From the IMG/VR virus record IMGVR_UViG_3300024265_000007, positions 1-51,993 of that record: a DNA stretch of 51,993 bases; one strand, given 5' to 3'. Both the position numbers and the translations under genes were made by a program. This stretch comes from a virus. The notes below the pieces were generated by a model, which was not told the origin of the DNA, searched no databases, and saw nothing but the letters and a program-made list of their open reading frames with translations. This document shows, piece by piece, positions 1 through 51,993 of the stretch (position 1 is its first letter; each line of letters starts with the position of its first letter).

Positions 1-127
1 AATCTACTTGGATGCTTTTGCCATCGACCAATTCATAACAAGCGCCCAAATCATCATCCAATTGCCAATAATAATTTAGATTATTCCACCTACCGTAATC
101 CAAGATATATTGACGAGCGTAAGAGAT
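1..127. repeat. Terminal direct repeat, left copy (circular closure overlap)
   Basis: These 127 bases are identical to the last 127 bases of the window. An exact 127-base end overlap is what a de Bruijn assembler with k=127 leaves when a circular graph is cut, so I read it as an assembly overlap rather than a biological terminal repeat. It means the map is closed and the coding frame crossing it is continuous. Confidence 0.95.
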
Positions 128-1648
128 TCCTTGCCCCGATAACGGTAAACTTAATATTTCGGCTTCTGGGTATTCTAATCTATATTCATCAATTTCATCT
201 GGTTCCACTACTAAAGTATAACCAATGCCTTGTTTATCCAGGCGTGATGGTGTTGTGGCTATACCGGCCCGTCCTTTTGATAATATGAATATTGTATATT
301 GTATTGTTTTTGATGGTTCTTGGTGTCCTGTAATCAATTCGGCAACACTCTCAATATGCCGTCCCTCTTCAACAAACGGCTTATTATAAGCATATATCAC
401 ATTCCCATCACCATCTAATCGCAAAGGCACTAGCACACCCCCAAAGTACCGGGACGGGCTTGCCCATGATTTTGTGTTATTCCAAGTGTCAAGCAAGAAA
501 TCATACATACTTTGGTATTGCCGTTTGGCACGTTCTCTAGTTGTGCCAGAATTAAATCCTATTGCTTTTTTGAACCCCAATTCTTTTGACCATGCCGCCT
601 TATCTGCAATATCATCCCATGACACCACACCGTTGCGCTTGGCTATCAAAATCGCCTCTGCAAAATGCCCGCGTACATAATTACCCAACACGCCATCGCT
701 CGGCAAGCCACAACAGCCAGCATCGCAACTCTTTTCTTTGTGGTGGGCATCACTCACAAATAACTTCAGGTTATACCGCTCGACAAGCTCCTGCATGTGT
801 TCAACATAGGGACGTTTCAAATCATAATTAAGTCGCATATAGCCGGGTGTTTTGGAGTGCCGCCTATAGTATTGGAATAGATTGTAACCGCACTGCCCAC
901 TAATTGCATCATACCTGATGTGGTGGTTTGGTGTGGTGCGTTTTTCTATACAAAGAAACTCCAAGCTCACAGAAAAAGCGCCGTTATCTGCCGCCTGTTG
1001 GAATAACTCATCTACACACAAATCAGACACCCCAATAATGTAAGGCCTCAATCGTAATGTAACACGATTAGCGCCCAATAACTCCGATGCCTTCCGCATG
1101 GCTTCAAAACGTTCTGACGGCGTTGCACAACCCGCCTCCAATACACTTGCCTTCTGCTCATCCGTCGTAATGATAGTGAATTTGATATGCACATTATCAG
1201 CACCGCGCAACACATCAATATATTCAGGGTCATCTAGCCACCACGCACCTTTAGTGCTGATAGAAATAGGATAATTGATCTCGCAGAAAAACCTTAGTAA
1301 TTCCAATGATTTACGAAATCGCTGCTCATACCAGTCGAAAGCATCGGACAAACCACCCCACTGCATCACATAACGCTTTTTAACATATGGGAAAAATTGT
1401 TCGTAGGCAGTACCCACTAGACTTTCGTCCATTGTGAATATTTTTTTAACTTTTTCAACATCAACCGACTTTACCTTGTGGTGCAAATAATCTTTTGCGC
1501 TTTTGCCTACTGCCCGTTGGAAAAACGAAAAACAATACAGGCATTGATGGGCGCAATTAGAGTATGTATCAAATGACAGCGGCATGGAACAATCGGTAAT
1601 CTCTGTTGACCATCTAGGCGATTGGTAATAACCTTTATCCAAATCCAT
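1..1648 (-). CDS. Radical SAM-TAGT glycosyltransferase fusion, N-terminal part (continues at the right end of the window)
   Basis: Joined across the end overlap, this frame is open for 705 codons: ATG at 1648, through position 1, on from 51866, stop at 51397. The first half is a radical SAM enzyme: cluster motif CAHQCLYC with Cys32, Cys36 and Cys39 (CX3CX2C), then GGLSD at 98-102. Radical SAM enzymes use a 4Fe-4S cluster and S-adenosylmethionine to make a radical. The second half starts near residue 450 with SKGRAG (457-462), VVEP (480-483) and WQLDDD (Asp531-533). I recognise these as hallmarks of the TET/JBP-associated glycosyltransferase (TAGT) family of phage DNA-modification operons. The start overlaps the end of the ParB-like gene by 14 nt, so the two are probably translationally coupled. 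Inference: the protein modifies DNA bases and then glycosylates them. The exact chemistry is unknown. Confidence 0.85.
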   Translation of the reverse strand, partial: MDLDKGYYQSPRWSTEITDCSMPLSFDTYSNCAHQCLYCFSFFQRAVGKSAKDYLHHKVKSVDVEKVKKIFTMDESLVGTAYEQFFPYVKKRYVMQWGGLSDAFDWYEQRFRKSLELLRFFCEINYPISISTKGAWWLDDPEYIDVLRGADNVHIKFTIITTDEQKASVLEAGCATPSERFEAMRKASELLGANRVTLRLRPYIIGVSDLCVDELFQQAADNGAFSVSLEFLCIEKRTTPNHHIRYDAISGQCGYNLFQYYRRHSKTPGYMRLNYDLKRPYVEHMQELVERYNLKLFVSDAHHKEKSCDAGCCGLPSDGVLGNYVRGHFAEAILIAKRNGVVSWDDIADKAAWSKELGFKKAIGFNSGTTRERAKRQYQSMYDFLLDTWNNTKSWASPSRYFGGVLVPLRLDGDGNVIYAYNKPFVEEGRHIESVAELITGHQEPSKTIQYTIFILSKGRAGIATTPSRLDKQGIGYTLVVEPDEIDEYRLEYPEAEILSLPLSGQGISYARQYILDYGRWNNLNYYWQLDDDLGACYELVDGKSIQVD

Positions 1649-2327
1649 TATCCCACCTATCTATAAACTTGTCGCCGTCAATTTGCGACTTGCGTGCCCC
1701 TTCATGGGCAATGAAGCCATTGCGTTCACCATAAGTCAATATCTTGAGTGCGCGACTTAAATCGTCTCGTGTCTTGAATGTCACATATAGTAAGTGGGCA
1801 TCATTCAGATCGCCTTCCGGTATATCAGGCAATTGATTAGTGTCAAACACCCTATCACCCAAATCAGCCAACAACTCATCCAAATCATCAGCATTAAACG
1901 AACTCGATCCAATCGCAATCTCATCACTATTGGCAAACTCCTGTAATAGTTCCGCCAGGGCAACCGGGTCATCTATACCACTGCGCTGAATATGGTTAAT
2001 TGCCAATCCAAACGCATCAGATTGTAAATCATCCATTTCTGATATATCCAACATGGCCACCTGCCATGTGCCATTCTCCACACGTAGACAACCGGAAGGT
2101 ATCTTGCACTTATCAGGATGCCAACCATCGGCGCGTAAGTTAGTGAGCGCCATGATTGAATGGTTGCCCGCCTTGACAATACCGCGCCATAGGTGACAGG
2201 TGTCATTGAACCCGTGCGTAGAAATACTGTGCATTATTTTCCCGATGTCGCCTTCGTTTGGGTTGCGTTCCCACAACTTGAGGGTTTTAATATCCACCCA
2301 TTTTGTTGGGCTACCATCATGTTCCAT
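1635..2327 (-). CDS. ParB/Srx-fold domain protein, first gene of the late operon
   Basis: The protein has 230 aa. Residues about 8-65 look like the ParB/sulfiredoxin domain: a WVDIKTLKLWERNPN start, a SISTHGF helix, and VKAGNHSIMAL where ParB proteins normally have a G-x-H-R-x-x-A motif; here Ser replaces the Arg. The C-terminal 90 residues are unassigned. The ATG has a GGAG site 7 nt upstream and lies about 17 nt from a predicted start site. ParB-like proteins next to TAGT or TET/JBP enzymes are described in phage base-modification operons, so I infer a role in targeting or processing DNA for the fusion enzyme encoded next, not plasmid partitioning (no ParA is present). Confidence 0.7.
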   Translation of the reverse strand: MEHDGSPTKWVDIKTLKLWERNPNEGDIGKIMHSISTHGFNDTCHLWRGIVKAGNHSIMALTNLRADGWHPDKCKIPSGCLRVENGTWQVAMLDISEMDDLQSDAFGLAINHIQRSGIDDPVALAELLQEFANSDEIAIGSSSFNADDLDELLADLGDRVFDTNQLPDIPEGDLNDAHLLYVTFKTRDDLSRALKILTYGERNGFIAHEGARKSQIDGDKFIDRWDNGFG

Positions 2328-2350
2328 GTGTATACTCCATTTAATGCCCT

Positions 2351-2359
2351 ATCATACCA
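2351..2359 (-). promoter_or_regulatory. Extended -10 promoter of the leftward late operon
   Basis: On the minus strand TGGTATGAT matches an extended -10 (TGn plus TATGAT). The -35 is weak (TTTATC at 17-nt spacing). The predicted start is near 2344, giving a leader of about 17 nt before the ParB-like ATG. It lies 4 bp from the rightward extended -10, so RNA polymerase could not occupy both at once. Confidence 0.5.
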
Positions 2360-2363
2360 CAGG

Positions 2364-2372
2364 TGCTATAAT
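2364..2372 (+). promoter_or_regulatory. Extended -10 promoter reading rightward
   Basis: TGCTATAAT is a perfect extended -10 (TGn plus TATAAT). No good -35 lies at 17 nt. It points away from the leftward late promoter and drives the small membrane ORF at 2413. Confidence 0.5.
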
Positions 2373-2412
2373 GGATAAAATCATATCCATCCAAAACGAA
2401 AGGAACAATCAA

Positions 2413-2502
2413 GTGACCGACGAACAGAGTAAGCGAATCAACATCGCCATTACCATCATAATCATTATCATCCTGGCTGCGGGTTGCGGGACGATTGTGT
2501 GA
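2413..2502 (+). CDS. Small membrane peptide (29 aa), GTG start
   Basis: A 29-codon ORF begins at GTG with an AAAGGA site 8 nt upstream. It has a charged start (TDEQSKR) and then one run of hydrophobic residues, largely Ile, ending LAAGCGTIV. That predicts a single membrane span; the LAAGC resembles but does not strictly fit a lipobox. It lies between an extended -10 promoter and a terminator, so it would be the only protein of that transcript. Function unknown; it could be a chance ORF. Confidence 0.4.
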   Translation: MTDEQSKRINIAITIIIIIILAAGCGTIV

Positions 2503-2505
2503 CAT

Positions 2506-2534
2506 TTGCACCCTGACAGATAATACGATACAAT
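2506..2534 (+). promoter_or_regulatory. Promoter TTGCAC-N17-TACAAT
   Basis: The -35 TTGCAC (4/6) and -10 TACAAT (5/6) are 17 nt apart. Transcription would start near 2541 and meet the terminator at 2598-2626, giving an RNA of about 86 nt without an ORF. Confidence 0.45.
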
Positions 2535-2540
2535 ACAAAC

Positions 2541-2626
2541 ATACCAACGCGGCGTACTAAACGCACATCATCCTACACCCAATAAGCGCCCGTTGCCGAC
2601 CCGACATAATGACATGTCGGGTTTTT
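2541..2626 (+). ncRNA. Candidate small RNA between a promoter and a terminator
   Basis: This stretch of about 86 nt is bounded by the TTGCAC-N17-TACAAT promoter and a strong intrinsic terminator. It has no start codon with a ribosome site and no ORF of useful length. It could be a phage small RNA, or just the tail of the transcript for the 29-aa peptide. No known RNA family is recognised. Confidence 0.35.
2598..2626 (+). terminator. Intrinsic terminator
   Basis: An 8-bp perfect stem (CCCGACAT / ATGTCGGG, 2600-2607 with 2614-2621), a 6-nt loop and a run of five T. It closes the short rightward transcript before the main early promoter at 2659. Confidence 0.8.
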
Positions 2627-2658
2627 GGTTTATTAATGTGGCTCTAATGTATATACCA

Positions 2659-2687
2659 TTGACAAACATCTATACATTTGATATACT
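2659..2687 (+). promoter_or_regulatory. Early promoter TTGACA-N17-TATACT
   Basis: A perfect -35 TTGACA and a -10 TATACT at optimal 17-nt spacing. It drives the gene at 2725. The -35, spacing, -10 and the downstream block CACACAAACACGGAGATGA are repeated at 4113-4187, so this is one of two copies of a promoter/ribosome-site cassette. Confidence 0.8.
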
Positions 2688-2724
2688 ATCTATATTGAAC
2701 GCACACAAACACGGAGATGAAACG

Positions 2725-3231
2725 ATGACTAAGCAAGAGCAAATCCAACAAGCAGTAGACACAGCAATCGCAAGTGTACCATTTCAGTATCGCCAGCGTG
2801 ATACCAAGACAACGAAAAAAGCCCTTCGCGAAATCGAAGAACTTGGTTTGACCGAATATCTACCAGTAAATATGCGCGAACATGGCGGCAAATACGCATC
2901 ATCAGTGGCAGCAGTTATCAGAGCGGCAACCTTTGCCGGTAGCTCCAAAATTGCCGGTAGCATGGGTGAAGACGGTAGCAGTTGGGTTGAGACAGATAAG
3001 GCACATGAACTTTACAATCTGTTGAACATGCACGAAGAAGAAGGTAAAGTCATCGTAAGCGCATTCAGCGGACGGCAAATTCCAATCTCACAAGAGACCA
3101 TTGATTATATCGCAAAAGAAGGGCATCTCTCAACCGCAAATTATCGGGAAGGGATTGTCAATAATACACTGGTGGATATGCCGGTAACAAGAGTTACCGT
3201 TGGTCCAAATGTGAACTCAAACCAAATCTAA
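2725..3231 (+). CDS. Hypothetical early protein (168 aa)
   Basis: First gene behind the strong early promoter. The frame is open further upstream, but the ATG at 2725 has GGAG 9 nt upstream and lies correctly behind the promoter, giving MTKQEQIQQ. The protein is soluble, mixed helix/strand, and has a Gly/Ser-rich segment (SSKIAGSMGEDGSSW) near residues 75-90. I recognise no family. High expression expected from the promoter suggests a takeover or host-interaction role, but nothing in the sequence shows this. Confidence 0.7.
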   Translation: MTKQEQIQQAVDTAIASVPFQYRQRDTKTTKKALREIEELGLTEYLPVNMREHGGKYASSVAAVIRAATFAGSSKIAGSMGEDGSSWVETDKAHELYNLLNMHEEEGKVIVSAFSGRQIPISQETIDYIAKEGHLSTANYREGIVNNTLVDMPVTRVTVGPNVNSNQI

Positions 3232-3251
3232 CCAACGCACCACCACCTCAA

Positions 3252-3278
3252 TCCCGGCAATCATCACACCGGGCTTTT
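3252..3278 (+). terminator. Weak intercistronic hairpin with short T run
   Basis: CCCGG (3253-3257) pairs with CCGGG (3269-3273) around an 11-nt loop, followed by CTTTTGGCAGTA. The same tail, TTTTGGCAGTA, follows the hairpin at 5029. It probably dampens rather than stops transcription. Confidence 0.4.
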
Positions 3279-3306
3279 GGCAGTATAAGACGAAAAGGAA
3301 TCAACT

Positions 3307-3897
3307 ATGCGTAAGCCAAAGGTATTAAAAACCGATGAGGCATTAGCATATATAGCTAAGCGGATAGGTTCAAACAAAAGATATAATTTCCACCACATGG
3401 ATACTTGGCGGCGACATGGGCGTATTAAACCATATGAAAGAGTCCTATATGTTGGAAACGTTTACACTATAAGAAGCCTGAACGCATTGGCCGATACGCT
3501 TCCGAAACCATCGCCCAACCCCGAATTGGAGAGTGCAACCCGCGCAGAGCTTATAAGCATATTGCCCAATACCTTGACCGATGCCGAATGGCAAAATGCT
3601 CTCAATTACTTTAATGGCTGCTGTGCTGTATGCGGTAGGCAGTTGAACGATATGTTTGGGCAATTTAGAGCGGCAAAAGATCATTGGATACCATTACAGC
3701 ATGGCAAGGACAACCCCGGCACGGTTGTAAAGAACATTGTTCCATTATGTCATGGTGTTGGAGGATGTAATAACCGTAAATATATTTCAATGCCTAACGA
3801 ATGGTTAAAGCGCAAATTTGGAAGGCGCAAGGCGAAACAGATAGCAGCACGAGTGCAAGCATATTTCGATAGTTTAGTACAGGAGAAACAAACATGA
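3307..3897 (+). CDS. HNH endonuclease with N-terminal DNA-binding domain
   Basis: The 196-aa protein has an N-terminal segment of about 65 residues that looks like a small helix-turn-helix (TDEALAYIAKRI... MDTWRRHGRIKPYE). A C-terminal HNH nuclease (about 100-195) follows: CCAVCGRQL, the central DHWIP, PLCHGVGGCNN with its zinc-binding cysteines, and NEWLKRKF. HNH enzymes nick or cut DNA with one metal ion. Its C-terminal 95 residues closely resemble those of the HNH protein at 43478, but the N-termini are unrelated. It is probably a free-standing homing-type endonuclease. It overlaps the next gene by 4 nt (ATGA). Confidence 0.85.
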   Translation: MRKPKVLKTDEALAYIAKRIGSNKRYNFHHMDTWRRHGRIKPYERVLYVGNVYTIRSLNALADTLPKPSPNPELESATRAELISILPNTLTDAEWQNALNYFNGCCAVCGRQLNDMFGQFRAAKDHWIPLQHGKDNPGTVVKNIVPLCHGVGGCNNRKYISMPNEWLKRKFGRRKAKQIAARVQAYFDSLVQEKQT

Positions 3898-4097
3898 AGC
3901 TACTAACAATCAAGCTGACAGAAATCCAATTCAATGCCCTATATCGGCTTGAGGAAGCCACCGGAAAAAACAAGTCGGAAATAGTGCGCGGACATTTGGC
4001 TGATAATTGCGCGGAACACGGGATTGATTTCCCTGATGATGTCGCAAAGCGTGGTAATCCAACATGGCACAAGTCGCAAATATTAGAGGGAGATTAG
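3894..4097 (+). CDS. Ribbon-helix-helix (CopG/Arc-like) DNA-binding protein
   Basis: A 67-aa protein beginning MKLLTIKLTEIQFNALYRL, with a short beta strand, then an amphipathic helix and the turn TGKNKSEIVRGHL. This is the ribbon-helix-helix pattern of CopG/Arc repressors, which bind operators as dimers. It overlaps the HNH stop codon. The promoter region just downstream (4100-4150) contains inverted repeats (ATTGTC/GACAAT, CTATACTATAG) that would suit a dimeric repressor, so autoregulation or control of the 4194 gene is plausible. Confidence 0.65.
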   Translation: MKLLTIKLTEIQFNALYRLEEATGKNKSEIVRGHLADNCAEHGIDFPDDVAKRGNPTWHKSQILEGD

Positions 4098-4112
4098 TAA
4101 TTGTCTATACTA

Positions 4113-4141
4113 TTGACAATAGTCCTCTTATCGTCTATACT
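4113..4141 (+). promoter_or_regulatory. Promoter TTGACA-N17-TATACT with overlapping inverted repeats
   Basis: Same -35, spacing and -10 as at 2659. ATTGTC...GACAAT (4100-4120) overlaps the -35 and CTATACTATAG covers the -10, giving possible operators. The leader repeats the CACACAAACACGGAGATGA block of the first promoter. Confidence 0.8.
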
Positions 4142-4193
4142 ATAGATAGTAAAACAAAAACAAACCGCACACACAAACACGGAGATGAACACG

Positions 4194-4454
4194 ATGAAAG
4201 TTTACACACATGATGGACACACCACATTTATTTTTGGCAATGGCGCTGCACAGATCAATATATTTAACGACTACTATCACGGGCCATCATGGGAATATTG
4301 GCACGCAAACCGCAAGATGAAATCAGGGCGTTGTTTGACAATTGCGACAGCCATTAAAAAAGCTGTCAAAGCGAAGCGGTTGTATAAAGCGACTTATAGC
4401 GGGACATTCCCCGAAATGAGAAAAGCCTCAAAGGTGTGGAATAGTTTCCACTAA
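4194..4454 (+). CDS. Hypothetical small basic protein (86 aa)
   Basis: The chosen ATG lies 10 nt after GGAG; an earlier in-frame ATG at 4185 touches that site and is unlikely. The protein (MKVYTHDGHTTFIFGNG...) has a predicted beta-rich, aromatic first half and a Lys-rich helical second half (AIKKAVKAKRLYKA), compatible with nucleic-acid binding. No family recognised. It sits alone behind the second strong promoter copy. Confidence 0.65.
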   Translation: MKVYTHDGHTTFIFGNGAAQINIFNDYYHGPSWEYWHANRKMKSGRCLTIATAIKKAVKAKRLYKATYSGTFPEMRKASKVWNSFH

Positions 4455-4542
4455 CCACCCGCCGCCCCAACCCCAAGCTCGGCACGAGCAGCAACGCCGG
4501 GTTACAGCCAATAAACGGCAAGATCATATATGGGAGAATATC

Positions 4543-5004
4543 ATGAAGAAACAATGTAGCGGTTGCGGAATTAATATCGATGACAATGGCGACAAATATC
4601 AATATTGTGACAAGTGTGAGATAGAGCGTCTTGACCCTAACATTAAGCCCCGTGCGGTTGAATACATCGGCGGCGTTATAGGTTGTTTGCCAAATTACCG
4701 AGGCACTACCGAGTTCCATTTGAAACGGAACGATTGGCAATATGTACAGCATATGGGCAGCGTGCCTGTTTACACCCGTACAGTTGAACCACGTGACCCT
4801 AGTGGCAACATAGCCTTGATAACACTGGATGATTGCATCGTAATTGTGAATGGTAAATTTGAATTGGAAAGCCTATTGACCGACCATCAAACATTTATCG
4901 ATGAGCCTATATTGAGGAACTTACCGGGGCGCATATCATCGTTAACACCGGAGCATCATGACATTATGTTGGATGCAAAGCGTAAAGCAGGATTGATAGA
5001 CTAA
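4543..5004 (+). CDS. Zinc-ribbon hypothetical protein (153 aa)
   Basis: An N-terminal zinc ribbon, CSGCGINIDD...YCDKCEIE (Cys5, Cys8 and a second CxxC near 22-25), is joined to a mixed alpha/beta region of about 125 residues with no recognised motif. A GGAG site precedes the ATG. The ribbon suggests nucleic-acid or protein contacts. The gene is followed by a hairpin with T run at 5029. Confidence 0.65.
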   Translation: MKKQCSGCGINIDDNGDKYQYCDKCEIERLDPNIKPRAVEYIGGVIGCLPNYRGTTEFHLKRNDWQYVQHMGSVPVYTRTVEPRDPSGNIALITLDDCIVIVNGKFELESLLTDHQTFIDEPILRNLPGRISSLTPEHHDIMLDAKRKAGLID

Positions 5005-5028
5005 CCAACCACCACATAGAACGCCGCA

Positions 5029-5047
5029 AGCCCGGAAACGGGTTTTT
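5029..5047 (+). terminator. Short intrinsic terminator
   Basis: CCCG-GAAA-CGGG forms a stem with a GNRA loop followed by five T and GGCAGTAAA. The tail matches that of the hairpin at 3252-3278. The stem is short, so termination may be partial. Confidence 0.5.
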
Positions 5048-5092
5048 GGCAGTAAACCGGGAATGTTCTCGGAGAATGTAAAGGATGATGTG

Positions 5093-5326
5093 ATGAATCC
5101 ATTAGCATATTTAATAGGCATACCATTGGGATTGTGGGCTTCGGATAATTTACATAAAGTGCCGAAGATAATTGCACGCGAAAAAGAACGCCATGCCGAA
5201 ACAATGGAAACACGCTTTGGCGCAGATCAACAACAGGTAGTAGCACGCCGGGCGTATGAAACAATACGCAGAATTAAAGGGCGCAAAGCACGCGCTGGCT
5301 TCCAATCTCAACGGAGGGAAAAGTGA
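5093..5326 (+). CDS. Small membrane-anchored protein (77 aa)
   Basis: Start chosen at ATG 5093 behind AAAGGATG; an alternative ATG lies at 5063. MNPLAYLIGIPLGLWA is a short hydrophobic segment, followed by a charged Arg/Lys-rich helix. It looks like a single-pass inner-membrane protein with a cytoplasmic tail. TGATG overlap couples it to the next membrane gene. Function unknown. Confidence 0.6.
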   Translation: MNPLAYLIGIPLGLWASDNLHKVPKIIAREKERHAETMETRFGADQQQVVARRAYETIRRIKGRKARAGFQSQRREK

Positions 5327-5508
5327 TGAACGAAACAACACCACCAATTGCGCTAGTGGTCACAATAAGTTTGTTAGGTATAGCGATATTGATAAATTGG
5401 GTCATATTGCTGACAGAATCGAATGGAGGGTTTATTATTTTAGCTATAATAATCTCTGCGCTATTCGGTGCTGCCATTGGCAATTGCCTACATAGGAGGG
5501 CAAAGTGA
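5326..5508 (+). CDS. Small two-span membrane protein (60 aa)
   Basis: Two hydrophobic segments (about 8-27 and 35-53) separated by TESNGG, with a basic end HRRAK. GGAGGG precedes the ATG, which overlaps the previous stop. Size and topology resemble small holins or membrane-stress peptides, but its place in the early block argues against lysis. Function unknown. Confidence 0.6.
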   Translation: MNETTPPIALVVTISLLGIAILINWVILLTESNGGFIILAIIISALFGAAIGNCLHRRAK

Positions 5509-5732
5509 TGGCAACAATTCCACAACGAATAAATAAAGGCAACTGTCCGCAGCGAGAGTTAGACAAGGTGCTGGCCCAATTGGTGGCATATTTTGAGAAC
5601 GCAATAAAGTTAGATGAAGATCAACCTTCATGTTGCGGCGAAACCACAAAACTGCGAAGCGGCTATGCCGGTGGTGAGTTGATTTGGTTGTGCAAACGAT
5701 GTGCAAGTGAGGCATTAGACCCGAAGAGGTAA
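5508..5732 (+). CDS. Hypothetical CxxC protein (74 aa)
   Basis: A helical N-terminus (QRELDKVLAQLVAYFENAI) is followed by CCGETTKL and CKRCASEAL, four cysteines that could bind one zinc. It overlaps the previous stop codon (TGATG) behind AGGAGGG. One of a series of small zinc-ribbon proteins in this block. Confidence 0.6.
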   Translation: MATIPQRINKGNCPQRELDKVLAQLVAYFENAIKLDEDQPSCCGETTKLRSGYAGGELIWLCKRCASEALDPKR

Positions 5733-5735
5733 GCC

Positions 5736-5945
5736 ATGAAGCTACGAGACGAATCGCAATTCTGCCCACACTGCGGCCAACATTGGGCGCTATGCCAACC
5801 CTACGACCCGGACGCAACCGGGCCACCGACGAAATGGATATGTACCGCTACACGAGACGAACGAGAACGCCCCGACAAGCCCGGTAATTATGACTTGCAA
5901 CGTCCGGCGGGCAACTTTTACGAATGGCTGAACGAGCAGCTTTAG
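5736..5945 (+). CDS. Hypothetical zinc-ribbon protein (69 aa)
   Basis: The N-terminal CPHCGQHW pair plus later Cys residues (LCQP, ICTA) could form a zinc site. The C-terminus ends in the helix YEWLNEQL. AGAGGT lies in front of the ATG, 3 nt after the previous stop. Function unknown. Confidence 0.6.
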   Translation: MKLRDESQFCPHCGQHWALCQPYDPDATGPPTKWICTATRDERERPDKPGNYDLQRPAGNFYEWLNEQL

Positions 5946-5958
5946 AGGAGTGTAGACG

Positions 5959-6705
5959 ATGAATACATATCTTGCATATAGCGGTGGCAAGGACAGTACC
6001 GCTATGGCGTTGTTAATGCCCGATGCGATTCCGGTGTTTACTGATACAGGCTGGGAATTTGATGAAATCTATAACCAGATGGATAAATTCGAGGAAGTAA
6101 CCGGACGGGAAATAATACGCATTGTTCCAGATGAAACTTTACCGGAATATATCAGACGTTCAAAATTTTTGCCAGGGCATCGGGCACGATTCTGTACACG
6201 AATTTTTAAGATAGAACAGTATAATACCTGGATTGCTTTACAAGCTGCGAAAAACAAACATGTGGATATGTGTATTGGGCTGAGGGCTGATGAAGATAAA
6301 AGAGTTGGTAATATATCGGAAATTGAAGGTGTGAATATCCGTTATCCGTTACAAGAAAAGGGGGTCGATAAATTTGAAGTTATTAGAACATGCTTGGATT
6401 ATAACCTTTTACCTCGCTATCCTGTTTATATGGCTCGTGGTGGGTGTAAGGGATGTTACTACAAGCGCAAGGCAGAAGTTAAGGCGATGGTGCAATTATG
6501 TCCCGATGTGTTGGATGGATTACAGGACATAGAGGAAGAAGTCCAAGACGAACGCGGGCGATTTGCATTCATGTTTCCCAATATCAACATGAGTATTCGA
6601 GATTTGCGGCGGCAACCAGCGTTATTCGATATGACAGAAGTTTATCAGAGCGCCTCGCAACGTGCCGATTACGGGCGCAATTGCGGCGCATTTTGCGGAA
6701 GGTAA
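5959..6705 (+). CDS. PAPS reductase / N-type ATP pyrophosphatase family protein
   Basis: The 248-aa protein opens with the PP-loop AYSGGKDST (residues 6-14) that binds ATP in the adenine-nucleotide alpha-hydrolase superfamily, including PAPS reductase, DndC and tRNA-thiolation enzymes. A conserved FTDTGWEFDE strand follows at about 32-41. GGCKGCYYKRKAEV (about 161-174) gives a Cys pair typical of the phage members. A strong GAGGAG site precedes the ATG. Phages often carry such genes, with debated roles (sulfur transfer, nucleotide activation). Because this phage also has a base-modification operon, a role in making a modified nucleotide is possible but unproven. Confidence 0.8.
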   Translation: MNTYLAYSGGKDSTAMALLMPDAIPVFTDTGWEFDEIYNQMDKFEEVTGREIIRIVPDETLPEYIRRSKFLPGHRARFCTRIFKIEQYNTWIALQAAKNKHVDMCIGLRADEDKRVGNISEIEGVNIRYPLQEKGVDKFEVIRTCLDYNLLPRYPVYMARGGCKGCYYKRKAEVKAMVQLCPDVLDGLQDIEEEVQDERGRFAFMFPNINMSIRDLRRQPALFDMTEVYQSASQRADYGRNCGAFCGR

Positions 6706-6717
6706 GGCACACAACCA

Positions 6718-6939
6718 ATGGGCGAAATGTGGAAAGTTAGAAGCGGGCAGCGTGTGGCTTGCTTGGATTGCAGGCACGAGAAACCACTTGAAAGTTTCTA
6801 TTTTTGCGGGTTGCGTTATCCGATATGTGGTGTGTGCAATATGAAAACGCACGCGCCAGTCAGACAACCGGTGCAAAGTGACGTGCATTCGTTCAGGCGC
6901 AAGTTCAGTGAATTGGGATTAGTGAAGGGTAGGGAGTGA
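6718..6939 (+). CDS. Hypothetical zinc-ribbon protein (73 aa)
   Basis: Two Cys pairs, CLDCRHEK and CGVCNMKT, about 20 residues apart form a likely zinc ribbon. The C-terminus is basic (SFRRKFSEL). It overlaps the next ATG by one base (TGATG). Probably nucleic-acid or protein binding. Confidence 0.6.
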   Translation: MGEMWKVRSGQRVACLDCRHEKPLESFYFCGLRYPICGVCNMKTHAPVRQPVQSDVHSFRRKFSELGLVKGRE

Positions 6940-7235
6940 TGAATTTTATGGAGCATATAAAACGATGGGCTGTATCATATACGTTCCCGGTAGGCGATGA
7001 ATTTGCACAATGGGTGGAATCTATCACCCCCAACGTGCGGGTATGGTTGTTGGCGGAAACCGATAGCACATGGGTTCAAGGCTTTATAATTGTTGACCCT
7101 GACGAATGGTTTGGTAATTGGATGGTCGATTACGAAAAGGGAACGTTCGCATATCAACAGCCCCATCCTGATTTATTGTTTTTGCCGCAACCGTTGGGCA
7201 TATTCAAAATCAGTTATTACACAGGAGGGGAATAA
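6939..7235 (+). CDS. Hypothetical protein (98 aa), Trp/Phe-rich
   Basis: Begins MNFMEHIKRWAVSYTF behind AGGGAG. It has many aromatic residues (WVESITP, VWLLAETDSTW, WFGNWMVDYE) and is predicted to be a compact beta-rich domain. No family recognised. A strong AGGAGGGG after its last codons serves the next gene. Confidence 0.55.
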   Translation: MNFMEHIKRWAVSYTFPVGDEFAQWVESITPNVRVWLLAETDSTWVQGFIIVDPDEWFGNWMVDYEKGTFAYQQPHPDLLFLPQPLGIFKISYYTGGE

Positions 7236-7239
7236 CGTC

Positions 7240-7449
7240 ATGACAGATGAAGCACGTAGTTGGAACGAATTGCAGCAAGAGAACGCCCGGCTAAGAAATG
7301 ACAATGCTTCACTTTTGACGCAAGTTGCCCAGATGAGACAGACCATCGCCAACTATGAGCAGGCTATGAAAGTGTCCGGGCAAGTGGATGGTAGTCCGCA
7401 TTTGAAGAGTGTTGGTTTGCGAACACGGGCCTACCAACGCAAGCCATAA
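7240..7449 (+). CDS. Short coiled-coil protein (69 aa)
   Basis: The longer reading frame starts at 7090, but ATG 7240 sits behind ACAGGAGGGG and after the previous stop, so I use it. Residues 8-45 (ELQQENARLRNDNASLL... MRQTIANYEQ) form heptads of a coiled coil. The C-terminus is basic. Probably oligomeric; function unknown. Confidence 0.6.
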   Translation: MTDEARSWNELQQENARLRNDNASLLTQVAQMRQTIANYEQAMKVSGQVDGSPHLKSVGLRTRAYQRKP

Positions 7450-7620
7450 TCCACCTCCCCCACTGCCACCGGGCAAGCGCAGAAACGCACGCTAGGCGCT
7501 GTGAGAGACGATTAGGGCGACGCAACGGGGTAATTGTGTACAAAGTGGTGTGTGTGGGATATACGTGGTTTAAAACAGATGATGATAATGATGTGTAAGT
7601 AATCACGAAATGGAGACGAA

Positions 7621-7986
7621 ATGAAACGTAAACGCAAGAATGGTGAGCAGGCTTTTAGTGGTTGGGTAAAAGATGGGATATATGATAGGTACAAAAAAGA
7701 ACAAAAGATATTCAGCGATGGGTTCGAGGCGACAAGCACAGACGAAAAGGTGCGAGGTTGCGCTGCTATATTTGGGGGACTCACAGGCGCATTTATTATG
7801 CTATGGGTATGTTGTGGGCTTACATTTAGTATGATGTTTGGTTTCAGCAGTTGGATACCAACCATGTTATATTGTGGTGCTTACGTATTAGTATGTACCT
7901 ATGTCGTCAGGCTCTTTATTGGTTGGCTGTACGGGCGATATATTGATGCAATTGATGATACCGAAACCGGCGAAAGCGTGATATAA
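7621..7986 (+). CDS. Hypothetical membrane protein (121 aa)
   Basis: A basic, soluble N-terminal 50 residues (MKRKRKNGEQ...) is followed by two hydrophobic segments, about 53-72 (GGLTGAFIMLWVCCGL) and 78-104 (WIPTMLYCGAYVLVCTYVV), and an acidic tail. Preceded by about 170 nt with no gene that I can support. Its stop codon overlaps an extended -10 promoter for the next unit. Confidence 0.6.
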   Translation: MKRKRKNGEQAFSGWVKDGIYDRYKKEQKIFSDGFEATSTDEKVRGCAAIFGGLTGAFIMLWVCCGLTFSMMFGFSSWIPTMLYCGAYVLVCTYVVRLFIGWLYGRYIDAIDDTETGESVI

Positions 7987-7987
7987 T
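7979..7987 (+). promoter_or_regulatory. Extended -10 promoter
   Basis: TGATATAAT fits an extended -10 exactly; no -35 at proper spacing is evident. It lies at the end of the membrane protein gene and would produce the structured leader at 8011-8074 ahead of the gene at 8106. Confidence 0.45.
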
Positions 7988-8010
7988 CAGGGTAGGTTCA
8001 ACAATACAAA

Positions 8011-8036
8011 AAGCGGCAACCGCGAAGTTGCCGCTT
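8011..8036 (+). promoter_or_regulatory. Leader hairpin, 10-bp perfect stem
   Basis: AAGCGGCAAC pairs perfectly with GTTGCCGCTT around CGCGAA. No T run follows, so it is not a terminator. Instead AGGAGG comes straight after the stem, so folding would affect that ribosome site. Confidence 0.5.
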
Positions 8037-8047
8037 AGGAGGATGTG

Positions 8048-8074
8048 ATGTTTTACCTGTTACTGATAACATAA
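8048..8074 (+). CDS. Possible 8-codon leader peptide
   Basis: ATG at 8048 lies just behind AGGAGG and encodes MFYLLLIT, then stops. A ribosome site this good in front of so short a frame, between a hairpin and the next gene, looks like a translated leader or upstream ORF. It could also be a remnant of a longer gene. Confidence 0.3.
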   Translation: MFYLLLIT

Positions 8075-8105
8075 TAGCATAGATTGTGCAGGGAAGGAAT
8101 GTATT

Positions 8106-8351
8106 ATGTCAAAAGATAGACCACTATACGAAATGTTCGCAGCCGCGCTGGATTCGATTCATGTAGATAGGCCGGGTGTGTGTAGCACTTGCCAATCCAA
8201 GTTAGATGAAAACGGTGATTGCAAACGGCATTTTTGCCAAGACTCTGATTACTCTTGGCAAAAATGCTCACAATGCGGTTTTGATGAATGGTTGAATATT
8301 TATCGTGATGACATGTGCAAAAGATGCCGCAATAGATTAGGGAAGGAATGA
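8106..8351 (+). CDS. Double zinc-ribbon protein (81 aa)
   Basis: At least four Cys pairs: CSTCQSK, CKRHFC, CSQCGF and CKRCRNR, enough for two zinc sites. GGAAGG precedes the ATG. The stop is 3 nt before the GIY-YIG gene. Likely a nucleic-acid or protein adaptor. Confidence 0.6.
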   Translation: MSKDRPLYEMFAAALDSIHVDRPGVCSTCQSKLDENGDCKRHFCQDSDYSWQKCSQCGFDEWLNIYRDDMCKRCRNRLGKE

Positions 8352-8354
8352 GTA

Positions 8355-8909
8355 ATGGATGACAAGATACTTTACATCTATATGCTGGTTGATCCACGTA
8401 ATGATTTGCCGTTTTACGTTGGGAGGCCGGTTGACCCAAAGCGGAGACGTAAGGAACATATACAGGATGGTAAGCAGAAGAATACTACACATCGCAAATT
8501 GGAGCAGGGGAGTAAGTGCTGTTTTATTTCTTCTATATTATCCGATGGGTTACAGCCCGAAATAGTTATTTTGGATTCGTGCCAGATCAATGATAGTATG
8601 CGTTCTAATTTCAAGGCGATGAATTTCTGGGAACACTTGTGGGCTTCTCTGGTATTAAGTCCCAGGACTGATGTCTTTAGTATTTATTCTATCCCTATCA
8701 TCCCGGAGAAAACTATAAAGTCGTATATAGCCAATGTTAAACATGCTCTTGAAATCGGTGGTTATGCAAGATACATCAGCCTGGCCCCTAGAAAAAAGGG
8801 GCGTATGTGTTCTAGGGATATAACCAAAGCCGAGAGGAAGCGCCTGGATAAACAAATGAAAGAATTCGCAGAACTAATAGGGATTGGATGGCTTATAAAT
8901 GACCTATAA
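8355..8909 (+). CDS. GIY-YIG endonuclease-like protein
   Basis: The 184-aa protein starts with the GIY-YIG fold: YIYMLVDP (residues 7-14), then FYVGRPVDPKRRRKEHI (20-36) with the conserved Arg and His, and a Glu in FWEHLW near residue 96. GIY-YIG nucleases cut DNA and are common as phage homing endonucleases. The C-terminal third is basic (APRKKGRMCSRDITKAERKR) and could bind DNA. It overlaps the next gene by 11 nt. Confidence 0.75.
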   Translation: MDDKILYIYMLVDPRNDLPFYVGRPVDPKRRRKEHIQDGKQKNTTHRKLEQGSKCCFISSILSDGLQPEIVILDSCQINDSMRSNFKAMNFWEHLWASLVLSPRTDVFSIYSIPIIPEKTIKSYIANVKHALEIGGYARYISLAPRKKGRMCSRDITKAERKRLDKQMKEFAELIGIGWLINDL

Positions 8910-9558
8910 CCCGCTCACACGGATACCAGTAATCACCAAGGCAATATTGGATGCACAGCCCTTAGACAAACATGTTGAACAACTTAACCATCTGGAAGGG
9001 TTGACTTTTATGGCCCAGAAAATCGGTGCAACGCTAGAAGCCAAGAATGATATTGGCGACGCATTGGTTCGTATCTGCCGTAATGCCGGGCAACGGTTCA
9101 TTATTGACTTTCCACGCGGAGGGGATGGCAGTAATCAGTATACCAAAAAAGAGCAATCCATATCCAAAAAACGATTAGCTAAATGCGGGTTCAACGATTG
9201 GCGGGCCAACGTCTGTCGGAAGATTGCAGCGTTGCCGGAAGACATATTCGAGGACTTGATATTGAATATCAGGTTGGGTGAACACAAAGAATATACTGAA
9301 ATCAATATGAGCAACTTCAGAAAAGCCGGAGAACTCCACATCATGCGAATGGCAGGCATCAACACAGACCGGCCAGTACCGCAAAGCAAGGAAGTCGATA
9401 TTGATATTGAACTTGCGCGGCATATGTATTTGGCAGGGTTGGGCGTTAGTATCGCCGAGTACCAGTCGCAGCACTCATGGGAAATTGACGCAACTGAGCA
9501 GGAGATACAAGACGCAATCGAAGAATACAAAGCAACCAAACGGGAGAAAAGCAAATGA
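8899..9558 (+). CDS. Hypothetical protein (219 aa), possibly DNA-binding
   Basis: No family recognised. It is helical and basic in the middle (TKKEQSISKKRLAKCGFNDWRANVCRKIAALP, in parts resembling a helix-turn-helix), with an acidic C-terminal helix IQDAIEEYKATKREKSK. That last helix is echoed at the end of the next small gene (IEAIEEYKAQQARKGNE), suggesting partial duplication. It overlaps both neighbours and sits among DNA-handling genes. Confidence 0.6.
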   Translation: MTYNPLTRIPVITKAILDAQPLDKHVEQLNHLEGLTFMAQKIGATLEAKNDIGDALVRICRNAGQRFIIDFPRGGDGSNQYTKKEQSISKKRLAKCGFNDWRANVCRKIAALPEDIFEDLILNIRLGEHKEYTEINMSNFRKAGELHIMRMAGINTDRPVPQSKEVDIDIELARHMYLAGLGVSIAEYQSQHSWEIDATEQEIQDAIEEYKATKREKSK

Positions 9559-9734
9559 CTGAATCAGAAAAGATGTTGGCAAAACTAGTACATGAAGCAA
9601 CTTGTGACGTGCTGATGGCATATATCCCCGCTACGGTATATCACCAAATCGTAGAGGCTGATTTGTTACGGCAAGCGGTGATAGAAGCAATCGAAGAATA
9701 CAAAGCGCAGCAAGCGCGGAAGGGTAATGAGTGA
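9555..9734 (+). CDS. Small hypothetical protein (59 aa)
   Basis: ATG overlaps the previous stop (ATGA) and the stop overlaps the next ATG (TGATG), so it fills the operon without gaps. The protein is one long helical region ending AIEEYKAQQARKGNE, similar to the tail of the preceding protein. Function unknown. Confidence 0.55.
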   Translation: MTESEKMLAKLVHEATCDVLMAYIPATVYHQIVEADLLRQAVIEAIEEYKAQQARKGNE

Positions 9735-10072
9735 TGAGAACTATAATAACGTTATCGGAATTGGAAGAGTGGTATCCACATATTGACACAGCCATTGTAT
9801 CTCATTGGCTTCCTGCCGAATCCGATCATGAAGATTTGAAATATCGCAGCGTCAAGACTATCTTCATAAACTGTAAGACAATACCAAGCCCTATGGTATT
9901 ATGCGAGTCCCTATCCCGCCCCACCTACCATAACAACAATGGTAGCAATGAGCTATATGAATACTTCAGTGTTAATGCCCCCGTAATAGTGCTGTTCAGT
10001 AACTACAGTACGACAATCAACAGGTTACTAATGGAGCGAACAATGAAAAAAATAAAGGACACCGCCCCATGA
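9734..10072 (+). CDS. Hypothetical protein (112 aa)
   Basis: Begins MRTIITLSELEEWYPHID; alternating strands and helices with Cys residues but no recognisable zinc motif. Overlaps both neighbours by 1-4 nt. Its last 20 residues are basic. No family recognised. Confidence 0.55.
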   Translation: MRTIITLSELEEWYPHIDTAIVSHWLPAESDHEDLKYRSVKTIFINCKTIPSPMVLCESLSRPTYHNNNGSNELYEYFSVNAPVIVLFSNYSTTINRLLMERTMKKIKDTAP

Positions 10073-10245
10073 CCGACCATCAAATCAAAAGGTGGTATCA
10101 TGACCACATGCAATCGTTTTCATTGCCTCGAGGCGGAATACGAACCGTCACATTAAAATCAATGTGGTCTAAGTTGTGTGATGAACGGATAGCCATACTG
10201 ACGCGCTACCACGAACTCACAGAACAGGAGCAAGAACAATCATGA
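10069..10245 (+). CDS. Small hypothetical protein (58 aa)
   Basis: An ATGA overlap with the previous stop and a TCATGA overlap with the next start make this a coherent operon member. The protein (MTDHQIKRWYHDHMQ...) is basic at first and ends in an acidic TEQEQEQS. Function unknown. Confidence 0.5.
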   Translation: MTDHQIKRWYHDHMQSFSLPRGGIRTVTLKSMWSKLCDERIAILTRYHELTEQEQEQS

Positions 10246-10433
10246 ACGTGTATGGCATCTGTGATATTTGCAAAATGGAATTGAATAGCCGTGATGAAAA
10301 AACCGCGCCGCCAGGAATATGCGAGGGTTGCTTCATACTTGAAATGAATGAAGACTACGGCAGGCATCCAGACGATTACAAACATATGACCATACGCGAA
10401 TTGTGGTTAAGAGAAAAGGACACAACATCATGA
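10242..10433 (+). CDS. Zinc-ribbon protein (63 aa)
   Basis: CDICKMEL (Cys7, Cys10) and CEGCFILE (about residues 27-30) form a four-Cys zinc site. An acidic helical C-terminus follows. A 15-codon remnant ORF overlaps its end (10431-10478) and covers the next promoter. Confidence 0.6.
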   Translation: MNVYGICDICKMELNSRDEKTAPPGICEGCFILEMNEDYGRHPDDYKHMTIRELWLREKDTTS

Positions 10434-10449
10434 GCGACAACATTGCCTA

Positions 10450-10478
10450 TTTACATCTCAGGCGGTGTGGGTTATAAT
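10450..10478 (+). promoter_or_regulatory. Promoter TTTACA-N17-TATAAT
   Basis: The -35 TTTACA (5/6) and a perfect -10 TATAAT lie 17 nt apart. Transcription from about 10485 first crosses a long stem-loop terminator (10532-10616) and only then reaches the genes at 10634 onward, including the replication proteins. Confidence 0.7.
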
Positions 10479-10484
10479 CAAGAC

Positions 10485-10616
10485 AGACTAACAAATGCGG
10501 ACTTACAGCCGCTAATAACCGACACAGTACCAAACCCTTTTCCGGGGTGGCTATAGTGGGCACAATTGTGTCTGCCGCCTGTAAGCGCTATAGCCTCACC
10601 GGAAGTGGGTTTTTTT
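10485..10616 (+). ncRNA. Candidate small RNA or attenuator leader
   Basis: About 130 nt between a good promoter and a terminator, without a sizeable ORF. It could be a free small RNA with read-through, or a leader controlling entry into the replication genes. The upper loop contains the palindrome CACAATTGTG. No known family recognised. Confidence 0.45.
10532..10616 (+). terminator. Long stem-loop terminator/attenuator
   Basis: The left arm (10532-10555, AAACCC...CCGGGGTGGCTATAG) pairs with the right arm (10587-10612, CTATAGCCTCACCGG...GGGTTT) with a few mismatches, ending in a run of seven T. It separates the promoter at 10450 from the AGGAGG-ATG at 10634. Confidence 0.7.
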
Positions 10617-10633
10617 GTTATCTAGGAGGATAT

Positions 10634-10987
10634 ATGTATAAGCGCAACGACAATCTTTACATAATGTTAAAAGAATACAGATGGGACAAAGAACCGCATA
10701 GGCGTTATCATGAACCTAAGTGCTTTACTGAGTCGGCGCGGTGGCTAATATTAGGCTATTATAAAGCCAATGAACAAGTCTATTATGCTCCTCACAAGTG
10801 GTTTTTCCATCAGCACAATTCAGGGTTGTATTCTGTTGTGTTCGCCGATGATGTAATGAACATTAGGGTATCCGTAAAACGAGCAACCGTAAAACAAGCC
10901 TACATCGAATTGAATAGCCTTGTTAGACGTGTCTATAGACGAGCAGGGGAAAGTAAAGACAGTGAACGAAAGGGTACAAGATCATGA
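10634..10987 (+). CDS. Hypothetical protein (117 aa)
   Basis: ATG 10634 is chosen because AGGAGG lies 6 nt upstream; the longer frame from 10547 would cross the terminator. The protein (MYKRNDNLYIMLKEYRW...) is basic and rich in Tyr, with a C-terminal helix VRRVYRRAGESKDSERK. Ends 4 nt inside the replication gene. Function unknown. Confidence 0.6.
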   Translation: MYKRNDNLYIMLKEYRWDKEPHRRYHEPKCFTESARWLILGYYKANEQVYYAPHKWFFHQHNSGLYSVVFADDVMNIRVSVKRATVKQAYIELNSLVRRVYRRAGESKDSERKGTRS

Positions 10988-13212
10988 CCATCACGACAAT
11001 CAATTGGAATTTTCGCAATGATCTACACTTGGTAAAGGGCGCTGCACTCCATGTCCTACTATCACTTATCACACATGCTAACGGCAATATGCGAGCATGG
11101 CCAAGCATCAAAAAACTAGTACGTGAAACAGGCTATAGCAATAAGCCAATTGTCGAAGGGATACAACAGCTAGAAAGAATATCAGCCATTGTGAAAGTGC
11201 CATATAATAAACGCATGGAATTGGAGAAGCCGCTCCACAAACGTAAGGCAGTATATCAGTTGACCGGGATGTACTCTTTTGGTGACGTAAAAGGCGAATA
11301 TCTATTGCTCGATGCGCTGCCACCGGAGTCAATCGAAAGCCTATTGTCCACATTGAAATCACTCTCTTTTAATCCACCAAGCGGTAAAAGTGTAGTATGT
11401 GAAATTTTACAATCTAAAATTTTAGAATCTACACACGAAGGTAGTACAGTAGTTAAAGGTGGTACAAAAAAGAAAAGTATTTTTACCGACAACCAAAAAG
11501 CAGTTGTCGGTAACACGCCCGGTGATGAACAAGTTATCCATACCGATTGCGTCCATTATGATGATGGATGCAAATGCACTCAGACAGGGTTTGATTTTCT
11601 CGGCGACTGCAATGGATGTAACGGATATCACAAAACGCCCGGTGATGATGTGGATGGCCGCAGAGTCTATTGCTTACATCATGGTCGTCAGGACAATACC
11701 TGTATATTGGGGAAACCTAGCAAAGCGTATTGTTCTGATTGCCCTGGCTACGAACCATTGGCCAATGGCAACGAAGACCATGATAGAAGTCATTGGCAGC
11801 AATACACACACACACCGACTATGGGAGAATTGTATTGCAGTAAATGCCAATCCTTAATCGGTGATATGAGAACGTCAGGGACATATTATCAAGAGAATGA
11901 GATATCTATGTTCCGTCTTTGCCCCGGTTGCTGGGTTGACACTGGCGGCGAATTACCCAAACGGACTACGTTGGGAGCTGAAATCGACATGGACAGCCCG
12001 CTAACCGCCGACGAATTGCAGCACGCGGCGGACTTGAGTTTCGAGTACGGCAATGTCATCGACAATATAAAAGTACCTACTATCATGATTGATAATGGCA
12101 TCAAGTACATGGCAGACCGAACACAGCATGGCGATATTATGCAGTTGATGATTATCTGCGGTTGTGACTGTGGATTGCTCAAAGAACATGACGTTCACAC
12201 ATTGTATTCTATTGATGGCAAAGGCAGCACTGAGAATATCATGGTGTGCCTGTCGTGCGGACACATCACCTATGGACGTGAGCATAGCAGTATGGAAAAA
12301 GAGCAACAGTTGACATCGAAGCAGGCGGCGGTGTTGGAATACATGAGATTAGTGGCCCGAAAATCTGATGACACCTTTTTCGATGCGTATAAAAACGAAT
12401 GGTACGATTTAGAACGCACTTTTGAATATGTGGAATATAGCGCAACAGGTGGGAGCCGTAGGTTGACAACTACTGGCCGCGCCGCCCTGCAAAAGTATCA
12501 GGATGCACAAGTGAAGCCCCCGTGCCCGAAGTGCTCATGTATTGGTGACTTGGTTGTGACGTGTTGTGACGAATGTTTCGACTCGAAACAAACGAAAAGT
12601 TCCGAGCCGGAACAATTGGAGCATGTGGGCGCATTGTGCGAAGTAGTAGACGATAGCCCATTACATAACGTGTCGAAACATTTGCCCAAAGCCAAAGCGA
12701 AGAAACCGCGCAAGGCGAAAGCGAAGCCAAAATGTACCAAGTGTGACAAGCCTCGCAAGATTGTAGAAAACGGCATGTGCTGGGAATGCAACGGCTATCC
12801 TGACCGGGCGGCGATGATTGACATTATCTATTATAGGATTGGATGGCCGCAAACCAAAACCATGTACAAGGCGGTCAACATGAAAGTCGCAACCGCCCTG
12901 GCCGAATGGGGCGTAACACTCAAGAACCTAGACCGCTATGTCGATGAGATGGTAGTTGTATCGAAGGCACAAGGGTGGTCACTGACCATGAACGCGCTAT
13001 CCAATGAGAGCAGATTCTTGAACTGGCTTGTTGAAGACAAACAAATGAATTGGGGTGATGATACTCCGCCTTGCACCGAACCTCTGCCTGAAGTGCCAGG
13101 TTCTTTATCTGGCACTCAGATCGTGAAATTAAGCGAAAAAGAGTTGTCCGAATTAGAAGAATTAGAAGAGCGTGCGCGTAAGCATCTTACTGAACTTCCA
13201 AAGGTAGAATGA
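10984..13212 (+). CDS. Winged-helix, Cys-rich replication protein
   Basis: The 742-aa protein has an N-terminal winged-helix domain (about 1-75: GAALHVLLSLITHANG, WPSIKKLVRETGYS, IVEGIQQLE) like phage replication initiators, followed by a low-complexity linker. A long central region carries repeated Cys pairs: CVHYDDGCKC, CNGCNGYH, YCSDC, YCSKC, LCPGCW, CGCDCG, CLSCGH, CPKCSC, CDECF, CTKCDK and CWECNG. These suggest several zinc ribbons. The C-terminus (about 600-742) is helical. No primase or polymerase motif is visible. Directly followed by a DnaB-like helicase (ATGA overlap), so it is most likely the origin-binding initiator or helicase loader. The AT-rich stretch at 11400-11480 could be an origin. 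Confidence 0.65.
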   Translation: MTITTINWNFRNDLHLVKGAALHVLLSLITHANGNMRAWPSIKKLVRETGYSNKPIVEGIQQLERISAIVKVPYNKRMELEKPLHKRKAVYQLTGMYSFGDVKGEYLLLDALPPESIESLLSTLKSLSFNPPSGKSVVCEILQSKILESTHEGSTVVKGGTKKKSIFTDNQKAVVGNTPGDEQVIHTDCVHYDDGCKCTQTGFDFLGDCNGCNGYHKTPGDDVDGRRVYCLHHGRQDNTCILGKPSKAYCSDCPGYEPLANGNEDHDRSHWQQYTHTPTMGELYCSKCQSLIGDMRTSGTYYQENEISMFRLCPGCWVDTGGELPKRTTLGAEIDMDSPLTADELQHAADLSFEYGNVIDNIKVPTIMIDNGIKYMADRTQHGDIMQLMIICGCDCGLLKEHDVHTLYSIDGKGSTENIMVCLSCGHITYGREHSSMEKEQQLTSKQAAVLEYMRLVARKSDDTFFDAYKNEWYDLERTFEYVEYSATGGSRRLTTTGRAALQKYQDAQVKPPCPKCSCIGDLVVTCCDECFDSKQTKSSEPEQLEHVGALCEVVDDSPLHNVSKHLPKAKAKKPRKAKAKPKCTKCDKPRKIVENGMCWECNGYPDRAAMIDIIYYRIGWPQTKTMYKAVNMKVATALAEWGVTLKNLDRYVDEMVVVSKAQGWSLTMNALSNESRFLNWLVEDKQMNWGDDTPPCTEPLPEVPGSLSGTQIVKLSEKELSELEELEERARKHLTELPKVE

Positions 13213-14573
13213 TGACTAACCAACCAAAGCAATGCCAAAAGCAGAAGCCCAGCCAAAGCAATATCACATTGTTGGAGATGCCCTCCGATAATCTTTGGAG
13301 CGAAGAAGTGGAACAGGCTTGTATCGGGTCTGTGCTGATAGGCCCGGAATCTTATTACATGGTAGCACGGTTGGTTGCCGACGGACAGGCATTCTATCTT
13401 TTGCGTCACCAATGGATATGGAAAGCGATTAAACATCTTGTTGGCAACGAGATGGCAGTTGATATGGTGACTATCTCGCATCAACTAGAGTCCACAGGGC
13501 AACTTGGAGACATTGGCGGGCCGCTATACCTTACACAACTTTCCACCAACACCCCGACATCAGTCCACGCCGAAACTTACGCCCGGATGGTACAGCGCCT
13601 TTACACCAAACGCCAGATGATTGCACTGGGTAACGATATAAAAGGCGCTATGGATACTGAGGATAGTATGGAACGCATCTTGGCACGGGTGCAGAGTAAG
13701 ATTGACAACACAATGGACATCCTCAGCCAACAGGTCATAATGACAATGGCCGATCATAACCATGACCATTTTGACGCTTCTGAAAAAGCCCGCGAGAAGG
13801 GCGAAATACTGCGCGGTGTTCCGACAGGTATCCCGGCAATAACTGAACTGATAGAAGCCCTTTTCCCGGCGACTTATGTTGTGGGTGCGCGGGTGCATGA
13901 GGGTAAAACCATCACATTAACAACCATGGCCTTGAATGCAGTGTTGGAAGACTTTAGCGTGGCGTTTTTCAACTGCGCCGATGGCGACTTGCAGACCGTC
14001 CTCAATACATTTTACGGCATGGAAAGCGGATTGCCGCCAGCAATGATAGAGCGCCGTACCTGGAACGATGCTCAGTATCAAAAGTATATGGATTGCCTGG
14101 GACGCATGAACAAGTTGAAATTATTCATTACCCATAAGAACGGAATCACGCCGCGTGATATTTGGGCGCAAGCGCAGATTATCCAGAGGTCACATGGATT
14201 GGATATGATAATTATTGATTACATCCAAGAAATGGGTATTGACCCCGATGTGCGTGTTCGCAATGAACGTGAGAAGTTGATGTATATCTCAAAAGCATTG
14301 AAGGACATTCGTAAAAAGTTCAATATCCCGGTAGTCTACGGGGCACAGATAAGATTGGACGGCAACGATGATAAGCCACCTCGAATTGAGAACGCTCAGG
14401 AATCGCGCAACATTATCCAGAATGCTGATGTGGGTATTGCTCTATGGCACAAGATCAAACACATGCCAGAATTGGTGATTAGTGTGCAGAAGAATAAAAA
14501 AGGCAATCATATGAAGGGACAGCGCAAGGTCGGCTTTAGCAGTGTCACCGGACGGCTTAATTCAAAATTGTAA
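13209..14573 (+). CDS. DnaB-like replicative helicase
   Basis: The 454-aa protein has the DnaB N-terminal domain (about 25-140: SEEVEQACIGSVL, HQWIWKAI, DMVTISHQLE, GGPLYLTQL) and a RecA-like C-terminal domain from about 195. Walker A is GARVHEGKT rather than the usual ARPxxGKT; the GKT is kept. Walker B is MIIIDYIQEM (about 333-342), followed by GAQIRLDG and a C-terminal VQKNKKG segment. It unwinds DNA at the fork with ATP. ATGA coupling to the initiator-like gene supports a replication unit. The phage probably uses host primase and polymerase, since none is seen here. Confidence 0.85.
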   Translation: MMTNQPKQCQKQKPSQSNITLLEMPSDNLWSEEVEQACIGSVLIGPESYYMVARLVADGQAFYLLRHQWIWKAIKHLVGNEMAVDMVTISHQLESTGQLGDIGGPLYLTQLSTNTPTSVHAETYARMVQRLYTKRQMIALGNDIKGAMDTEDSMERILARVQSKIDNTMDILSQQVIMTMADHNHDHFDASEKAREKGEILRGVPTGIPAITELIEALFPATYVVGARVHEGKTITLTTMALNAVLEDFSVAFFNCADGDLQTVLNTFYGMESGLPPAMIERRTWNDAQYQKYMDCLGRMNKLKLFITHKNGITPRDIWAQAQIIQRSHGLDMIIIDYIQEMGIDPDVRVRNEREKLMYISKALKDIRKKFNIPVVYGAQIRLDGNDDKPPRIENAQESRNIIQNADVGIALWHKIKHMPELVISVQKNKKGNHMKGQRKVGFSSVTGRLNSKL

Positions 14574-14597
14574 ATTTAGCATGGGGAGAATAAACCA

Positions 14598-14825
14598 ATG
14601 ACAACAAACGAAACACTACGGGAATATATCGGTTACTTGGAAACGGTAATCGGAATGCAAAAAGAGGAGTTAGCGCAAGTGTATGAATTTTGCGATGACT
14701 GGATAGACGACGGGCAAGCGGAGACATTGGGCGATATTTGTACTCGTCACGATACCTATAAATTAGATGAACATTTCGCGGAGGTAATCGCAGAAGTGGC
14801 AAAAATGAAGGACGGTGCAAAATGA
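14598..14825 (+). CDS. Small coiled-coil protein 1 of a tandem cluster (75 aa)
   Basis: Starts MTTNETLREYIGYLE and is largely helical with heptads. The first 22 nt of the gene repeat at the start of the next gene, pointing to duplication. GGGGAG precedes the ATG. Overlaps the next gene by 4 nt. Function unknown. Confidence 0.6.
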   Translation: MTTNETLREYIGYLETVIGMQKEELAQVYEFCDDWIDDGQAETLGDICTRHDTYKLDEHFAEVIAEVAKMKDGAK

Positions 14826-15097
14826 CAACAAACGAAACACTACAAGAATTGAACGCAACGCAGAACGCAGTGGAAGATTTGCTCAAAGAACTGGCGGCAG
14901 AACGCAAGTTCCGTGATGAGTTTGAGGCATGGCTTGATGACGATTATAAAGGGACTTCAGATTGCCCCGATACATACCCCGGCAGTTATGGCGGCGGTAT
15001 GCTAAGTCAAGCAAGAAGCACTATCCATAAATATAACGAACTCAAAGCGCAAATTTTAGGCAAGTCAGAGAGGGCAGCCAATGAGTTATCCGAATAG
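14822..15097 (+). CDS. Small coiled-coil protein 2 of a tandem cluster (91 aa)
   Basis: Starts MTTNETLQELNATQNAVEDLLKEL; a coiled coil with an acidic middle and a Gly-rich turn (GSYGGGM). The N-terminus shares MTTNETL with protein 1; the tail (HKYNELKAQ) resembles protein 3 (KHNELKAEH). Probably diverged copies of one ancestor. Confidence 0.6.
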   Translation: MTTNETLQELNATQNAVEDLLKELAAERKFRDEFEAWLDDDYKGTSDCPDTYPGSYGGGMLSQARSTIHKYNELKAQILGKSERAANELSE

Positions 15098-15143
15098 CAT
15101 AGCAGGCATAACGCCAGGTGATTACTACGACCCAGGAGGAAAG

Positions 15144-15368
15144 ATGTTGGAAGAAATGGAACGCCTACAAGCAGAAAACGAAAAACAAGCCGCCTTCATA
15201 GCAGCGTTTGAGGAGCATTTAGAAACTGAGAAAAGCGCTGCCAAAGCATACGCACGCAGGAACAAGCACGAGATAGGCAGTGCAGACGAGTGGCACGTTA
15301 TGACCAATCTCAGCATAAAACACAACGAACTCAAAGCCGAACACCTGGAAGCGAAGGTGGCGAAATGA
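15144..15368 (+). CDS. Small coiled-coil protein 3 of a tandem cluster (74 aa)
   Basis: ATG 15144 is chosen because AGGAGG lies just upstream; an ATG at 15081 would add 21 residues and overlap the previous gene. The protein (MLEEMERLQAENEKQ...) is a clear coiled coil ending KHNELKAEHLEAKVAK, related to the tail of protein 2. Confidence 0.55.
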   Translation: MLEEMERLQAENEKQAAFIAAFEEHLETEKSAAKAYARRNKHEIGSADEWHVMTNLSIKHNELKAEHLEAKVAK

Positions 15369-15586
15369 CAACAATTGAAGCACGCGACGAATATCAACAG
15401 CAGCAAATCAGCGAAAAGACGGCGGAGGTATCACGGTTGCAAGGTGTGGTACATGGAATGGTATTAGAGCGCGGGCAGCTATTGGGTGATACGAATCTAC
15501 TACGTGGGCAGATTGCTGACATGAATGTTAAGATTAGCGAGCTACAGGCGCGGTGTGGTAGTTGTGGGGTAAGAAGCCATGAATGA
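15365..15586 (+). CDS. Small coiled-coil protein 4 of a tandem cluster (73 aa)
   Basis: ATGA overlap with the previous stop fixes the start. MTTIEARDEYQQQQISEK leads into a heptad-rich helix, ending in CGSCGVRSHE, a single Cys pair. The MTT start and coiled coil place it with proteins 1-3. It overlaps the next gene by 8 nt. Confidence 0.55.
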   Translation: MTTIEARDEYQQQQISEKTAEVSRLQGVVHGMVLERGQLLGDTNLLRGQIADMNVKISELQARCGSCGVRSHE

Positions 15587-15797
15587 TGACAGAATAGACG
15601 TGACCCCAAAGCGGTGTTGTTATCTGTGTTGGCATTTAGTTGATAATGATGCTTCACAGTCTGAACAATGCCTCCGTGATTATGACGAGACCGAATTGGC
15701 TACCTATGATTACGAATGGGACAATCCTGACGATATGTTTGATTTAATTCGCAAATCATGTCCACGTTGGAAAACCAAAGAAGGGGCTGAGAAATGA
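15579..15797 (+). CDS. Hypothetical Cys-containing acidic protein (72 aa)
   Basis: RCCYLCWHL near residue 13 and later CLRD and SCPRW give a possible zinc site. The middle is strongly acidic (YDETELATYDYEWDNPDD). ATGA overlap with the next gene. Function unknown; an acidic DNA mimic is possible but untested. Confidence 0.55.
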   Translation: MNDDRIDVTPKRCCYLCWHLVDNDASQSEQCLRDYDETELATYDYEWDNPDDMFDLIRKSCPRWKTKEGAEK

Positions 15798-16030
15798 ATG
15801 ATAAATGTATTGATTGCGGCGCGGCTGAAGGTGCAACCCTGACATTCGATAATAATAGGCAGGTTCGTGTCAAGTTCGCAAAATCACGTTATGGGTTACT
15901 ATGCCAACGTTGCATACGAAATGCCTATGCACGCAAGACAACGAAAACCAAAGCGCAACGTCGCAAAATAGCAGAACATAAGCGCATGATTGAAGATACC
16001 GGGCAGATGAGCATGTTTGGTGATGAATGA
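15794..16030 (+). CDS. Zinc-ribbon protein with basic tail (78 aa)
   Basis: CIDCGAAEG (Cys5, Cys8) and LCQRCIRNA (about 37-40) form a four-Cys site. A Lys/Arg-rich helix follows (ARKTTKTKAQRRKIAEHK), ending QMSMFGDE. Probably binds DNA or RNA. Last gene before the promoter at 16040. Confidence 0.6.
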   Translation: MNDKCIDCGAAEGATLTFDNNRQVRVKFAKSRYGLLCQRCIRNAYARKTTKTKAQRRKIAEHKRMIEDTGQMSMFGDE

Positions 16031-16039
16031 TATTGGGGG

Positions 16040-16068
16040 TTGCAAATATTAAACCGCTATGATACAAT
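16040..16068 (+). promoter_or_regulatory. Promoter TTGCAA-N17-TACAAT
   Basis: The -35 TTGCAA (5/6) and -10 TACAAT (5/6) are 17 nt apart. It drives the helix-turn-helix gene at 16098 and then the ERF/exonuclease recombination genes. Confidence 0.65.
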
Positions 16069-16097
16069 TCAAGTAGTGATATAAACAAGGATATGAT

Positions 16098-16310
16098 ATG
16101 GAAATAGACAAAAAGCAAACAATATTCACCGCACGACAGGTGGCAGAATTGGCGGGTGTATCTGTGCAAGCCATATACAAGGCATGGCACGCGGGCAAGT
16201 TCCCCACATCGGCCAAGTTTGATAAAACGTATATGTTGCGCCGTGCTGATGTATTGGCGTATTTGGAAGCTAGAAAACGAAACAGGAGACACAGTGATGA
16301 GATTTCGTAA
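16098..16310 (+). CDS. Excisionase/MerR-type helix-turn-helix protein (70 aa)
   Basis: TIFTARQVAELAGVSVQAIYKAWHAGKFP is a classic winged helix-turn-helix of the excisionase/MerR type (residues 8-36), followed by LRRADVLAYLEARK. The genome shows no integrase, so I favour a transcription regulator over a true excisionase. It is the first gene behind the promoter at 16040 and overlaps the next gene by 14 nt. Confidence 0.75.
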   Translation: MEIDKKQTIFTARQVAELAGVSVQAIYKAWHAGKFPTSAKFDKTYMLRRADVLAYLEARKRNRRHSDEIS

Positions 16311-16521
16311 TGTTACATTAACGGTAGTGGAGTGCAAGCAGGTTATAGATTTAGTCGATAACCAGTTGTCGCAATTGCAAGACGATTTGCGGCGCTACGA
16401 ACTTAGCCCGGCAGTTGATACCCCAGATTACTTGCAGCCTCGTATCGTTGCAATGCAGGCGATACAAATTAAGATGCGAGATGCAATCGAAGCCGCGACA
16501 ATTAGCATAGAGGTGGAGTGA
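16297..16521 (+). CDS. Hypothetical protein (74 aa)
   Basis: AGGAGA precedes ATG 16297; the frame is open further upstream but would run across the regulator. MRFRNVTLTVVECKQVIDLV gives a beta strand then helices (NQLSQLQDDLRRYEL). It ends at GTGATG with the ERF gene. Function unknown; context suggests recombination support. Confidence 0.55.
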   Translation: MRFRNVTLTVVECKQVIDLVDNQLSQLQDDLRRYELSPAVDTPDYLQPRIVAMQAIQIKMRDAIEAATISIEVE

Positions 16522-17366
16522 TGGACAATAACAAGACAGTATCAGAAATGGAAACCAGAGCAAAATTTTTTTCTAAGATGAGTCGTATCACCGGCAAGAT
16601 ACTCAATCTCAAGAAAGATGCGACTAACAAGTTTCACAAGTATGATTATGTCAGTGCTGACAATGTGCTGCAAGCCCTTGCGCCATTAATAGCAGAAGAG
16701 AACATCGCGTTAATATCCGAGACACTAGAGGTCATGATAGATGACAAAGTGTATATGCCGAAATACCGCTTTACATTCGTCTGCGGTGATACTGGCTACA
16801 TGCTGCCCTGTGATTGGTATGGCGAAACTGTTCATACCTCCAACAAAGGAACACGCGACGATAAGGCGCTCAATAAGTCGGCCACAATATCGCAAAAATA
16901 TTTCCTGCTAAAAACCTTCCTGATTGCTACCGGTGATGACCCGGACGGCGATAGTGGTGATACAGGGAAAAAGTCACAGAAGAAGCAAAGCAAGCCCAAA
17001 TCCAAACCGAAAACCAAAGCATGGAATGAAGACCCCGCTCAGGTGGAAAAATTTGCAGGTTGGTGTAAAGATGTGATGAGAGACTATCGCCCAGAATATA
17101 TGATTGATGCGCTTAATCAAGCGTTGGTTACACCACTCGCAGAATTCAGCAAAATGAAACAATACCCCGGCGATAAGACGCACGCAATGGATGCGATTAT
17201 CGCTTATGAATGCGGATATGATAACACTGCGATTTTGGCTGCAATTGAAAGCGTTTTACCTGATGCGACTTTTGAACAAATGGAACTACATACTGATGCG
17301 GTTGAACTTATCAATGGCCGTGTCAACACCCGCCAACTACAAGCAGATAAGGAGATAAAATACTAA
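16521..17366 (+). CDS. erf: ERF-family single-strand annealing protein
   Basis: The 281-aa protein carries the ERF signature: helical start, FHKYDYVSADNVLQALAPLIAEE (residues about 36-58), a beta region, and ALNKSATISQKYFLLKTFLIATGDDPD (about 115-140). ERF proteins (P22 Erf, Sak-like) coat and anneal single strands during phage recombination. After about 150 comes a Lys-rich linker and a C-terminal helical domain with two AILAAIESVLPDA-like helices. TAATG coupling to a DnaQ-like exonuclease fits an annealase/nuclease pair. Confidence 0.85.
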   Translation: MDNNKTVSEMETRAKFFSKMSRITGKILNLKKDATNKFHKYDYVSADNVLQALAPLIAEENIALISETLEVMIDDKVYMPKYRFTFVCGDTGYMLPCDWYGETVHTSNKGTRDDKALNKSATISQKYFLLKTFLIATGDDPDGDSGDTGKKSQKKQSKPKSKPKTKAWNEDPAQVEKFAGWCKDVMRDYRPEYMIDALNQALVTPLAEFSKMKQYPGDKTHAMDAIIAYECGYDNTAILAAIESVLPDATFEQMELHTDAVELINGRVNTRQLQADKEIKY

Positions 17367-18010
17367 TGGCAACAACAAGACTAAAGCCAGGAACGGCAGA
17401 ATATCATGCCCAGAAGGTTATTGATAGCAAGCTATGGATGCGAGATTTGGCCACTCAGGATTTTGTAATCATAGATTTCGAGACGACGGGTTTGGAGGGT
17501 GAGCCTATGCAGGTTGCCGTTATTGATAATCAAGAGCGGACATTGATTTCCACACTGGTCAAGCCTTTGAAGTTTGAGATTGACCCTGGCGCAGTTGCTA
17601 TCCACAAGATAACCGCAGAGATGGTCGAGGACGCGCCAACATTCCCCGAAATCTATGAACAATTAAGGGGAGCGTTGGAGGGTAAGGTAGTCGTAGCCTA
17701 TAACGCAAAATTCGACAAGGAAGTTTTGGCACGTACCTGCGAAGCCTACGGTCTCGAAATGCCGAAGTCGATTCCTGATACGTGGGCCGATCCAATGTTC
17801 ATCTATGCAGCATATAGAGGCGATTGGAATGATTATTTCAAATCTTATAAATGGCCAAAACTGACAGACGCATTGAAGGATTTTGCTATCGAGCTTGACG
17901 GTGAAGCACATGACGCTTTAGTCGATGTGCGGATTACCTATCATCTCATCCATGCGATAGCCAAAGAAGACCGAGACCACCCAGACCATCCAGACTACGT
18001 TCCATTCTGA
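17366..18010 (+). CDS. DnaQ-like 3'-5' exonuclease (DEDD family)
   Basis: The 214-aa protein shows ExoI DFVIIDFETTG (Asp32, Glu34 region), the His-Lys-Ile segment VAIHKITAEMVEDAP, ExoII VVAYNAKFDKEVL (about 107-119) and ExoIII HDALVDVRITYHL (about 189-201), all four acidic residues in place. It degrades 3' ends with two metal ions. Next to ERF it probably makes the single strands used in annealing, or it edits replication. Followed by the terminator at 18022. Confidence 0.85.
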   Translation: MATTRLKPGTAEYHAQKVIDSKLWMRDLATQDFVIIDFETTGLEGEPMQVAVIDNQERTLISTLVKPLKFEIDPGAVAIHKITAEMVEDAPTFPEIYEQLRGALEGKVVVAYNAKFDKEVLARTCEAYGLEMPKSIPDTWADPMFIYAAYRGDWNDYFKSYKWPKLTDALKDFAIELDGEAHDALVDVRITYHLIHAIAKEDRDHPDHPDYVPF

Positions 18011-18021
18011 GATTAGTTCAC

Positions 18022-18075
18022 ACCGGGCGTGGGCAAAGTCCGAGCGGGAATTCGGCAACGCCCGCGCCCGGTTTT
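18022..18075 (+). terminator. Strong intrinsic terminator after the exonuclease gene
   Basis: ACCGGGCGTGGGC (18022-18034) pairs along 13 positions, one G-T, with GCCCGCGCCCGGT (18060-18072). A small hairpin lies in the loop and TTTTAT follows. The gene at 18100 lies 25 nt beyond without an obvious promoter, so partial read-through is likely. Confidence 0.75.
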
Positions 18076-18099
18076 ATAATTCGATAGGGAGATGTGACG

Positions 18100-18666
18100 A
18101 TGAAACAATTGAAACAGTTTGAACAGCAATTGATTGACAAGGCACAGCTACAGAGGATTGCTAACGATGTCGCCAAAGCCGCCAATATCAAATACGAAGC
18201 GGCGATTGAGAAGGCGATGAAAGCCGACCCAGAACTACGCGCATTACAAACCAGCAACCTGGACGCGCAGGAAGCGTACAAGACGGCTAGGTCTGATTAT
18301 GCCGCAACCAAAGCAAACACTATAGATGCGCTTTTGGCATTTACCGACCCGGAAGACATAAAGGATATTGACGCTTTCAGTTATCGGCGTTCAGTAGAGC
18401 CTGCATACGAAGATGAATATGAATTCGTCAAGGCGGTTGCGGAATCTGGTTTTTTGTTTTTACTCAAGCCAGATGAATCCGCAATAAAAGCCTTTGTGTC
18501 CGGTATGGCATATGAACACAAGGAGCTTAAAACGTATTTCATGCCCGATAAGATTTTTGGTTGCTTGCCAGCACTAGGCGTTAAGGTTGTCATCAATCCG
18601 ACCATCAGCGACCCGAAGATTTCAAAACTGGCGACGGCGAAAACGGAAGGCGAATGTGATGAGTGA
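18100..18666 (+). CDS. Hypothetical coiled-coil protein (188 aa)
   Basis: ATG 18100 has GGGA 9 nt upstream. Residues 1-75 are a coiled coil rich in Ala, Lys and Gln (QLKQFEQQLIDKAQLQRIANDVAKAA), followed by a mixed domain with SGFLFLLKPDESAIKAFV. The shape loosely recalls phage nuclease-inhibitor proteins, but I see no diagnostic motif. Overlaps the next gene by 8 nt. Confidence 0.55.
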   Translation: MKQLKQFEQQLIDKAQLQRIANDVAKAANIKYEAAIEKAMKADPELRALQTSNLDAQEAYKTARSDYAATKANTIDALLAFTDPEDIKDIDAFSYRRSVEPAYEDEYEFVKAVAESGFLFLLKPDESAIKAFVSGMAYEHKELKTYFMPDKIFGCLPALGVKVVINPTISDPKISKLATAKTEGECDE

Positions 18667-19000
18667 ATACGGATTAGATTACGCAATGCACAGACATGAT
18701 ATTGAGCGGCTCGAAAAAGTCCCATTTTATGGACGTGGGCCAGACCACAACCCAAAGCATAATGAACTAGCATATATCAATATGGTGAATTATCGACTCG
18801 CCGAAGGCTGGAAAGTATTAGGGTTAGGCACTGATGCAGATTCCGAACCATTTGCCTTTATGGGTGTTCCGCGCCCGAAAGAATGCGGCGGGCTTCCTAA
18901 ACATGACGGACTGAAGGTTTATTCTCTTCGTGATGATAAATGGCATTGTCCGAAGTGTTTGGCAGAGTGGGAAACAAGGAACACACCAGAAGCCTTTTAA
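18659..19000 (+). CDS. Hypothetical protein with C-terminal CxxC (113 aa)
   Basis: Start at ATG 18659 behind the overlapping end of the previous gene. MSEYGLDYAMHRHDIE..., a WKVLGLGTDADSEPFAFMG segment and a final WHCPKCLAEWE zinc pair. The AEGWKVLGLGT pattern suggests a small alpha/beta domain. No family recognised. Confidence 0.55.
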   Translation: MSEYGLDYAMHRHDIERLEKVPFYGRGPDHNPKHNELAYINMVNYRLAEGWKVLGLGTDADSEPFAFMGVPRPKECGGLPKHDGLKVYSLRDDKWHCPKCLAEWETRNTPEAF

Positions 19001-19060
19001 CAGCAAGCAAAGCGCCCGGTGCAATTCCGCGCCGGGTAGTAGTGATGGGAGAATGGAGCG

Positions 19061-19438
19061 ATGAAGCCAGTAATGCAAACTATATTCGGCGATGGTTCAA
19101 ATGGAGACACACCTGGCAATTGCCTTCAGGCAGCATTAGCAACAATATTTAGAATCGACCTGGATACCGTACCACATTTTATGGAATTCGGGGTTGATTG
19201 GTTTGAGCAACTACAATCGTGGCTACGTGAAAGTTTTGATATGTACGCTTTAAGTTTTGAATACGATGACAGGTTGCACGTCGAGGGATATTATCTGCTC
19301 ACCGGAAAAACCGAGAGAGGGTTGATGCACACTGTTGTCTATAAGGATGGTAAACTGATGCACGATCCACACCCTGACAGTAATGGATTAATCGCACCTG
19401 AATCGTGTTGTGTGTTTGTAAGCAGATTGATCGACTAA
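19061..19438 (+). CDS. Papain-like (C39-like) cysteine peptidase family protein (125 aa)
   Basis: The pattern GNCLQAALATIFRIDLDTVPHF (in short GNC at 19-21, then VPHF) is a widespread phage family with a papain/C39-like core. Catalytic candidates are Cys21, His90 (LMHTVVY) and Asp102 (HDPHPD). Such enzymes cut peptides or amide bonds. In this early position it could process phage or host proteins. It is also the only peptidase outside the capsid genes, so it must be considered when looking for the missing lysin, though it has no export signal. Confidence 0.65.
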   Translation: MKPVMQTIFGDGSNGDTPGNCLQAALATIFRIDLDTVPHFMEFGVDWFEQLQSWLRESFDMYALSFEYDDRLHVEGYYLLTGKTERGLMHTVVYKDGKLMHDPHPDSNGLIAPESCCVFVSRLID

Positions 19439-19487
19439 TCGTAGAAAATAGCTTATGCGCTTTGAGCGCACGAAAAGGAATTGAATG

Positions 19488-19739
19488 ATGAGTTTTTATC
19501 CAACATTAGCAGAAGACAGAAGAGACGAAATTATGACAGGCATCGTCAATGAACACATCGGCTACAACAATGAGATTGTAATCAGGCGTAGTGCAGATGG
19601 CGGCTTTGCGGTGTGCATCGACATGACAAACAAGCGTGCATTGTTTTCGTCAGGGGCAACTTGCAATGGATTAATTGGCTATACTATCGAGCAGGATTTC
19701 GGCAGATGGTGTGATGAGCACAGTATTATAGCGTTCTAG
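19488..19739 (+). CDS. Hypothetical protein (83 aa)
   Basis: AAAAGGAA precedes two adjacent ATGs; the second (19488) has the better spacing. MSFYPTLAEDRRDEIMTGIV begins a small alpha/beta domain with a strand-rich middle (NEIVIRRSADGGFAVCIDM). A short hairpin TGCGCT-TTG-AGCGCA lies just upstream (19456-19470). Function unknown. Confidence 0.55.
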   Translation: MSFYPTLAEDRRDEIMTGIVNEHIGYNNEIVIRRSADGGFAVCIDMTNKRALFSSGATCNGLIGYTIEQDFGRWCDEHSIIAF

Positions 19740-19755
19740 GATTGGAGAGTGGCTG

Positions 19756-20196
19756 ATGGTAAAGTTTGCCGAAGATGTCAACTATTGGAAATCTGGGAAG
19801 TCTGCGCCGGATAGTTGGTTAGACAAGGCTGAAAATCAGATAATTAAAGTCGGTGGTTTGATGTTGGGACGCGCCTCAGCTTTCGATAATATTACCGGTG
19901 TAGAGGCTTATATGTTGTCGTTTGAAATCGGGGACGATAGGTTCAAAATTGTTTGGCCAGTGCTGAAATGCAAAGATGAAAATAAGCCTGGTAACAAAAT
20001 GGCCGCCCGTCGCCAAGCTGCAACCATGCTGTATCATGACGTGAAAGCAAAGTGCATGATTGCCCAGATATTCGGGATGCGAAAAGCGTTTATTCCATAC
20101 CTTGTATTGGAATCCGGCGGTACTGTAGTAGATATGTCAACTTACGAATTGTCGATTTCAATACCGCAATTAGTTAGTAATGTGGAGAGTGGTTGA
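19756..20196 (+). CDS. Conserved phage hypothetical protein (146 aa)
   Basis: SAPDSWLDKAENQIIKVGG, YMLSFEIGDDRFKIVWPVL and AARRQAATMLYHDVKAKCMIAQIFGMRKAFIPYL look like a conserved uncharacterised phage family that I have seen in other phages; I cannot name its function. It lies in a run of overlapping small genes (1-nt overlap with the next). Confidence 0.6.
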   Translation: MVKFAEDVNYWKSGKSAPDSWLDKAENQIIKVGGLMLGRASAFDNITGVEAYMLSFEIGDDRFKIVWPVLKCKDENKPGNKMAARRQAATMLYHDVKAKCMIAQIFGMRKAFIPYLVLESGGTVVDMSTYELSISIPQLVSNVESG

Positions 20197-20417
20197 TGCC
20201 AGAATACGACCATGAAAATATGAGCCTCTGTATGCACGGTTGCGGTTGGGTTGAAAAGTGCCAACACAGCAAGCCTACACCGAACGCGGCTGAAACCGAG
20301 CTACGGATATGCCATGAGTTGCTGAACGAGACAGGTATTCCATACTTGGATAGCTTGCATTACAGGTTGGTGATATTATTGGCGCTGCTCCGTGATGCGA
20401 TTACGGAGGTGGAATGA
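20196..20417 (+). CDS. Hypothetical Cys/His protein (73 aa)
   Basis: CMHGCGWVEKCQHS near residues 12-25 is a compact CxxxC...CxH cluster that could bind zinc. A helical C-terminal half follows (LRICHELLNETG). Overlaps both neighbours by a base or more. Confidence 0.55.
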   Translation: MPEYDHENMSLCMHGCGWVEKCQHSKPTPNAAETELRICHELLNETGIPYLDSLHYRLVILLALLRDAITEVE

Positions 20418-20647
20418 TGGGGGAAAAGGCACGAAAAGGCAAATGTGATTGTGGTGTCTGTATTCACAACAAACTCGTATATGATGATTCGGGGGGATGC
20501 TCTTTGATATGTGGACATCCAGAAATAAAGACAGTGGTAATGGAATGGGAAATTGTTGAGCATGAAACTGTACCCCATTTTTCAAAAGTGCTTTGGGATT
20601 GCAAATGGTATCAGAGAAGGACTGAAGTTATGGAAGACGGTGAATGA
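20417..20647 (+). CDS. Zinc-ribbon-like protein (76 aa)
   Basis: ACGGAGGTGG precedes ATG 20414/20417. CDCGVCIHNK and CSLICGHPE plus a later DCKWY give at least five cysteines in 60 residues, in the order of a treble-clef or zinc-ribbon site. Function unknown. Confidence 0.6.
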   Translation: MGEKARKGKCDCGVCIHNKLVYDDSGGCSLICGHPEIKTVVMEWEIVEHETVPHFSKVLWDCKWYQRRTEVMEDGE

Positions 20648-20648
20648 T

Positions 20649-21119
20649 ATGTTTCTATGGTGGCTGATAAAACGGACGGCGAAACCGGTGATTGAATTGT
20701 GGAATACAGATTTCATGCCCGCCATACCCCGTTTGTGTATTGTGGCATCGTCCTTCATATTGACGTTGATTATAGATGCTATCCTTATCGCACTGTTTGA
20801 TAACAAGCCTAATGATGGACACCTGTGGTTTGTGGCATCGTTTCTATTGTTGGTATTGTGGTCATGTTTTGGAGCATGGCATATGGCAGGTTATCTCATC
20901 CGGTTGCACACCCAATACCGCGCCGAGCAACCGGAAAAGCCGAAGCGCAAACGAAGTGATGGGGTTGGCTATGATAGCTCACTTGCTGAGAAAACATTAT
21001 CACAATTCGATAGTGATGGTGGATGGATGGGTGCTAACCCACATGGCATGGAGGCATATTTCAAAAGGCTTCATTCAGATCATGGTGATGATTACTTTGA
21101 AGACGAAGACGGCGAATGA
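20649..21119 (+). CDS. Membrane protein with acidic cytoplasmic tail (156 aa)
   Basis: Start ATG 20649 directly after the previous stop. Two hydrophobic spans (about 27-48 and 57-80: LCIVASSFILTLIIDAILIAL, LWFVASFLLLVLWSCFGAW) are followed by a basic stretch EKPKRKRS and an acidic end DYFEDEDGE. Both ends are predicted inside the cell. Function unknown; position is early, not near the lysis genes. Confidence 0.55.
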   Translation: MFLWWLIKRTAKPVIELWNTDFMPAIPRLCIVASSFILTLIIDAILIALFDNKPNDGHLWFVASFLLLVLWSCFGAWHMAGYLIRLHTQYRAEQPEKPKRKRSDGVGYDSSLAEKTLSQFDSDGGWMGANPHGMEAYFKRLHSDHGDDYFEDEDGE

Positions 21120-21120
21120 T

Positions 21121-21354
21121 ATGGCAGACGATAAAATCATAGCCATTTGCAAAAGCAAGAAATACAACGTTACTCGCATCTTTGAGGCTGTCGGGCAATA
21201 CACAATCTATGTCGATAGTCGCAAAGGTGTGACCGATACCACTCTATTCAAACGGTTTGAAGACACCCCGATTCGAGTCGTCGGGTTTGGTTGGCAGGCA
21301 GGTGAGCATTATATTTTGGCGCGTGTGGAAGTGATTATTGAAGAGGCTACATGA
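21121..21354 (+). CDS. Hypothetical protein (77 aa)
   Basis: Begins two bases after the previous stop (TGATATG). MADDKIIAICKSKKYNVTRIFE and YILARVEVIIEEAT suggest a small beta-alpha-beta domain. No family recognised. Confidence 0.55.
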   Translation: MADDKIIAICKSKKYNVTRIFEAVGQYTIYVDSRKGVTDTTLFKRFEDTPIRVVGFGWQAGEHYILARVEVIIEEAT

Positions 21355-21545
21355 TGGGAACCATCATAATAAGCATAACAATTCTATTCTTGGTGTACGT
21401 TGTCAATGAGATCGCAATACGGCGATATAGAGCAAAGAACGAAAAGCGTAGAGCGGACGTTGTAGCATGGCTTGATGAAATGAAAGCGGAGATTAGAATC
21501 GAAATGGAGCAATCAGACAGCCCAGGAAAAGGAGAGAAACGATGA
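21354..21545 (+). CDS. Single-span membrane protein (63 aa)
   Basis: GTIIISITILFLVYVVNEIAI forms one N-terminal membrane span, then a charged helix (RRYRAKNEKRRADVVAWLDEMKAEIRIEME). Two ATGs (21351, 21354) overlap the previous stop; the second has better spacing to GAGG. Overlaps the next gene by 4 nt. Confidence 0.55.
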   Translation: MGTIIISITILFLVYVVNEIAIRRYRAKNEKRRADVVAWLDEMKAEIRIEMEQSDSPGKGEKR

Positions 21546-21979
21546 CTAGGATACTCGAAAGCGGCAAAGTTAGTGGGTATGCTATTGTTTGGGGAAGCCA
21601 TGATAACCCAGACTTACAAGGCGAATATTTCACGCCAGAAACGGAGTTGAATATCCCAGATGAATTGGCATTGTATATAGGCGAGCCTTTGCCAGAGAAC
21701 CGAATCGGCACAGCTAAAATACAGCCTGATGGACACGGCGTTTATGTCTCTGGACAAATTGAGCCTCATATAAATAAGTTCGGTGTCAATATTCCTGTAG
21801 GGTATTATCATGCTCTCCAAGACATTTTACATCTCGCTTCTATTGGTTCAAAAAGCGAAGTAAGTGATAACGGGCGGATAAACAAATTCCCAATAATGGG
21901 CATTGTACTTACAGCTACGCCAGTCCAACCACCACAAGGTGATGAGATCAATGATAAGGAGATAATCGACAATGAGTAA
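21542..21979 (+). CDS. Prohead-protease-like protein lacking the catalytic His
   Basis: The 145-aa protein matches the HK97 prohead protease fold: SGYAIVWGSHDNPDLQGEYFTPET (11-34 in parts), a central beta region, LHLASIGSKSE (97-106, holding the catalytic Ser candidate) and GRINKFPIMGIVLTATPVQPP. Where active enzymes have a Y-x-H-G segment it reads LYIGEP (44-49), so the His seems missing. It is in the early block, about 20 kb from the real protease at 43215, and is followed by a very basic protein. It may be an inactive paralog, decoy or assembly chaperone. Confidence 0.65.
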   Translation: MTRILESGKVSGYAIVWGSHDNPDLQGEYFTPETELNIPDELALYIGEPLPENRIGTAKIQPDGHGVYVSGQIEPHINKFGVNIPVGYYHALQDILHLASIGSKSEVSDNGRINKFPIMGIVLTATPVQPPQGDEINDKEIIDNE

Positions 21980-22337
21980 GTCACGTCGAGGCACAGGAAC
22001 AAATCGTCGAGGAAGAAGACCGATTGGGACGCTGCGGCCATATAAGCCGATTCCGGTTATCACCGAATATCTTCGGAGCAAAACGTTGGTCGATGTCAAG
22101 TCTAAGCGAACACTGGTAGAACGTCTCAAAGAATGGGGTGGCAGAATTCGCCGCTTGTTCAGCCGCAAGAAAAAGCGTCGCATCACGACCAAGACCATCA
22201 AGTCGAAGTGGAAGACGGAAGACCGTCCGCAATGGGCTATTGATCTAGGTCGCCACAAAGCAAATCAGAAGGCACGGAATCGCCGTAACCGTAAACAAAC
22301 ACTCGCCTTGCACCAGATGCAATGGAAGAGGGCGTAG
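21972..22337 (+). CDS. Very basic protein, probably nucleic-acid binding (121 aa)
   Basis: More than a third of residues are Arg or Lys (SKSRRGTGTNRRGRRP, RRLFSRKKKRRITTK, QKARNRRNRKQ) with few acidic ones. This suggests binding to DNA or RNA, perhaps condensation. It overlaps the protease-like gene by 8 nt, so the two are expressed together. No family recognised. Confidence 0.6.
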   Translation: MSKSRRGTGTNRRGRRPIGTLRPYKPIPVITEYLRSKTLVDVKSKRTLVERLKEWGGRIRRLFSRKKKRRITTKTIKSKWKTEDRPQWAIDLGRHKANQKARNRRNRKQTLALHQMQWKRA

Positions 22338-22350
22338 AAGGGATTGTGTG

Positions 22351-22659
22351 ATGAATTCTGAAGAGCAAAAGAAAATGGAAAAACTAAAATGTGATGTTGT
22401 AGCAATCGACCAAGAGCATGGGATACCTTTTGGTTATTGGGGTCGAATTGACTTTAAGACGGTAAGGGTTGAGCAATTTTATAACAATCTTAGAGTAAAT
22501 GTCATTTTCTGGCAGAAAATAAAAGAAGGGGATGATCTTTATTGCGTGGACATGACAGGCGAGAAGGAAATGGGCGGGCTATCTGTCGTTGTTCCACCTG
22601 ATTACGATCTTGAATGGTTACGTGAGGAGTTTGCAAGGGCTTGTATTAATAGAAGATAG
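22351..22659 (+). CDS. Hypothetical protein (102 aa), last gene of the rightward block
   Basis: Starts at ATG 22351 after GTG. MNSEEQKKMEKLKCDVVAI..., then alternating strands (RVEQFYNNLRVNVIFW) and a final helix LEWLREEFARACINRR. No family recognised. The tRNA cluster begins 17 nt downstream. Confidence 0.55.
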   Translation: MNSEEQKKMEKLKCDVVAIDQEHGIPFGYWGRIDFKTVRVEQFYNNLRVNVIFWQKIKEGDDLYCVDMTGEKEMGGLSVVVPPDYDLEWLREEFARACINRR

Positions 22660-22676
22660 TGGTAGAATGATTATAT

Positions 22677-22750
22677 TACGGGATGGAACAGGTGGTCAGT
22701 TCGTCGGTCTCATAATCCGAAGGTCGTAGGTTCGAATCCTACTCCCGTGA
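22677..22750 (+). tRNA. tRNA-Met (CAT)
   Basis: A full cloverleaf: acceptor TACGGGA/TCCCGTG, D arm GAAC-loop-GTTC, anticodon loop CTCATAA with CAT, 5-nt variable loop, and T arm GTAGG-TTCGAAT-CCTAC, then discriminator A. The last pair of the anticodon stem is T-T, a small flaw. No CCA is encoded. Whether it is an elongator, initiator or lysidine-modified Ile tRNA cannot be decided here. Confidence 0.75.
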
Positions 22751-22752
22751 CA

Positions 22753-22846
22753 TGGAGAGCAGCACGCCGATAGGTTCAATCCCTATGATACAGTCTGGCG
22801 ATGAGTGACGGGACTTGGTGTGTAGGTTCAATTCCTACCCTCTCCA
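22753..22846 (+). ncRNA. tRNA-like element with two T-arm-like hairpins
   Basis: Ends pair perfectly over 7 bp (TGGAGAG with CTCTCCA) like an acceptor stem. GTAGG-TTCAATT-CCTAC at 22822-22838 is a good T arm. But where the D arm should be there is a second T-arm-like hairpin, ATAGG-TTCAATC-CCTAT (22770-22786), and I find no convincing anticodon stem. It is either a degenerate tRNA or a tRNA mimic. Confidence 0.4.
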
Positions 22847-22902
22847 CAAAGAGGACTGATTGACCGGATAGATAACAAGTGACTGGCGCAGGACTCTTTC
22901 CT

Positions 22903-23010
22903 GGGGACGTAGTTTAATCGGTAAAACAACCCGTGGCAGAAGTTGGGCGAGTGTACAGTAACCCAGTCGGAAACACAGGAAGATGGTTGTTCGCAGCAAC
23001 CCGATCTCCA
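22903..23010 (+). ncRNA. tRNA-like element, 108 nt, with D and T arms but unclear anticodon arm
   Basis: It opens GGGGACGTAGTTTAATCGGTAAAAC, a normal acceptor strand and D arm (GTTT-AATCGGTA-AAAC). It closes with a T arm GGTTG-TTCGCAG-CAACC (22985-23001) and CGATCTCCA. The acceptor pairs imperfectly, and about 57 nt lie between D and T arms where about 28 are normal. Possibly a tRNA with an insertion, or a decayed one. Confidence 0.4.
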
Positions 23011-23051
23011 CATGCCCTTTAGAGAGGACGCTCTCACATAGATGAAAAAGG

Positions 23052-23090
23052 AAACACCCCGTTCGGCAGATCACCGGGCGGGGTGTTTTT
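23052..23090. terminator. Strong bidirectional terminator between the converging blocks
   Basis: AAACACCCCG (23052-23061) pairs perfectly with CGGGGTGTTT (23079-23088), ending TTTTT on the plus strand. On the minus strand the same stem is followed by TTTCCTTTTTC. It separates the rightward tRNA end from the leftward late operon end. Confidence 0.9.
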
Positions 23091-23127
23091 GTTTCTAAGC
23101 CGACTCCCCTGCTCACGCAACACAATA

Positions 23128-23169
23128 CCCCTGATTAGCGCCAAAATCTCTACAATCGGCGCACAGGGG
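23128..23169 (-). terminator. Hairpin after the last late gene
   Basis: Two stacked stems (CCCCTG/CAGGGG and GCGCC/GGCGC) lie about 37 nt past the stop of the holin-like gene on the minus strand. There is no clean T run, so it is probably an mRNA-end stabiliser or weak terminator before the strong one at 23052. Confidence 0.4.
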
Positions 23170-23205
23170 CAGCAACTATACTTTATGTTATCGAACTACT
23201 GAGGG

Positions 23206-23646
23206 CTAAACCACTTCTGTCTCGTTCGGAGCAAGTCGTACCAACGAAAAGCGCATAACGCTCTCGACTGCATCTACCAGGAAATGCGTGCCCTTGCTAC
23301 CTAACCCAATGGCCGCGCCAGTGGTGACTATGTTGAAAATTTCCTGAATGGTTGTTTCTGCTGTTTGCCCGAAGACATCGAAAAATGACATATCAACACC
23401 AACGCCCCAGACATATAGAATGCCCATTACAACTGAAGCAACCCGGAATGTGCTATGTAGCCGTTTGGTATAGAGTTCGTCTTGCGCCTCTATCGCATCA
23501 TCTCCAACTGGCTCTTTTGCGAACTTTTGCCGATAGCGTTGCAACGCGGTTTTCATCGCGGGCTTGAGAATTGCTTCCATCAAGATATAAAACATCCCCG
23601 CAAATGCTGCTAATGCTGTGAGTGCTTCCTGGTTAATTTCGATCAT
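23206..23646 (-). CDS. Holin-like membrane protein (146 aa)
   Basis: Three hydrophobic segments: about 9-30 (ALAAFAGMFYILMEAIL), 69-84 (ASVVMGILYVWGVGV) and 104-118 (IFNIVTTGAAIGLGS), with a charged region between the first two. Last gene of the late operon behind the tail genes, where holins usually lie. The lysis role is inferred from topology and position only. No endolysin is next to it. Confidence 0.5.
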   Translation of the reverse strand: MIEINQEALTALAAFAGMFYILMEAILKPAMKTALQRYRQKFAKEPVGDDAIEAQDELYTKRLHSTFRVASVVMGILYVWGVGVDMSFFDVFGQTAETTIQEIFNIVTTGAAIGLGSKGTHFLVDAVESVMRFSLVRLAPNETEVV

Positions 23647-23676
23647 TTTTGTTTCCTTTTCTGGCGGGATGACCGC

Positions 23677-23973
23677 CTATCCATCATTAATACCTTTGAT
23701 TGTTTCGACAATTGAAGCTAAAAATAAAAGGCGGTTTACAGGGTCTTGCATTACATTTTGAGCAGCCTGTATTGCCTCCGCACTGGTATCACGTGGGTCA
23801 AACTTTTTGAATGTTTCGCAGCGATGGTGCATACCAGCGTCCTGCCCCGGCAATGACCAATATAATGCTAATGCTGGCATGGTTTCTGTTTCTTCATCTC
23901 CCGATACATCCTCCGCATGGGGAAGAACCCATAGACGATAGGCTAATTTTTGATCTGGGATTTCCATGCTCAT
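23677..23973 (-). CDS. Hypothetical late protein (98 aa)
   Basis: GAGGAG precedes the ATG at 23973, overlapping the previous stop. MSMEIPDQKLAYRLWVLPHAED, an acidic patch and a helical C-terminus (EAIQAAQNVMQ). Located between a membrane-anchored coiled-coil protein and the holin-like gene, so possibly tail-end or lysis associated. Function unknown. Confidence 0.5.
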   Translation of the reverse strand: MSMEIPDQKLAYRLWVLPHAEDVSGDEETETMPALALYWSLPGQDAGMHHRCETFKKFDPRDTSAEAIQAAQNVMQDPVNRLLFLASIVETIKGINDG

Positions 23974-24626
23974 GATTTTGACTCCTCTTTGTCGTCCCTG
24001 GTATCGGGCACGATTAAATCCGGCTTATCCGGTTTCGGTATTGGGTGTAATACTGTTGGCGTTTCCTGCGTGCTACGGATTGCATCTTGCAGACATTGTT
24101 TCACAATGGGTTCAAAACTATCAGTGACCGCTTTCACTATTTCGAGTTTAGATTGCTCTGATATTTCCAATGTTCTGCCTTCGCTTGCTTGCATTTTAGC
24201 GATCATTTCACGAATAGCTTTTTCCAAATTGTCAACTGTGATTTGCATGGTATTTACACTTCCATCCAACTTATCAATACTGGCGATACCTGTTTCAATG
24301 GTTTCATTTTTTTGTGCAAGCCCCTGCTCTTGGACTTCTATCAATTTTCCTAGTAGCGTCTTTATATCGATTACGTCTTCAGAATTACGTTGTGCAGCCA
24401 CTCTATTCAAGTCATTCTGGGTAATCAATTTGTCTTGCTGGTTTGATTCCTGTCCCATTTGTTTCAGCATTTTACCGGTTTGGCGTTGCATCATGAACAT
24501 CAAACCCATCATGCCAAAAATTACGATTGAAAAAATGACCATCGCAAACACGGCAACGCCCTGGTCTATTATGAAGCTATTGGAAGCATCTAATACATCC
24601 GGTATATCTTGAAATGCTAAATTCAT
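23970..24626 (-). CDS. Membrane-anchored coiled-coil protein (218 aa)
   Basis: An N-terminal membrane span (about 23-46: GVAVFAMVIFSIVIFGMMGLMFMM) is followed by about 130 residues of heptad-rich helix (LITQNDLNRVAA ... ASIDKLDGSVNTMQITVDNLEKAIREMIAKMQ) and a Pro-rich end (HPIPKPDKPD). The architecture fits a lysis accessory or a tail-associated membrane protein. GGAG precedes the ATG. The opposite strand also has a long open frame, which is only its shadow. Confidence 0.55.
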   Translation of the reverse strand: MNLAFQDIPDVLDASNSFIIDQGVAVFAMVIFSIVIFGMMGLMFMMQRQTGKMLKQMGQESNQQDKLITQNDLNRVAAQRNSEDVIDIKTLLGKLIEVQEQGLAQKNETIETGIASIDKLDGSVNTMQITVDNLEKAIREMIAKMQASEGRTLEISEQSKLEIVKAVTDSFEPIVKQCLQDAIRSTQETPTVLHPIPKPDKPDLIVPDTRDDKEESKS

Positions 24627-24669
24627 ATTATCTCCGCGCCCTCTGCGCTGCGAATATTATATCACACAA

Positions 24670-25227
24670 TTAATCCGCGTCGATCAAAAGCCCTTGAGCC
24701 ACTAAACGGTCTTCGAGGTTTTTGATCCTGACAGCGTTGTTTACAATCACAGATAATACGGTCAGTCCTTCATCTAATGTGGTAAATCCAAAACCGGGGT
24801 TTGTTAAGTCAGCAATCACATAATCAGGCGATCCAGGAGCACTGTGAGTAAGTGCTGTTAGTTCGTCTGTGATTTCCGCGCCCGGTGTGAATACCTTTAG
24901 ATTGCGCCAGTTCGTGCCGTCGTAGAACAATAACAACCATTGCCCGGCAGTCAATGTCAAGTCAATCCCGGCCACCAATTCGATATTACCGGTGCTGTGT
25001 TTCACCGTGATTGTGTCGCCAGTGTCGGCAGTAATCATCAACAATGGGCGATAAGTGTTCCCGGCGACTATTGTGTCAATATACCCGTCGGTGATTGTAT
25101 CCAGATCGTCCGTCGTTCCTGTTTGCGCGGCAACAATATGCAACCCTTGCACGGCAGTGATTACGCCAGATGCAATGGTCAATATTGTTGCGGCTTTTTG
25201 TTGTATCGTAGTTGTGTTTAGTGGCAT
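24670..25227 (-). CDS. Tail-fibre-type structural protein (185 aa)
   Basis: Thr-rich beta repeats (TDGYIDTIVAGNTYRPLLMITADTGDTITV, read in parts) and LLLFYDGTNWRNLKVF, a motif often seen in fibre or baseplate-decoration domains. The C-terminus (LTVLSVIVNNAVRIKNLEDRLVAQG) is a short coiled coil that could trimerise. TAATG overlap with the 505-aa fibre gene upstream, so it may form part of the same fibre. Confidence 0.6.
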   Translation of the reverse strand: MPLNTTTIQQKAATILTIASGVITAVQGLHIVAAQTGTTDDLDTITDGYIDTIVAGNTYRPLLMITADTGDTITVKHSTGNIELVAGIDLTLTAGQWLLLFYDGTNWRNLKVFTPGAEITDELTALTHSAPGSPDYVIADLTNPGFGFTTLDEGLTVLSVIVNNAVRIKNLEDRLVAQGLLIDAD

Positions 25228-26744
25228 TATTTTGTATTCTCCGTTCTGCTTCCGCCGGTATTTCTTTTAACATGGAAATCGAGTGCTGCAAGATAAATGT
25301 CATCCCCGTAAGTATCTCCCCCTATTGTACCTTCACGTTCTAAAGAACACAAGAGAATGCTACTAATCGTCTTACCAGTTCCAGTTATTGGCTCTGCAAT
25401 TTCTGCCATCTGATTCAAGTCTGCTACTTCTGGAGCGGCAATAGTTGGGCTGACTGTTGTTTCACCGGGGAACGCCTCTCCAATATTGGCCCACGAGTGC
25501 GTAAAGTTCCAGACACTATCCCCAGCAGTACCGTCAGGGTGAATAATATGAATGTGGAATTCAATATCGCTGCCTTCCTCGTAGCTATGCGGAAGTTGGG
25601 CAGTAAAATAAATGAGGTTGTCTTGAGTGTCTGAAAACGCTAAAACTTGCGACCCTTTGTAGTTTGTCCATGTCGGGGCATTGGCTGCCGGTAATCTGAC
25701 AGAAGACAAGTTAACCTGCAAATCATCCCAAAAAGTAGCATTACCCTTTGCGACTAGTGTTCCGTCAGCTTCAAACTCGGAGTAATCTCCACCAGCAATG
25801 TCTCCAAACTTTCCGGTTGCGCCTTGTATCTCGATTGTTCCCGGTGCATCGTAACCATCGTCTACTGTGAGAGTGCCATCTACTGTCAAAGTGCCTTCTA
25901 CGGTCAATGAATGTGTGAATATTGAATGTGTCGATCTGATATAAATGGCTTTATCACTGGTAATCGGTGTCGGAAACCCATAAATGCGCGGGGTCGGAAA
26001 CCATGTTCGCAAATCTTCAATGACATCAGATGGTTTTATCTCAGTTGCTCCGTTGGCCAGAAGAATAGCTACAAGGGGTTTGAATTCGTTGTGTGTTAGT
26101 TGGGCAAAGCATTCGTCGTAATCGGTTGAATCAAGAGCGGAGGTCATCAACTGTGTCGTACTGGTCGTGACCAAATATGTGTTATTGAGAAAATCAAAGA
26201 ACACGATTGCAAGTCGATGACTATCAGCAACCGGAATCAGACTCAATAGGTCTGGCTGCTGATTCGGCTTCGTGTTGCTGAAAGTTGACCAATCGCCAGC
26301 ATCATCAACATGGAATGGGTTTTCGCGGATTGTGACTTGCGCTGTTTCGTTTCCAACTGGCCGAGAAATTAACCTGACCAAGTTTTTGGAATCCCACCAC
26401 ATTGATATTGCATCGGACGCATTCAAGTTTCTGCTGTCAAGTGCGACTGTCTCGTCTGTTGTGTAACCGGGGTCAATTCTGGTAATGGTTTCGACATCAT
26501 CAAACGGGTCAATTCTGACAAGAATCTCGACACCTTCCCGTCCGGGGAAATCACCCTGACCGGCATATCTGATCGGTCTGGCAGACGTATATTTGATTAA
26601 GCCGTCAGCATTTACTCCAATAGGAAACCGCACCCAATAATGCGAATTACCAGCGTAGGGGTTGCCAGACCCATTACCCAATACGCCTGGGCGTTCATCA
26701 TATTGTTTGACAGATTGTCGAGCGGTAGTTATTGTCTTCAGCAT
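25227..26744 (-). CDS. Tail fibre / receptor-binding candidate (505 aa)
   Basis: A beta-rich protein with a short run of repeats (THSLTVEGTLTVDGTLTVDDGYDAPG, near 275-300 in parts) as in fibre shafts, and a C-terminal domain with HIHIIHPDGTAG and EFHIHI that is common in phage fibre or spike modules. It lies downstream of the tape measure and large tail protein, where host-recognition genes normally are. Confidence 0.6.
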   Translation of the reverse strand: MLKTITTARQSVKQYDERPGVLGNGSGNPYAGNSHYWVRFPIGVNADGLIKYTSARPIRYAGQGDFPGREGVEILVRIDPFDDVETITRIDPGYTTDETVALDSRNLNASDAISMWWDSKNLVRLISRPVGNETAQVTIRENPFHVDDAGDWSTFSNTKPNQQPDLLSLIPVADSHRLAIVFFDFLNNTYLVTTSTTQLMTSALDSTDYDECFAQLTHNEFKPLVAILLANGATEIKPSDVIEDLRTWFPTPRIYGFPTPITSDKAIYIRSTHSIFTHSLTVEGTLTVDGTLTVDDGYDAPGTIEIQGATGKFGDIAGGDYSEFEADGTLVAKGNATFWDDLQVNLSSVRLPAANAPTWTNYKGSQVLAFSDTQDNLIYFTAQLPHSYEEGSDIEFHIHIIHPDGTAGDSVWNFTHSWANIGEAFPGETTVSPTIAAPEVADLNQMAEIAEPITGTGKTISSILLCSLEREGTIGGDTYGDDIYLAALDFHVKRNTGGSRTENTK

Positions 26745-26753
26745 GATGCACCT

Positions 26754-29700
26754 TTATATTTGCGTTAATGCCATGTTCGGACCGCAGACTGAGACAACCA
26801 GATTCACGTTGTCGATGTCAAGCGGCGAAACCGACTGGTTATACTTAAATGTTATAGGAAAACCGTCTCCGGTGAAAGCGAAGACATATTTGTGATTTGA
26901 TGAATAGATCGGAATATTGCCGGGCTTCGCGCCATTGACGACTAATCCGAATATCCCGGCATACAAAACGGCGGTATTTTCGTCATCATAATCCTGATAA
27001 AAAGCATCACCACGTTTTGAATCTTGAGTGCGGAGCGTAATATTGAATGTGGTTATTCTGGCATCCCCGACAGCCCTATCCATAGAGGCGTGCAGATAAA
27101 TTTTAGATACCACTAAATCCACAGGATAGTTCACTCCCTCATTCGCAATGCCCGTGCCTGATCCTGCACTATTTGTGTAGTTACCTGACGGATAAGTAGA
27201 GCCGCCAATGAGTAAGCTATCAAAATAATATCTACAGTGTTTATCACTTCCCGTAACAAAGCTCCCCGACCTATCGCCATGTACTAGCACTTTTATTTGT
27301 TTGATAAAAGCACCGGGGTGCAAGGTCGCAAAATCGTATTCGATATTATTTATGCGCCATGTATTTAAGACAGAATTGTAATAATCACCACCACTATTAT
27401 AAACGCCCGCACCGACTTTTGCTGTGTCTGGCAACCCTAAACTCTGCGAAGTTGGAAGGCTATTCCCTTGCCCGTTGCCGTTCAACATTTCAAGAAGAAA
27501 ATCTGTCTCACCAATCACACCGTCACCCTGTACGGTTATGGTGTAAGTCTCTCCATTGACCGTATTGTTTGCGGTTTCTACCGTGACTGAAGAGCGCATA
27601 TTGACATTTAGAGTATCGCAGCCTGACTGGTTGTCGCTCTGCACACCTGGCCCTTGCTGATCGGCCCCAAGTCCCGGAAGATAATCATCGCCGAAATTAG
27701 CATAATTAGCGGACATATCATTAAGTGCTAATCCGGCCCCAACCGGTGGAAGGTCTGGCCAGAACAGATCAGCCACATCTACAATCTCGGTGACAACAAT
27801 CCCGTAATTGCCGCCGGATGTTACCAGTTCAAATGTTCCACTGACAGCATAAGCGCCCAACGCGGCATCATGAGAATATGACATATCAACACAAATCCAT
27901 TTGTCGGATGTTGTGAACGCTCTCCCGGCGGTGTTATCATTGGCTGCGATTGTAAATGTATAAAGTTGATGATAAGTAGGCACAATCCAATAGTAGCCTG
28001 TAGGCAATGTGACGGTTATTCGTGGTTTCGGATTGATAAATTCAAGATGACTTGCGACTCTGTTTCCAGCTTCAACTCTGGCCTGGGCATCAGTCAAGTC
28101 AGATTTCATCAATTGCCCGTTAAGTATAGACTGCTCCCAACCGGGCCCAAATATCTTGGCTGGCGCTCGGCCTTTATATTTGAATGTGCGGTCAAGAGTG
28201 GTGTTGTAAGATGCTGCTCCGGCGATGGTAGAAGAAGTTGTCGGAATATATTCCATGTCGATGGTAATATCCAACACATCGCTTTCGCCAGAATCATCGA
28301 CAACGAAATCCATTATAGTGTCAAGCCCTCCAACACCGGCATAGCTGGCATGGCGCTCAGTAAAGCATTCTCCGGTTGGGGCAAAGATCATAAAAGAATT
28401 GATGTCGTCAATTATAGAATCGAGCCATTTTCTCAATGCCTGCGGTTGGACTGTATAGCTGGGCCATTCATAATCGTTAATGTCACTTGGCAAGGTGAAA
28501 CTACAGACATTCAAAAAGGTAGAATACCATTGCAGCATGTAGACAGCCATCCGCCCGATAGTCAGAGTTTTGATCTGCCCCCACTCATTGGACGTGGCCG
28601 AATTGATGACATATAAACCAGCGCCGCGCATACTGGATAGCTGTGCTGCGAATCCTTCGATTTTGATTACACTGTCCTTTATTTGTGAAAACTCAATGTC
28701 ACCTCTTGTGTTGTCCGTTTCTCGGATGATACGGCCAATCATGGAGATTCTTGTATTGAGTGGCGGATTGACACTGTTGACGGCGATTGTGGCCACATTA
28801 GAACTGGCACCGACATTCAAGTTTTCAGCCTCGAACACTCCGCGTTGCTGTTTTATCCAAAGAGTTCCGGCTGCATCCCCTCCGGCCCACGTGCCACTAT
28901 CAAGCACAACATCTATGACCAGGGCAGTCGCTCCGCTTGTGGCTCCGCTTATGGTGTCGTCATCAACAATTTCAGTAGTGCCGCCGGAAGTGTATGTGAG
29001 AGATCGCACACCGTCGTAATCATCAACAGAGAAAATAGTGCAACGAGTTCGGTCAAGAACTGAAGAAAATTCATCGACAAATCTGGCATCTGCAATACTG
29101 CCTTCTCCGGCTGAATTAGTGATGTTGACATTATTGGTATCCAATTTTATGACACTCGACGTGTCTTCGGCAAGGTCTACAGTGTAAACCTCAAAGGCGA
29201 AATATTGGATAACTCCATTGCTGTCCGTGGCCTGGAAATATACCCACCTATGCTCGTTCGTAACCGCTCCTGGAAACTGAATTGTCACGTCTTTGTCGGC
29301 GGCTGTTCCGACAGTTATTGTGCCGTCCCCTATATCGAGCCAATTATATGTGGAAATGGTTGCACTAAGCTCGAACGGGGTCACTGTCGGTGCGAAACTT
29401 ATTTCAATTGTTGCATCACCGGAGACATCAAGATAAACAGATTGAAGATTACTTATGACAGGCGGAAGGGTGCTGTAGCTTTTGTCCCAATCTATAAATT
29501 TCTGTCCGAGCGGTGTTCTGTTCTCTTGCTTTTCGTGAATGTCAAAATCGTGGATGACGGTGACGTAATCTGTAACTGCAAGATTGACACTGGTTTCGTC
29601 AATGAAAAATGTTGTCGTACTCGGCACAATCCTGATCCGGCCACGGTAAATTTGGGTGTCTCTGTATTCGGTAGTGGTGCTGATAATAACGGTCATCCCT

Positions 29701-29900
29701 TGCAGTACATCTGCTCTATTGCCCTGATCTGTGCCAGACCACACAAATTCTGCATATGGTATCGAACCATCAATAACGTCATTTGGCTGAGTCTGCCAGA
29801 CGACATCGTTTGGACATAATAGAGCATATTGAGCAACAGCAACGTCAAGTTGTCGCTGTTGCGTTTTTTGCTGTGTTGATAGGATGGCCGGTAAGCTCAT
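26754..29900 (-). CDS. Large minor tail protein (1048 aa)
   Basis: The longest protein of the genome. The sequence is beta-rich, with Ig-like or fibronectin-like stretches around residues 140-240 (VYLDVSGDATIEISFAPTVTP, YNWLDIGDGTITVGTAADKD in parts) and a C-terminal part rich in Asn/Gly. No catalytic motif is seen. Position after tape measure and distal tail genes suggests the central tail hub or tip protein with adhesion domains. No peptidoglycan hydrolase domain is recognised. Confidence 0.65.
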   Translation of the reverse strand: MSLPAILSTQQKTQQRQLDVAVAQYALLCPNDVVWQTQPNDVIDGSIPYAEFVWSGTDQGNRADVLQGMTVIISTTTEYRDTQIYRGRIRIVPSTTTFFIDETSVNLAVTDYVTVIHDFDIHEKQENRTPLGQKFIDWDKSYSTLPPVISNLQSVYLDVSGDATIEISFAPTVTPFELSATISTYNWLDIGDGTITVGTAADKDVTIQFPGAVTNEHRWVYFQATDSNGVIQYFAFEVYTVDLAEDTSSVIKLDTNNVNITNSAGEGSIADARFVDEFSSVLDRTRCTIFSVDDYDGVRSLTYTSGGTTEIVDDDTISGATSGATALVIDVVLDSGTWAGGDAAGTLWIKQQRGVFEAENLNVGASSNVATIAVNSVNPPLNTRISMIGRIIRETDNTRGDIEFSQIKDSVIKIEGFAAQLSSMRGAGLYVINSATSNEWGQIKTLTIGRMAVYMLQWYSTFLNVCSFTLPSDINDYEWPSYTVQPQALRKWLDSIIDDINSFMIFAPTGECFTERHASYAGVGGLDTIMDFVVDDSGESDVLDITIDMEYIPTTSSTIAGAASYNTTLDRTFKYKGRAPAKIFGPGWEQSILNGQLMKSDLTDAQARVEAGNRVASHLEFINPKPRITVTLPTGYYWIVPTYHQLYTFTIAANDNTAGRAFTTSDKWICVDMSYSHDAALGAYAVSGTFELVTSGGNYGIVVTEIVDVADLFWPDLPPVGAGLALNDMSANYANFGDDYLPGLGADQQGPGVQSDNQSGCDTLNVNMRSSVTVETANNTVNGETYTITVQGDGVIGETDFLLEMLNGNGQGNSLPTSQSLGLPDTAKVGAGVYNSGGDYYNSVLNTWRINNIEYDFATLHPGAFIKQIKVLVHGDRSGSFVTGSDKHCRYYFDSLLIGGSTYPSGNYTNSAGSGTGIANEGVNYPVDLVVSKIYLHASMDRAVGDARITTFNITLRTQDSKRGDAFYQDYDDENTAVLYAGIFGLVVNGAKPGNIPIYSSNHKYVFAFTGDGFPITFKYNQSVSPLDIDNVNLVVSVCGPNMALTQI

Positions 29901-30154
29901 TCTATGCCCACCTCAATACGCCTTTCAGCCTCACCAAGCCTTTCATCTACTGCGGCGGCAGCGTCTTTATTAACCTCAATAAAGTGGCTCATCGTAAGAG
30001 CCATCATTACTACAGCAATGGCAAGAATAATCGCGCAGCCTATATCCGATTTACGGCGACGACTGGTTTGACCTTTGGCTGAACCAATTATATTTTTGAT
30101 AATGATTGCCGATACTGCTATAATCAAAAAGCTGATTAGGATGTTTTCGTCCAT
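29897..30154 (-). CDS. Small two-span membrane protein inside the tail module (85 aa)
   Basis: ATG 30154 has TAGGAGG 8 nt upstream. Two hydrophobic spans (about 4-22 ILISFLIIAVSAIIIKNII and 38-55 GCAIILAIAVVMMALTM) flank a basic loop (GQTSRRRKSD), followed by an acidic helix. Holin-like in size, but placed between distal tail genes. It could be a second holin or act in DNA entry. Confidence 0.55.
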   Translation of the reverse strand: MDENILISFLIIAVSAIIIKNIIGSAKGQTSRRRKSDIGCAIILAIAVVMMALTMSHFIEVNKDAAAAVDERLGEAERRIEVGIE

Positions 30155-30167
30155 AGTTTTGTACCTC

Positions 30168-30599
30168 CTATATGGCTGAAAGCCTGGATAATGTCCATTC
30201 GACTCCCTTGAAGCCTGGGCCAGTAAAACCACCATCTTCACTCCCGCCAGCAAAGTTAACACGTTCCATTTCGGCTGGGTCTGGTAAAGATAAAATGGCG
30301 TTATAATTTGACCATGTAGCGGCATCAATTGGAATCTTGGCAGTGATAAATCCTTCAAAATTATCAACTAAATACCAATATTGAGAAACCAGCATATGCG
30401 ATATTAATTTCGTCGCTTGGAAACCAGACCGTCCGACAATACCATTGCCCCTGATTTCTCGCTTGCCGCGCCGTTGAAAATACAAGCCGGTAGGTTCAAG
30501 AAAGTTATTACTTCCGTCGGTCAAGGAAGTGATGAGCGCAAGCCCGCCAGCATTGTTATAGCCGCTAGATATTTGATAGTTCGTTACGACACATGCCAT
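30168..30599 (-). CDS. Distal tail-like minor structural protein (143 aa)
   Basis: Sits directly after the tape measure gene (TAATG overlap), the usual place of the distal tail protein. Beta-rich (SGYNNAGGLALITSL, TGLYFQRRGKREIRG), shorter than classic Dit proteins. Assignment rests on position. Confidence 0.5.
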   Translation of the reverse strand: MACVVTNYQISSGYNNAGGLALITSLTDGSNNFLEPTGLYFQRRGKREIRGNGIVGRSGFQATKLISHMLVSQYWYLVDNFEGFITAKIPIDAATWSNYNAILSLPDPAEMERVNFAGGSEDGGFTGPGFKGVEWTLSRLSAI

Positions 30600-32293
30600 T
30601 ATTGCACTAGTCCAATCTGCCCAAGTACGGACAATATTTGATCCCGTTGCTGTTGCGGAGACAGGTTCGATCCATTAATGCCTATAGTGGTGTTGATAGT
30701 AGAATTATTGGCAATGTTGGTTAATCCTGCTCCGAACTGGCTCAACCCTAATTGGCTTAATGCAGATTGGAAATTTCCGAGACTGGCGGCAAAATAATCG
30801 TTTTCCATTCCCAACTTCTGTTGCAATGCGCTGGATGTTAGTTCCAACTCCGCTTCGAGTGCGGACTTTAAGTCATTTAGCTTTTGTTGGCCGGCCTCTC
30901 TGATACTGGAAATCTCATCTGCTAAACTACTTCCAAGTTCGGAGAGCCTTTGCTTTGATGCTTTTTTGCGTTCTTTAGATTCCCTCTGTTGGTCGAGTTT
31001 CATGTCCTCAAGTTGCTGGTCAAATGCAATAAGCCGTTCTTCTCTCTCGCGTTCGGCATTGATGCCAACGTCTTCAAGCCCCTCTTGTGCTATTTTGTTC
31101 GCTTTGTCGATGCCTAAGAAATCACGTTCGGATAATAGCTCATCCTGTGTGCGTGTTCCTTCTCTGATAATGTCCTGGATAGATCGCACATTATCCCGAT
31201 GGTCTTTTTCGCTTTCCCGAAAAAAGTCTTTGTCCGCTTCGGCGATTGCATCGTTGTAATCTTCCTGTGCCTTCCGCCCGTCTTCGGCATTTTGGGCGGC
31301 AGCTTTGAGAAACGCGCCGCGATTTTTGGCATTAGCGGCGGCAATCGAACTTGCTATATCATTCTGAGTGGTTACAATATCGTCGGCAATTTGTTTCTGA
31401 ATGGCGGCAGACTTAGCGGCTGCGGCTTCTTCAGCCTGGGCCTGATCTTCAAGCGCCTTTTTCCGGTCTTCGATAGCTTGTGTAGATTCTTCCTCGGCGG
31501 CTGTGATTTCGGCGGCTGCTTCTTTGGCAGCAGAGCCAGCCCCCTCAAGTGCTGGCCCAAACTCGTCTTCGAGTTGGCTAATAAGTTGGTTATTGGCGTT
31601 GATAGTCGCTTGTGAGGCAGCAACTACGTCTTGCGCGGTTTCTTCTGCGGTCTTCACAAGATTGAACGGGTCAAGACCAGATGCTATTCCTCCGCCCGAA
31701 GCTAATTGTGCGTTTGCGTCTATTACTGCTTGCTCATTTATGTTGTCTTGTCTAGCCTGAGCGATTCTATCGGCGGCTGCATCCGCCCCTTGAGCAGTTA
31801 TACTGGATACTTCCCTGGTAACATCTGCCGAACGTAGAATCGCATCATTAGTTTTATCTAATTCTTTTTGAAATAATCCAAGACCAATGGTGACTGCGGT
31901 CAAAGCAATACCCGCCGCGCCCAGCGCCATTGTACCCTTCGAGGATGCCCCGTCTAATGATTGCACCTGCTTTCCTAGCTCACCGGCCTGAGAGATTGCG
32001 CCGCCAAGATCACCACCTAATGCGCGGCCCGCTTTACCTAATGCTCCCATAGCGGAGACACCTTTGCCGACACCACCCTTACCGCCATCATCAGGCGGTG
32101 GTGGTGGTTGTTTTCTCATAGCCTCAAATGCGTCTTCGGTTTGTTGCTCGAGTCTCTTAAAGGTGTCGGTTAAAGAAGCAACCGAATCCTCAGCTTGATT
32201 GATACCTTTATCAAACTGCTGAACTTTTCTGATTGTCTTGTCGGTACTGCCATCGTCGACAATACCGAATTTAGATTGCATGTCGTTAGTCAT
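30599..32293 (-). CDS. Tape measure protein (564 aa)
   Basis: Long, almost wholly helical and Ala/Gln/Glu-rich, with a hydrophobic segment near 121-140 (GTMALGAAGIALTAVTIGLGLF) and extended coiled coil from about 240 to 500. These are the marks of a tape measure, which sets tail length and is ejected with DNA. At about 1.5 angstrom per residue it predicts a tail near 85 nm. Preceded by two tail-chaperone frames, as is usual. ATG 32293 overlaps the previous stop; ATG 32281 is an alternative. Confidence 0.85.
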   Translation of the reverse strand: MTNDMQSKFGIVDDGSTDKTIRKVQQFDKGINQAEDSVASLTDTFKRLEQQTEDAFEAMRKQPPPPPDDGGKGGVGKGVSAMGALGKAGRALGGDLGGAISQAGELGKQVQSLDGASSKGTMALGAAGIALTAVTIGLGLFQKELDKTNDAILRSADVTREVSSITAQGADAAADRIAQARQDNINEQAVIDANAQLASGGGIASGLDPFNLVKTAEETAQDVVAASQATINANNQLISQLEDEFGPALEGAGSAAKEAAAEITAAEEESTQAIEDRKKALEDQAQAEEAAAAKSAAIQKQIADDIVTTQNDIASSIAAANAKNRGAFLKAAAQNAEDGRKAQEDYNDAIAEADKDFFRESEKDHRDNVRSIQDIIREGTRTQDELLSERDFLGIDKANKIAQEGLEDVGINAEREREERLIAFDQQLEDMKLDQQRESKERKKASKQRLSELGSSLADEISSIREAGQQKLNDLKSALEAELELTSSALQQKLGMENDYFAASLGNFQSALSQLGLSQFGAGLTNIANNSTINTTIGINGSNLSPQQQRDQILSVLGQIGLVQ

Positions 32294-32735
32294 CTTTGAG
32301 CCAAATCTTATCGTCTTCAGGAATGAGCATCTTCATTGCCTGCATCATTGTTACCTGTTCGTGTTTCAGATAGCACCACGATTCGAGATCATTGAAACCA
32401 TCCAAGTCATGCGAGAACCAATCCGGTTGCGCCAATAGGCTACCAGGATAAGGCATGGATACCCGGTTGCTGATGTAGTAATCGCGCCAGCAACGATAGC
32501 CCATTTCACCGCCATGAGGTATCCAGAGTGGTTTGGCACGTCTTGACGCGATGGCAGTCAGGTCTTCGATTATTATTGCCATCCGTTTTAACATCATAAC
32601 CCTATCCGGCACGCTGCCACCATTCGGCAGTCGGATTTGCGGGATATGAATATGTGGACGAGTTGTTATTACCCGGTGACGAATGACATCTAGGTACTCG
32701 TCGTGGAGCTTTCGTCGCCGGGCAATGCTTCCGGG
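32286..32735 (-). CDS. Tail assembly chaperone, -1 frameshift extension
   Basis: This frame is open from 32735 to its stop at 32286, with no good start codon in its first 40 codons. In the -1 frame relative to the upstream chaperone it reads RRKLHDEYLDVIRHRV around the upstream stop (32690) and then continues smoothly into PDRVMMLKRMAIIIED. A ribosome slipping -1 between 32735 and 32692 would make a long fusion, like lambda G-GT. No canonical X-XXY-YYZ site is seen; GAAAGC at about 32709-32714 is the nearest. A GTG at 32612 could allow independent translation. Confidence 0.6.
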   Translation of the reverse strand, partial: PGSIARRRKLHDEYLDVIRHRVITTRPHIHIPQIRLPNGGSVPDRVMMLKRMAIIIEDLTAIASRRAKPLWIPHGGEMGYRCWRDYYISNRVSMPYPGSLLAQPDWFSHDLDGFNDLESWCYLKHEQVTMMQAMKMLIPEDDKIWLKDD

Positions 32736-33154
32736 TCAGGTTCGACTTTGTTGACTGCCGTTAACGCATTGTCCCATGCTTCCATCAGACCCCCATCTAT
32801 GTATAAGAATGTCCAATAGGCTTCTGCCCAACTTTCTTCGTCTTCTGGGTCAGGTAGTTTGAACTCTGTCGGCTTGCCTTGAACATCAACCATCAATTTT
32901 CCTTTGATGGCCACTGTTCTAAATATAAATGTTACAGCATTGCTGATCCTGTTCCAGTGAAGATCACCGATTCTTTCTCTTTTAGGCTCTTTCTTTTGCA
33001 ATTCCTCAAGAACAGCGTTCTTCAAGTAGCCCGTGAAAATATGTCTATCTATCTTGCCGAGGCCTATGCTTTCACGAACGGTTATTTTCACGCCGTTGTG
33101 TGAGAACGTTTGTGTCCGGGCATTGTCGTATAGTGCTTTCATTCGGTCAGTCAT
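32690..33154 (-). CDS. Tail assembly chaperone (155 aa)
   Basis: TAATG overlap with the tail tube gene sets the start at 33154. The acidic protein lies between the tail tube and tape measure genes (FTGYLKNAVLEELQKKEPKRERIGD, WAEAYWTFLYIDGGLMEAWDN in parts). Position and size match the gpG-like chaperones that coat the tape measure during tail assembly. The downstream frame appears to be reached by -1 frameshift. Confidence 0.65.
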   Translation of the reverse strand: MTDRMKALYDNARTQTFSHNGVKITVRESIGLGKIDRHIFTGYLKNAVLEELQKKEPKRERIGDLHWNRISNAVTFIFRTVAIKGKLMVDVQGKPTEFKLPDPEDEESWAEAYWTFLYIDGGLMEAWDNALTAVNKVEPDPEALPGDESSTTST

Positions 33155-34020
33155 TAGCAAGCCTTATCATAGAGAACTTTGAATACAGCCTTCACACCAG
33201 CAGCAGGGGCGGCGACCATCGTCACAACTCCCGTAGCGGCAACAACTGTATAATCGGTGGTATAGTCCCATTTCACGCCAGCTTCCCACGCTTGCAGGCT
33301 GTCAACATCTGCGCTGTGAGGTAGTTCGTCCAGGGTAAATTCCACTACAATGCCATCGCCAACAAACGTATGGTAAAAGATGGGCTTCTCTGACCAGTAC
33401 GGCTTCAACCCCCACAGTCGGGTAACACCGAAATCAACAGCCGCGATAGTTTCACCCCAAATAGTTTGCCCTACATGATTAAAAACCAGTTCGACAATCT
33501 GCTGACCTTGTACACCGCGCCCAACTTGATTAAACTGCTTTACATCTGCCAGGGAATTCCAAATCTCAGTTACTTCCCAACCAAGTTGTCCAAAGTTCGC
33601 ACCGGAATCACGAATTGCGCCGGGACGATTAATGACAAAACACATAGGATTATGGGTCAAGCAAATCTGCGAGCCACCGATATAATCGTGTGGTCCCTCT
33701 TCCTTGATGAGCAAGTTAGAAGCGGCGGCTGCAATGATCTGGTCAACCACCCCACCTGTGATAACTGCTGACGGTGGCGCGTCCGGTTGCCCTTTTACCG
33801 CGCCATCAATACCGCCGTCACTATCAAGGTTGACGTTTGGCAATGACGGTATTGTTGTAGCAATGTCCGAGGCCGCCTGGAAGCGTCCCATGCCACTGTC
33901 ACCACCATTGGCGATTGCGCCGCTTGTGCCTTCGACAACCCCGGCGTTTATCAGCCCCCAGAATACGTCGCCGACATCGGACGCGGAACTGGCATTAATG
34001 TTTTTCAGTGTGATTGTCAT
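33154..34020 (-). CDS. Major tail (tube) protein candidate (288 aa)
   Basis: A beta-rich, Gly/Ala-rich structural protein (MTITLKNINASSASDVGDVFWG) with ICLTHNPMCFVINRPGAIRDSG and a C-terminal FVGDGIVVEFTLDELP domain. It stands between head-tail joining genes and the tail chaperones, the canonical slot for the tube subunit. GAGGAG precedes the ATG. Assigned by position and composition. Confidence 0.65.
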   Translation of the reverse strand: MTITLKNINASSASDVGDVFWGLINAGVVEGTSGAIANGGDSGMGRFQAASDIATTIPSLPNVNLDSDGGIDGAVKGQPDAPPSAVITGGVVDQIIAAAASNLLIKEEGPHDYIGGSQICLTHNPMCFVINRPGAIRDSGANFGQLGWEVTEIWNSLADVKQFNQVGRGVQGQQIVELVFNHVGQTIWGETIAAVDFGVTRLWGLKPYWSEKPIFYHTFVGDGIVVEFTLDELPHSADVDSLQAWEAGVKWDYTTDYTVVAATGVVTMVAAPAAGVKAVFKVLYDKAC

Positions 34021-34022
34021 GA

Positions 34023-34289
34023 TTATGACTCCTCTACTTTCTTCATTGGCAAAACCTTTGCGCTACGCTTTGCGGCGGGAACTAACTTCCGACACTCATC
34101 GCGCACGAACTTAATGTCATCAGCCGTCATTCCCATAGCTGCCTTTTCCAAGATGGCGATATAATAGCCGTCACCAATTGCATAATGGGATGAATGTCGC
34201 CCGGCGCATGGCTGTAATCTGACAGCGCAAACTTTCGGCTCAAAGCCATCCCCATGTTTGTCTACATGTTTCCCGATTCTACTGTCCAT
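34023..34289 (-). CDS. Hypothetical Cys/His protein (88 aa)
   Basis: VCAVRLQPCAGRHSSHYA could bind a metal. The rest is a charged helix ending AKRSAKVLPMKKVEES. It overlaps the gp10-like gene and abuts the tail tube gene, so it is probably a small connector or a zinc-binding accessory. No family recognised. Confidence 0.5.
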   Translation of the reverse strand: MDSRIGKHVDKHGDGFEPKVCAVRLQPCAGRHSSHYAIGDGYYIAILEKAAMGMTADDIKFVRDECRKLVPAAKRSAKVLPMKKVEES

Positions 34290-34864
34290 TACTTTCTCCG
34301 TTTCTTTGGCAGGCGTGGTGTTATACCGCGCTGTCTAAATGCTGGCGTACCCAACTCGCCGATCAGGGTATTCATGTTGACCTGGAATCGTTCTTGATAC
34401 AAACCAAACCACTTTATGACAATTGGGGCGACGGGCTTCCAGCCGGTGATAGCGTGGAATTTCTGTTGAAACCGTATAGCCCTGGCCACATTTGAAATTG
34501 CCATTGAACCATATACAAACCGCGCTGCTCTTGCTGGGTTGAGCACAACGATAATCCATGCGCCCCCGACCAGCTTGCCAATGATTTTCCAACCCGCCGC
34601 TAGTTTTCCTGTGCGCTTGAACGGTATTCCTGCCCCGAAGCCATTGCTGGCAAAATATGCTACCTGTTGTAGACGGCTTGTCCAATTAGGTTTTACACCA
34701 GTCGATTTCCTCGGTTCTTCCTGAAGTTCTCGCAGAAATTCCTCTTCGATATCGGACAATGCCTCGTCTCCGGCAATTGCGATAAATTCCGGCAAGTCTT
34801 GCATCACCACAATCGCGTCATTTAACCAGTCTAGGTTGCTTGTCATCTCCGCTCTAACAGCCAT
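34289..34864 (-). CDS. HK97 gp10-like head-tail joining protein (191 aa)
   Basis: Residues 1-60 are helical (LNDAIVVMQDLPEFIAIAGDEALSDIEEEFLRELQ in parts), then PFKRTGKLAAGWKI, VVLNPARAARFVYG and a basic end. This order (helical start, RTGxLxxxW-like segment, aligned strands) fits the gp10/neck completion family. Its place before the tail terminator and tube genes agrees. Confidence 0.6.
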   Translation of the reverse strand: MAVRAEMTSNLDWLNDAIVVMQDLPEFIAIAGDEALSDIEEEFLRELQEEPRKSTGVKPNWTSRLQQVAYFASNGFGAGIPFKRTGKLAAGWKIIGKLVGGAWIIVVLNPARAARFVYGSMAISNVARAIRFQQKFHAITGWKPVAPIVIKWFGLYQERFQVNMNTLIGELGTPAFRQRGITPRLPKKRRK

Positions 34865-34873
34865 AACAGCCCC

Positions 34874-35401
34874 CTACGCGCTTTTAGACGGACATGTCCA
34901 TAGGTAGGACACATTCACGTTGGCAGAGAAGTGATAGCGAATATCATCCGCCGCCGCCACATTCCCCGGCGTGCCTGGGTACTGTTCTTTAATGACTGTG
35001 CCCCCGGTGATGATAATTGGAGTTGTTGCGTCCAGAAATCTAAGCGGAACACCGCTTGAATCTTGCAGTAACAGTCGTTCGTTAAATTCATCAACAATAG
35101 CATCCGCTACCGTGAGTATACCTGTATACATCCGCACATCATAGTCTATCTTAAAAGGCTGTCCGAACACGTCAATCGGATAAGACAACGCCACAATCTT
35201 CTCATTCGGCTCGCCGTTCGGTTTCCGTGTTTGGTTAAATGTGGTCGGACGCATTCCGATTGCACCGACAAACTTCTCAAACTCTTGTGCCCCACGCGGA
35301 GGGGCTTCTGCCAGTGTCAAAATGAGAGCGCCGTCTGCCAGCAGGGTAGCCTGGGCGATCTCCATTATTTCTTTAATACGTTCCAGCACTTCATTCAGCA
35401 T
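34874..35401 (-). CDS. Tail completion/terminator-like protein (175 aa)
   Basis: MLNEVLERIKEIMEIAQATLLA starts with a helix, followed by alpha/beta segments (YPIDVFGQPFKIDYDVRMYTGILTVADAIVDEF in parts) and a C-terminal strand RYHFSANVNVSYLW. The pattern resembles tail terminator proteins that cap the tube at the neck. Position fits; family not confirmed. Confidence 0.5.
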   Translation of the reverse strand: MLNEVLERIKEIMEIAQATLLADGALILTLAEAPPRGAQEFEKFVGAIGMRPTTFNQTRKPNGEPNEKIVALSYPIDVFGQPFKIDYDVRMYTGILTVADAIVDEFNERLLLQDSSGVPLRFLDATTPIIITGGTVIKEQYPGTPGNVAAADDIRYHFSANVNVSYLWTCPSKSA

Positions 35402-35673
35402 TATTTCCTCTTTACCAACTCAATGGCGTTGCCGAGCCACTCAAGAGTGTTTGATGGTTTTTCTTGCGCGGTTTGTAGTAACAGAGCAATCTTTTCTGCT
35501 ACAGCACTGGGGATTTCATATTCCAAAACACTATAAAGTAATTCGCGTAATTCCACAATATAGCGCTCGGCACATTCATCGCAAGGAATACTGTCGTACC
35601 AACAATAGCCGTTCTCGTATTCCCCGTCCCCTTCGCATTTCTTACAATCAGAGTAAATTTTGTAATCGGACAT
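35401..35673 (-). CDS. Zinc-ribbon protein in the neck module, copy 2 (90 aa)
   Basis: ATG 35673 is best spaced to GGAGGA. IYSDCKKCEGDGEY...CDECAERYIVELRELLYSV has the same layout as the gene just upstream (35648-35851): a DnaJ-like CxxCxGxG pair, a second CxxC, and a C-terminal helix. The two are tandem paralogs. Role unknown; zinc-binding proteins are unusual here. Confidence 0.6.
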   Translation of the reverse strand: MSDYKIYSDCKKCEGDGEYENGYCWYDSIPCDECAERYIVELRELLYSVLEYEIPSAVAEKIALLLQTAQEKPSNTLEWLGNAIELVKRK

Positions 35674-35851
35674 CATTTTCCTCCGTTTCACGTACCCAAA
35701 TATCATAAAGCTCTTTGTACATTTCTGCGATGTGACGCTCAATACAGGCAATGCAAGCTATCCACTCAAGCCCCCAGTCGGTTACACCTTCATATGTTCC
35801 CGTCCCGGCGCATAATTCACAATCATCATATATCTTAAGAGGTAATACCAT
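35648..35851 (-). CDS. Zinc-ribbon protein in the neck module, copy 1 (67 aa)
   Basis: The start at 35851 overlaps the connector stop (TAATG). IYDDCELCAGTGTYEG...CIACIERHIAEMYKELYDI mirrors the next gene. One four-Cys zinc site plus a helix. Overlaps copy 2 by 26 nt. Confidence 0.6.
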   Translation of the reverse strand: MVLPLKIYDDCELCAGTGTYEGVTDWGLEWIACIACIERHIAEMYKELYDIWVRETEENDVRLQNLL

Positions 35852-36738
35852 TATATCATCCCCGCTATCTGCCATTCGGCAATAGTTGCATACCGATCAA
35901 TAATCTTCTGGTAACGTGGTGGCAAATCATCAAGTTTAACCAACGTGTTTCTGTTTTCATAAGCCTGGGCCGCGAAGTAGACCACCAGCGATTGAATGTC
36001 GCGCGGCGGTTTGACAATGGTAATCGGTTTGGCCGCATGGGCTGCTGCTGTCGTGCCGTTTGCCCCGCGTTCTACTGTTAATGTGGACGGGGCGGTTCTG
36101 GCGCTAATCAGCATGATCTCATCTTCAATGCGGATGTACTGCCAGGTCTCATAAGCGGTGATGGCGGCAACCGTTACCGACGTGGTTGTCGTATTAGCAA
36201 TGGTAATTGTAGTATCGGCAGTGGCCACATAGAGTTGTGACGGATCGGTATGATAACCCCAGAAGCCATTAACCGTTATTCGTTGTGGGTTGCTTGTAAT
36301 AGTAAGGTTGATCGCATTCAACCGGACATCAATTTTCGAGTAGGGAAAATCCCGACGCGGTTGCAAAATATAATTACCAGTCTGGTCATCAAAATCAAAC
36401 TCAGTCAACGTTTCTCCGAAGAATAAAAACTCATCTAACTCTAATAAAAAGTCCTGAAAGTATAACCGCGATCCGCCCGAAACACCAATAAAGAAGCTCG
36501 ATTCGATCAAGTCTGTAGTTATCCATTCCTTCGTGTCCAGATAAGGGATGAACGTCAAACCACCGCAAAGCTGGGCCACCTCTTCGGAGATCGTTGGCAG
36601 AAACTCATCCATAAACGCGAAGTAGTCATTGAATTGCGCCTGCCCTTCGGTTGGAACAGAATCAAAAAAAGCGGCTTTCAGATGAAATACCCCGACCTGT
36701 TGCGGTGTAACTAGAATGCTCTGGGTTCGTTTGCTCAT
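35851..36738 (-). CDS. Head-tail connector candidate (295 aa)
   Basis: GGAAGG before ATG 36738, overlapping the previous stop. A helical start, a middle beta domain with TVERGANGTTAAAHAAKPITIV, a segment often seen in phage structural proteins, and a C-terminal helical bundle (VVYFAAQAYENRN, RYQKIIDRYATIAEW). The helical ends resemble gp6-type adaptors. Position between capsid and neck genes agrees. Confidence 0.55.
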   Translation of the reverse strand: MSKRTQSILVTPQQVGVFHLKAAFFDSVPTEGQAQFNDYFAFMDEFLPTISEEVAQLCGGLTFIPYLDTKEWITTDLIESSFFIGVSGGSRLYFQDFLLELDEFLFFGETLTEFDFDDQTGNYILQPRRDFPYSKIDVRLNAINLTITSNPQRITVNGFWGYHTDPSQLYVATADTTITIANTTTTSVTVAAITAYETWQYIRIEDEIMLISARTAPSTLTVERGANGTTAAAHAAKPITIVKPPRDIQSLVVYFAAQAYENRNTLVKLDDLPPRYQKIIDRYATIAEWQIAGMI

Positions 36739-37238
36739 TATTCGCCTTCCCCCCAATACGCTTTATTCGCTGCAATCACAGCCAAGCATTCCTGGCGGCT
36801 TTCCTCAGTTGTACACAGCGCATCATCAGCCGCGCAACCAAGTAGTTCCACCGTTATCCTCGGTTGATTATTAAGCTCATACGTCGCCGTCACCGATGGT
36901 CGATACCTGCGTGTTTCGGTGCTGGTCGTGTAAGTCACTTTATGTTCAGGCACATCGAACAAATTCACCAGCCGATTTTGGAACTTTGCAAAACTGACAG
37001 CGCCAACATTGAAATTAGCGACATAGATATAAGCGTTTGAATACCATAATGGCGCTTCCTCACTGCCATGATTGAACCTATCCATATTGCCGCGTGGCGT
37101 TTTTGTGTTGCCGCGCTCACGACACTTATTGCCAACACCAACTATCTGATTAAGTTCATCAATCAAAAGCGCCCAATTATCATCGTTGATATTGGCGGTC
37201 ACTCTTGTGACTATGAAGTAGCCTAGCCACGTATCCAT
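36738..37238 (-). CDS. Hypothetical head-neck protein (166 aa)
   Basis: Begins MDTWLGYFIVTRVTANINDDNW; alpha/beta with several Cys (NKCRERGN, LGCAADDALCTTEESRQECL) that may pair. It lies between a lectin-like protein and the connector gene, with overlapping ends. No family recognised. Confidence 0.5.
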   Translation of the reverse strand: MDTWLGYFIVTRVTANINDDNWALLIDELNQIVGVGNKCRERGNTKTPRGNMDRFNHGSEEAPLWYSNAYIYVANFNVGAVSFAKFQNRLVNLFDVPEHKVTYTTSTETRRYRPSVTATYELNNQPRITVELLGCAADDALCTTEESRQECLAVIAANKAYWGEGE

Positions 37239-38824
37239 TAGCGCACCCCCTGGTTATAGATTGACAATACTTCAGCGTCGGATATGTCTGCATAACCCAG
37301 CATGGCGCGTGTTCTTGCTTCATCCCATACGTCGGTAGGGGCTTCTGAAGCTGCGCCAAATGTGGCAATAGTTAGATTGCCAATCATTTGATTAGCGATT
37401 GCTTGTGGTGTGCCACTTGGAACGCCCTGGTAATATGCAGAGACATTACCGGGGTATGCCCATTTTACGAGCAGATGAAACCGACCACTCGGAGAGCCAC
37501 TTGCAATAGTTATTTGTTCGTCAACACCATTTGATCTAAATGTTGGAATTAAATCAGTGCCACTTCTGGCCAGATATATTTGATAATTTGCATCTATAGC
37601 CAGCATACAAAGGAAAGCTGTGCCCGCCGCCCATGTGTCACTCTTGCCCCACATGCTAATAAAGCCCAAATCAGGATTCCATTTACCATTAACTTCAGCA
37701 CTTAGGAACGTGCTGTAACTAGTCGCGCCATCGTCCACGACCGACAGCCCCAAAGAGCCGAAGTTGGTCGGAACGCCGACAGTCGCGGCAACGGTTGTGC
37801 CGTCCATTGGGTTCATCTTATTAACAGTTATATTTGTGATGCTCCAACTACTGCCAGAGTTGGTGTGTCCAAACACCGCAAATGTGGTTTCGTCAGATGG
37901 TATTGCATCGCTCAGAATATCATGGTGTCCATTTGCGTAATTTGCAAAACCTTTGTAAACGACAGCGCCGGAGGAATCTAGGAACGCCAGATTTGCTGAC
38001 CCCGCCGACACGTCTGCAATATCAAAACTGATTAAATATTGTGACCCGGCATCCAGTCCATCTATCGTTAATGTTTGGCTAATTTGTAAAATTGCTAAAT
38101 CGTCATATGTCGCCTTATTATTTGCGATTGACCAATTTGGTGATAGTGTCCATACACCAGGATCATTCGGAAAATTGCCCTCAGTGATTAGCTGTTGTTC
38201 TGGAAAATTGGATGATGGCAAGATGTCCAATTGCCGCATTGTCACATCGTCAAATCGTGCTTTTTCTCCCGCGCCTGTTGCTGTGGGGGCTAATCTAACA
38301 ACTGTAGGATTCGATATTGCCACGAAATCGGCTGAATCTAAAACCCAGCTTGTCGTTGCATTAACAATAGTTCCGGCGGCAACAACACCATCAGTTGTGT
38401 ATACCGTACCGTTTGTAGCGTCAACATTTTTAATCCACGCACTTAATCTGAAAGTTTTACCAATTTCAGTCGGAAAATTTTGAAACCCAAAATCAGATTG
38501 TCCCGCGCCGTTAACCGCCACCTCTAATGATTGAGAACCTGTACCGCCCGTGCGTTCATCTGCCACGCCGTCAAGCGTGCTGTCAAATGCTGTCCAAGCA
38601 GTCGGGGGGTCGCCTACTTCCATCGCACCGTCAACGGACATATCCCGCCCCAACGCCAGCGCGGTATTGTACGCTTCCAGCACGGAGCTACCCGACAAGT
38701 CTTGGTGATCCCACCTGTCGGCGTCGGGGAAATTATCAGTTAGCCACTGGGAATATGGGATTTTACCAACAGGCCCTATTCTTTGTATATGATGTCGCCC
38801 AACATTAATTCTATGACGTAGCAT
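37238..38824 (-). CDS. Lectin-like (LamG/CBM) structural protein in the head module (528 aa)
   Basis: Two beta-sandwich regions: around 75-200 a carbohydrate-binding-type domain (GKTFRLSAWIKN, LDSADFVAISNPTVVRL) and a C-terminal concanavalin-like part ending DVWDEARTRAMLGYADISDAEVLSIYNQG, in pieces a typical LamG tail. Such domains bind sugars. Being in the head gene region suggests capsid decoration that lets the virion stick to surfaces or glycans. Confidence 0.6.
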   Translation of the reverse strand: MLRHRINVGRHHIQRIGPVGKIPYSQWLTDNFPDADRWDHQDLSGSSVLEAYNTALALGRDMSVDGAMEVGDPPTAWTAFDSTLDGVADERTGGTGSQSLEVAVNGAGQSDFGFQNFPTEIGKTFRLSAWIKNVDATNGTVYTTDGVVAAGTIVNATTSWVLDSADFVAISNPTVVRLAPTATGAGEKARFDDVTMRQLDILPSSNFPEQQLITEGNFPNDPGVWTLSPNWSIANNKATYDDLAILQISQTLTIDGLDAGSQYLISFDIADVSAGSANLAFLDSSGAVVYKGFANYANGHHDILSDAIPSDETTFAVFGHTNSGSSWSITNITVNKMNPMDGTTVAATVGVPTNFGSLGLSVVDDGATSYSTFLSAEVNGKWNPDLGFISMWGKSDTWAAGTAFLCMLAIDANYQIYLARSGTDLIPTFRSNGVDEQITIASGSPSGRFHLLVKWAYPGNVSAYYQGVPSGTPQAIANQMIGNLTIATFGAASEAPTDVWDEARTRAMLGYADISDAEVLSIYNQGVR

Positions 38825-38830
38825 CAACCG

Positions 38831-39136
38831 TTATCCCTCCAAAGTTACGAACACTTCGGCATCGTCACTGCCATCACGAATAATCTCAAAGAGTGCCAGT
38901 ATGTCACTGCCAGGCAACAGAATGTCATTACCAGCAGTCAAACGATGACCGACTGATACTGTCGGGGCAGTGCCATCATAACGGATACGCACTGCATTGG
39001 TGTTGACCGTCAACCAAAGGCGGCTTGATGCGGCGACCTGAGCCGCCGAAATTCCGGTGAACTCTGCCAACGTTTTTCCTGCACTGCTGATTGTCTCCTG
39101 GTCGGAAACGATTACTTCTGGTACATTGAAATCCAT
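38831..39136 (-). CDS. Small head structural protein (101 aa)
   Basis: AGGAGAG precedes the ATG. Beta-rich (LWLTVNTNAVRIRYDGTAPTVSVGHRL in parts), similar in style to small phage decoration proteins. A GC-rich hairpin (39155-39178) lies just upstream. Assignment by composition and place. Confidence 0.5.
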   Translation of the reverse strand: MDFNVPEVIVSDQETISSAGKTLAEFTGISAAQVAASSRLWLTVNTNAVRIRYDGTAPTVSVGHRLTAGNDILLPGSDILALFEIIRDGSDDAEVFVTLEG

Positions 39137-39154
39137 GTGTCATCTCTCCTGCAA

Positions 39155-39178
39155 ACAGGGGCGGCGATTAAACCGCCC
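39155..39178 (-). other. Intergenic GC-rich hairpin
   Basis: GGGGCGG and CCGCCCC pair around a short loop. On the minus strand TGTTT follows, too poor for a clear terminator. It could protect or attenuate the late mRNA between capsid-associated genes. Confidence 0.4.
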
Positions 39179-39195
39179 CATAGTCCAACTCGTGA

Positions 39196-39489
39196 TTATT
39201 GTTCGTCTTCGTCATCCGTCATTCGGTGTGCAGGTGGTGGCGCATCGGGATCAGCGTCCCAAGTCACTCCATCTGTTCGCTCGATGACACCTTTTTGATG
39301 CAGCGCGGCAACTATGTCCGGTTCAATATCGCCGTCATAGATTAGTTCGTCCGGCTGCAATACATATCGCCCCACATAAACTTCTCTCGTGCCTTCCATG
39401 TGGGACACATATTCGCCAGCATACTTTGGGTTTTCCCAATCTGCATCCTGTGGCAATACGTGATCTTTAACTACTCGGTACTCAAGCAT
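39196..39489 (-). CDS. Hypothetical late protein (97 aa)
   Basis: MLEYRVVKDHVLPQDADWENPKY with an EYVSHMEGTREVYVGRYVLQPDE strand region and an acidic end (MTDDEDEQ). GGAGA precedes the ATG. Between two structural genes; probably minor head component. No family recognised. Confidence 0.5.
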   Translation of the reverse strand: MLEYRVVKDHVLPQDADWENPKYAGEYVSHMEGTREVYVGRYVLQPDELIYDGDIEPDIVAALHQKGVIERTDGVTWDADPDAPPPAHRMTDDEDEQ

Positions 39490-39498
39490 TGTTGTCTC

Positions 39499-40479
39499 CT
39501 AATCCTTTAACTCGACCATGCTACCGGACAAATCTGCCCCGGTAACAGCGTTCATGTCTCCGAACACCGCCGCCTGGTCACTGTCATCCCACTTACCCGC
39601 TCCGACCTTGACACAATTTTTAAGCAAGAAGCGCTTGTTATTTGTGTCAAAACCAGCCGCAACGACAAACGCTGTCGTCATAGCTGTTGGGGCTAGATTC
39701 GTGAACCAACAGTTATCAAACATCTGGTAACGGTCAATTCCGCCATTGCCCAGCAACTCGACGAACGCGGCATTCTGATTTCCGGCATGCATCGTGAATA
39801 GGCAATTCTTGAACTTGTTCCGCGGCCCGCCGCCACTGGCTGGATAGAGTAATCCCATCATGCCGGTCGCCGCCGAAATTGTATCGACACCGATAGTACA
39901 TTCTTCAAAGAGATTCTCCGCTCCGCCGTTGAGGTAGAGGGACGCTCCACCATTGATGGCCTGTGTAGCATGGCCGCCACCGGCAAAGTGCATCCGGTAG
40001 AAGGTATTGCGGTCACCAGTGATTGACCAGTTGATTAAACTGCCCGTATCATCCACACCTTGAAAAGTGTAAATGTTGGCAAACTTATTGCCATTTCCAG
40101 ACACCGTAAACAACGGTGATAAATCCACAGCCGCCGCCGCCTGGAAGATACGCGCCCGTTGTGCAACGTAAGTTGCCGCCGCGATACCGACTAAATGCGT
40201 GTAGCTTTTAGCCCAGTCTACGGCTGCCGAAAGATTGATACTCGACGTTCCAGAACGGTAATACAACACATTATGCAGGTTGCCCGGAGTATCTGCGTAG
40301 GCAGTTGGGAACGTGATATACGCATTATCAGGTGTATGCCCGGTATTGCCGTCACTCCCATTGGTTGGATCGAGATAGGTCGGCTCACCAACGAATGCTG
40401 GATTAAGTAGAAAGTCCAGCAAGTCGGGTGCGCCTACAACAGTATCCAATGATTGGCGATTTATGTTATCAGAACTCAT
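39499..40479 (-). CDS. Parallel beta-helix structural protein (326 aa)
   Basis: YLDPTNGSDGNTGHTPDNAYIT starts a domain typical of pectin-lyase-like right-handed beta-helix proteins. It continues with repeated short strands (NKFANIYTFQG, NTFYRMHFAGG, NLFEECTIG, NKFKNCLFTM, DRYQMFDNCWFTN), one rung each of 20-25 residues. In phages this fold occurs in spikes and decoration proteins. Its gene is next to the capsid gene, so capsid decoration or a head fibre is likely. Confidence 0.65.
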   Translation of the reverse strand: MSSDNINRQSLDTVVGAPDLLDFLLNPAFVGEPTYLDPTNGSDGNTGHTPDNAYITFPTAYADTPGNLHNVLYYRSGTSSINLSAAVDWAKSYTHLVGIAAATYVAQRARIFQAAAAVDLSPLFTVSGNGNKFANIYTFQGVDDTGSLINWSITGDRNTFYRMHFAGGGHATQAINGGASLYLNGGAENLFEECTIGVDTISAATGMMGLLYPASGGGPRNKFKNCLFTMHAGNQNAAFVELLGNGGIDRYQMFDNCWFTNLAPTAMTTAFVVAAGFDTNNKRFLLKNCVKVGAGKWDDSDQAAVFGDMNAVTGADLSGSMVELKD

Positions 40480-40489
40480 GAGCCACCCC

Positions 40490-40891
40490 CTACTGCTCAG
40501 TATAGCCAGGCTGTGCGCCTGCTACTACGGAAACGGTGTGGTCAAAGTTCGCTGCGTCATCAATTTGAACGCGAACAAATCGCTTCAATTGCTGGCGGTT
40601 CAAGTACAGAGTTTCGTCGCTGGCAGTTGCGCCAAGATCGGTGAAAGTGTCTGCTTCCCCAGTGCTGGGATTAAACAGGGCAGCAGCCGGAACAGCAGCA
40701 AACGTGCCGCCTGATGTCAGCGAGTGCTCTACGGTGACGGCGAGTGTATCAGAGCCACCAGCGTTTTGAGCAACGTTAAGGAAGATATTCCCAACATACT
40801 TGGAAACATCCAATTCGGCGGATGGTTCTGGATCAGTGTTCACCAGCCCCACAAACAGATTGTCTAGGTCTACTCTAAAGCTAAGAGCCAT
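40490..40891 (-). CDS. Capsid decoration protein candidate (133 aa)
   Basis: Directly follows the capsid gene with overlapping stop and start. Beta-rich with LAVTVEHSLTSGGTF and LNRQQLKRFVRVQID, a pattern common in small proteins next to major capsid genes. It probably stabilises the capsid surface. No catalytic motif. Confidence 0.55.
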   Translation of the reverse strand: MALSFRVDLDNLFVGLVNTDPEPSAELDVSKYVGNIFLNVAQNAGGSDTLAVTVEHSLTSGGTFAAVPAAALFNPSTGEADTFTDLGATASDETLYLNRQQLKRFVRVQIDDAANFDHTVSVVAGAQPGYTEQ

Positions 40892-43215
40892 TAGCGCACC
40901 CCTTTCATGAGATAGAATGCCTCGGGATAGTGGATGAGAATGTCGCTGTAGGTGTAAATGATGATCCGAGCCATTAGTTGATTGGCCAGTGTTACACGGT
41001 CAACAATGATTTCCAAAGCGTCCTGCATGACATATTCAATATAGCGCCATGCTCCGTAGTATATTTCTGATGTGTCGGAACTTGTCCCGGTTGTGTCAGT
41101 TATCGAAAGCTGGTTTGCGATGTGGACTGGATAGCCCAGTAAATCAGGATATGGTTCAACCCCGTAGTTATCACGGTACAGAGGCTCACCAGTTGTCGTT
41201 ATCAAGTTACGATAACGCCCCTGGCTGCGGGTGTGCATGATAAAAGCCTTTGGCTCAGTAGCAGGTATGTTGCTAGTACCAATGCGAACTTCGGCATCAA
41301 CAGCATCGGAGAACTTGGGAGTTCGCCCGTTTGTTGCCAGTGTCTTGATATGAGTTGTTGCTAACGTGGCATCACCCTCAAGCACAGTCTTAACGCCTTT
41401 GATTTCAGCACCGGTATTTGAACCGGTGACAGTGCCCGTGCCAACCAAGATTTCTTTGTCGATTAGAAGCGCGATACTACGAATTGCTTCTTCGCGGATA
41501 GTCTTCTCGACTGACATTGGCGATTGATTCAAAAGCTGAAACGGGATGTGTACCTTGGCCGCAATTGGGCGCAAGAATGCCGTTATGGTGTCAAACTTTC
41601 CTTCATCTTCGACAATATCCACATTAATGCCAGGCCGATACGCTGTCGGAGCGGTTGTCATTTTTGCCTGAACAACCGTAGCAACGCCTTGTGGGACATT
41701 ATTTTGCTGCACGCCAGCCTCAAATGCTACCACATTTTCTCGAAGCGGTGGCAAAATGGTTTCGCGCAATTCCTGCCCTAACAAGTCACCACCCATTGTC
41801 CCGATATACGGGTTTTGGGCCTTGCCATAGAAATCATTGAAATCTCGGCTGAGAGATGACTTGACAAAATCTGCCATTCCTGGTTTTCGTGCCTTGCCGC
41901 CTTGACTTGGAGCTTTGGCCGGATTATTACCCGTGCCATATGCCCCGGCGCGACTTCGCTTGCTTTGTGGTGTGCTGGTTGGCAAAGCGGACTTGAAGGC
42001 GGAATTCACATTCGACCTTTTCTTTTCGATACTGGCGAGGGCGCGGGTAAAGATTTCCCCTGCACTCTTCTCCAACCATGTCTCGGTGCGTCGCCGCGCT
42101 GATTTGGCGGCCTCTTCTTTGTCTTCTTCGTCAGCCGCTTTTACGGCCTCTTCGTCTTCGTCCATCGCTTTGGTTGCTTCTTTGTCTTCTTCGAGCAACT
42201 CTTCGGCAGCCTTCGTCGCCTCTTCTTCGAGTTCCTCTTCGTCAACTGCCTTACCCTCAAGCCCTTCTTCCATCATGCCTTGATCGAGCATAGACAACAG
42301 GCCAGCGACGGCTTCACGGAACACTTGCATGTCCATCTGCTTTACTCCTGATTTATTATGCGAATTTTTAGTTGCATCAATTCCAGGGGCACTACCAGTC
42401 ACGGGGGACTCTGTGGCTGCCGCAGTTAGATCAAATGCTTCAAATAATGATTTCTGATATATTCGTGCTTCTGTACCGTTCGGCTCTGCTGGCATAACCG
42501 TCAGGCTTCCCTCCACTATACCACACTGGTCAATATGTCCGTTGAGCGACACTTCCACAGTGGGAACATATGCGCCTAATGACCATTGATGCTTCACATT
42601 TTCGAGTACAGAATCAACCGCTATCACTGCCAGCGTCGCCTTCTGGGTGATAACTTCCGGCGACAAATTCAAAGACTTGCGTTTGGCAATTTCTTTTAAC
42701 ATGCGTTCGTAATCTTCGCGCTCGTATAACTTGGAGCGTACAAAGATGCCTATATCGTCTTCGTCTACAAACTCAAACACTCCGATTCCAATTGCACCGA
42801 AATCAGTTTTCCCATGTTCATACAGGGAAGGGCCACCCTTAATCGGGAATCCGGCTTCACGCATAAAATTGGTACGCTTACTAAAATGCTGGCTCTCTAT
42901 GTCCTGATCGTCAATTGTCCCATATCGCACTAAATGCCCCTCGGCATATCGAGCGCCACCCACCGACTTGATCGCTATCATTCCGCCGCGATAATGTTTC
43001 ATAGACTTGCCTGGTTGGGGAGACCATTGGTTACTGAGTCCGGTAGCCACAATTTCATCCGGCGAACCCTGCACGATCTGGCAACGGTCTGTTTTTTCGG
43101 CTGACTCGGTGAACCAGCGACAGTTGCCGCAAGTATGCTTGGGGTCGGTGCTTTCGCCGTACTCCGCTTCCTCTTGGGCGAACTTGGAAGACTTATCTTG
43201 GTTTTTTACTTTCAT
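40891..43215 (-). CDS. Prohead protease-scaffold-major capsid protein fusion (HK97-like)
   Basis: One 774-aa frame holds three capsid functions. Residues 27-45 are a Cys cluster (HTCGNCRWF...DRC). Residues about 75-245 are the HK97 prohead protease: YEHGKTDFG with His134, HQWSLGAY with Ser212, and EGSLTVMPAEP. Residues about 290-400 are a very acidic coiled coil (EEELEEEATKAAEELLEED), a scaffold-like delta domain. Residues about 450-774 are the HK97-fold capsid subunit (ETILPPLRENVVAF, HIPFQLLNQSPMSVEKTIREEAIRS, DALEIIVDRV in parts). The protease should free the capsid domain by self-cleavage. A predicted promoter lies at 43280-43308. Confidence 0.85.
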   Translation of the reverse strand: MKVKNQDKSSKFAQEEAEYGESTDPKHTCGNCRWFTESAEKTDRCQIVQGSPDEIVATGLSNQWSPQPGKSMKHYRGGMIAIKSVGGARYAEGHLVRYGTIDDQDIESQHFSKRTNFMREAGFPIKGGPSLYEHGKTDFGAIGIGVFEFVDEDDIGIFVRSKLYEREDYERMLKEIAKRKSLNLSPEVITQKATLAVIAVDSVLENVKHQWSLGAYVPTVEVSLNGHIDQCGIVEGSLTVMPAEPNGTEARIYQKSLFEAFDLTAAATESPVTGSAPGIDATKNSHNKSGVKQMDMQVFREAVAGLLSMLDQGMMEEGLEGKAVDEEELEEEATKAAEELLEEDKEATKAMDEDEEAVKAADEEDKEEAAKSARRRTETWLEKSAGEIFTRALASIEKKRSNVNSAFKSALPTSTPQSKRSRAGAYGTGNNPAKAPSQGGKARKPGMADFVKSSLSRDFNDFYGKAQNPYIGTMGGDLLGQELRETILPPLRENVVAFEAGVQQNNVPQGVATVVQAKMTTAPTAYRPGINVDIVEDEGKFDTITAFLRPIAAKVHIPFQLLNQSPMSVEKTIREEAIRSIALLIDKEILVGTGTVTGSNTGAEIKGVKTVLEGDATLATTHIKTLATNGRTPKFSDAVDAEVRIGTSNIPATEPKAFIMHTRSQGRYRNLITTTGEPLYRDNYGVEPYPDLLGYPVHIANQLSITDTTGTSSDTSEIYYGAWRYIEYVMQDALEIIVDRVTLANQLMARIIIYTYSDILIHYPEAFYLMKGVR

Positions 43216-43279
43216 ACTTCGCTACCTTATTCTTTTGCCGCACGGGAATACGATCTTAGACTACTTCGTTCTTGACTTA

Positions 43280-43308
43280 ACTATAAACAGCATAGCACAT
43301 CTCATCAA
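43280..43308 (-). promoter_or_regulatory. Predicted promoter of the capsid gene, TTGATG-N17-TATAGT
   Basis: On the minus strand, a -35 TTGATG (4/6) and a -10 TATAGT (5/6) at 17-nt spacing point to the capsid fusion gene, with a leader of about 58 nt. It would restore transcription after the minus-strand terminators at 44076 and 43404. Confidence 0.5.
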
Positions 43309-43312
43309 AAGA

Positions 43313-43321
43313 TGCTATAAT
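43313..43321 (+). promoter_or_regulatory. Extended -10 promoter for the antisense HNH gene
   Basis: TGCTATAAT is a perfect extended -10 on the plus strand, about 155 nt before the HNH start. The same nonamer occurs at 2364. Confidence 0.4.
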
Positions 43322-43403
43322 AGCAATGTCACGAGGATTAGAGTTCGAATCTCTTGCCGCCCGAAAAGCGGTTGCAAACGGAGCGCCTCGGCGACAAACA
43401 AAG

Positions 43404-43436
43404 CAAAAACCCGGTCTGCGAGACCGGGCATTCGTG
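43404..43436 (-). terminator. Intrinsic terminator, leftward
   Basis: An 8-bp perfect stem (CCCGGTCT / AGACCGGG) with a 3-nt loop is followed on the minus strand by TTTTTGC. It stops leftward transcripts just before the capsid promoter. Confidence 0.75.
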
Positions 43437-43477
43437 AGGCGTTTCGTAGTTATTGTGTGACTTGAGGATATTCTATC

Positions 43478-44098
43478 ATGAGTGAAGATAAAAAACAATG
43501 TGTCAAATGCAATGAGTGGAAAGCCATTGATGCGTTTTATGTGCAAAGGCGTTGGTGTAAGCAATGTGTTATTGCTAAAAACACAGCCAAGAAAAAAACA
43601 TGGGCAGCACGCGCTGAAAATAAGGAACGTAGAAAAGCGTATGACCGGGATTATCGCAATCAACCAAAGAATAAAAAACAAAAACGGCTACTTGCAAAAA
43701 AGCGGGGCCCTGCACCATACGATAAGTTACAAAACATAATAAAACGACATAATTACCAGGCCAGAAAAGCTGGATTGCCATATACATTAACAACCGAACA
43801 ATGGCAACATGCTTTGAATTATTTCAATGGGTGTTGTGCTGTTTGTGAGCGTCAACTAAATGACATGTTTGGGGAGTTTACAAAAAGTGCCGATCACTGG
43901 ATACCGCTCAGTTATGAAGGTGGCGATAATCCCGGTACAGTTGCGGAGAATATCATACCGCTTTGTCATGGTGTTGATGGGTGTAATAATTCCAAAGGCG
44001 CAACTCTGCCGATGGAATGGTTACAACAAAAGTTTAGCAGATACAAATCTAAGAAGATAATAGATAAAATACAAAAATATTTCGATAGCCTGAGTTAG
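43478..44098 (+). CDS. HNH endonuclease on the opposite strand inside the late block
   Basis: The 206-aa protein has an N-terminal zinc ribbon (CVKCNEWK, CKQCVIAK), a very basic linker, then an HNH domain (about 110-205) with CCAVCERQL, DHWIPLSY and PLCHGVDGCNN. This domain closely matches that of the HNH protein at 3307. It is the only plus-strand gene among late genes, sits between two leftward terminators and has its own promoter, as expected of a selfish free-standing endonuclease. Its 3' end forms part of the terminator at 44076. Confidence 0.85.
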   Translation: MSEDKKQCVKCNEWKAIDAFYVQRRWCKQCVIAKNTAKKKTWAARAENKERRKAYDRDYRNQPKNKKQKRLLAKKRGPAPYDKLQNIIKRHNYQARKAGLPYTLTTEQWQHALNYFNGCCAVCERQLNDMFGEFTKSADHWIPLSYEGGDNPGTVAENIIPLCHGVDGCNNSKGATLPMEWLQQKFSRYKSKKIIDKIQKYFDSLS

Positions 44099-44112
44099 TC
44101 TATCGAAATATT
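44076..44112 (-). terminator. Long inverted repeat acting as leftward terminator
   Basis: A 13-bp perfect stem (AATATTTCGATAG / CTATCGAAATATT) with an 11-nt loop; on the minus strand it continues TTTTTGT. It lies 44 nt beyond the stop of the 44156 gene and overlaps the end of the HNH gene. Confidence 0.7.
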
Positions 44113-44155
44113 AAGCGGGAATCCGGTAATATACTTAAACGGGTTGATTATTCGG

Positions 44156-44536
44156 TTATTGGCTATTCATAAAAGTACCAACGCGGCTATCAACATATGC
44201 ACGTCTCATCTTTTTGATTTTATCCATATGATACCCGGCGCTGACACTATCACTATCCAGTGGTGATAGTGATATGTACCATCGCTCATTTGAATACGAA
44301 ACGGCGCTAATACGCTTTATTGTTCCATCTGGTTCGTATTTATTGTCACTATCAACAACCATCACATGCGTCCCGTGTTCCCCTACATCATAGCCGAATT
44401 CTCTTGTAAATCGTTGCCGGACTGGGATTGACTTCCTATCAGCAATTACTCCTTCCATCCTACGCCATGCCACGTTTAGACGGGTGGCTTCTTTCTCTAA
44501 TTGTTCTAGTGTCCAGTATTTATAGTCACTCATCAT
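44156..44536 (-). CDS. Hypothetical protein (126 aa), last of the accessory late block
   Basis: MMSDYKYWTLEQLEKEATRLNVAWRRME is helical; the second half is beta-rich (HVMVVDSDNKYEPDG, ISAVSYSNERWYISLSPLD) and may be a small sensing or binding domain. AGGAG-like sequence precedes it. About 110 nt upstream holds two TATAAT boxes on the minus strand without good -35 elements. Confidence 0.5.
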   Translation of the reverse strand: MMSDYKYWTLEQLEKEATRLNVAWRRMEGVIADRKSIPVRQRFTREFGYDVGEHGTHVMVVDSDNKYEPDGTIKRISAVSYSNERWYISLSPLDSDSVSAGYHMDKIKKMRRAYVDSRVGTFMNSQ

Positions 44537-44647
44537 TTACGACTCCTTTGATTGTTATCAATATAAGCTGTGCAATTAGTATCCATCTCTGTACCTTTCG
44601 CTTGATGTTGGTTTAGTCTACTACGTCTATTATACACCATTATACTT

Positions 44648-44902
44648 TTACCAATCTATTGCACGTCCATCTTTTGACTTGTGATATTCAACCGATACGA
44701 CAACGCCATCTCTTTTGTACTGCTCAGTCATGAATAACAGGGAGGGGACTGAGTAGTATGGATACACATACTTGCGTTGCACAAGCATATAATCGTTAGC
44801 TATCTGCGATAGCGGCTCTTCGTTTCGCACATCATTATGGCTATCGCCATAAGCTACTACATCGCCATCAATTACAGCTACCCACTTACCTAATATCATC
44901 AT
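44648..44902 (-). CDS. Hypothetical protein (84 aa)
   Basis: MMILGKWVAVIDGDVVAYGDSHNDV... matches the general pattern of a small DUF5678-like domain (WVAVxDGxVVAxGxD) seen in prokaryotes, of unknown function. Overlaps the upstream membrane gene by 4 nt. The assignment to that family is from memory. Confidence 0.5.
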   Translation of the reverse strand: MMILGKWVAVIDGDVVAYGDSHNDVRNEEPLSQIANDYMLVQRKYVYPYYSVPSLLFMTEQYKRDGVVVSVEYHKSKDGRAIDW

Positions 44903-45216
44903 GCCTGCTTTCTCTTCTCTGGATCAATGCGCCGCAAGGTCGCTGGCTTGCCATTGCTACTGGGTTTCACTTTCGCTTTGCGTCTATCCTCTTGCTCCAT
45001 TGCGATAACGGCACTGGCCCGGACTGAAACGGCAATGTCGATTAGAATCAACAACGCGCCACCGGCAGCATACCACACTATGAAGCTGACTAGCCCGATG
45101 AACACAAACCGAATGTCCGGGGACGAAGCCAATAACAATAAGAAGATGGTCAATGTGGCTAAGCCTATAGCCTGAAGTGCATACGCAACAGTTTTGAGAT
45201 TGTTGTATCTATTCAT
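44899..45216 (-). CDS. Two-span membrane protein (105 aa)
   Basis: ATG 45216 follows GGAGAAGGAA. Two hydrophobic spans (about 13-31 LQAIGLATLTIFLLLLA, 36-60 FVFIGLVSFIVWYAAGGALLILIDI in parts) and a basic cytoplasmic tail (RRKAKVKPSSNGKPATLRRIDPEKRK). Possibly a superinfection or host-interaction protein of the accessory block; function unknown. Confidence 0.55.
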   Translation of the reverse strand: MNRYNNLKTVAYALQAIGLATLTIFLLLLASSPDIRFVFIGLVSFIVWYAAGGALLILIDIAVSVRASAVIAMEQEDRRKAKVKPSSNGKPATLRRIDPEKRKQA

Positions 45217-45220
45217 TGGT

Positions 45221-45496
45221 TTATTTCCTTCTCCAAACAACGGTAGATATATGCTTTGTTTCGTCACTTCTATCGTTTTCTAAGACGATGCCGTAGCCTA
45301 TCACCGTATATCCTAGCGACGACTTGTGAGACAGAGACGAAAAGCACCTATTTTTATTCGTCGAGCTTAACGCCGTTTTCTCGCTGTTACCCGGTTGCTC
45401 CATAACTAAAACGGCTTCATTCTCATATGGCGCACCGTCCATGACTTCAACTTTCCAATCTTCTGTACTTCTCATAGGCTGTCCGTTTACTGCCAT
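45221..45496 (-). CDS. Hypothetical protein (91 aa)
   Basis: MAVNGQPMRSTEDWKVEVMDG, beta-rich, with YTVIGYGIVLENDRSDETK near the end. Tightly packed between neighbours (3-5 nt). No family recognised. Confidence 0.5.
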   Translation of the reverse strand: MAVNGQPMRSTEDWKVEVMDGAPYENEAVLVMEQPGNSEKTALSSTNKNRCFSSLSHKSSLGYTVIGYGIVLENDRSDETKHISTVVWRRK

Positions 45497-45499
45497 CGT

Positions 45500-45730
45500 T
45501 TACTCCTCGTCCCTCTCGCATTCTGTGTTGTGTTTCATTTCTGACGGGAGCATTCGTCCATGCTTGGCAAGATAGTCTTCGCACATAAAACGAATGTCTG
45601 CCACTATATAGTGGCTATCCCATTCATTACCTATGCGATGTAGAATAGCCCCGATCAATTTAAGGTGCTTAGTTGCGGCGCTATCGTTGTCGTTGTGTAT
45701 TATCAATCGCTCATAGTCAAACTTTGCCAT
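45500..45730 (-). CDS. Hypothetical helical protein (76 aa)
   Basis: MAKFDYERLIIHNDNDSAATKHLKLIGAILHRIGNEWD..., mostly helical with an acidic end (ECERDEE). Three nt from each neighbour, so part of one operon. Function unknown. Confidence 0.5.
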   Translation of the reverse strand: MAKFDYERLIIHNDNDSAATKHLKLIGAILHRIGNEWDSHYIVADIRFMCEDYLAKHGRMLPSEMKHNTECERDEE

Positions 45731-45733
45731 CGT

Positions 45734-46108
45734 TTACTCCTCAAACAATTCTGTCAATGGACGGGATATATCATCCGGCTTTGATTCTTGTGCTTTCAAC
45801 AATTTCATATTCTTTGCAAACCTAGCTTTGTAGACTTCAACCATCCGCAAATCAGAAGCTATAGTGTCTTTAATTTCAGCTATTGAATCTTCGTGTGTGT
45901 TGAGTCTTATCTTTTCTTTACTATACCAAGGGTCACTCTCTACATCCTCATATTTATAAAGATGTGAGTTATCGTTTAACTCTTTTCTGATTAGCGAACA
46001 GAGTTCCCCGCTATCATATTCATCGTTTACTTCAACATGTTCTCCAGCGTCATCTATCCAGATAAGCATTACTTCGTTATCTACAAAATATTGACTTGTT
46101 ATTTTCAT
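45734..46108 (-). CDS. Hypothetical acidic protein (124 aa), first of the accessory block
   Basis: ATGA overlap with the portal fusion stop sets the start at 46108, behind AGGGGG. Strongly acidic first half (WIDDAGEHVEVNDEYDSGE) and a coiled-coil second half (DLRMVEVYKARFAKNMKLLKAQE). It could be a scaffold-like or DNA-mimic protein, but no family is recognised. Confidence 0.55.
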   Translation of the reverse strand: MKITSQYFVDNEVMLIWIDDAGEHVEVNDEYDSGELCSLIRKELNDNSHLYKYEDVESDPWYSKEKIRLNTHEDSIAEIKDTIASDLRMVEVYKARFAKNMKLLKAQESKPDDISRPLTELFEE

Positions 46109-48978
46109 TTTGTACCCCCTGCAATTAACTCTTTCATCAATTCCATAATGCTCTTTGTGATGAGCTTCAACTTGCCGCGTGCCTTCGCTTTCACCGGCAC
46201 TAGGTTGCAGTCGCAATTGTCGCCATGACAGGCCAGTGTATCGCTCTGCGGCATTGCGCCTATTTTTACCCAATGCTTGAAGCGGTGGCGTTGGCCGTTG
46301 TAGCCCGAACAGCTTTTACAATGAATCTCGGTTTTTCCAAGGACCCATTCGGACATCTTGTTGCCACCGGCACTGGCGAATCCCGCATCATACATTGGCT
46401 TGACACTCTTATTGTACCATTGAGCGCCTTTACCTTGCGAACTTGTCAGCTTTTCTGATTTTACCGTTCCCAGCAAACTAGTCACGAATTGCGATTGTTC
46501 GGAGATAAACTGGTTTATCTCTACTTGTTCGGCATCGGTTGGCTCTTCGCCCAGAGCGCCGCCGTCGGTTAATCCGTCCCGATATACCTTGTTATTGGCT
46601 TTGCGAATGATACTCCGCAGCGTGGAACTAGCTTGTCGCCGTGTTGTCTTGCCGTCAATGTGGACTTGCAGCGTGTCCTCGAAGTCATCCTCGAAATCAA
46701 TTCGGGTTGCCTGAACGGACTTGATCGCTACCCAGTCCTTAACCATCCCAAAGATAGACTTGACTGTCAGCCCAGATTCTGTCTTGTTGTAACCTTTGAA
46801 CGATTCAATTACTGTGTCTGCAATATCACCGCGAGTGTAATTCGGCTCAAACTTTGGCAGGGACTTTAGTCCGTTTGCACCGCGCCGTTTGATAAACGTA
46901 TACCAAGCATCAAGTTCTTTTTGCGCCTTCTCTACCGACCAGTCCCAATTATCGACAGTCGATTGCGAACGCGCCATAACTGCCTTGACGCAAACCAGAT
47001 TTGACTTTTGGCCAACAACATGAAACTCATCATAATATTCCCGTCCGTAAACAACCCGATCAATCCCCAGAACAAACGGTTCAATCTCAATATCGGGAAT
47101 AGTGACCTCGTTCGGAATATAGGCCATTGTGATGTGAGGATGATAATCGTTCGGGTTGCTATGTTCAGATAATTCCATTCCCTTAAACTTGTCAAATATC
47201 TGGGACTGCAATCTGTCTAATGCAACCGAATTATTGACCACTAAATGGAGGGCTTGCCCATTATCAGTATCGAATATTCCCACTTCTTTAATCTCAAGTG
47301 GATTATCATCCAGCTTAAATTCGTCTATTGAATTGATCGTGCGTGCATCTAATTCCCGATCTGATATGTCCGGGGCATAGACCAATGTTACATGAAAGGT
47401 GTCCGGTTCTTGCCATTCAATATCGGCGGATTCCCCAATGATGCCTTTGATCTTGCGTTGGATTGCCAATAGTTCGTCCCGCTCTGCTAAGTCGATATAG
47501 ACGTATGCTGACTTGTCCTGCGCCTTCGCTTTCAGTGACTCAGGCTCAGTTGGCGAAAAAGGGGGCGGATCATTACCTTCCGGTGGTAAGTCTGGCAAAT
47601 CGCCACCTTCAACATCAGAAGTCTGTGCGACTACCGCCGCTTCTTCTGGCGTTCCACCGGCAACAAAACCGGACTTCAGGTCTTCAGGTGAAACAAAGAC
47701 CATGCCCGGTTGCACCATTAACAGATTGCCACGCTCCTCTTCAAATGGCTCTAATTTTTGCCGCTTCCTTGCTTCATTGATTGTGATGATTGTATTCTGT
47801 AAATTCCTCCCGGCAATCTCCGCTTCGCGGAGGTCATTCTCACTCACCCGGTCAAACTCAGAGCGGTCTACTACTAACCTATCCAGATGATATTCGGGAG
47901 GTAGTAGCGGAATAATACGACGATTGAAAAATGCGATAATGTCATCGGCGCGCGGGATAATATTGCTAGTATAGAAGCGGTAGGTTGTCTCGTCACCTTG
48001 CTTGTATCCTGCTATATCGCTATTACCCAGCATTGTTTCCGGTACGCCAAACTGATTTAATATTCGCTCACCTGTCTTTTGCGAATAGGAGGTGATTGCG
48101 CTATAATCAGGATAATCTAATTTTGTAACCTCAACATCGCCCGGCCAAAATATAAGGCCACCAACGTTTTCGGGTCCGCGTGACCTCTTTTTTGCATCTT
48201 CCAGCCCTTCGCGTGTCGCCTGTAAATTACTAAACGAGCCACCTTTTGACGAGACGACTCCCATGCCCTGAATGCCGTTTTGGAAATGAGATACAACTGA
48301 TGTCTGGATAGCGAAATCAATTTCCAGACTTTCCAGGACGGCCAGCACATCAGGGTAGCCGCGTAAATCATCTTGAGGATTGTAGCCATGCTTATAGGCA
48401 ATCTCGAACGGTTTATACGTCTCTGGACTGCCAGTGTCAAACGGTGAATAGAAATACTGATTGACTTTCCCATTGGACGCATTAAGAGACACCCCCAGTG
48501 GATTCAGCCAGTCAAGGGCGAGCAGGGGATTATATTTACTGACTGGATAATCATCACGCTTGCGAACGAGTTCAATATACAATTCGTCAAATAGTGTGAG
48601 GGAGGCCGCCACACGGAACAGGAGCGACATATGTTGATGGTCTTCATAGGCATGGAACAGTTGGAAGAGGGGATGCTGGGGAATAGGATCGTCACTTCTA
48701 GCAACTTCTGTGCCCTCCCATTTATCATTAGCTCCGGTCATGCCCCGTTCAAATCGTTTGATTGAATAGGGCAGGGTGTTTATGCCGGACGCGATTAGCT
48801 CCACACATTTTTCCACATAGCCGATCACGATATATGCTTGGGCCGCACCCCATTTTGTACGCGATAATTGATCCCCTCTATTAGCAGCGTTTACCCAGGG
48901 AGCAAGGGGCGACCAGGTGCCCAGGTCGATTGATTTCTGCACGGTGCTTGGCCGCTTTGTTTTAGTATTCCATTTCAT
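46105..48978 (-). CDS. Portal-2H phosphoesterase-MuF triple fusion protein
   Basis: A 957-aa protein. Residues about 1-430 are an HK97-type portal (WVNAANRGDQLSRTKWG, QHPLFQLF, GVPETMLGNSDIAGY). After a Pro/Asp-rich linker (455-480), residues about 488-656 form a 2H phosphoesterase: FHVTLVYAP (His529, Thr531) and PHITMAYIP (His615, Thr617), both HxT motifs intact. 2H enzymes cleave 2',3'- or 3',5'-cyclic phosphates in RNA and signalling nucleotides. Residues about 670-930 look like a MuF/gp7-type head protein with a terminal Cys/His cluster (EIHCKSCSGYNG, ACHGDNCDC). MuF domains face the capsid inside, so the enzyme could be packaged. Portal-MuF fusions are known; the 2H insertion is unusual to me. 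Confidence 0.85.
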   Translation of the reverse strand: MKWNTKTKRPSTVQKSIDLGTWSPLAPWVNAANRGDQLSRTKWGAAQAYIVIGYVEKCVELIASGINTLPYSIKRFERGMTGANDKWEGTEVARSDDPIPQHPLFQLFHAYEDHQHMSLLFRVAASLTLFDELYIELVRKRDDYPVSKYNPLLALDWLNPLGVSLNASNGKVNQYFYSPFDTGSPETYKPFEIAYKHGYNPQDDLRGYPDVLAVLESLEIDFAIQTSVVSHFQNGIQGMGVVSSKGGSFSNLQATREGLEDAKKRSRGPENVGGLIFWPGDVEVTKLDYPDYSAITSYSQKTGERILNQFGVPETMLGNSDIAGYKQGDETTYRFYTSNIIPRADDIIAFFNRRIIPLLPPEYHLDRLVVDRSEFDRVSENDLREAEIAGRNLQNTIITINEARKRQKLEPFEEERGNLLMVQPGMVFVSPEDLKSGFVAGGTPEEAAVVAQTSDVEGGDLPDLPPEGNDPPPFSPTEPESLKAKAQDKSAYVYIDLAERDELLAIQRKIKGIIGESADIEWQEPDTFHVTLVYAPDISDRELDARTINSIDEFKLDDNPLEIKEVGIFDTDNGQALHLVVNNSVALDRLQSQIFDKFKGMELSEHSNPNDYHPHITMAYIPNEVTIPDIEIEPFVLGIDRVVYGREYYDEFHVVGQKSNLVCVKAVMARSQSTVDNWDWSVEKAQKELDAWYTFIKRRGANGLKSLPKFEPNYTRGDIADTVIESFKGYNKTESGLTVKSIFGMVKDWVAIKSVQATRIDFEDDFEDTLQVHIDGKTTRRQASSTLRSIIRKANNKVYRDGLTDGGALGEEPTDAEQVEINQFISEQSQFVTSLLGTVKSEKLTSSQGKGAQWYNKSVKPMYDAGFASAGGNKMSEWVLGKTEIHCKSCSGYNGQRHRFKHWVKIGAMPQSDTLACHGDNCDCNLVPVKAKARGKLKLITKSIMELMKELIAGGTK

Positions 48979-49026
48979 TACTTCAATGCCTTATTGTAAC
49001 AACAGGATAGCGCCTATCAATAATGT

Positions 49027-49215
49027 CTATTCGTCAGCCTCATACATCGGTGTCGGGTCGCCGGGCTTGCGCGTATGCGTAAACACAATCGGCTCTTCAC
49101 ATTGACATTGCCGGTGGTTGCGTTTCATGCCACCACATTTGATACACTTTACCAACCCTGTACGGACTGCACAATTCCCTTTACAATCTGGACACGCACA
49201 TTTATCGTTTGTCAT
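49027..49215 (-). CDS. Small Cys-rich zinc-ribbon protein (62 aa)
   Basis: CACPDCKGNC, CIKCGG and QCQCEE give about eight cysteines in 40 residues, enough for two zinc sites. GGAGCAGGG precedes ATG 49215. Lies between TerL and portal. Function unknown. Confidence 0.55.
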   Translation of the reverse strand: MTNDKCACPDCKGNCAVRTGLVKCIKCGGMKRNHRQCQCEEPIVFTHTRKPGDPTPMYEADE

Positions 49216-49229
49216 TTCCAACCCTGCTC

Positions 49230-50732
49230 CTATTCAAAACTCACCATTGCGATATAGGCCAGTGCCCCGCCGATTACAGTATCATCATGTCCACCGCTCG
49301 GCGCTGAATAGCTGTACATGCCTGTAGTTGTGCGTTTGGTTTCGTAGGTCACATGTTCTCGCTTCTGTGTATCATCGTCAAGTAACGCATAGCCGTGGTC
49401 TTCCAACCCGGTGCGATAGAAGGTAATTAACTCGTGTTTGTTGACAGCCCCCATAGTGAATGGTTTTAACTCACAATACCAAACACCAAAATCAGGGCGA
49501 TACACTATGCACTCATCTGATAGTATATCATAAGTATCTACCAAGTGGCGAATGTACCAATTCATGATATTGCTGATAGGGATAGGGCTGCCCCCACTAA
49601 ACCGTATTTCATACCCATCATCGCCCAGGGTGATTACATTATCAGGTTCTATCAATTGCCCCCACTGCTCTTTTTTGAAAGCAGACACCACGGCCAATTC
49701 AGCCACAAGTTGTTCAATGCTATCCCAAAGACTTTCGATCTGACTACTGCCCATTGAGTTTTTCTCAGGCACAACACAGCGTATCCGGTAACGCAATAGC
49801 TGTTTCAGCATTTCGTCGCGCATAATTGACCAACGTTGTTTGCGCCAGCGACCTAAGAACACTTGACGGTTAGCGATTCTGTCTGGAATTGACAAGACGC
49901 TAAAGTCATTGTCCTGCCCCCAGTCGATGCCGGCGGCATAGATATGTTCCGGGTCGTATTCCGGCCAGTCGTCAAGGAAGGTTATACGGCGTGCATCAAA
50001 TACCCCACCACTATCGGAAATGAACTGCGCTTCAATCTCTTCAGTGTAATCGTCTGGGGTCATATCCTTTATGAGTAATCGCAATGCCCCTTCGGATAAA
50101 TGCGGGTTGGAAAGCGTGCTGAAATTCCAAGTCTTCCAATCCTCGTTATCATCCTCACTGGCGTAATTGAATAACTCGAAAAACCAATTGAAACCTTTCG
50201 GTGTGCTGTAAAACTCTGCTACACCATTACGGGCTACCAACATCGGCATTCCAACCTTTTTCCATGCCTTCGAGTCAAGGTAGGCACATTCATCTAAAAT
50301 CAACTTATCGACGTTGCCACCGCGCAAAGCGTCAGGGTTCTTGCCGGTCTTCACTCGTATTCGCCCGCCACGATATTTGATAATACGCCGACCTTCATTC
50401 TTATAGAAGCCGGGTGTATCGTATAGGGGCGCAAGCCAGTCAGTGATGTAATCCCAAAACAAGTCAGATTGATCTTGGGTCGTACTTGAGATGTGAACAT
50501 GAGCGCCGTCTAACAATCCACGCCCACCGTACTGTTCGCCACCGATAGCCGACATGGAGGCCATCATCGTCTTGCCCACCTGTCTGCCCGCGGCCACGAC
50601 TTTACGCATAGCAGGCGACAACAATATATCGCTCTGTTTCTCATGTGGTGTTGGCAGATTAGGAAGCAATGACACTGTGTCACTTTCACTCCCATCTAAC
50701 CTATCATTGAACGCCTGAAGATATGAGGACAT
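49230..50732 (-). CDS. terL: Terminase large subunit
   Basis: ATPase motor for DNA packaging. Walker A AGRQVGKT (about residues 48-55), Walker B LILDECAYL (about 142-150) with the catalytic Glu, and a C-terminal RNase H-like nuclease with GIDWGQDNDFSVLSI, PEKNSMGSSQ and GGHDDTVIGGALA carrying the metal-binding acidic residues. About 500 aa is normal. The start is uncertain: ATG 50732 (used) or ATG 50777, both with weak ribosome sites and both inside the TerS gene. Confidence 0.9.
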   Translation of the reverse strand: MSSYLQAFNDRLDGSESDTVSLLPNLPTPHEKQSDILLSPAMRKVVAAGRQVGKTMMASMSAIGGEQYGGRGLLDGAHVHISSTTQDQSDLFWDYITDWLAPLYDTPGFYKNEGRRIIKYRGGRIRVKTGKNPDALRGGNVDKLILDECAYLDSKAWKKVGMPMLVARNGVAEFYSTPKGFNWFFELFNYASEDDNEDWKTWNFSTLSNPHLSEGALRLLIKDMTPDDYTEEIEAQFISDSGGVFDARRITFLDDWPEYDPEHIYAAGIDWGQDNDFSVLSIPDRIANRQVFLGRWRKQRWSIMRDEMLKQLLRYRIRCVVPEKNSMGSSQIESLWDSIEQLVAELAVVSAFKKEQWGQLIEPDNVITLGDDGYEIRFSGGSPIPISNIMNWYIRHLVDTYDILSDECIVYRPDFGVWYCELKPFTMGAVNKHELITFYRTGLEDHGYALLDDDTQKREHVTYETKRTTTGMYSYSAPSGGHDDTVIGGALAYIAMVSFE

Positions 50733-51342
50733 CAATCCCGCTTGAGATTTTCGCTCTGATTTTATTATCTGTAACATTTTCCATTACCACATTCGCTATA
50801 GCAGCCACTAATAACATGACCTGCTCTGATGCCACCTTCAAATCGGCATCATTCAGTATTTTATTTTCCATCGAAACCAACCGGGCCCGTTCCTGTAATA
50901 ACCCGCGTATTTCATCCCAATTGATATAATCCATAAAGCCACGCTTTGTAATCTCATCAAGCGCTTGTGTTGCCTTGATTGTCTCCATAGCATCACCGGC
51001 GCTCATTGCTTTTTGTTGGTCTAAGTACGTACTGCGAACCATACCCCATAATTTGCCGATAGGGCCGGTATCAATATTTTCTATCGTCTCCGCAATCCGT
51101 GTGTCCAACAAAGCAATGTCAGATCGAAGGCTCAATAATTCCGGGTTGCTAATCGCCTCCTGATACTTATCTGCTAATCGTGTTGGTAAGTTGCGGCTAT
51201 GCCCTTTGCCTTTGTAATGCACACTTGCCTTGCCGGTTGGCGTTGCGCCGCCATGCACCCAACAAACATCCTTGCCTGTAATGCGATCCCGGCGACAAGG
51301 CTTTCCTGTGCTTTTTGTTTTCTGCACTTTGCATTTAGCCAC
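50704..51342 (-). CDS. terS: Terminase small subunit
   Basis: The GTG at 51342 is preferred because GGGGAG lies 10 nt upstream; the frame extends to 51360. The N-terminus has CRRDRITGKDVCWVHGGATPTG, a Cys/His motif followed by HGG found in some phage small terminases, which may bind zinc or DNA. The rest is helical, suited to ring assembly. It immediately precedes TerL and recognises the packaging site. Stop of the glycosyltransferase fusion lies 54 nt upstream. Confidence 0.75.
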   Translation of the reverse strand: MAKCKVQKTKSTGKPCRRDRITGKDVCWVHGGATPTGKASVHYKGKGHSRNLPTRLADKYQEAISNPELLSLRSDIALLDTRIAETIENIDTGPIGKLWGMVRSTYLDQQKAMSAGDAMETIKATQALDEITKRGFMDYINWDEIRGLLQERARLVSMENKILNDADLKVASEQVMLLVAAIANVVMENVTDNKIRAKISSGIDVLISSGVQ

Positions 51343-51396
51343 TATGAGGTATCTCCCCACTTTGAGGTCTATTGCCTAATTTATCCCATGCTGCGT

Positions 51397-51993
51397 TCAT
51401 TCGCTGCGCTCCGGCTTCTTAATTTCAGGTATCGCCTTAAATTGCTTCCAGTCAATAACCACATCAACTCGCCCATATTTATTAACAATTTTACAAATCT
51501 CTTCACCCCATTCGTTTACAAATTTATGGGATATATCAACATCAATGCTATCCTCATACAATGGGGTTAAGCCTCCAGGTTGCCGACTTTTAATATGGCG
51601 ATAATTAATTGCATATTTCTGAACACAAACAATATGCTCGCCTGTTGTCAAAATTTGTAGGCAAAAATCAATATCCTCTTTAGTATCAAATTCTGCCCTA
51701 TAATTACATTGATGCCGCGTAGATGTTAGAACACAACTGTATACTCTGGTGTTGAAACGATATGGCTTTTGATGCTCATCTCGCAAAAATGATTTTGCTT
51801 CTATGCCGGCCAATGCTACATCATATTTACTTGTTAATGTTTCTGTGTATCCTAGCACAATACTGAAATCTACTTGGATGCTTTTGCCATCGACCAATTC
51901 ATAACAAGCGCCCAAATCATCATCCAATTGCCAATAATAATTTAGATTATTCCACCTACCGTAATCCAAGATATATTGACGAGCGTAAGAGAT
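51397..51993 (-). CDS. Radical SAM-TAGT fusion, C-terminal part (TAGT glycosyltransferase domain)
   Basis: C-terminal end of the gene that begins at 1648; the first 127 bases here repeat 1-127. It completes the glycosyltransferase: WQLDDDLG (Asp531-533, the GT-A metal/sugar-nucleotide site), NTRVYSC (588-594), KEDIDFCLQIL (612-622, with the acidic pair) and QPGGLTPLYED. This set is characteristic of the TET/JBP-associated glycosyltransferases, which add sugars to hydroxylated DNA bases. Annotating the linear contig would give a false 190-aa protein with a TTG start. The radical SAM half is described under 1-1648. Confidence 0.85.
   Translation of the reverse strand: MSYARQYILDYGRWNNLNYYWQLDDDLGACYELVDGKSIQVDFSIVLGYTETLTSKYDVALAGIEAKSFLRDEHQKPYRFNTRVYSCVLTSTRHQCNYRAEFDTKEDIDFCLQILTTGEHIVCVQKYAINYRHIKSRQPGGLTPLYEDSIDVDISHKFVNEWGEEICKIVNKYGRVDVVIDWKQFKAIPEIKKPERSE
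51867..51993. repeat. Terminal direct repeat, right copy (circular closure overlap)
   Basis: Identical to bases 1-127. The unit genome is therefore 51,866 bp. The repeat lies wholly inside the radical SAM-TAGT coding frame, which supports an assembly overlap rather than physical ends. Confidence 0.95.

Follow-up and report, generated by a model that had tools for sequence, protein, structure and literature searches.

We analysed a window of 51,993 nt, which is the whole of the viral record IMGVR_UViG_3300024265_000007. Bases 1-127 are repeated exactly at 51867-51993, and this 127-bp terminal overlap (127 is a word length common in assemblers) closes the window into a circle of 51,866 bp, so that the window is a complete circular genome. 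Its ends fall within a single minus-strand gene whose frame, joined across the overlap, encodes 705 aa followed by a stop codon. This gene and its neighbours are arranged as follows.

1..127, no strand: terminal overlap, left copy, identical to the right copy
51867..51993, no strand: terminal overlap, right copy, identical to the left copy
1..1648, minus: first 549 codons of the radical SAM-TAGT fusion gene, ATG at 1648 (translation, motif check)
344-1648, minus: radical SAM domain, residues ~1-435 (weak Pfam Radical_SAM match; AlphaFold on residues 1-440)
1532..1555, minus: CAHQCLYC, the CX3CX2C radical SAM cluster motif (C32, C36, C39), invariant in 40 aligned relatives
1-298, minus: start of the TAGT domain, from residue 451 (Pfam TAGT)
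51397..51993, minus: last 198 codons of the fusion gene, residues 508-705, stop at 51397 (joined frame)
within 51397..51993, minus: remainder of the TAGT domain, to residue 647 at ~51574 (Pfam TAGT 451-647)
1635..2327, minus: ParB-like gene (phrog_723, E = 1.9e-15)
50704..51360, minus: next downstream gene, in the place of the small terminase of relatives (position; phrog matches weak)
49230..50777, minus: large terminase, in the same direction as the fusion operon (Pfam Terminase_6N, 1.4e-11; phrog_2)

The contig cut does split the fusion gene, as would be expected if the fusion were an artefact of joining the contig ends, but the overlap is exact and contiguous fusions were found independently in other phages. 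One of these (L104), on a separate contig, can be aligned with the joined protein from residue 2 to residue 670 and thus spans the window junction; its full uninterrupted ORF, in L123, encodes 729 aa. Because the same two-domain gene is contiguous in separate phage contigs, we take the join to be real and rejected an assembly artefact, the probability of which we regard as negligible. A preliminary description of this DNA, made from its letters alone, had likewise joined the ends into one 705-codon frame, and its motif assignments stand: the cluster cysteines are Cys32/36/39 within CAHQCLYC (residues 32-39), and the C-terminal domain carries SKGRAG (457), VVEP (480), LDDD (530), NTRVYSC (588) and EDIDF (613).

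Domains of the fusion protein

The N-terminal half is modelled as a radical SAM fold. AlphaFold, run on residues 1-440 with 40 aligned sequences, gave a pLDDT of 94.7; the six best PDB fold matches were all spore photoproduct lyase (E ~4e-7, TMt ~0.6), and nearly all of the ~30 matches at E<=0.001 were radical SAM enzymes. Invariant residues among the 40 aligned sequences include P11, R12, C20, C32, C36, C39, C312 and C313, of which C20, C312 and C313 are possible counterparts of the hydrogen-donor cysteine (C140/C141) of spore photoproduct lyase. The Pfam Radical_SAM match (PF04055) was weak, at 22.7 bits against a gathering cut-off of 29.5, and the gp053 protein of phage M6 also scored below this cut-off (22.2 bits). 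The nearest NCBIfam matches of residues 1-435 were the PA0069/Rv2578c families (E = 2.6e-17, well under their cut-offs), while a sequence search of the PDB (phmmer, then profile) returned no radical SAM relative and no spore photoproduct lyase, so that fold comparison alone produced matches there. The earlier assignment of a radical SAM domain is therefore upheld by the cysteine motif and the predicted fold, despite the weak Pfam score.

The C-terminal domain matches Pfam TAGT (PF20691) over residues 451-647 and profile positions 1-204 of 205, with 96.5 bits against a cut-off of 27.5 (E = 2.8e-27), and also matches phrog_842 (E 3.8e-31), in agreement with the C-terminal TAGT originally proposed. 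The TAGT family has been described (PMC13216743). Because the ends of the record cut through the TAGT half of the window protein, the fold was read from the fused relative L104/L123, whose TAGT domain was predicted with a pLDDT of 85 and has GT-A glycosyltransferases as its top PDB matches. The check proposed at the outset, namely whether the C-terminal half falls within the GT-A/TAGT fold, thus gave a positive answer as read on the relative's domain. A single MAFFT alignment of stand-alone TAGTs together with the fusions misplaced the TAGTs on the radical SAM half and was dropped for prediction.

Neighbouring genes

The end of the ParB-like gene overlaps the start of the fusion gene by 14 nt in the window, and the two genes are likely co-translated. 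An HMM built from the ParB genes that adjoin the radical SAM gene in relatives matches the window's ParB-like gene (E 2.3e-20). ParB-like genes occur at 72 viral loci among the matches listed and at 27/31 bacterial loci. Terminase and portal genes lie downstream of the fusion, as in many relatives, in which the gene order is radical SAM, small terminase, large terminase.

Other genes in the window have features of their own. The 957-aa portal protein (46105-48978, minus) has a C-terminal 2H phosphoesterase / LigT domain, an unusual portal fusion, and this domain also weakly matches the anti-CBASS protein Acb1 (E 1.7e-4). A PAPS-reductase-family protein (5959-6705, plus; Pfam 6.1e-10, phrog_424 1.9e-34) is possibly another modification or sulfur gene. 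Two plus-strand genes (3307-3897 and 43478-44098) share a Cys-rich C-terminal region (CCAVCxRQLNDMFG...) with an HNH nuclease-like look.

Distribution of the family and its partner genes

A motif-based DNA pattern scan of IMG/VR, in which 119/120 listed loci hold a significant relative, places the phage radical SAM family at no fewer than 119 IMG/VR loci. Scanning bacterial genomes yielded 31 further loci, mostly in Bacteroidales, Clostridia, Selenomonadaceae and other gut or rumen anaerobes; they include isolates, and cultured Bacteroides fragilis S82 and Selenomonas ruminantium S137 hold the module in its kinase form (see below). Stand-alone members are ~420 aa long. Among the matches listed, a separate TAGT gene lies near the radical SAM gene at 43 loci, mostly directly upstream of it and usually overlapping it by a few nt, and TAGT is fused to the radical SAM domain at six loci, not counting the window. 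Five of these six, like the window, have the TAGT at the C-terminus (L104, L040, L046/L055 and L016, the last with partial TAGT sequence only), and one (L026) has the reverse architecture with an N-terminal TAGT. On the radical SAM tree, the window and the other C-terminal fusions group with two unfused rows in a single starred clade, and L026 falls elsewhere, which indicates that the fusion arose at least twice.

Searching IMG/VR proteins with automatic peptides from the N-terminal 549 aa gave no match. In INPHARED, tblastn returned TAGT relatives only and no entry matching both halves, and a stand-alone family member used as query gave just three weak matches; the radical SAM family therefore appears to be rare among deposited phages. 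In one further relative (L076 / G036:33719-34243), the TAGT frame contains seven in-frame TGA codons and the radical SAM gene is broken by stops under table 11; judging from its sequence, this phage probably reads TGA as an amino acid.

Two sets of partner genes accompany the family. In the first, a TAGT is often accompanied by a cytidylyltransferase-like enzyme, by a HAD/phosphotransferase protein or by a further radical SAM protein of the SPASM type. The second pairs a P-loop kinase with a helical protein, and a GNAT acetyltransferase is often present too. By its Pfam match the helical protein is an amino acid:DNA transferase (ADDT; E = 3.5e-20 in L123 and 9.5e-18 in L125), like M6 gp051, and M6 gp054 is a relative of the kinases. 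A stand-alone TAGT is seldom found with kinase/ADDT at viral loci (1/29 vs 24/45, p = 3.6e-6, uncorrected for relatedness), and the bacterial loci gave 0/9 vs 15/22 (p = 8e-4, likewise uncorrected). Three fused phages carry both sets (L040, L046/L125 and L104/L123). TAGT and kinase/ADDT partners are swapped repeatedly throughout the radical SAM tree, which argues that the radical SAM reaction precedes decoration.

Several smaller associations were also seen. Short MetK-like proteins (SAM synthetase N-terminal) adjoin the radical SAM gene at ~15 viral loci listed (L010, L037, L133, L141 and others), occur with either partner set and could perhaps supply SAM. A protein with a class II glutamine amidotransferase domain adjoins ADDT in L123 (15555-16190, minus), L125 (10468-11112, plus) and L127 (5499-6116, plus), and is possibly an ammonia source for base modification. 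At L146, L149, L150 and related loci, genes for a HAD phosphatase/kinase and a heptose- or glycerol-phosphate nucleotidyltransferase lie directly before the TAGT gene, which suggests a dedicated nucleotide-sugar donor.

The preliminary description had suggested that the fusion, as a single protein, would be a new route to hypermodification. Our survey recasts it as one variant of a common module made up of radical SAM, ParB and either TAGT or kinase/ADDT. These putative DNA-decorating gene clusters are widespread but little described; most belong to viruses whose hosts are gut microbes living without oxygen, and they appear to lack the usual means of preparing a base for a sugar. Phage DNA hypermodification, TAGT, ADDT and radical SAM steps are each known already; the literature searched held no account of a radical SAM-TAGT fusion or of a radical SAM-ParB core, and Iyer 2013 and Lee 2022, both of which lay outside its scope, could mention parts.

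Source of the acceptor group

The well-known routes to glycosylated or otherwise hypermodified phage DNA begin with a hydroxymethylated nucleotide or with oxygen-using TET/JBP enzymes. A hydroxymethylase of the thymidylate synthase type (PF00303) was found in 0/43 family-bearing records, with M6 positive as control. The Tet_JBP model, for which the 14 named genomes held no positive control, matched 2/43 of these records (L012 and L052), in both cases beside ParB, radical SAM and TAGT genes. ThyX-like proteins, which might make hydroxymethyl-dUMP, were present in 4/24 records searched. Terminal overlaps mark 8/30 of the records whose ends were checked as probably complete.

The window, as a complete genome, gave no match to PF00303, Tet_JBP, ThyX or ADDT, and none to the kinase or ADDT models built from relatives. 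No DNA polymerase family was detected by Pfam among its ORFs longer than ~140 aa, a scan that passed over a few small genes evidently for nucleases or zinc-binding proteins. Taken together, these findings make a post-replicative step on DNA likely and point to the radical SAM half as the strongest candidate for the acceptor-forming enzyme; the host or an unrecognised enzyme may supply the acceptor instead.

The two TET/JBP-bearing relatives (L012, 4992-5462, and the L052 region; G002:43200-43670, G010:31808-32278) have this gene next to ParB, radical SAM, TAGT and a second SPASM radical SAM gene, and from their sequences they are predicted to unite oxidation, radical chemistry and glycosylation in one cluster. 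The original suggestion that the radical SAM domain replaces TET/JBP accordingly fares unevenly: it gains circumstantial support from the window and 41/43 records without TET/JBP and from 43/43 without hydroxymethylase, and loses some from these two relatives, where the radical SAM gene adjoins TET/JBP. The broader link that had been drawn to DNA-base hypermodification is supported by the TAGT, ADDT, kinase, TET/JBP and ParB neighbours.

Proposed activity and alternatives

On balance, we favour the view that the gene encodes a single bifunctional enzyme for DNA-base hypermodification, whose radical SAM half functionalises the base and whose TAGT half glycosylates it. Gene content suggests that the radical SAM half probably makes the acceptor group on which the TAGT acts. 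In the proposed sequence of events, a 5'-deoxyadenosyl radical generated in the spore photoproduct lyase-like domain would functionalise a base in already replicated phage DNA by abstracting a hydrogen, probably from thymine, on which spore photoproduct lyase also acts; the base would gain a hydroxyl or similar acceptor without the use of oxygen. The GT-A-fold TAGT domain would then transfer a sugar to this acceptor, with a nucleotide sugar as donor. The ParB-like protein encoded alongside may load or regulate the enzyme on DNA. From the domain identities and folds, the genuine fusion, the conserved operon with ParB, the exchange of partners and the failure to detect hydroxymethylase, TET/JBP, kinase or ADDT in this complete genome, we infer that the protein works on DNA, that its target base is thymine, which step comes first, what ParB does and what kind of reaction takes place, be it hydroxylation, alkylation or another.

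The main rival holds that the radical SAM half acts late, as in M6, and rearranges or edits a group already on the base (as an M6-like isomerase or a sugar editor), the hydroxyl coming from the host or from an unrecognised phage enzyme. The family and M6 gp053 both match phrog_13321 and are profile-aligned over 176 columns that include the cysteine motif (hhalign 95.5%), a remote relationship, and the M6 protein, according to Lee et al. in 2022, is reportedly an isomerase that acts after amino-acid attachment rather than the maker of the hydroxyl. In three phages with the fusion (L040, L046/L125 and L104/L123), ADDT and kinase genes lie in the neighbourhood, so that the radical SAM domain could act late there. 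However, the window and most TAGT-type relatives are without the ADDT or kinase needed to make the isomerase substrate, and the hydroxymethylase is absent from all 43 records. The same radical SAM lineages, moreover, switch between TAGT and kinase/ADDT, which makes the bare base the more likely common substrate. We therefore consider late action rather unlikely, at perhaps a chance in four, and still ahead of the two readings that follow.

Radical SAM and GT-A folds are common to many enzymes that act on tRNA, nucleotides or proteins, and the names of the closest NCBIfam families (PA0069, Rv2578c) specify no substrate, which leaves room for a protein that works away from DNA bases in a DNA-modification setting that is incidental. 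This is improbable, given that the informative neighbours all point to DNA (TAGT, ADDT, ParB-like proteins, kinases akin to the one for 5-hmdU in M6, the terminase downstream and, in two relatives, TET/JBP) and that the nearest solved fold works on thymine in DNA. The fold match to spore photoproduct lyase could instead mean that the radical SAM half is a DNA-repair enzyme of this type, with the TAGT as a separate activity on the same polypeptide. Here the conserved linkage is to hypermodification genes and not to repair genes, the decorating partners are exchanged, and the PDB lyases have no sequence match to the radical SAM half, so that we judge a repair role very improbable.

Returning to the bifunctional base-modifying enzyme, we tentatively raise a wider possibility, which we hold with less conviction: that a wide range of phage DNA hypermodification systems in anaerobes starts, independently of oxygen, with a spore photoproduct lyase-like radical SAM protein. 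This protein would functionalise thymine, or another base, directly in DNA, replacing TET/JBP or nucleotide-level hydroxymethylation and feeding interchangeable TAGT or kinase plus ADDT, and the window protein would perform both steps. The hosts named, which are those of relatives rather than of the window, are mostly anaerobes, and radical SAM chemistry would suit such hosts because oxygen-using TET/JBP could not work there. If a radical SAM start is correct, phages of oxygen-free hosts could decorate their DNA after replication, the service of one radical SAM lineage to both sugar and amino-acid decoration would be explained, and a new DNA-editing chemistry would be supplied.

Comparison with known systems

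Spore photoproduct lyase, a radical SAM enzyme that acts on thymine in DNA, is the nearest solved fold to the window's radical SAM half, but the two share ~14% identity with no match at the sequence level, and the window family has a different gene setting. The T6 beta-glucosyl-HMC-alpha-glucosyltransferase (TAGT, phrog_842) belongs to the same family as the window's C-terminal domain. It is a single-domain enzyme that acts on hmC that is already glucosylated (PMC13216743), whereas the window TAGT is fused to a radical SAM domain and no hydroxymethylase was found in the window.

M6 DNA contains 5-(2-aminoethyl)deoxyuridine, made via 5hmdU and a 5hmdU DNA kinase (PMC6449724). This thymidine hypermodification resembles the present system in its related radical SAM protein and in the kinase (hhalign 98.9%) and ADDT that many relatives carry. 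It differs in that the window has a TAGT in place of the kinase and ADDT, and in that M6 has a hydroxymethylase of the thymidylate synthase type, which the records of the 43 relatives do not.

Phage TET/JBP-TAGT operons, reportedly described by Iyer et al. in 2013, are said to carry out base oxidation and glycosylation. The window has a TAGT and a ParB-like neighbour in common with them, and L012 and L052 have TET/JBP, ParB, radical SAM and TAGT genes side by side. TET/JBP itself is missing from the window and from 41/43 relatives' records; the constant partner is instead the spore photoproduct lyase-like radical SAM protein, which in the window is fused to the TAGT.
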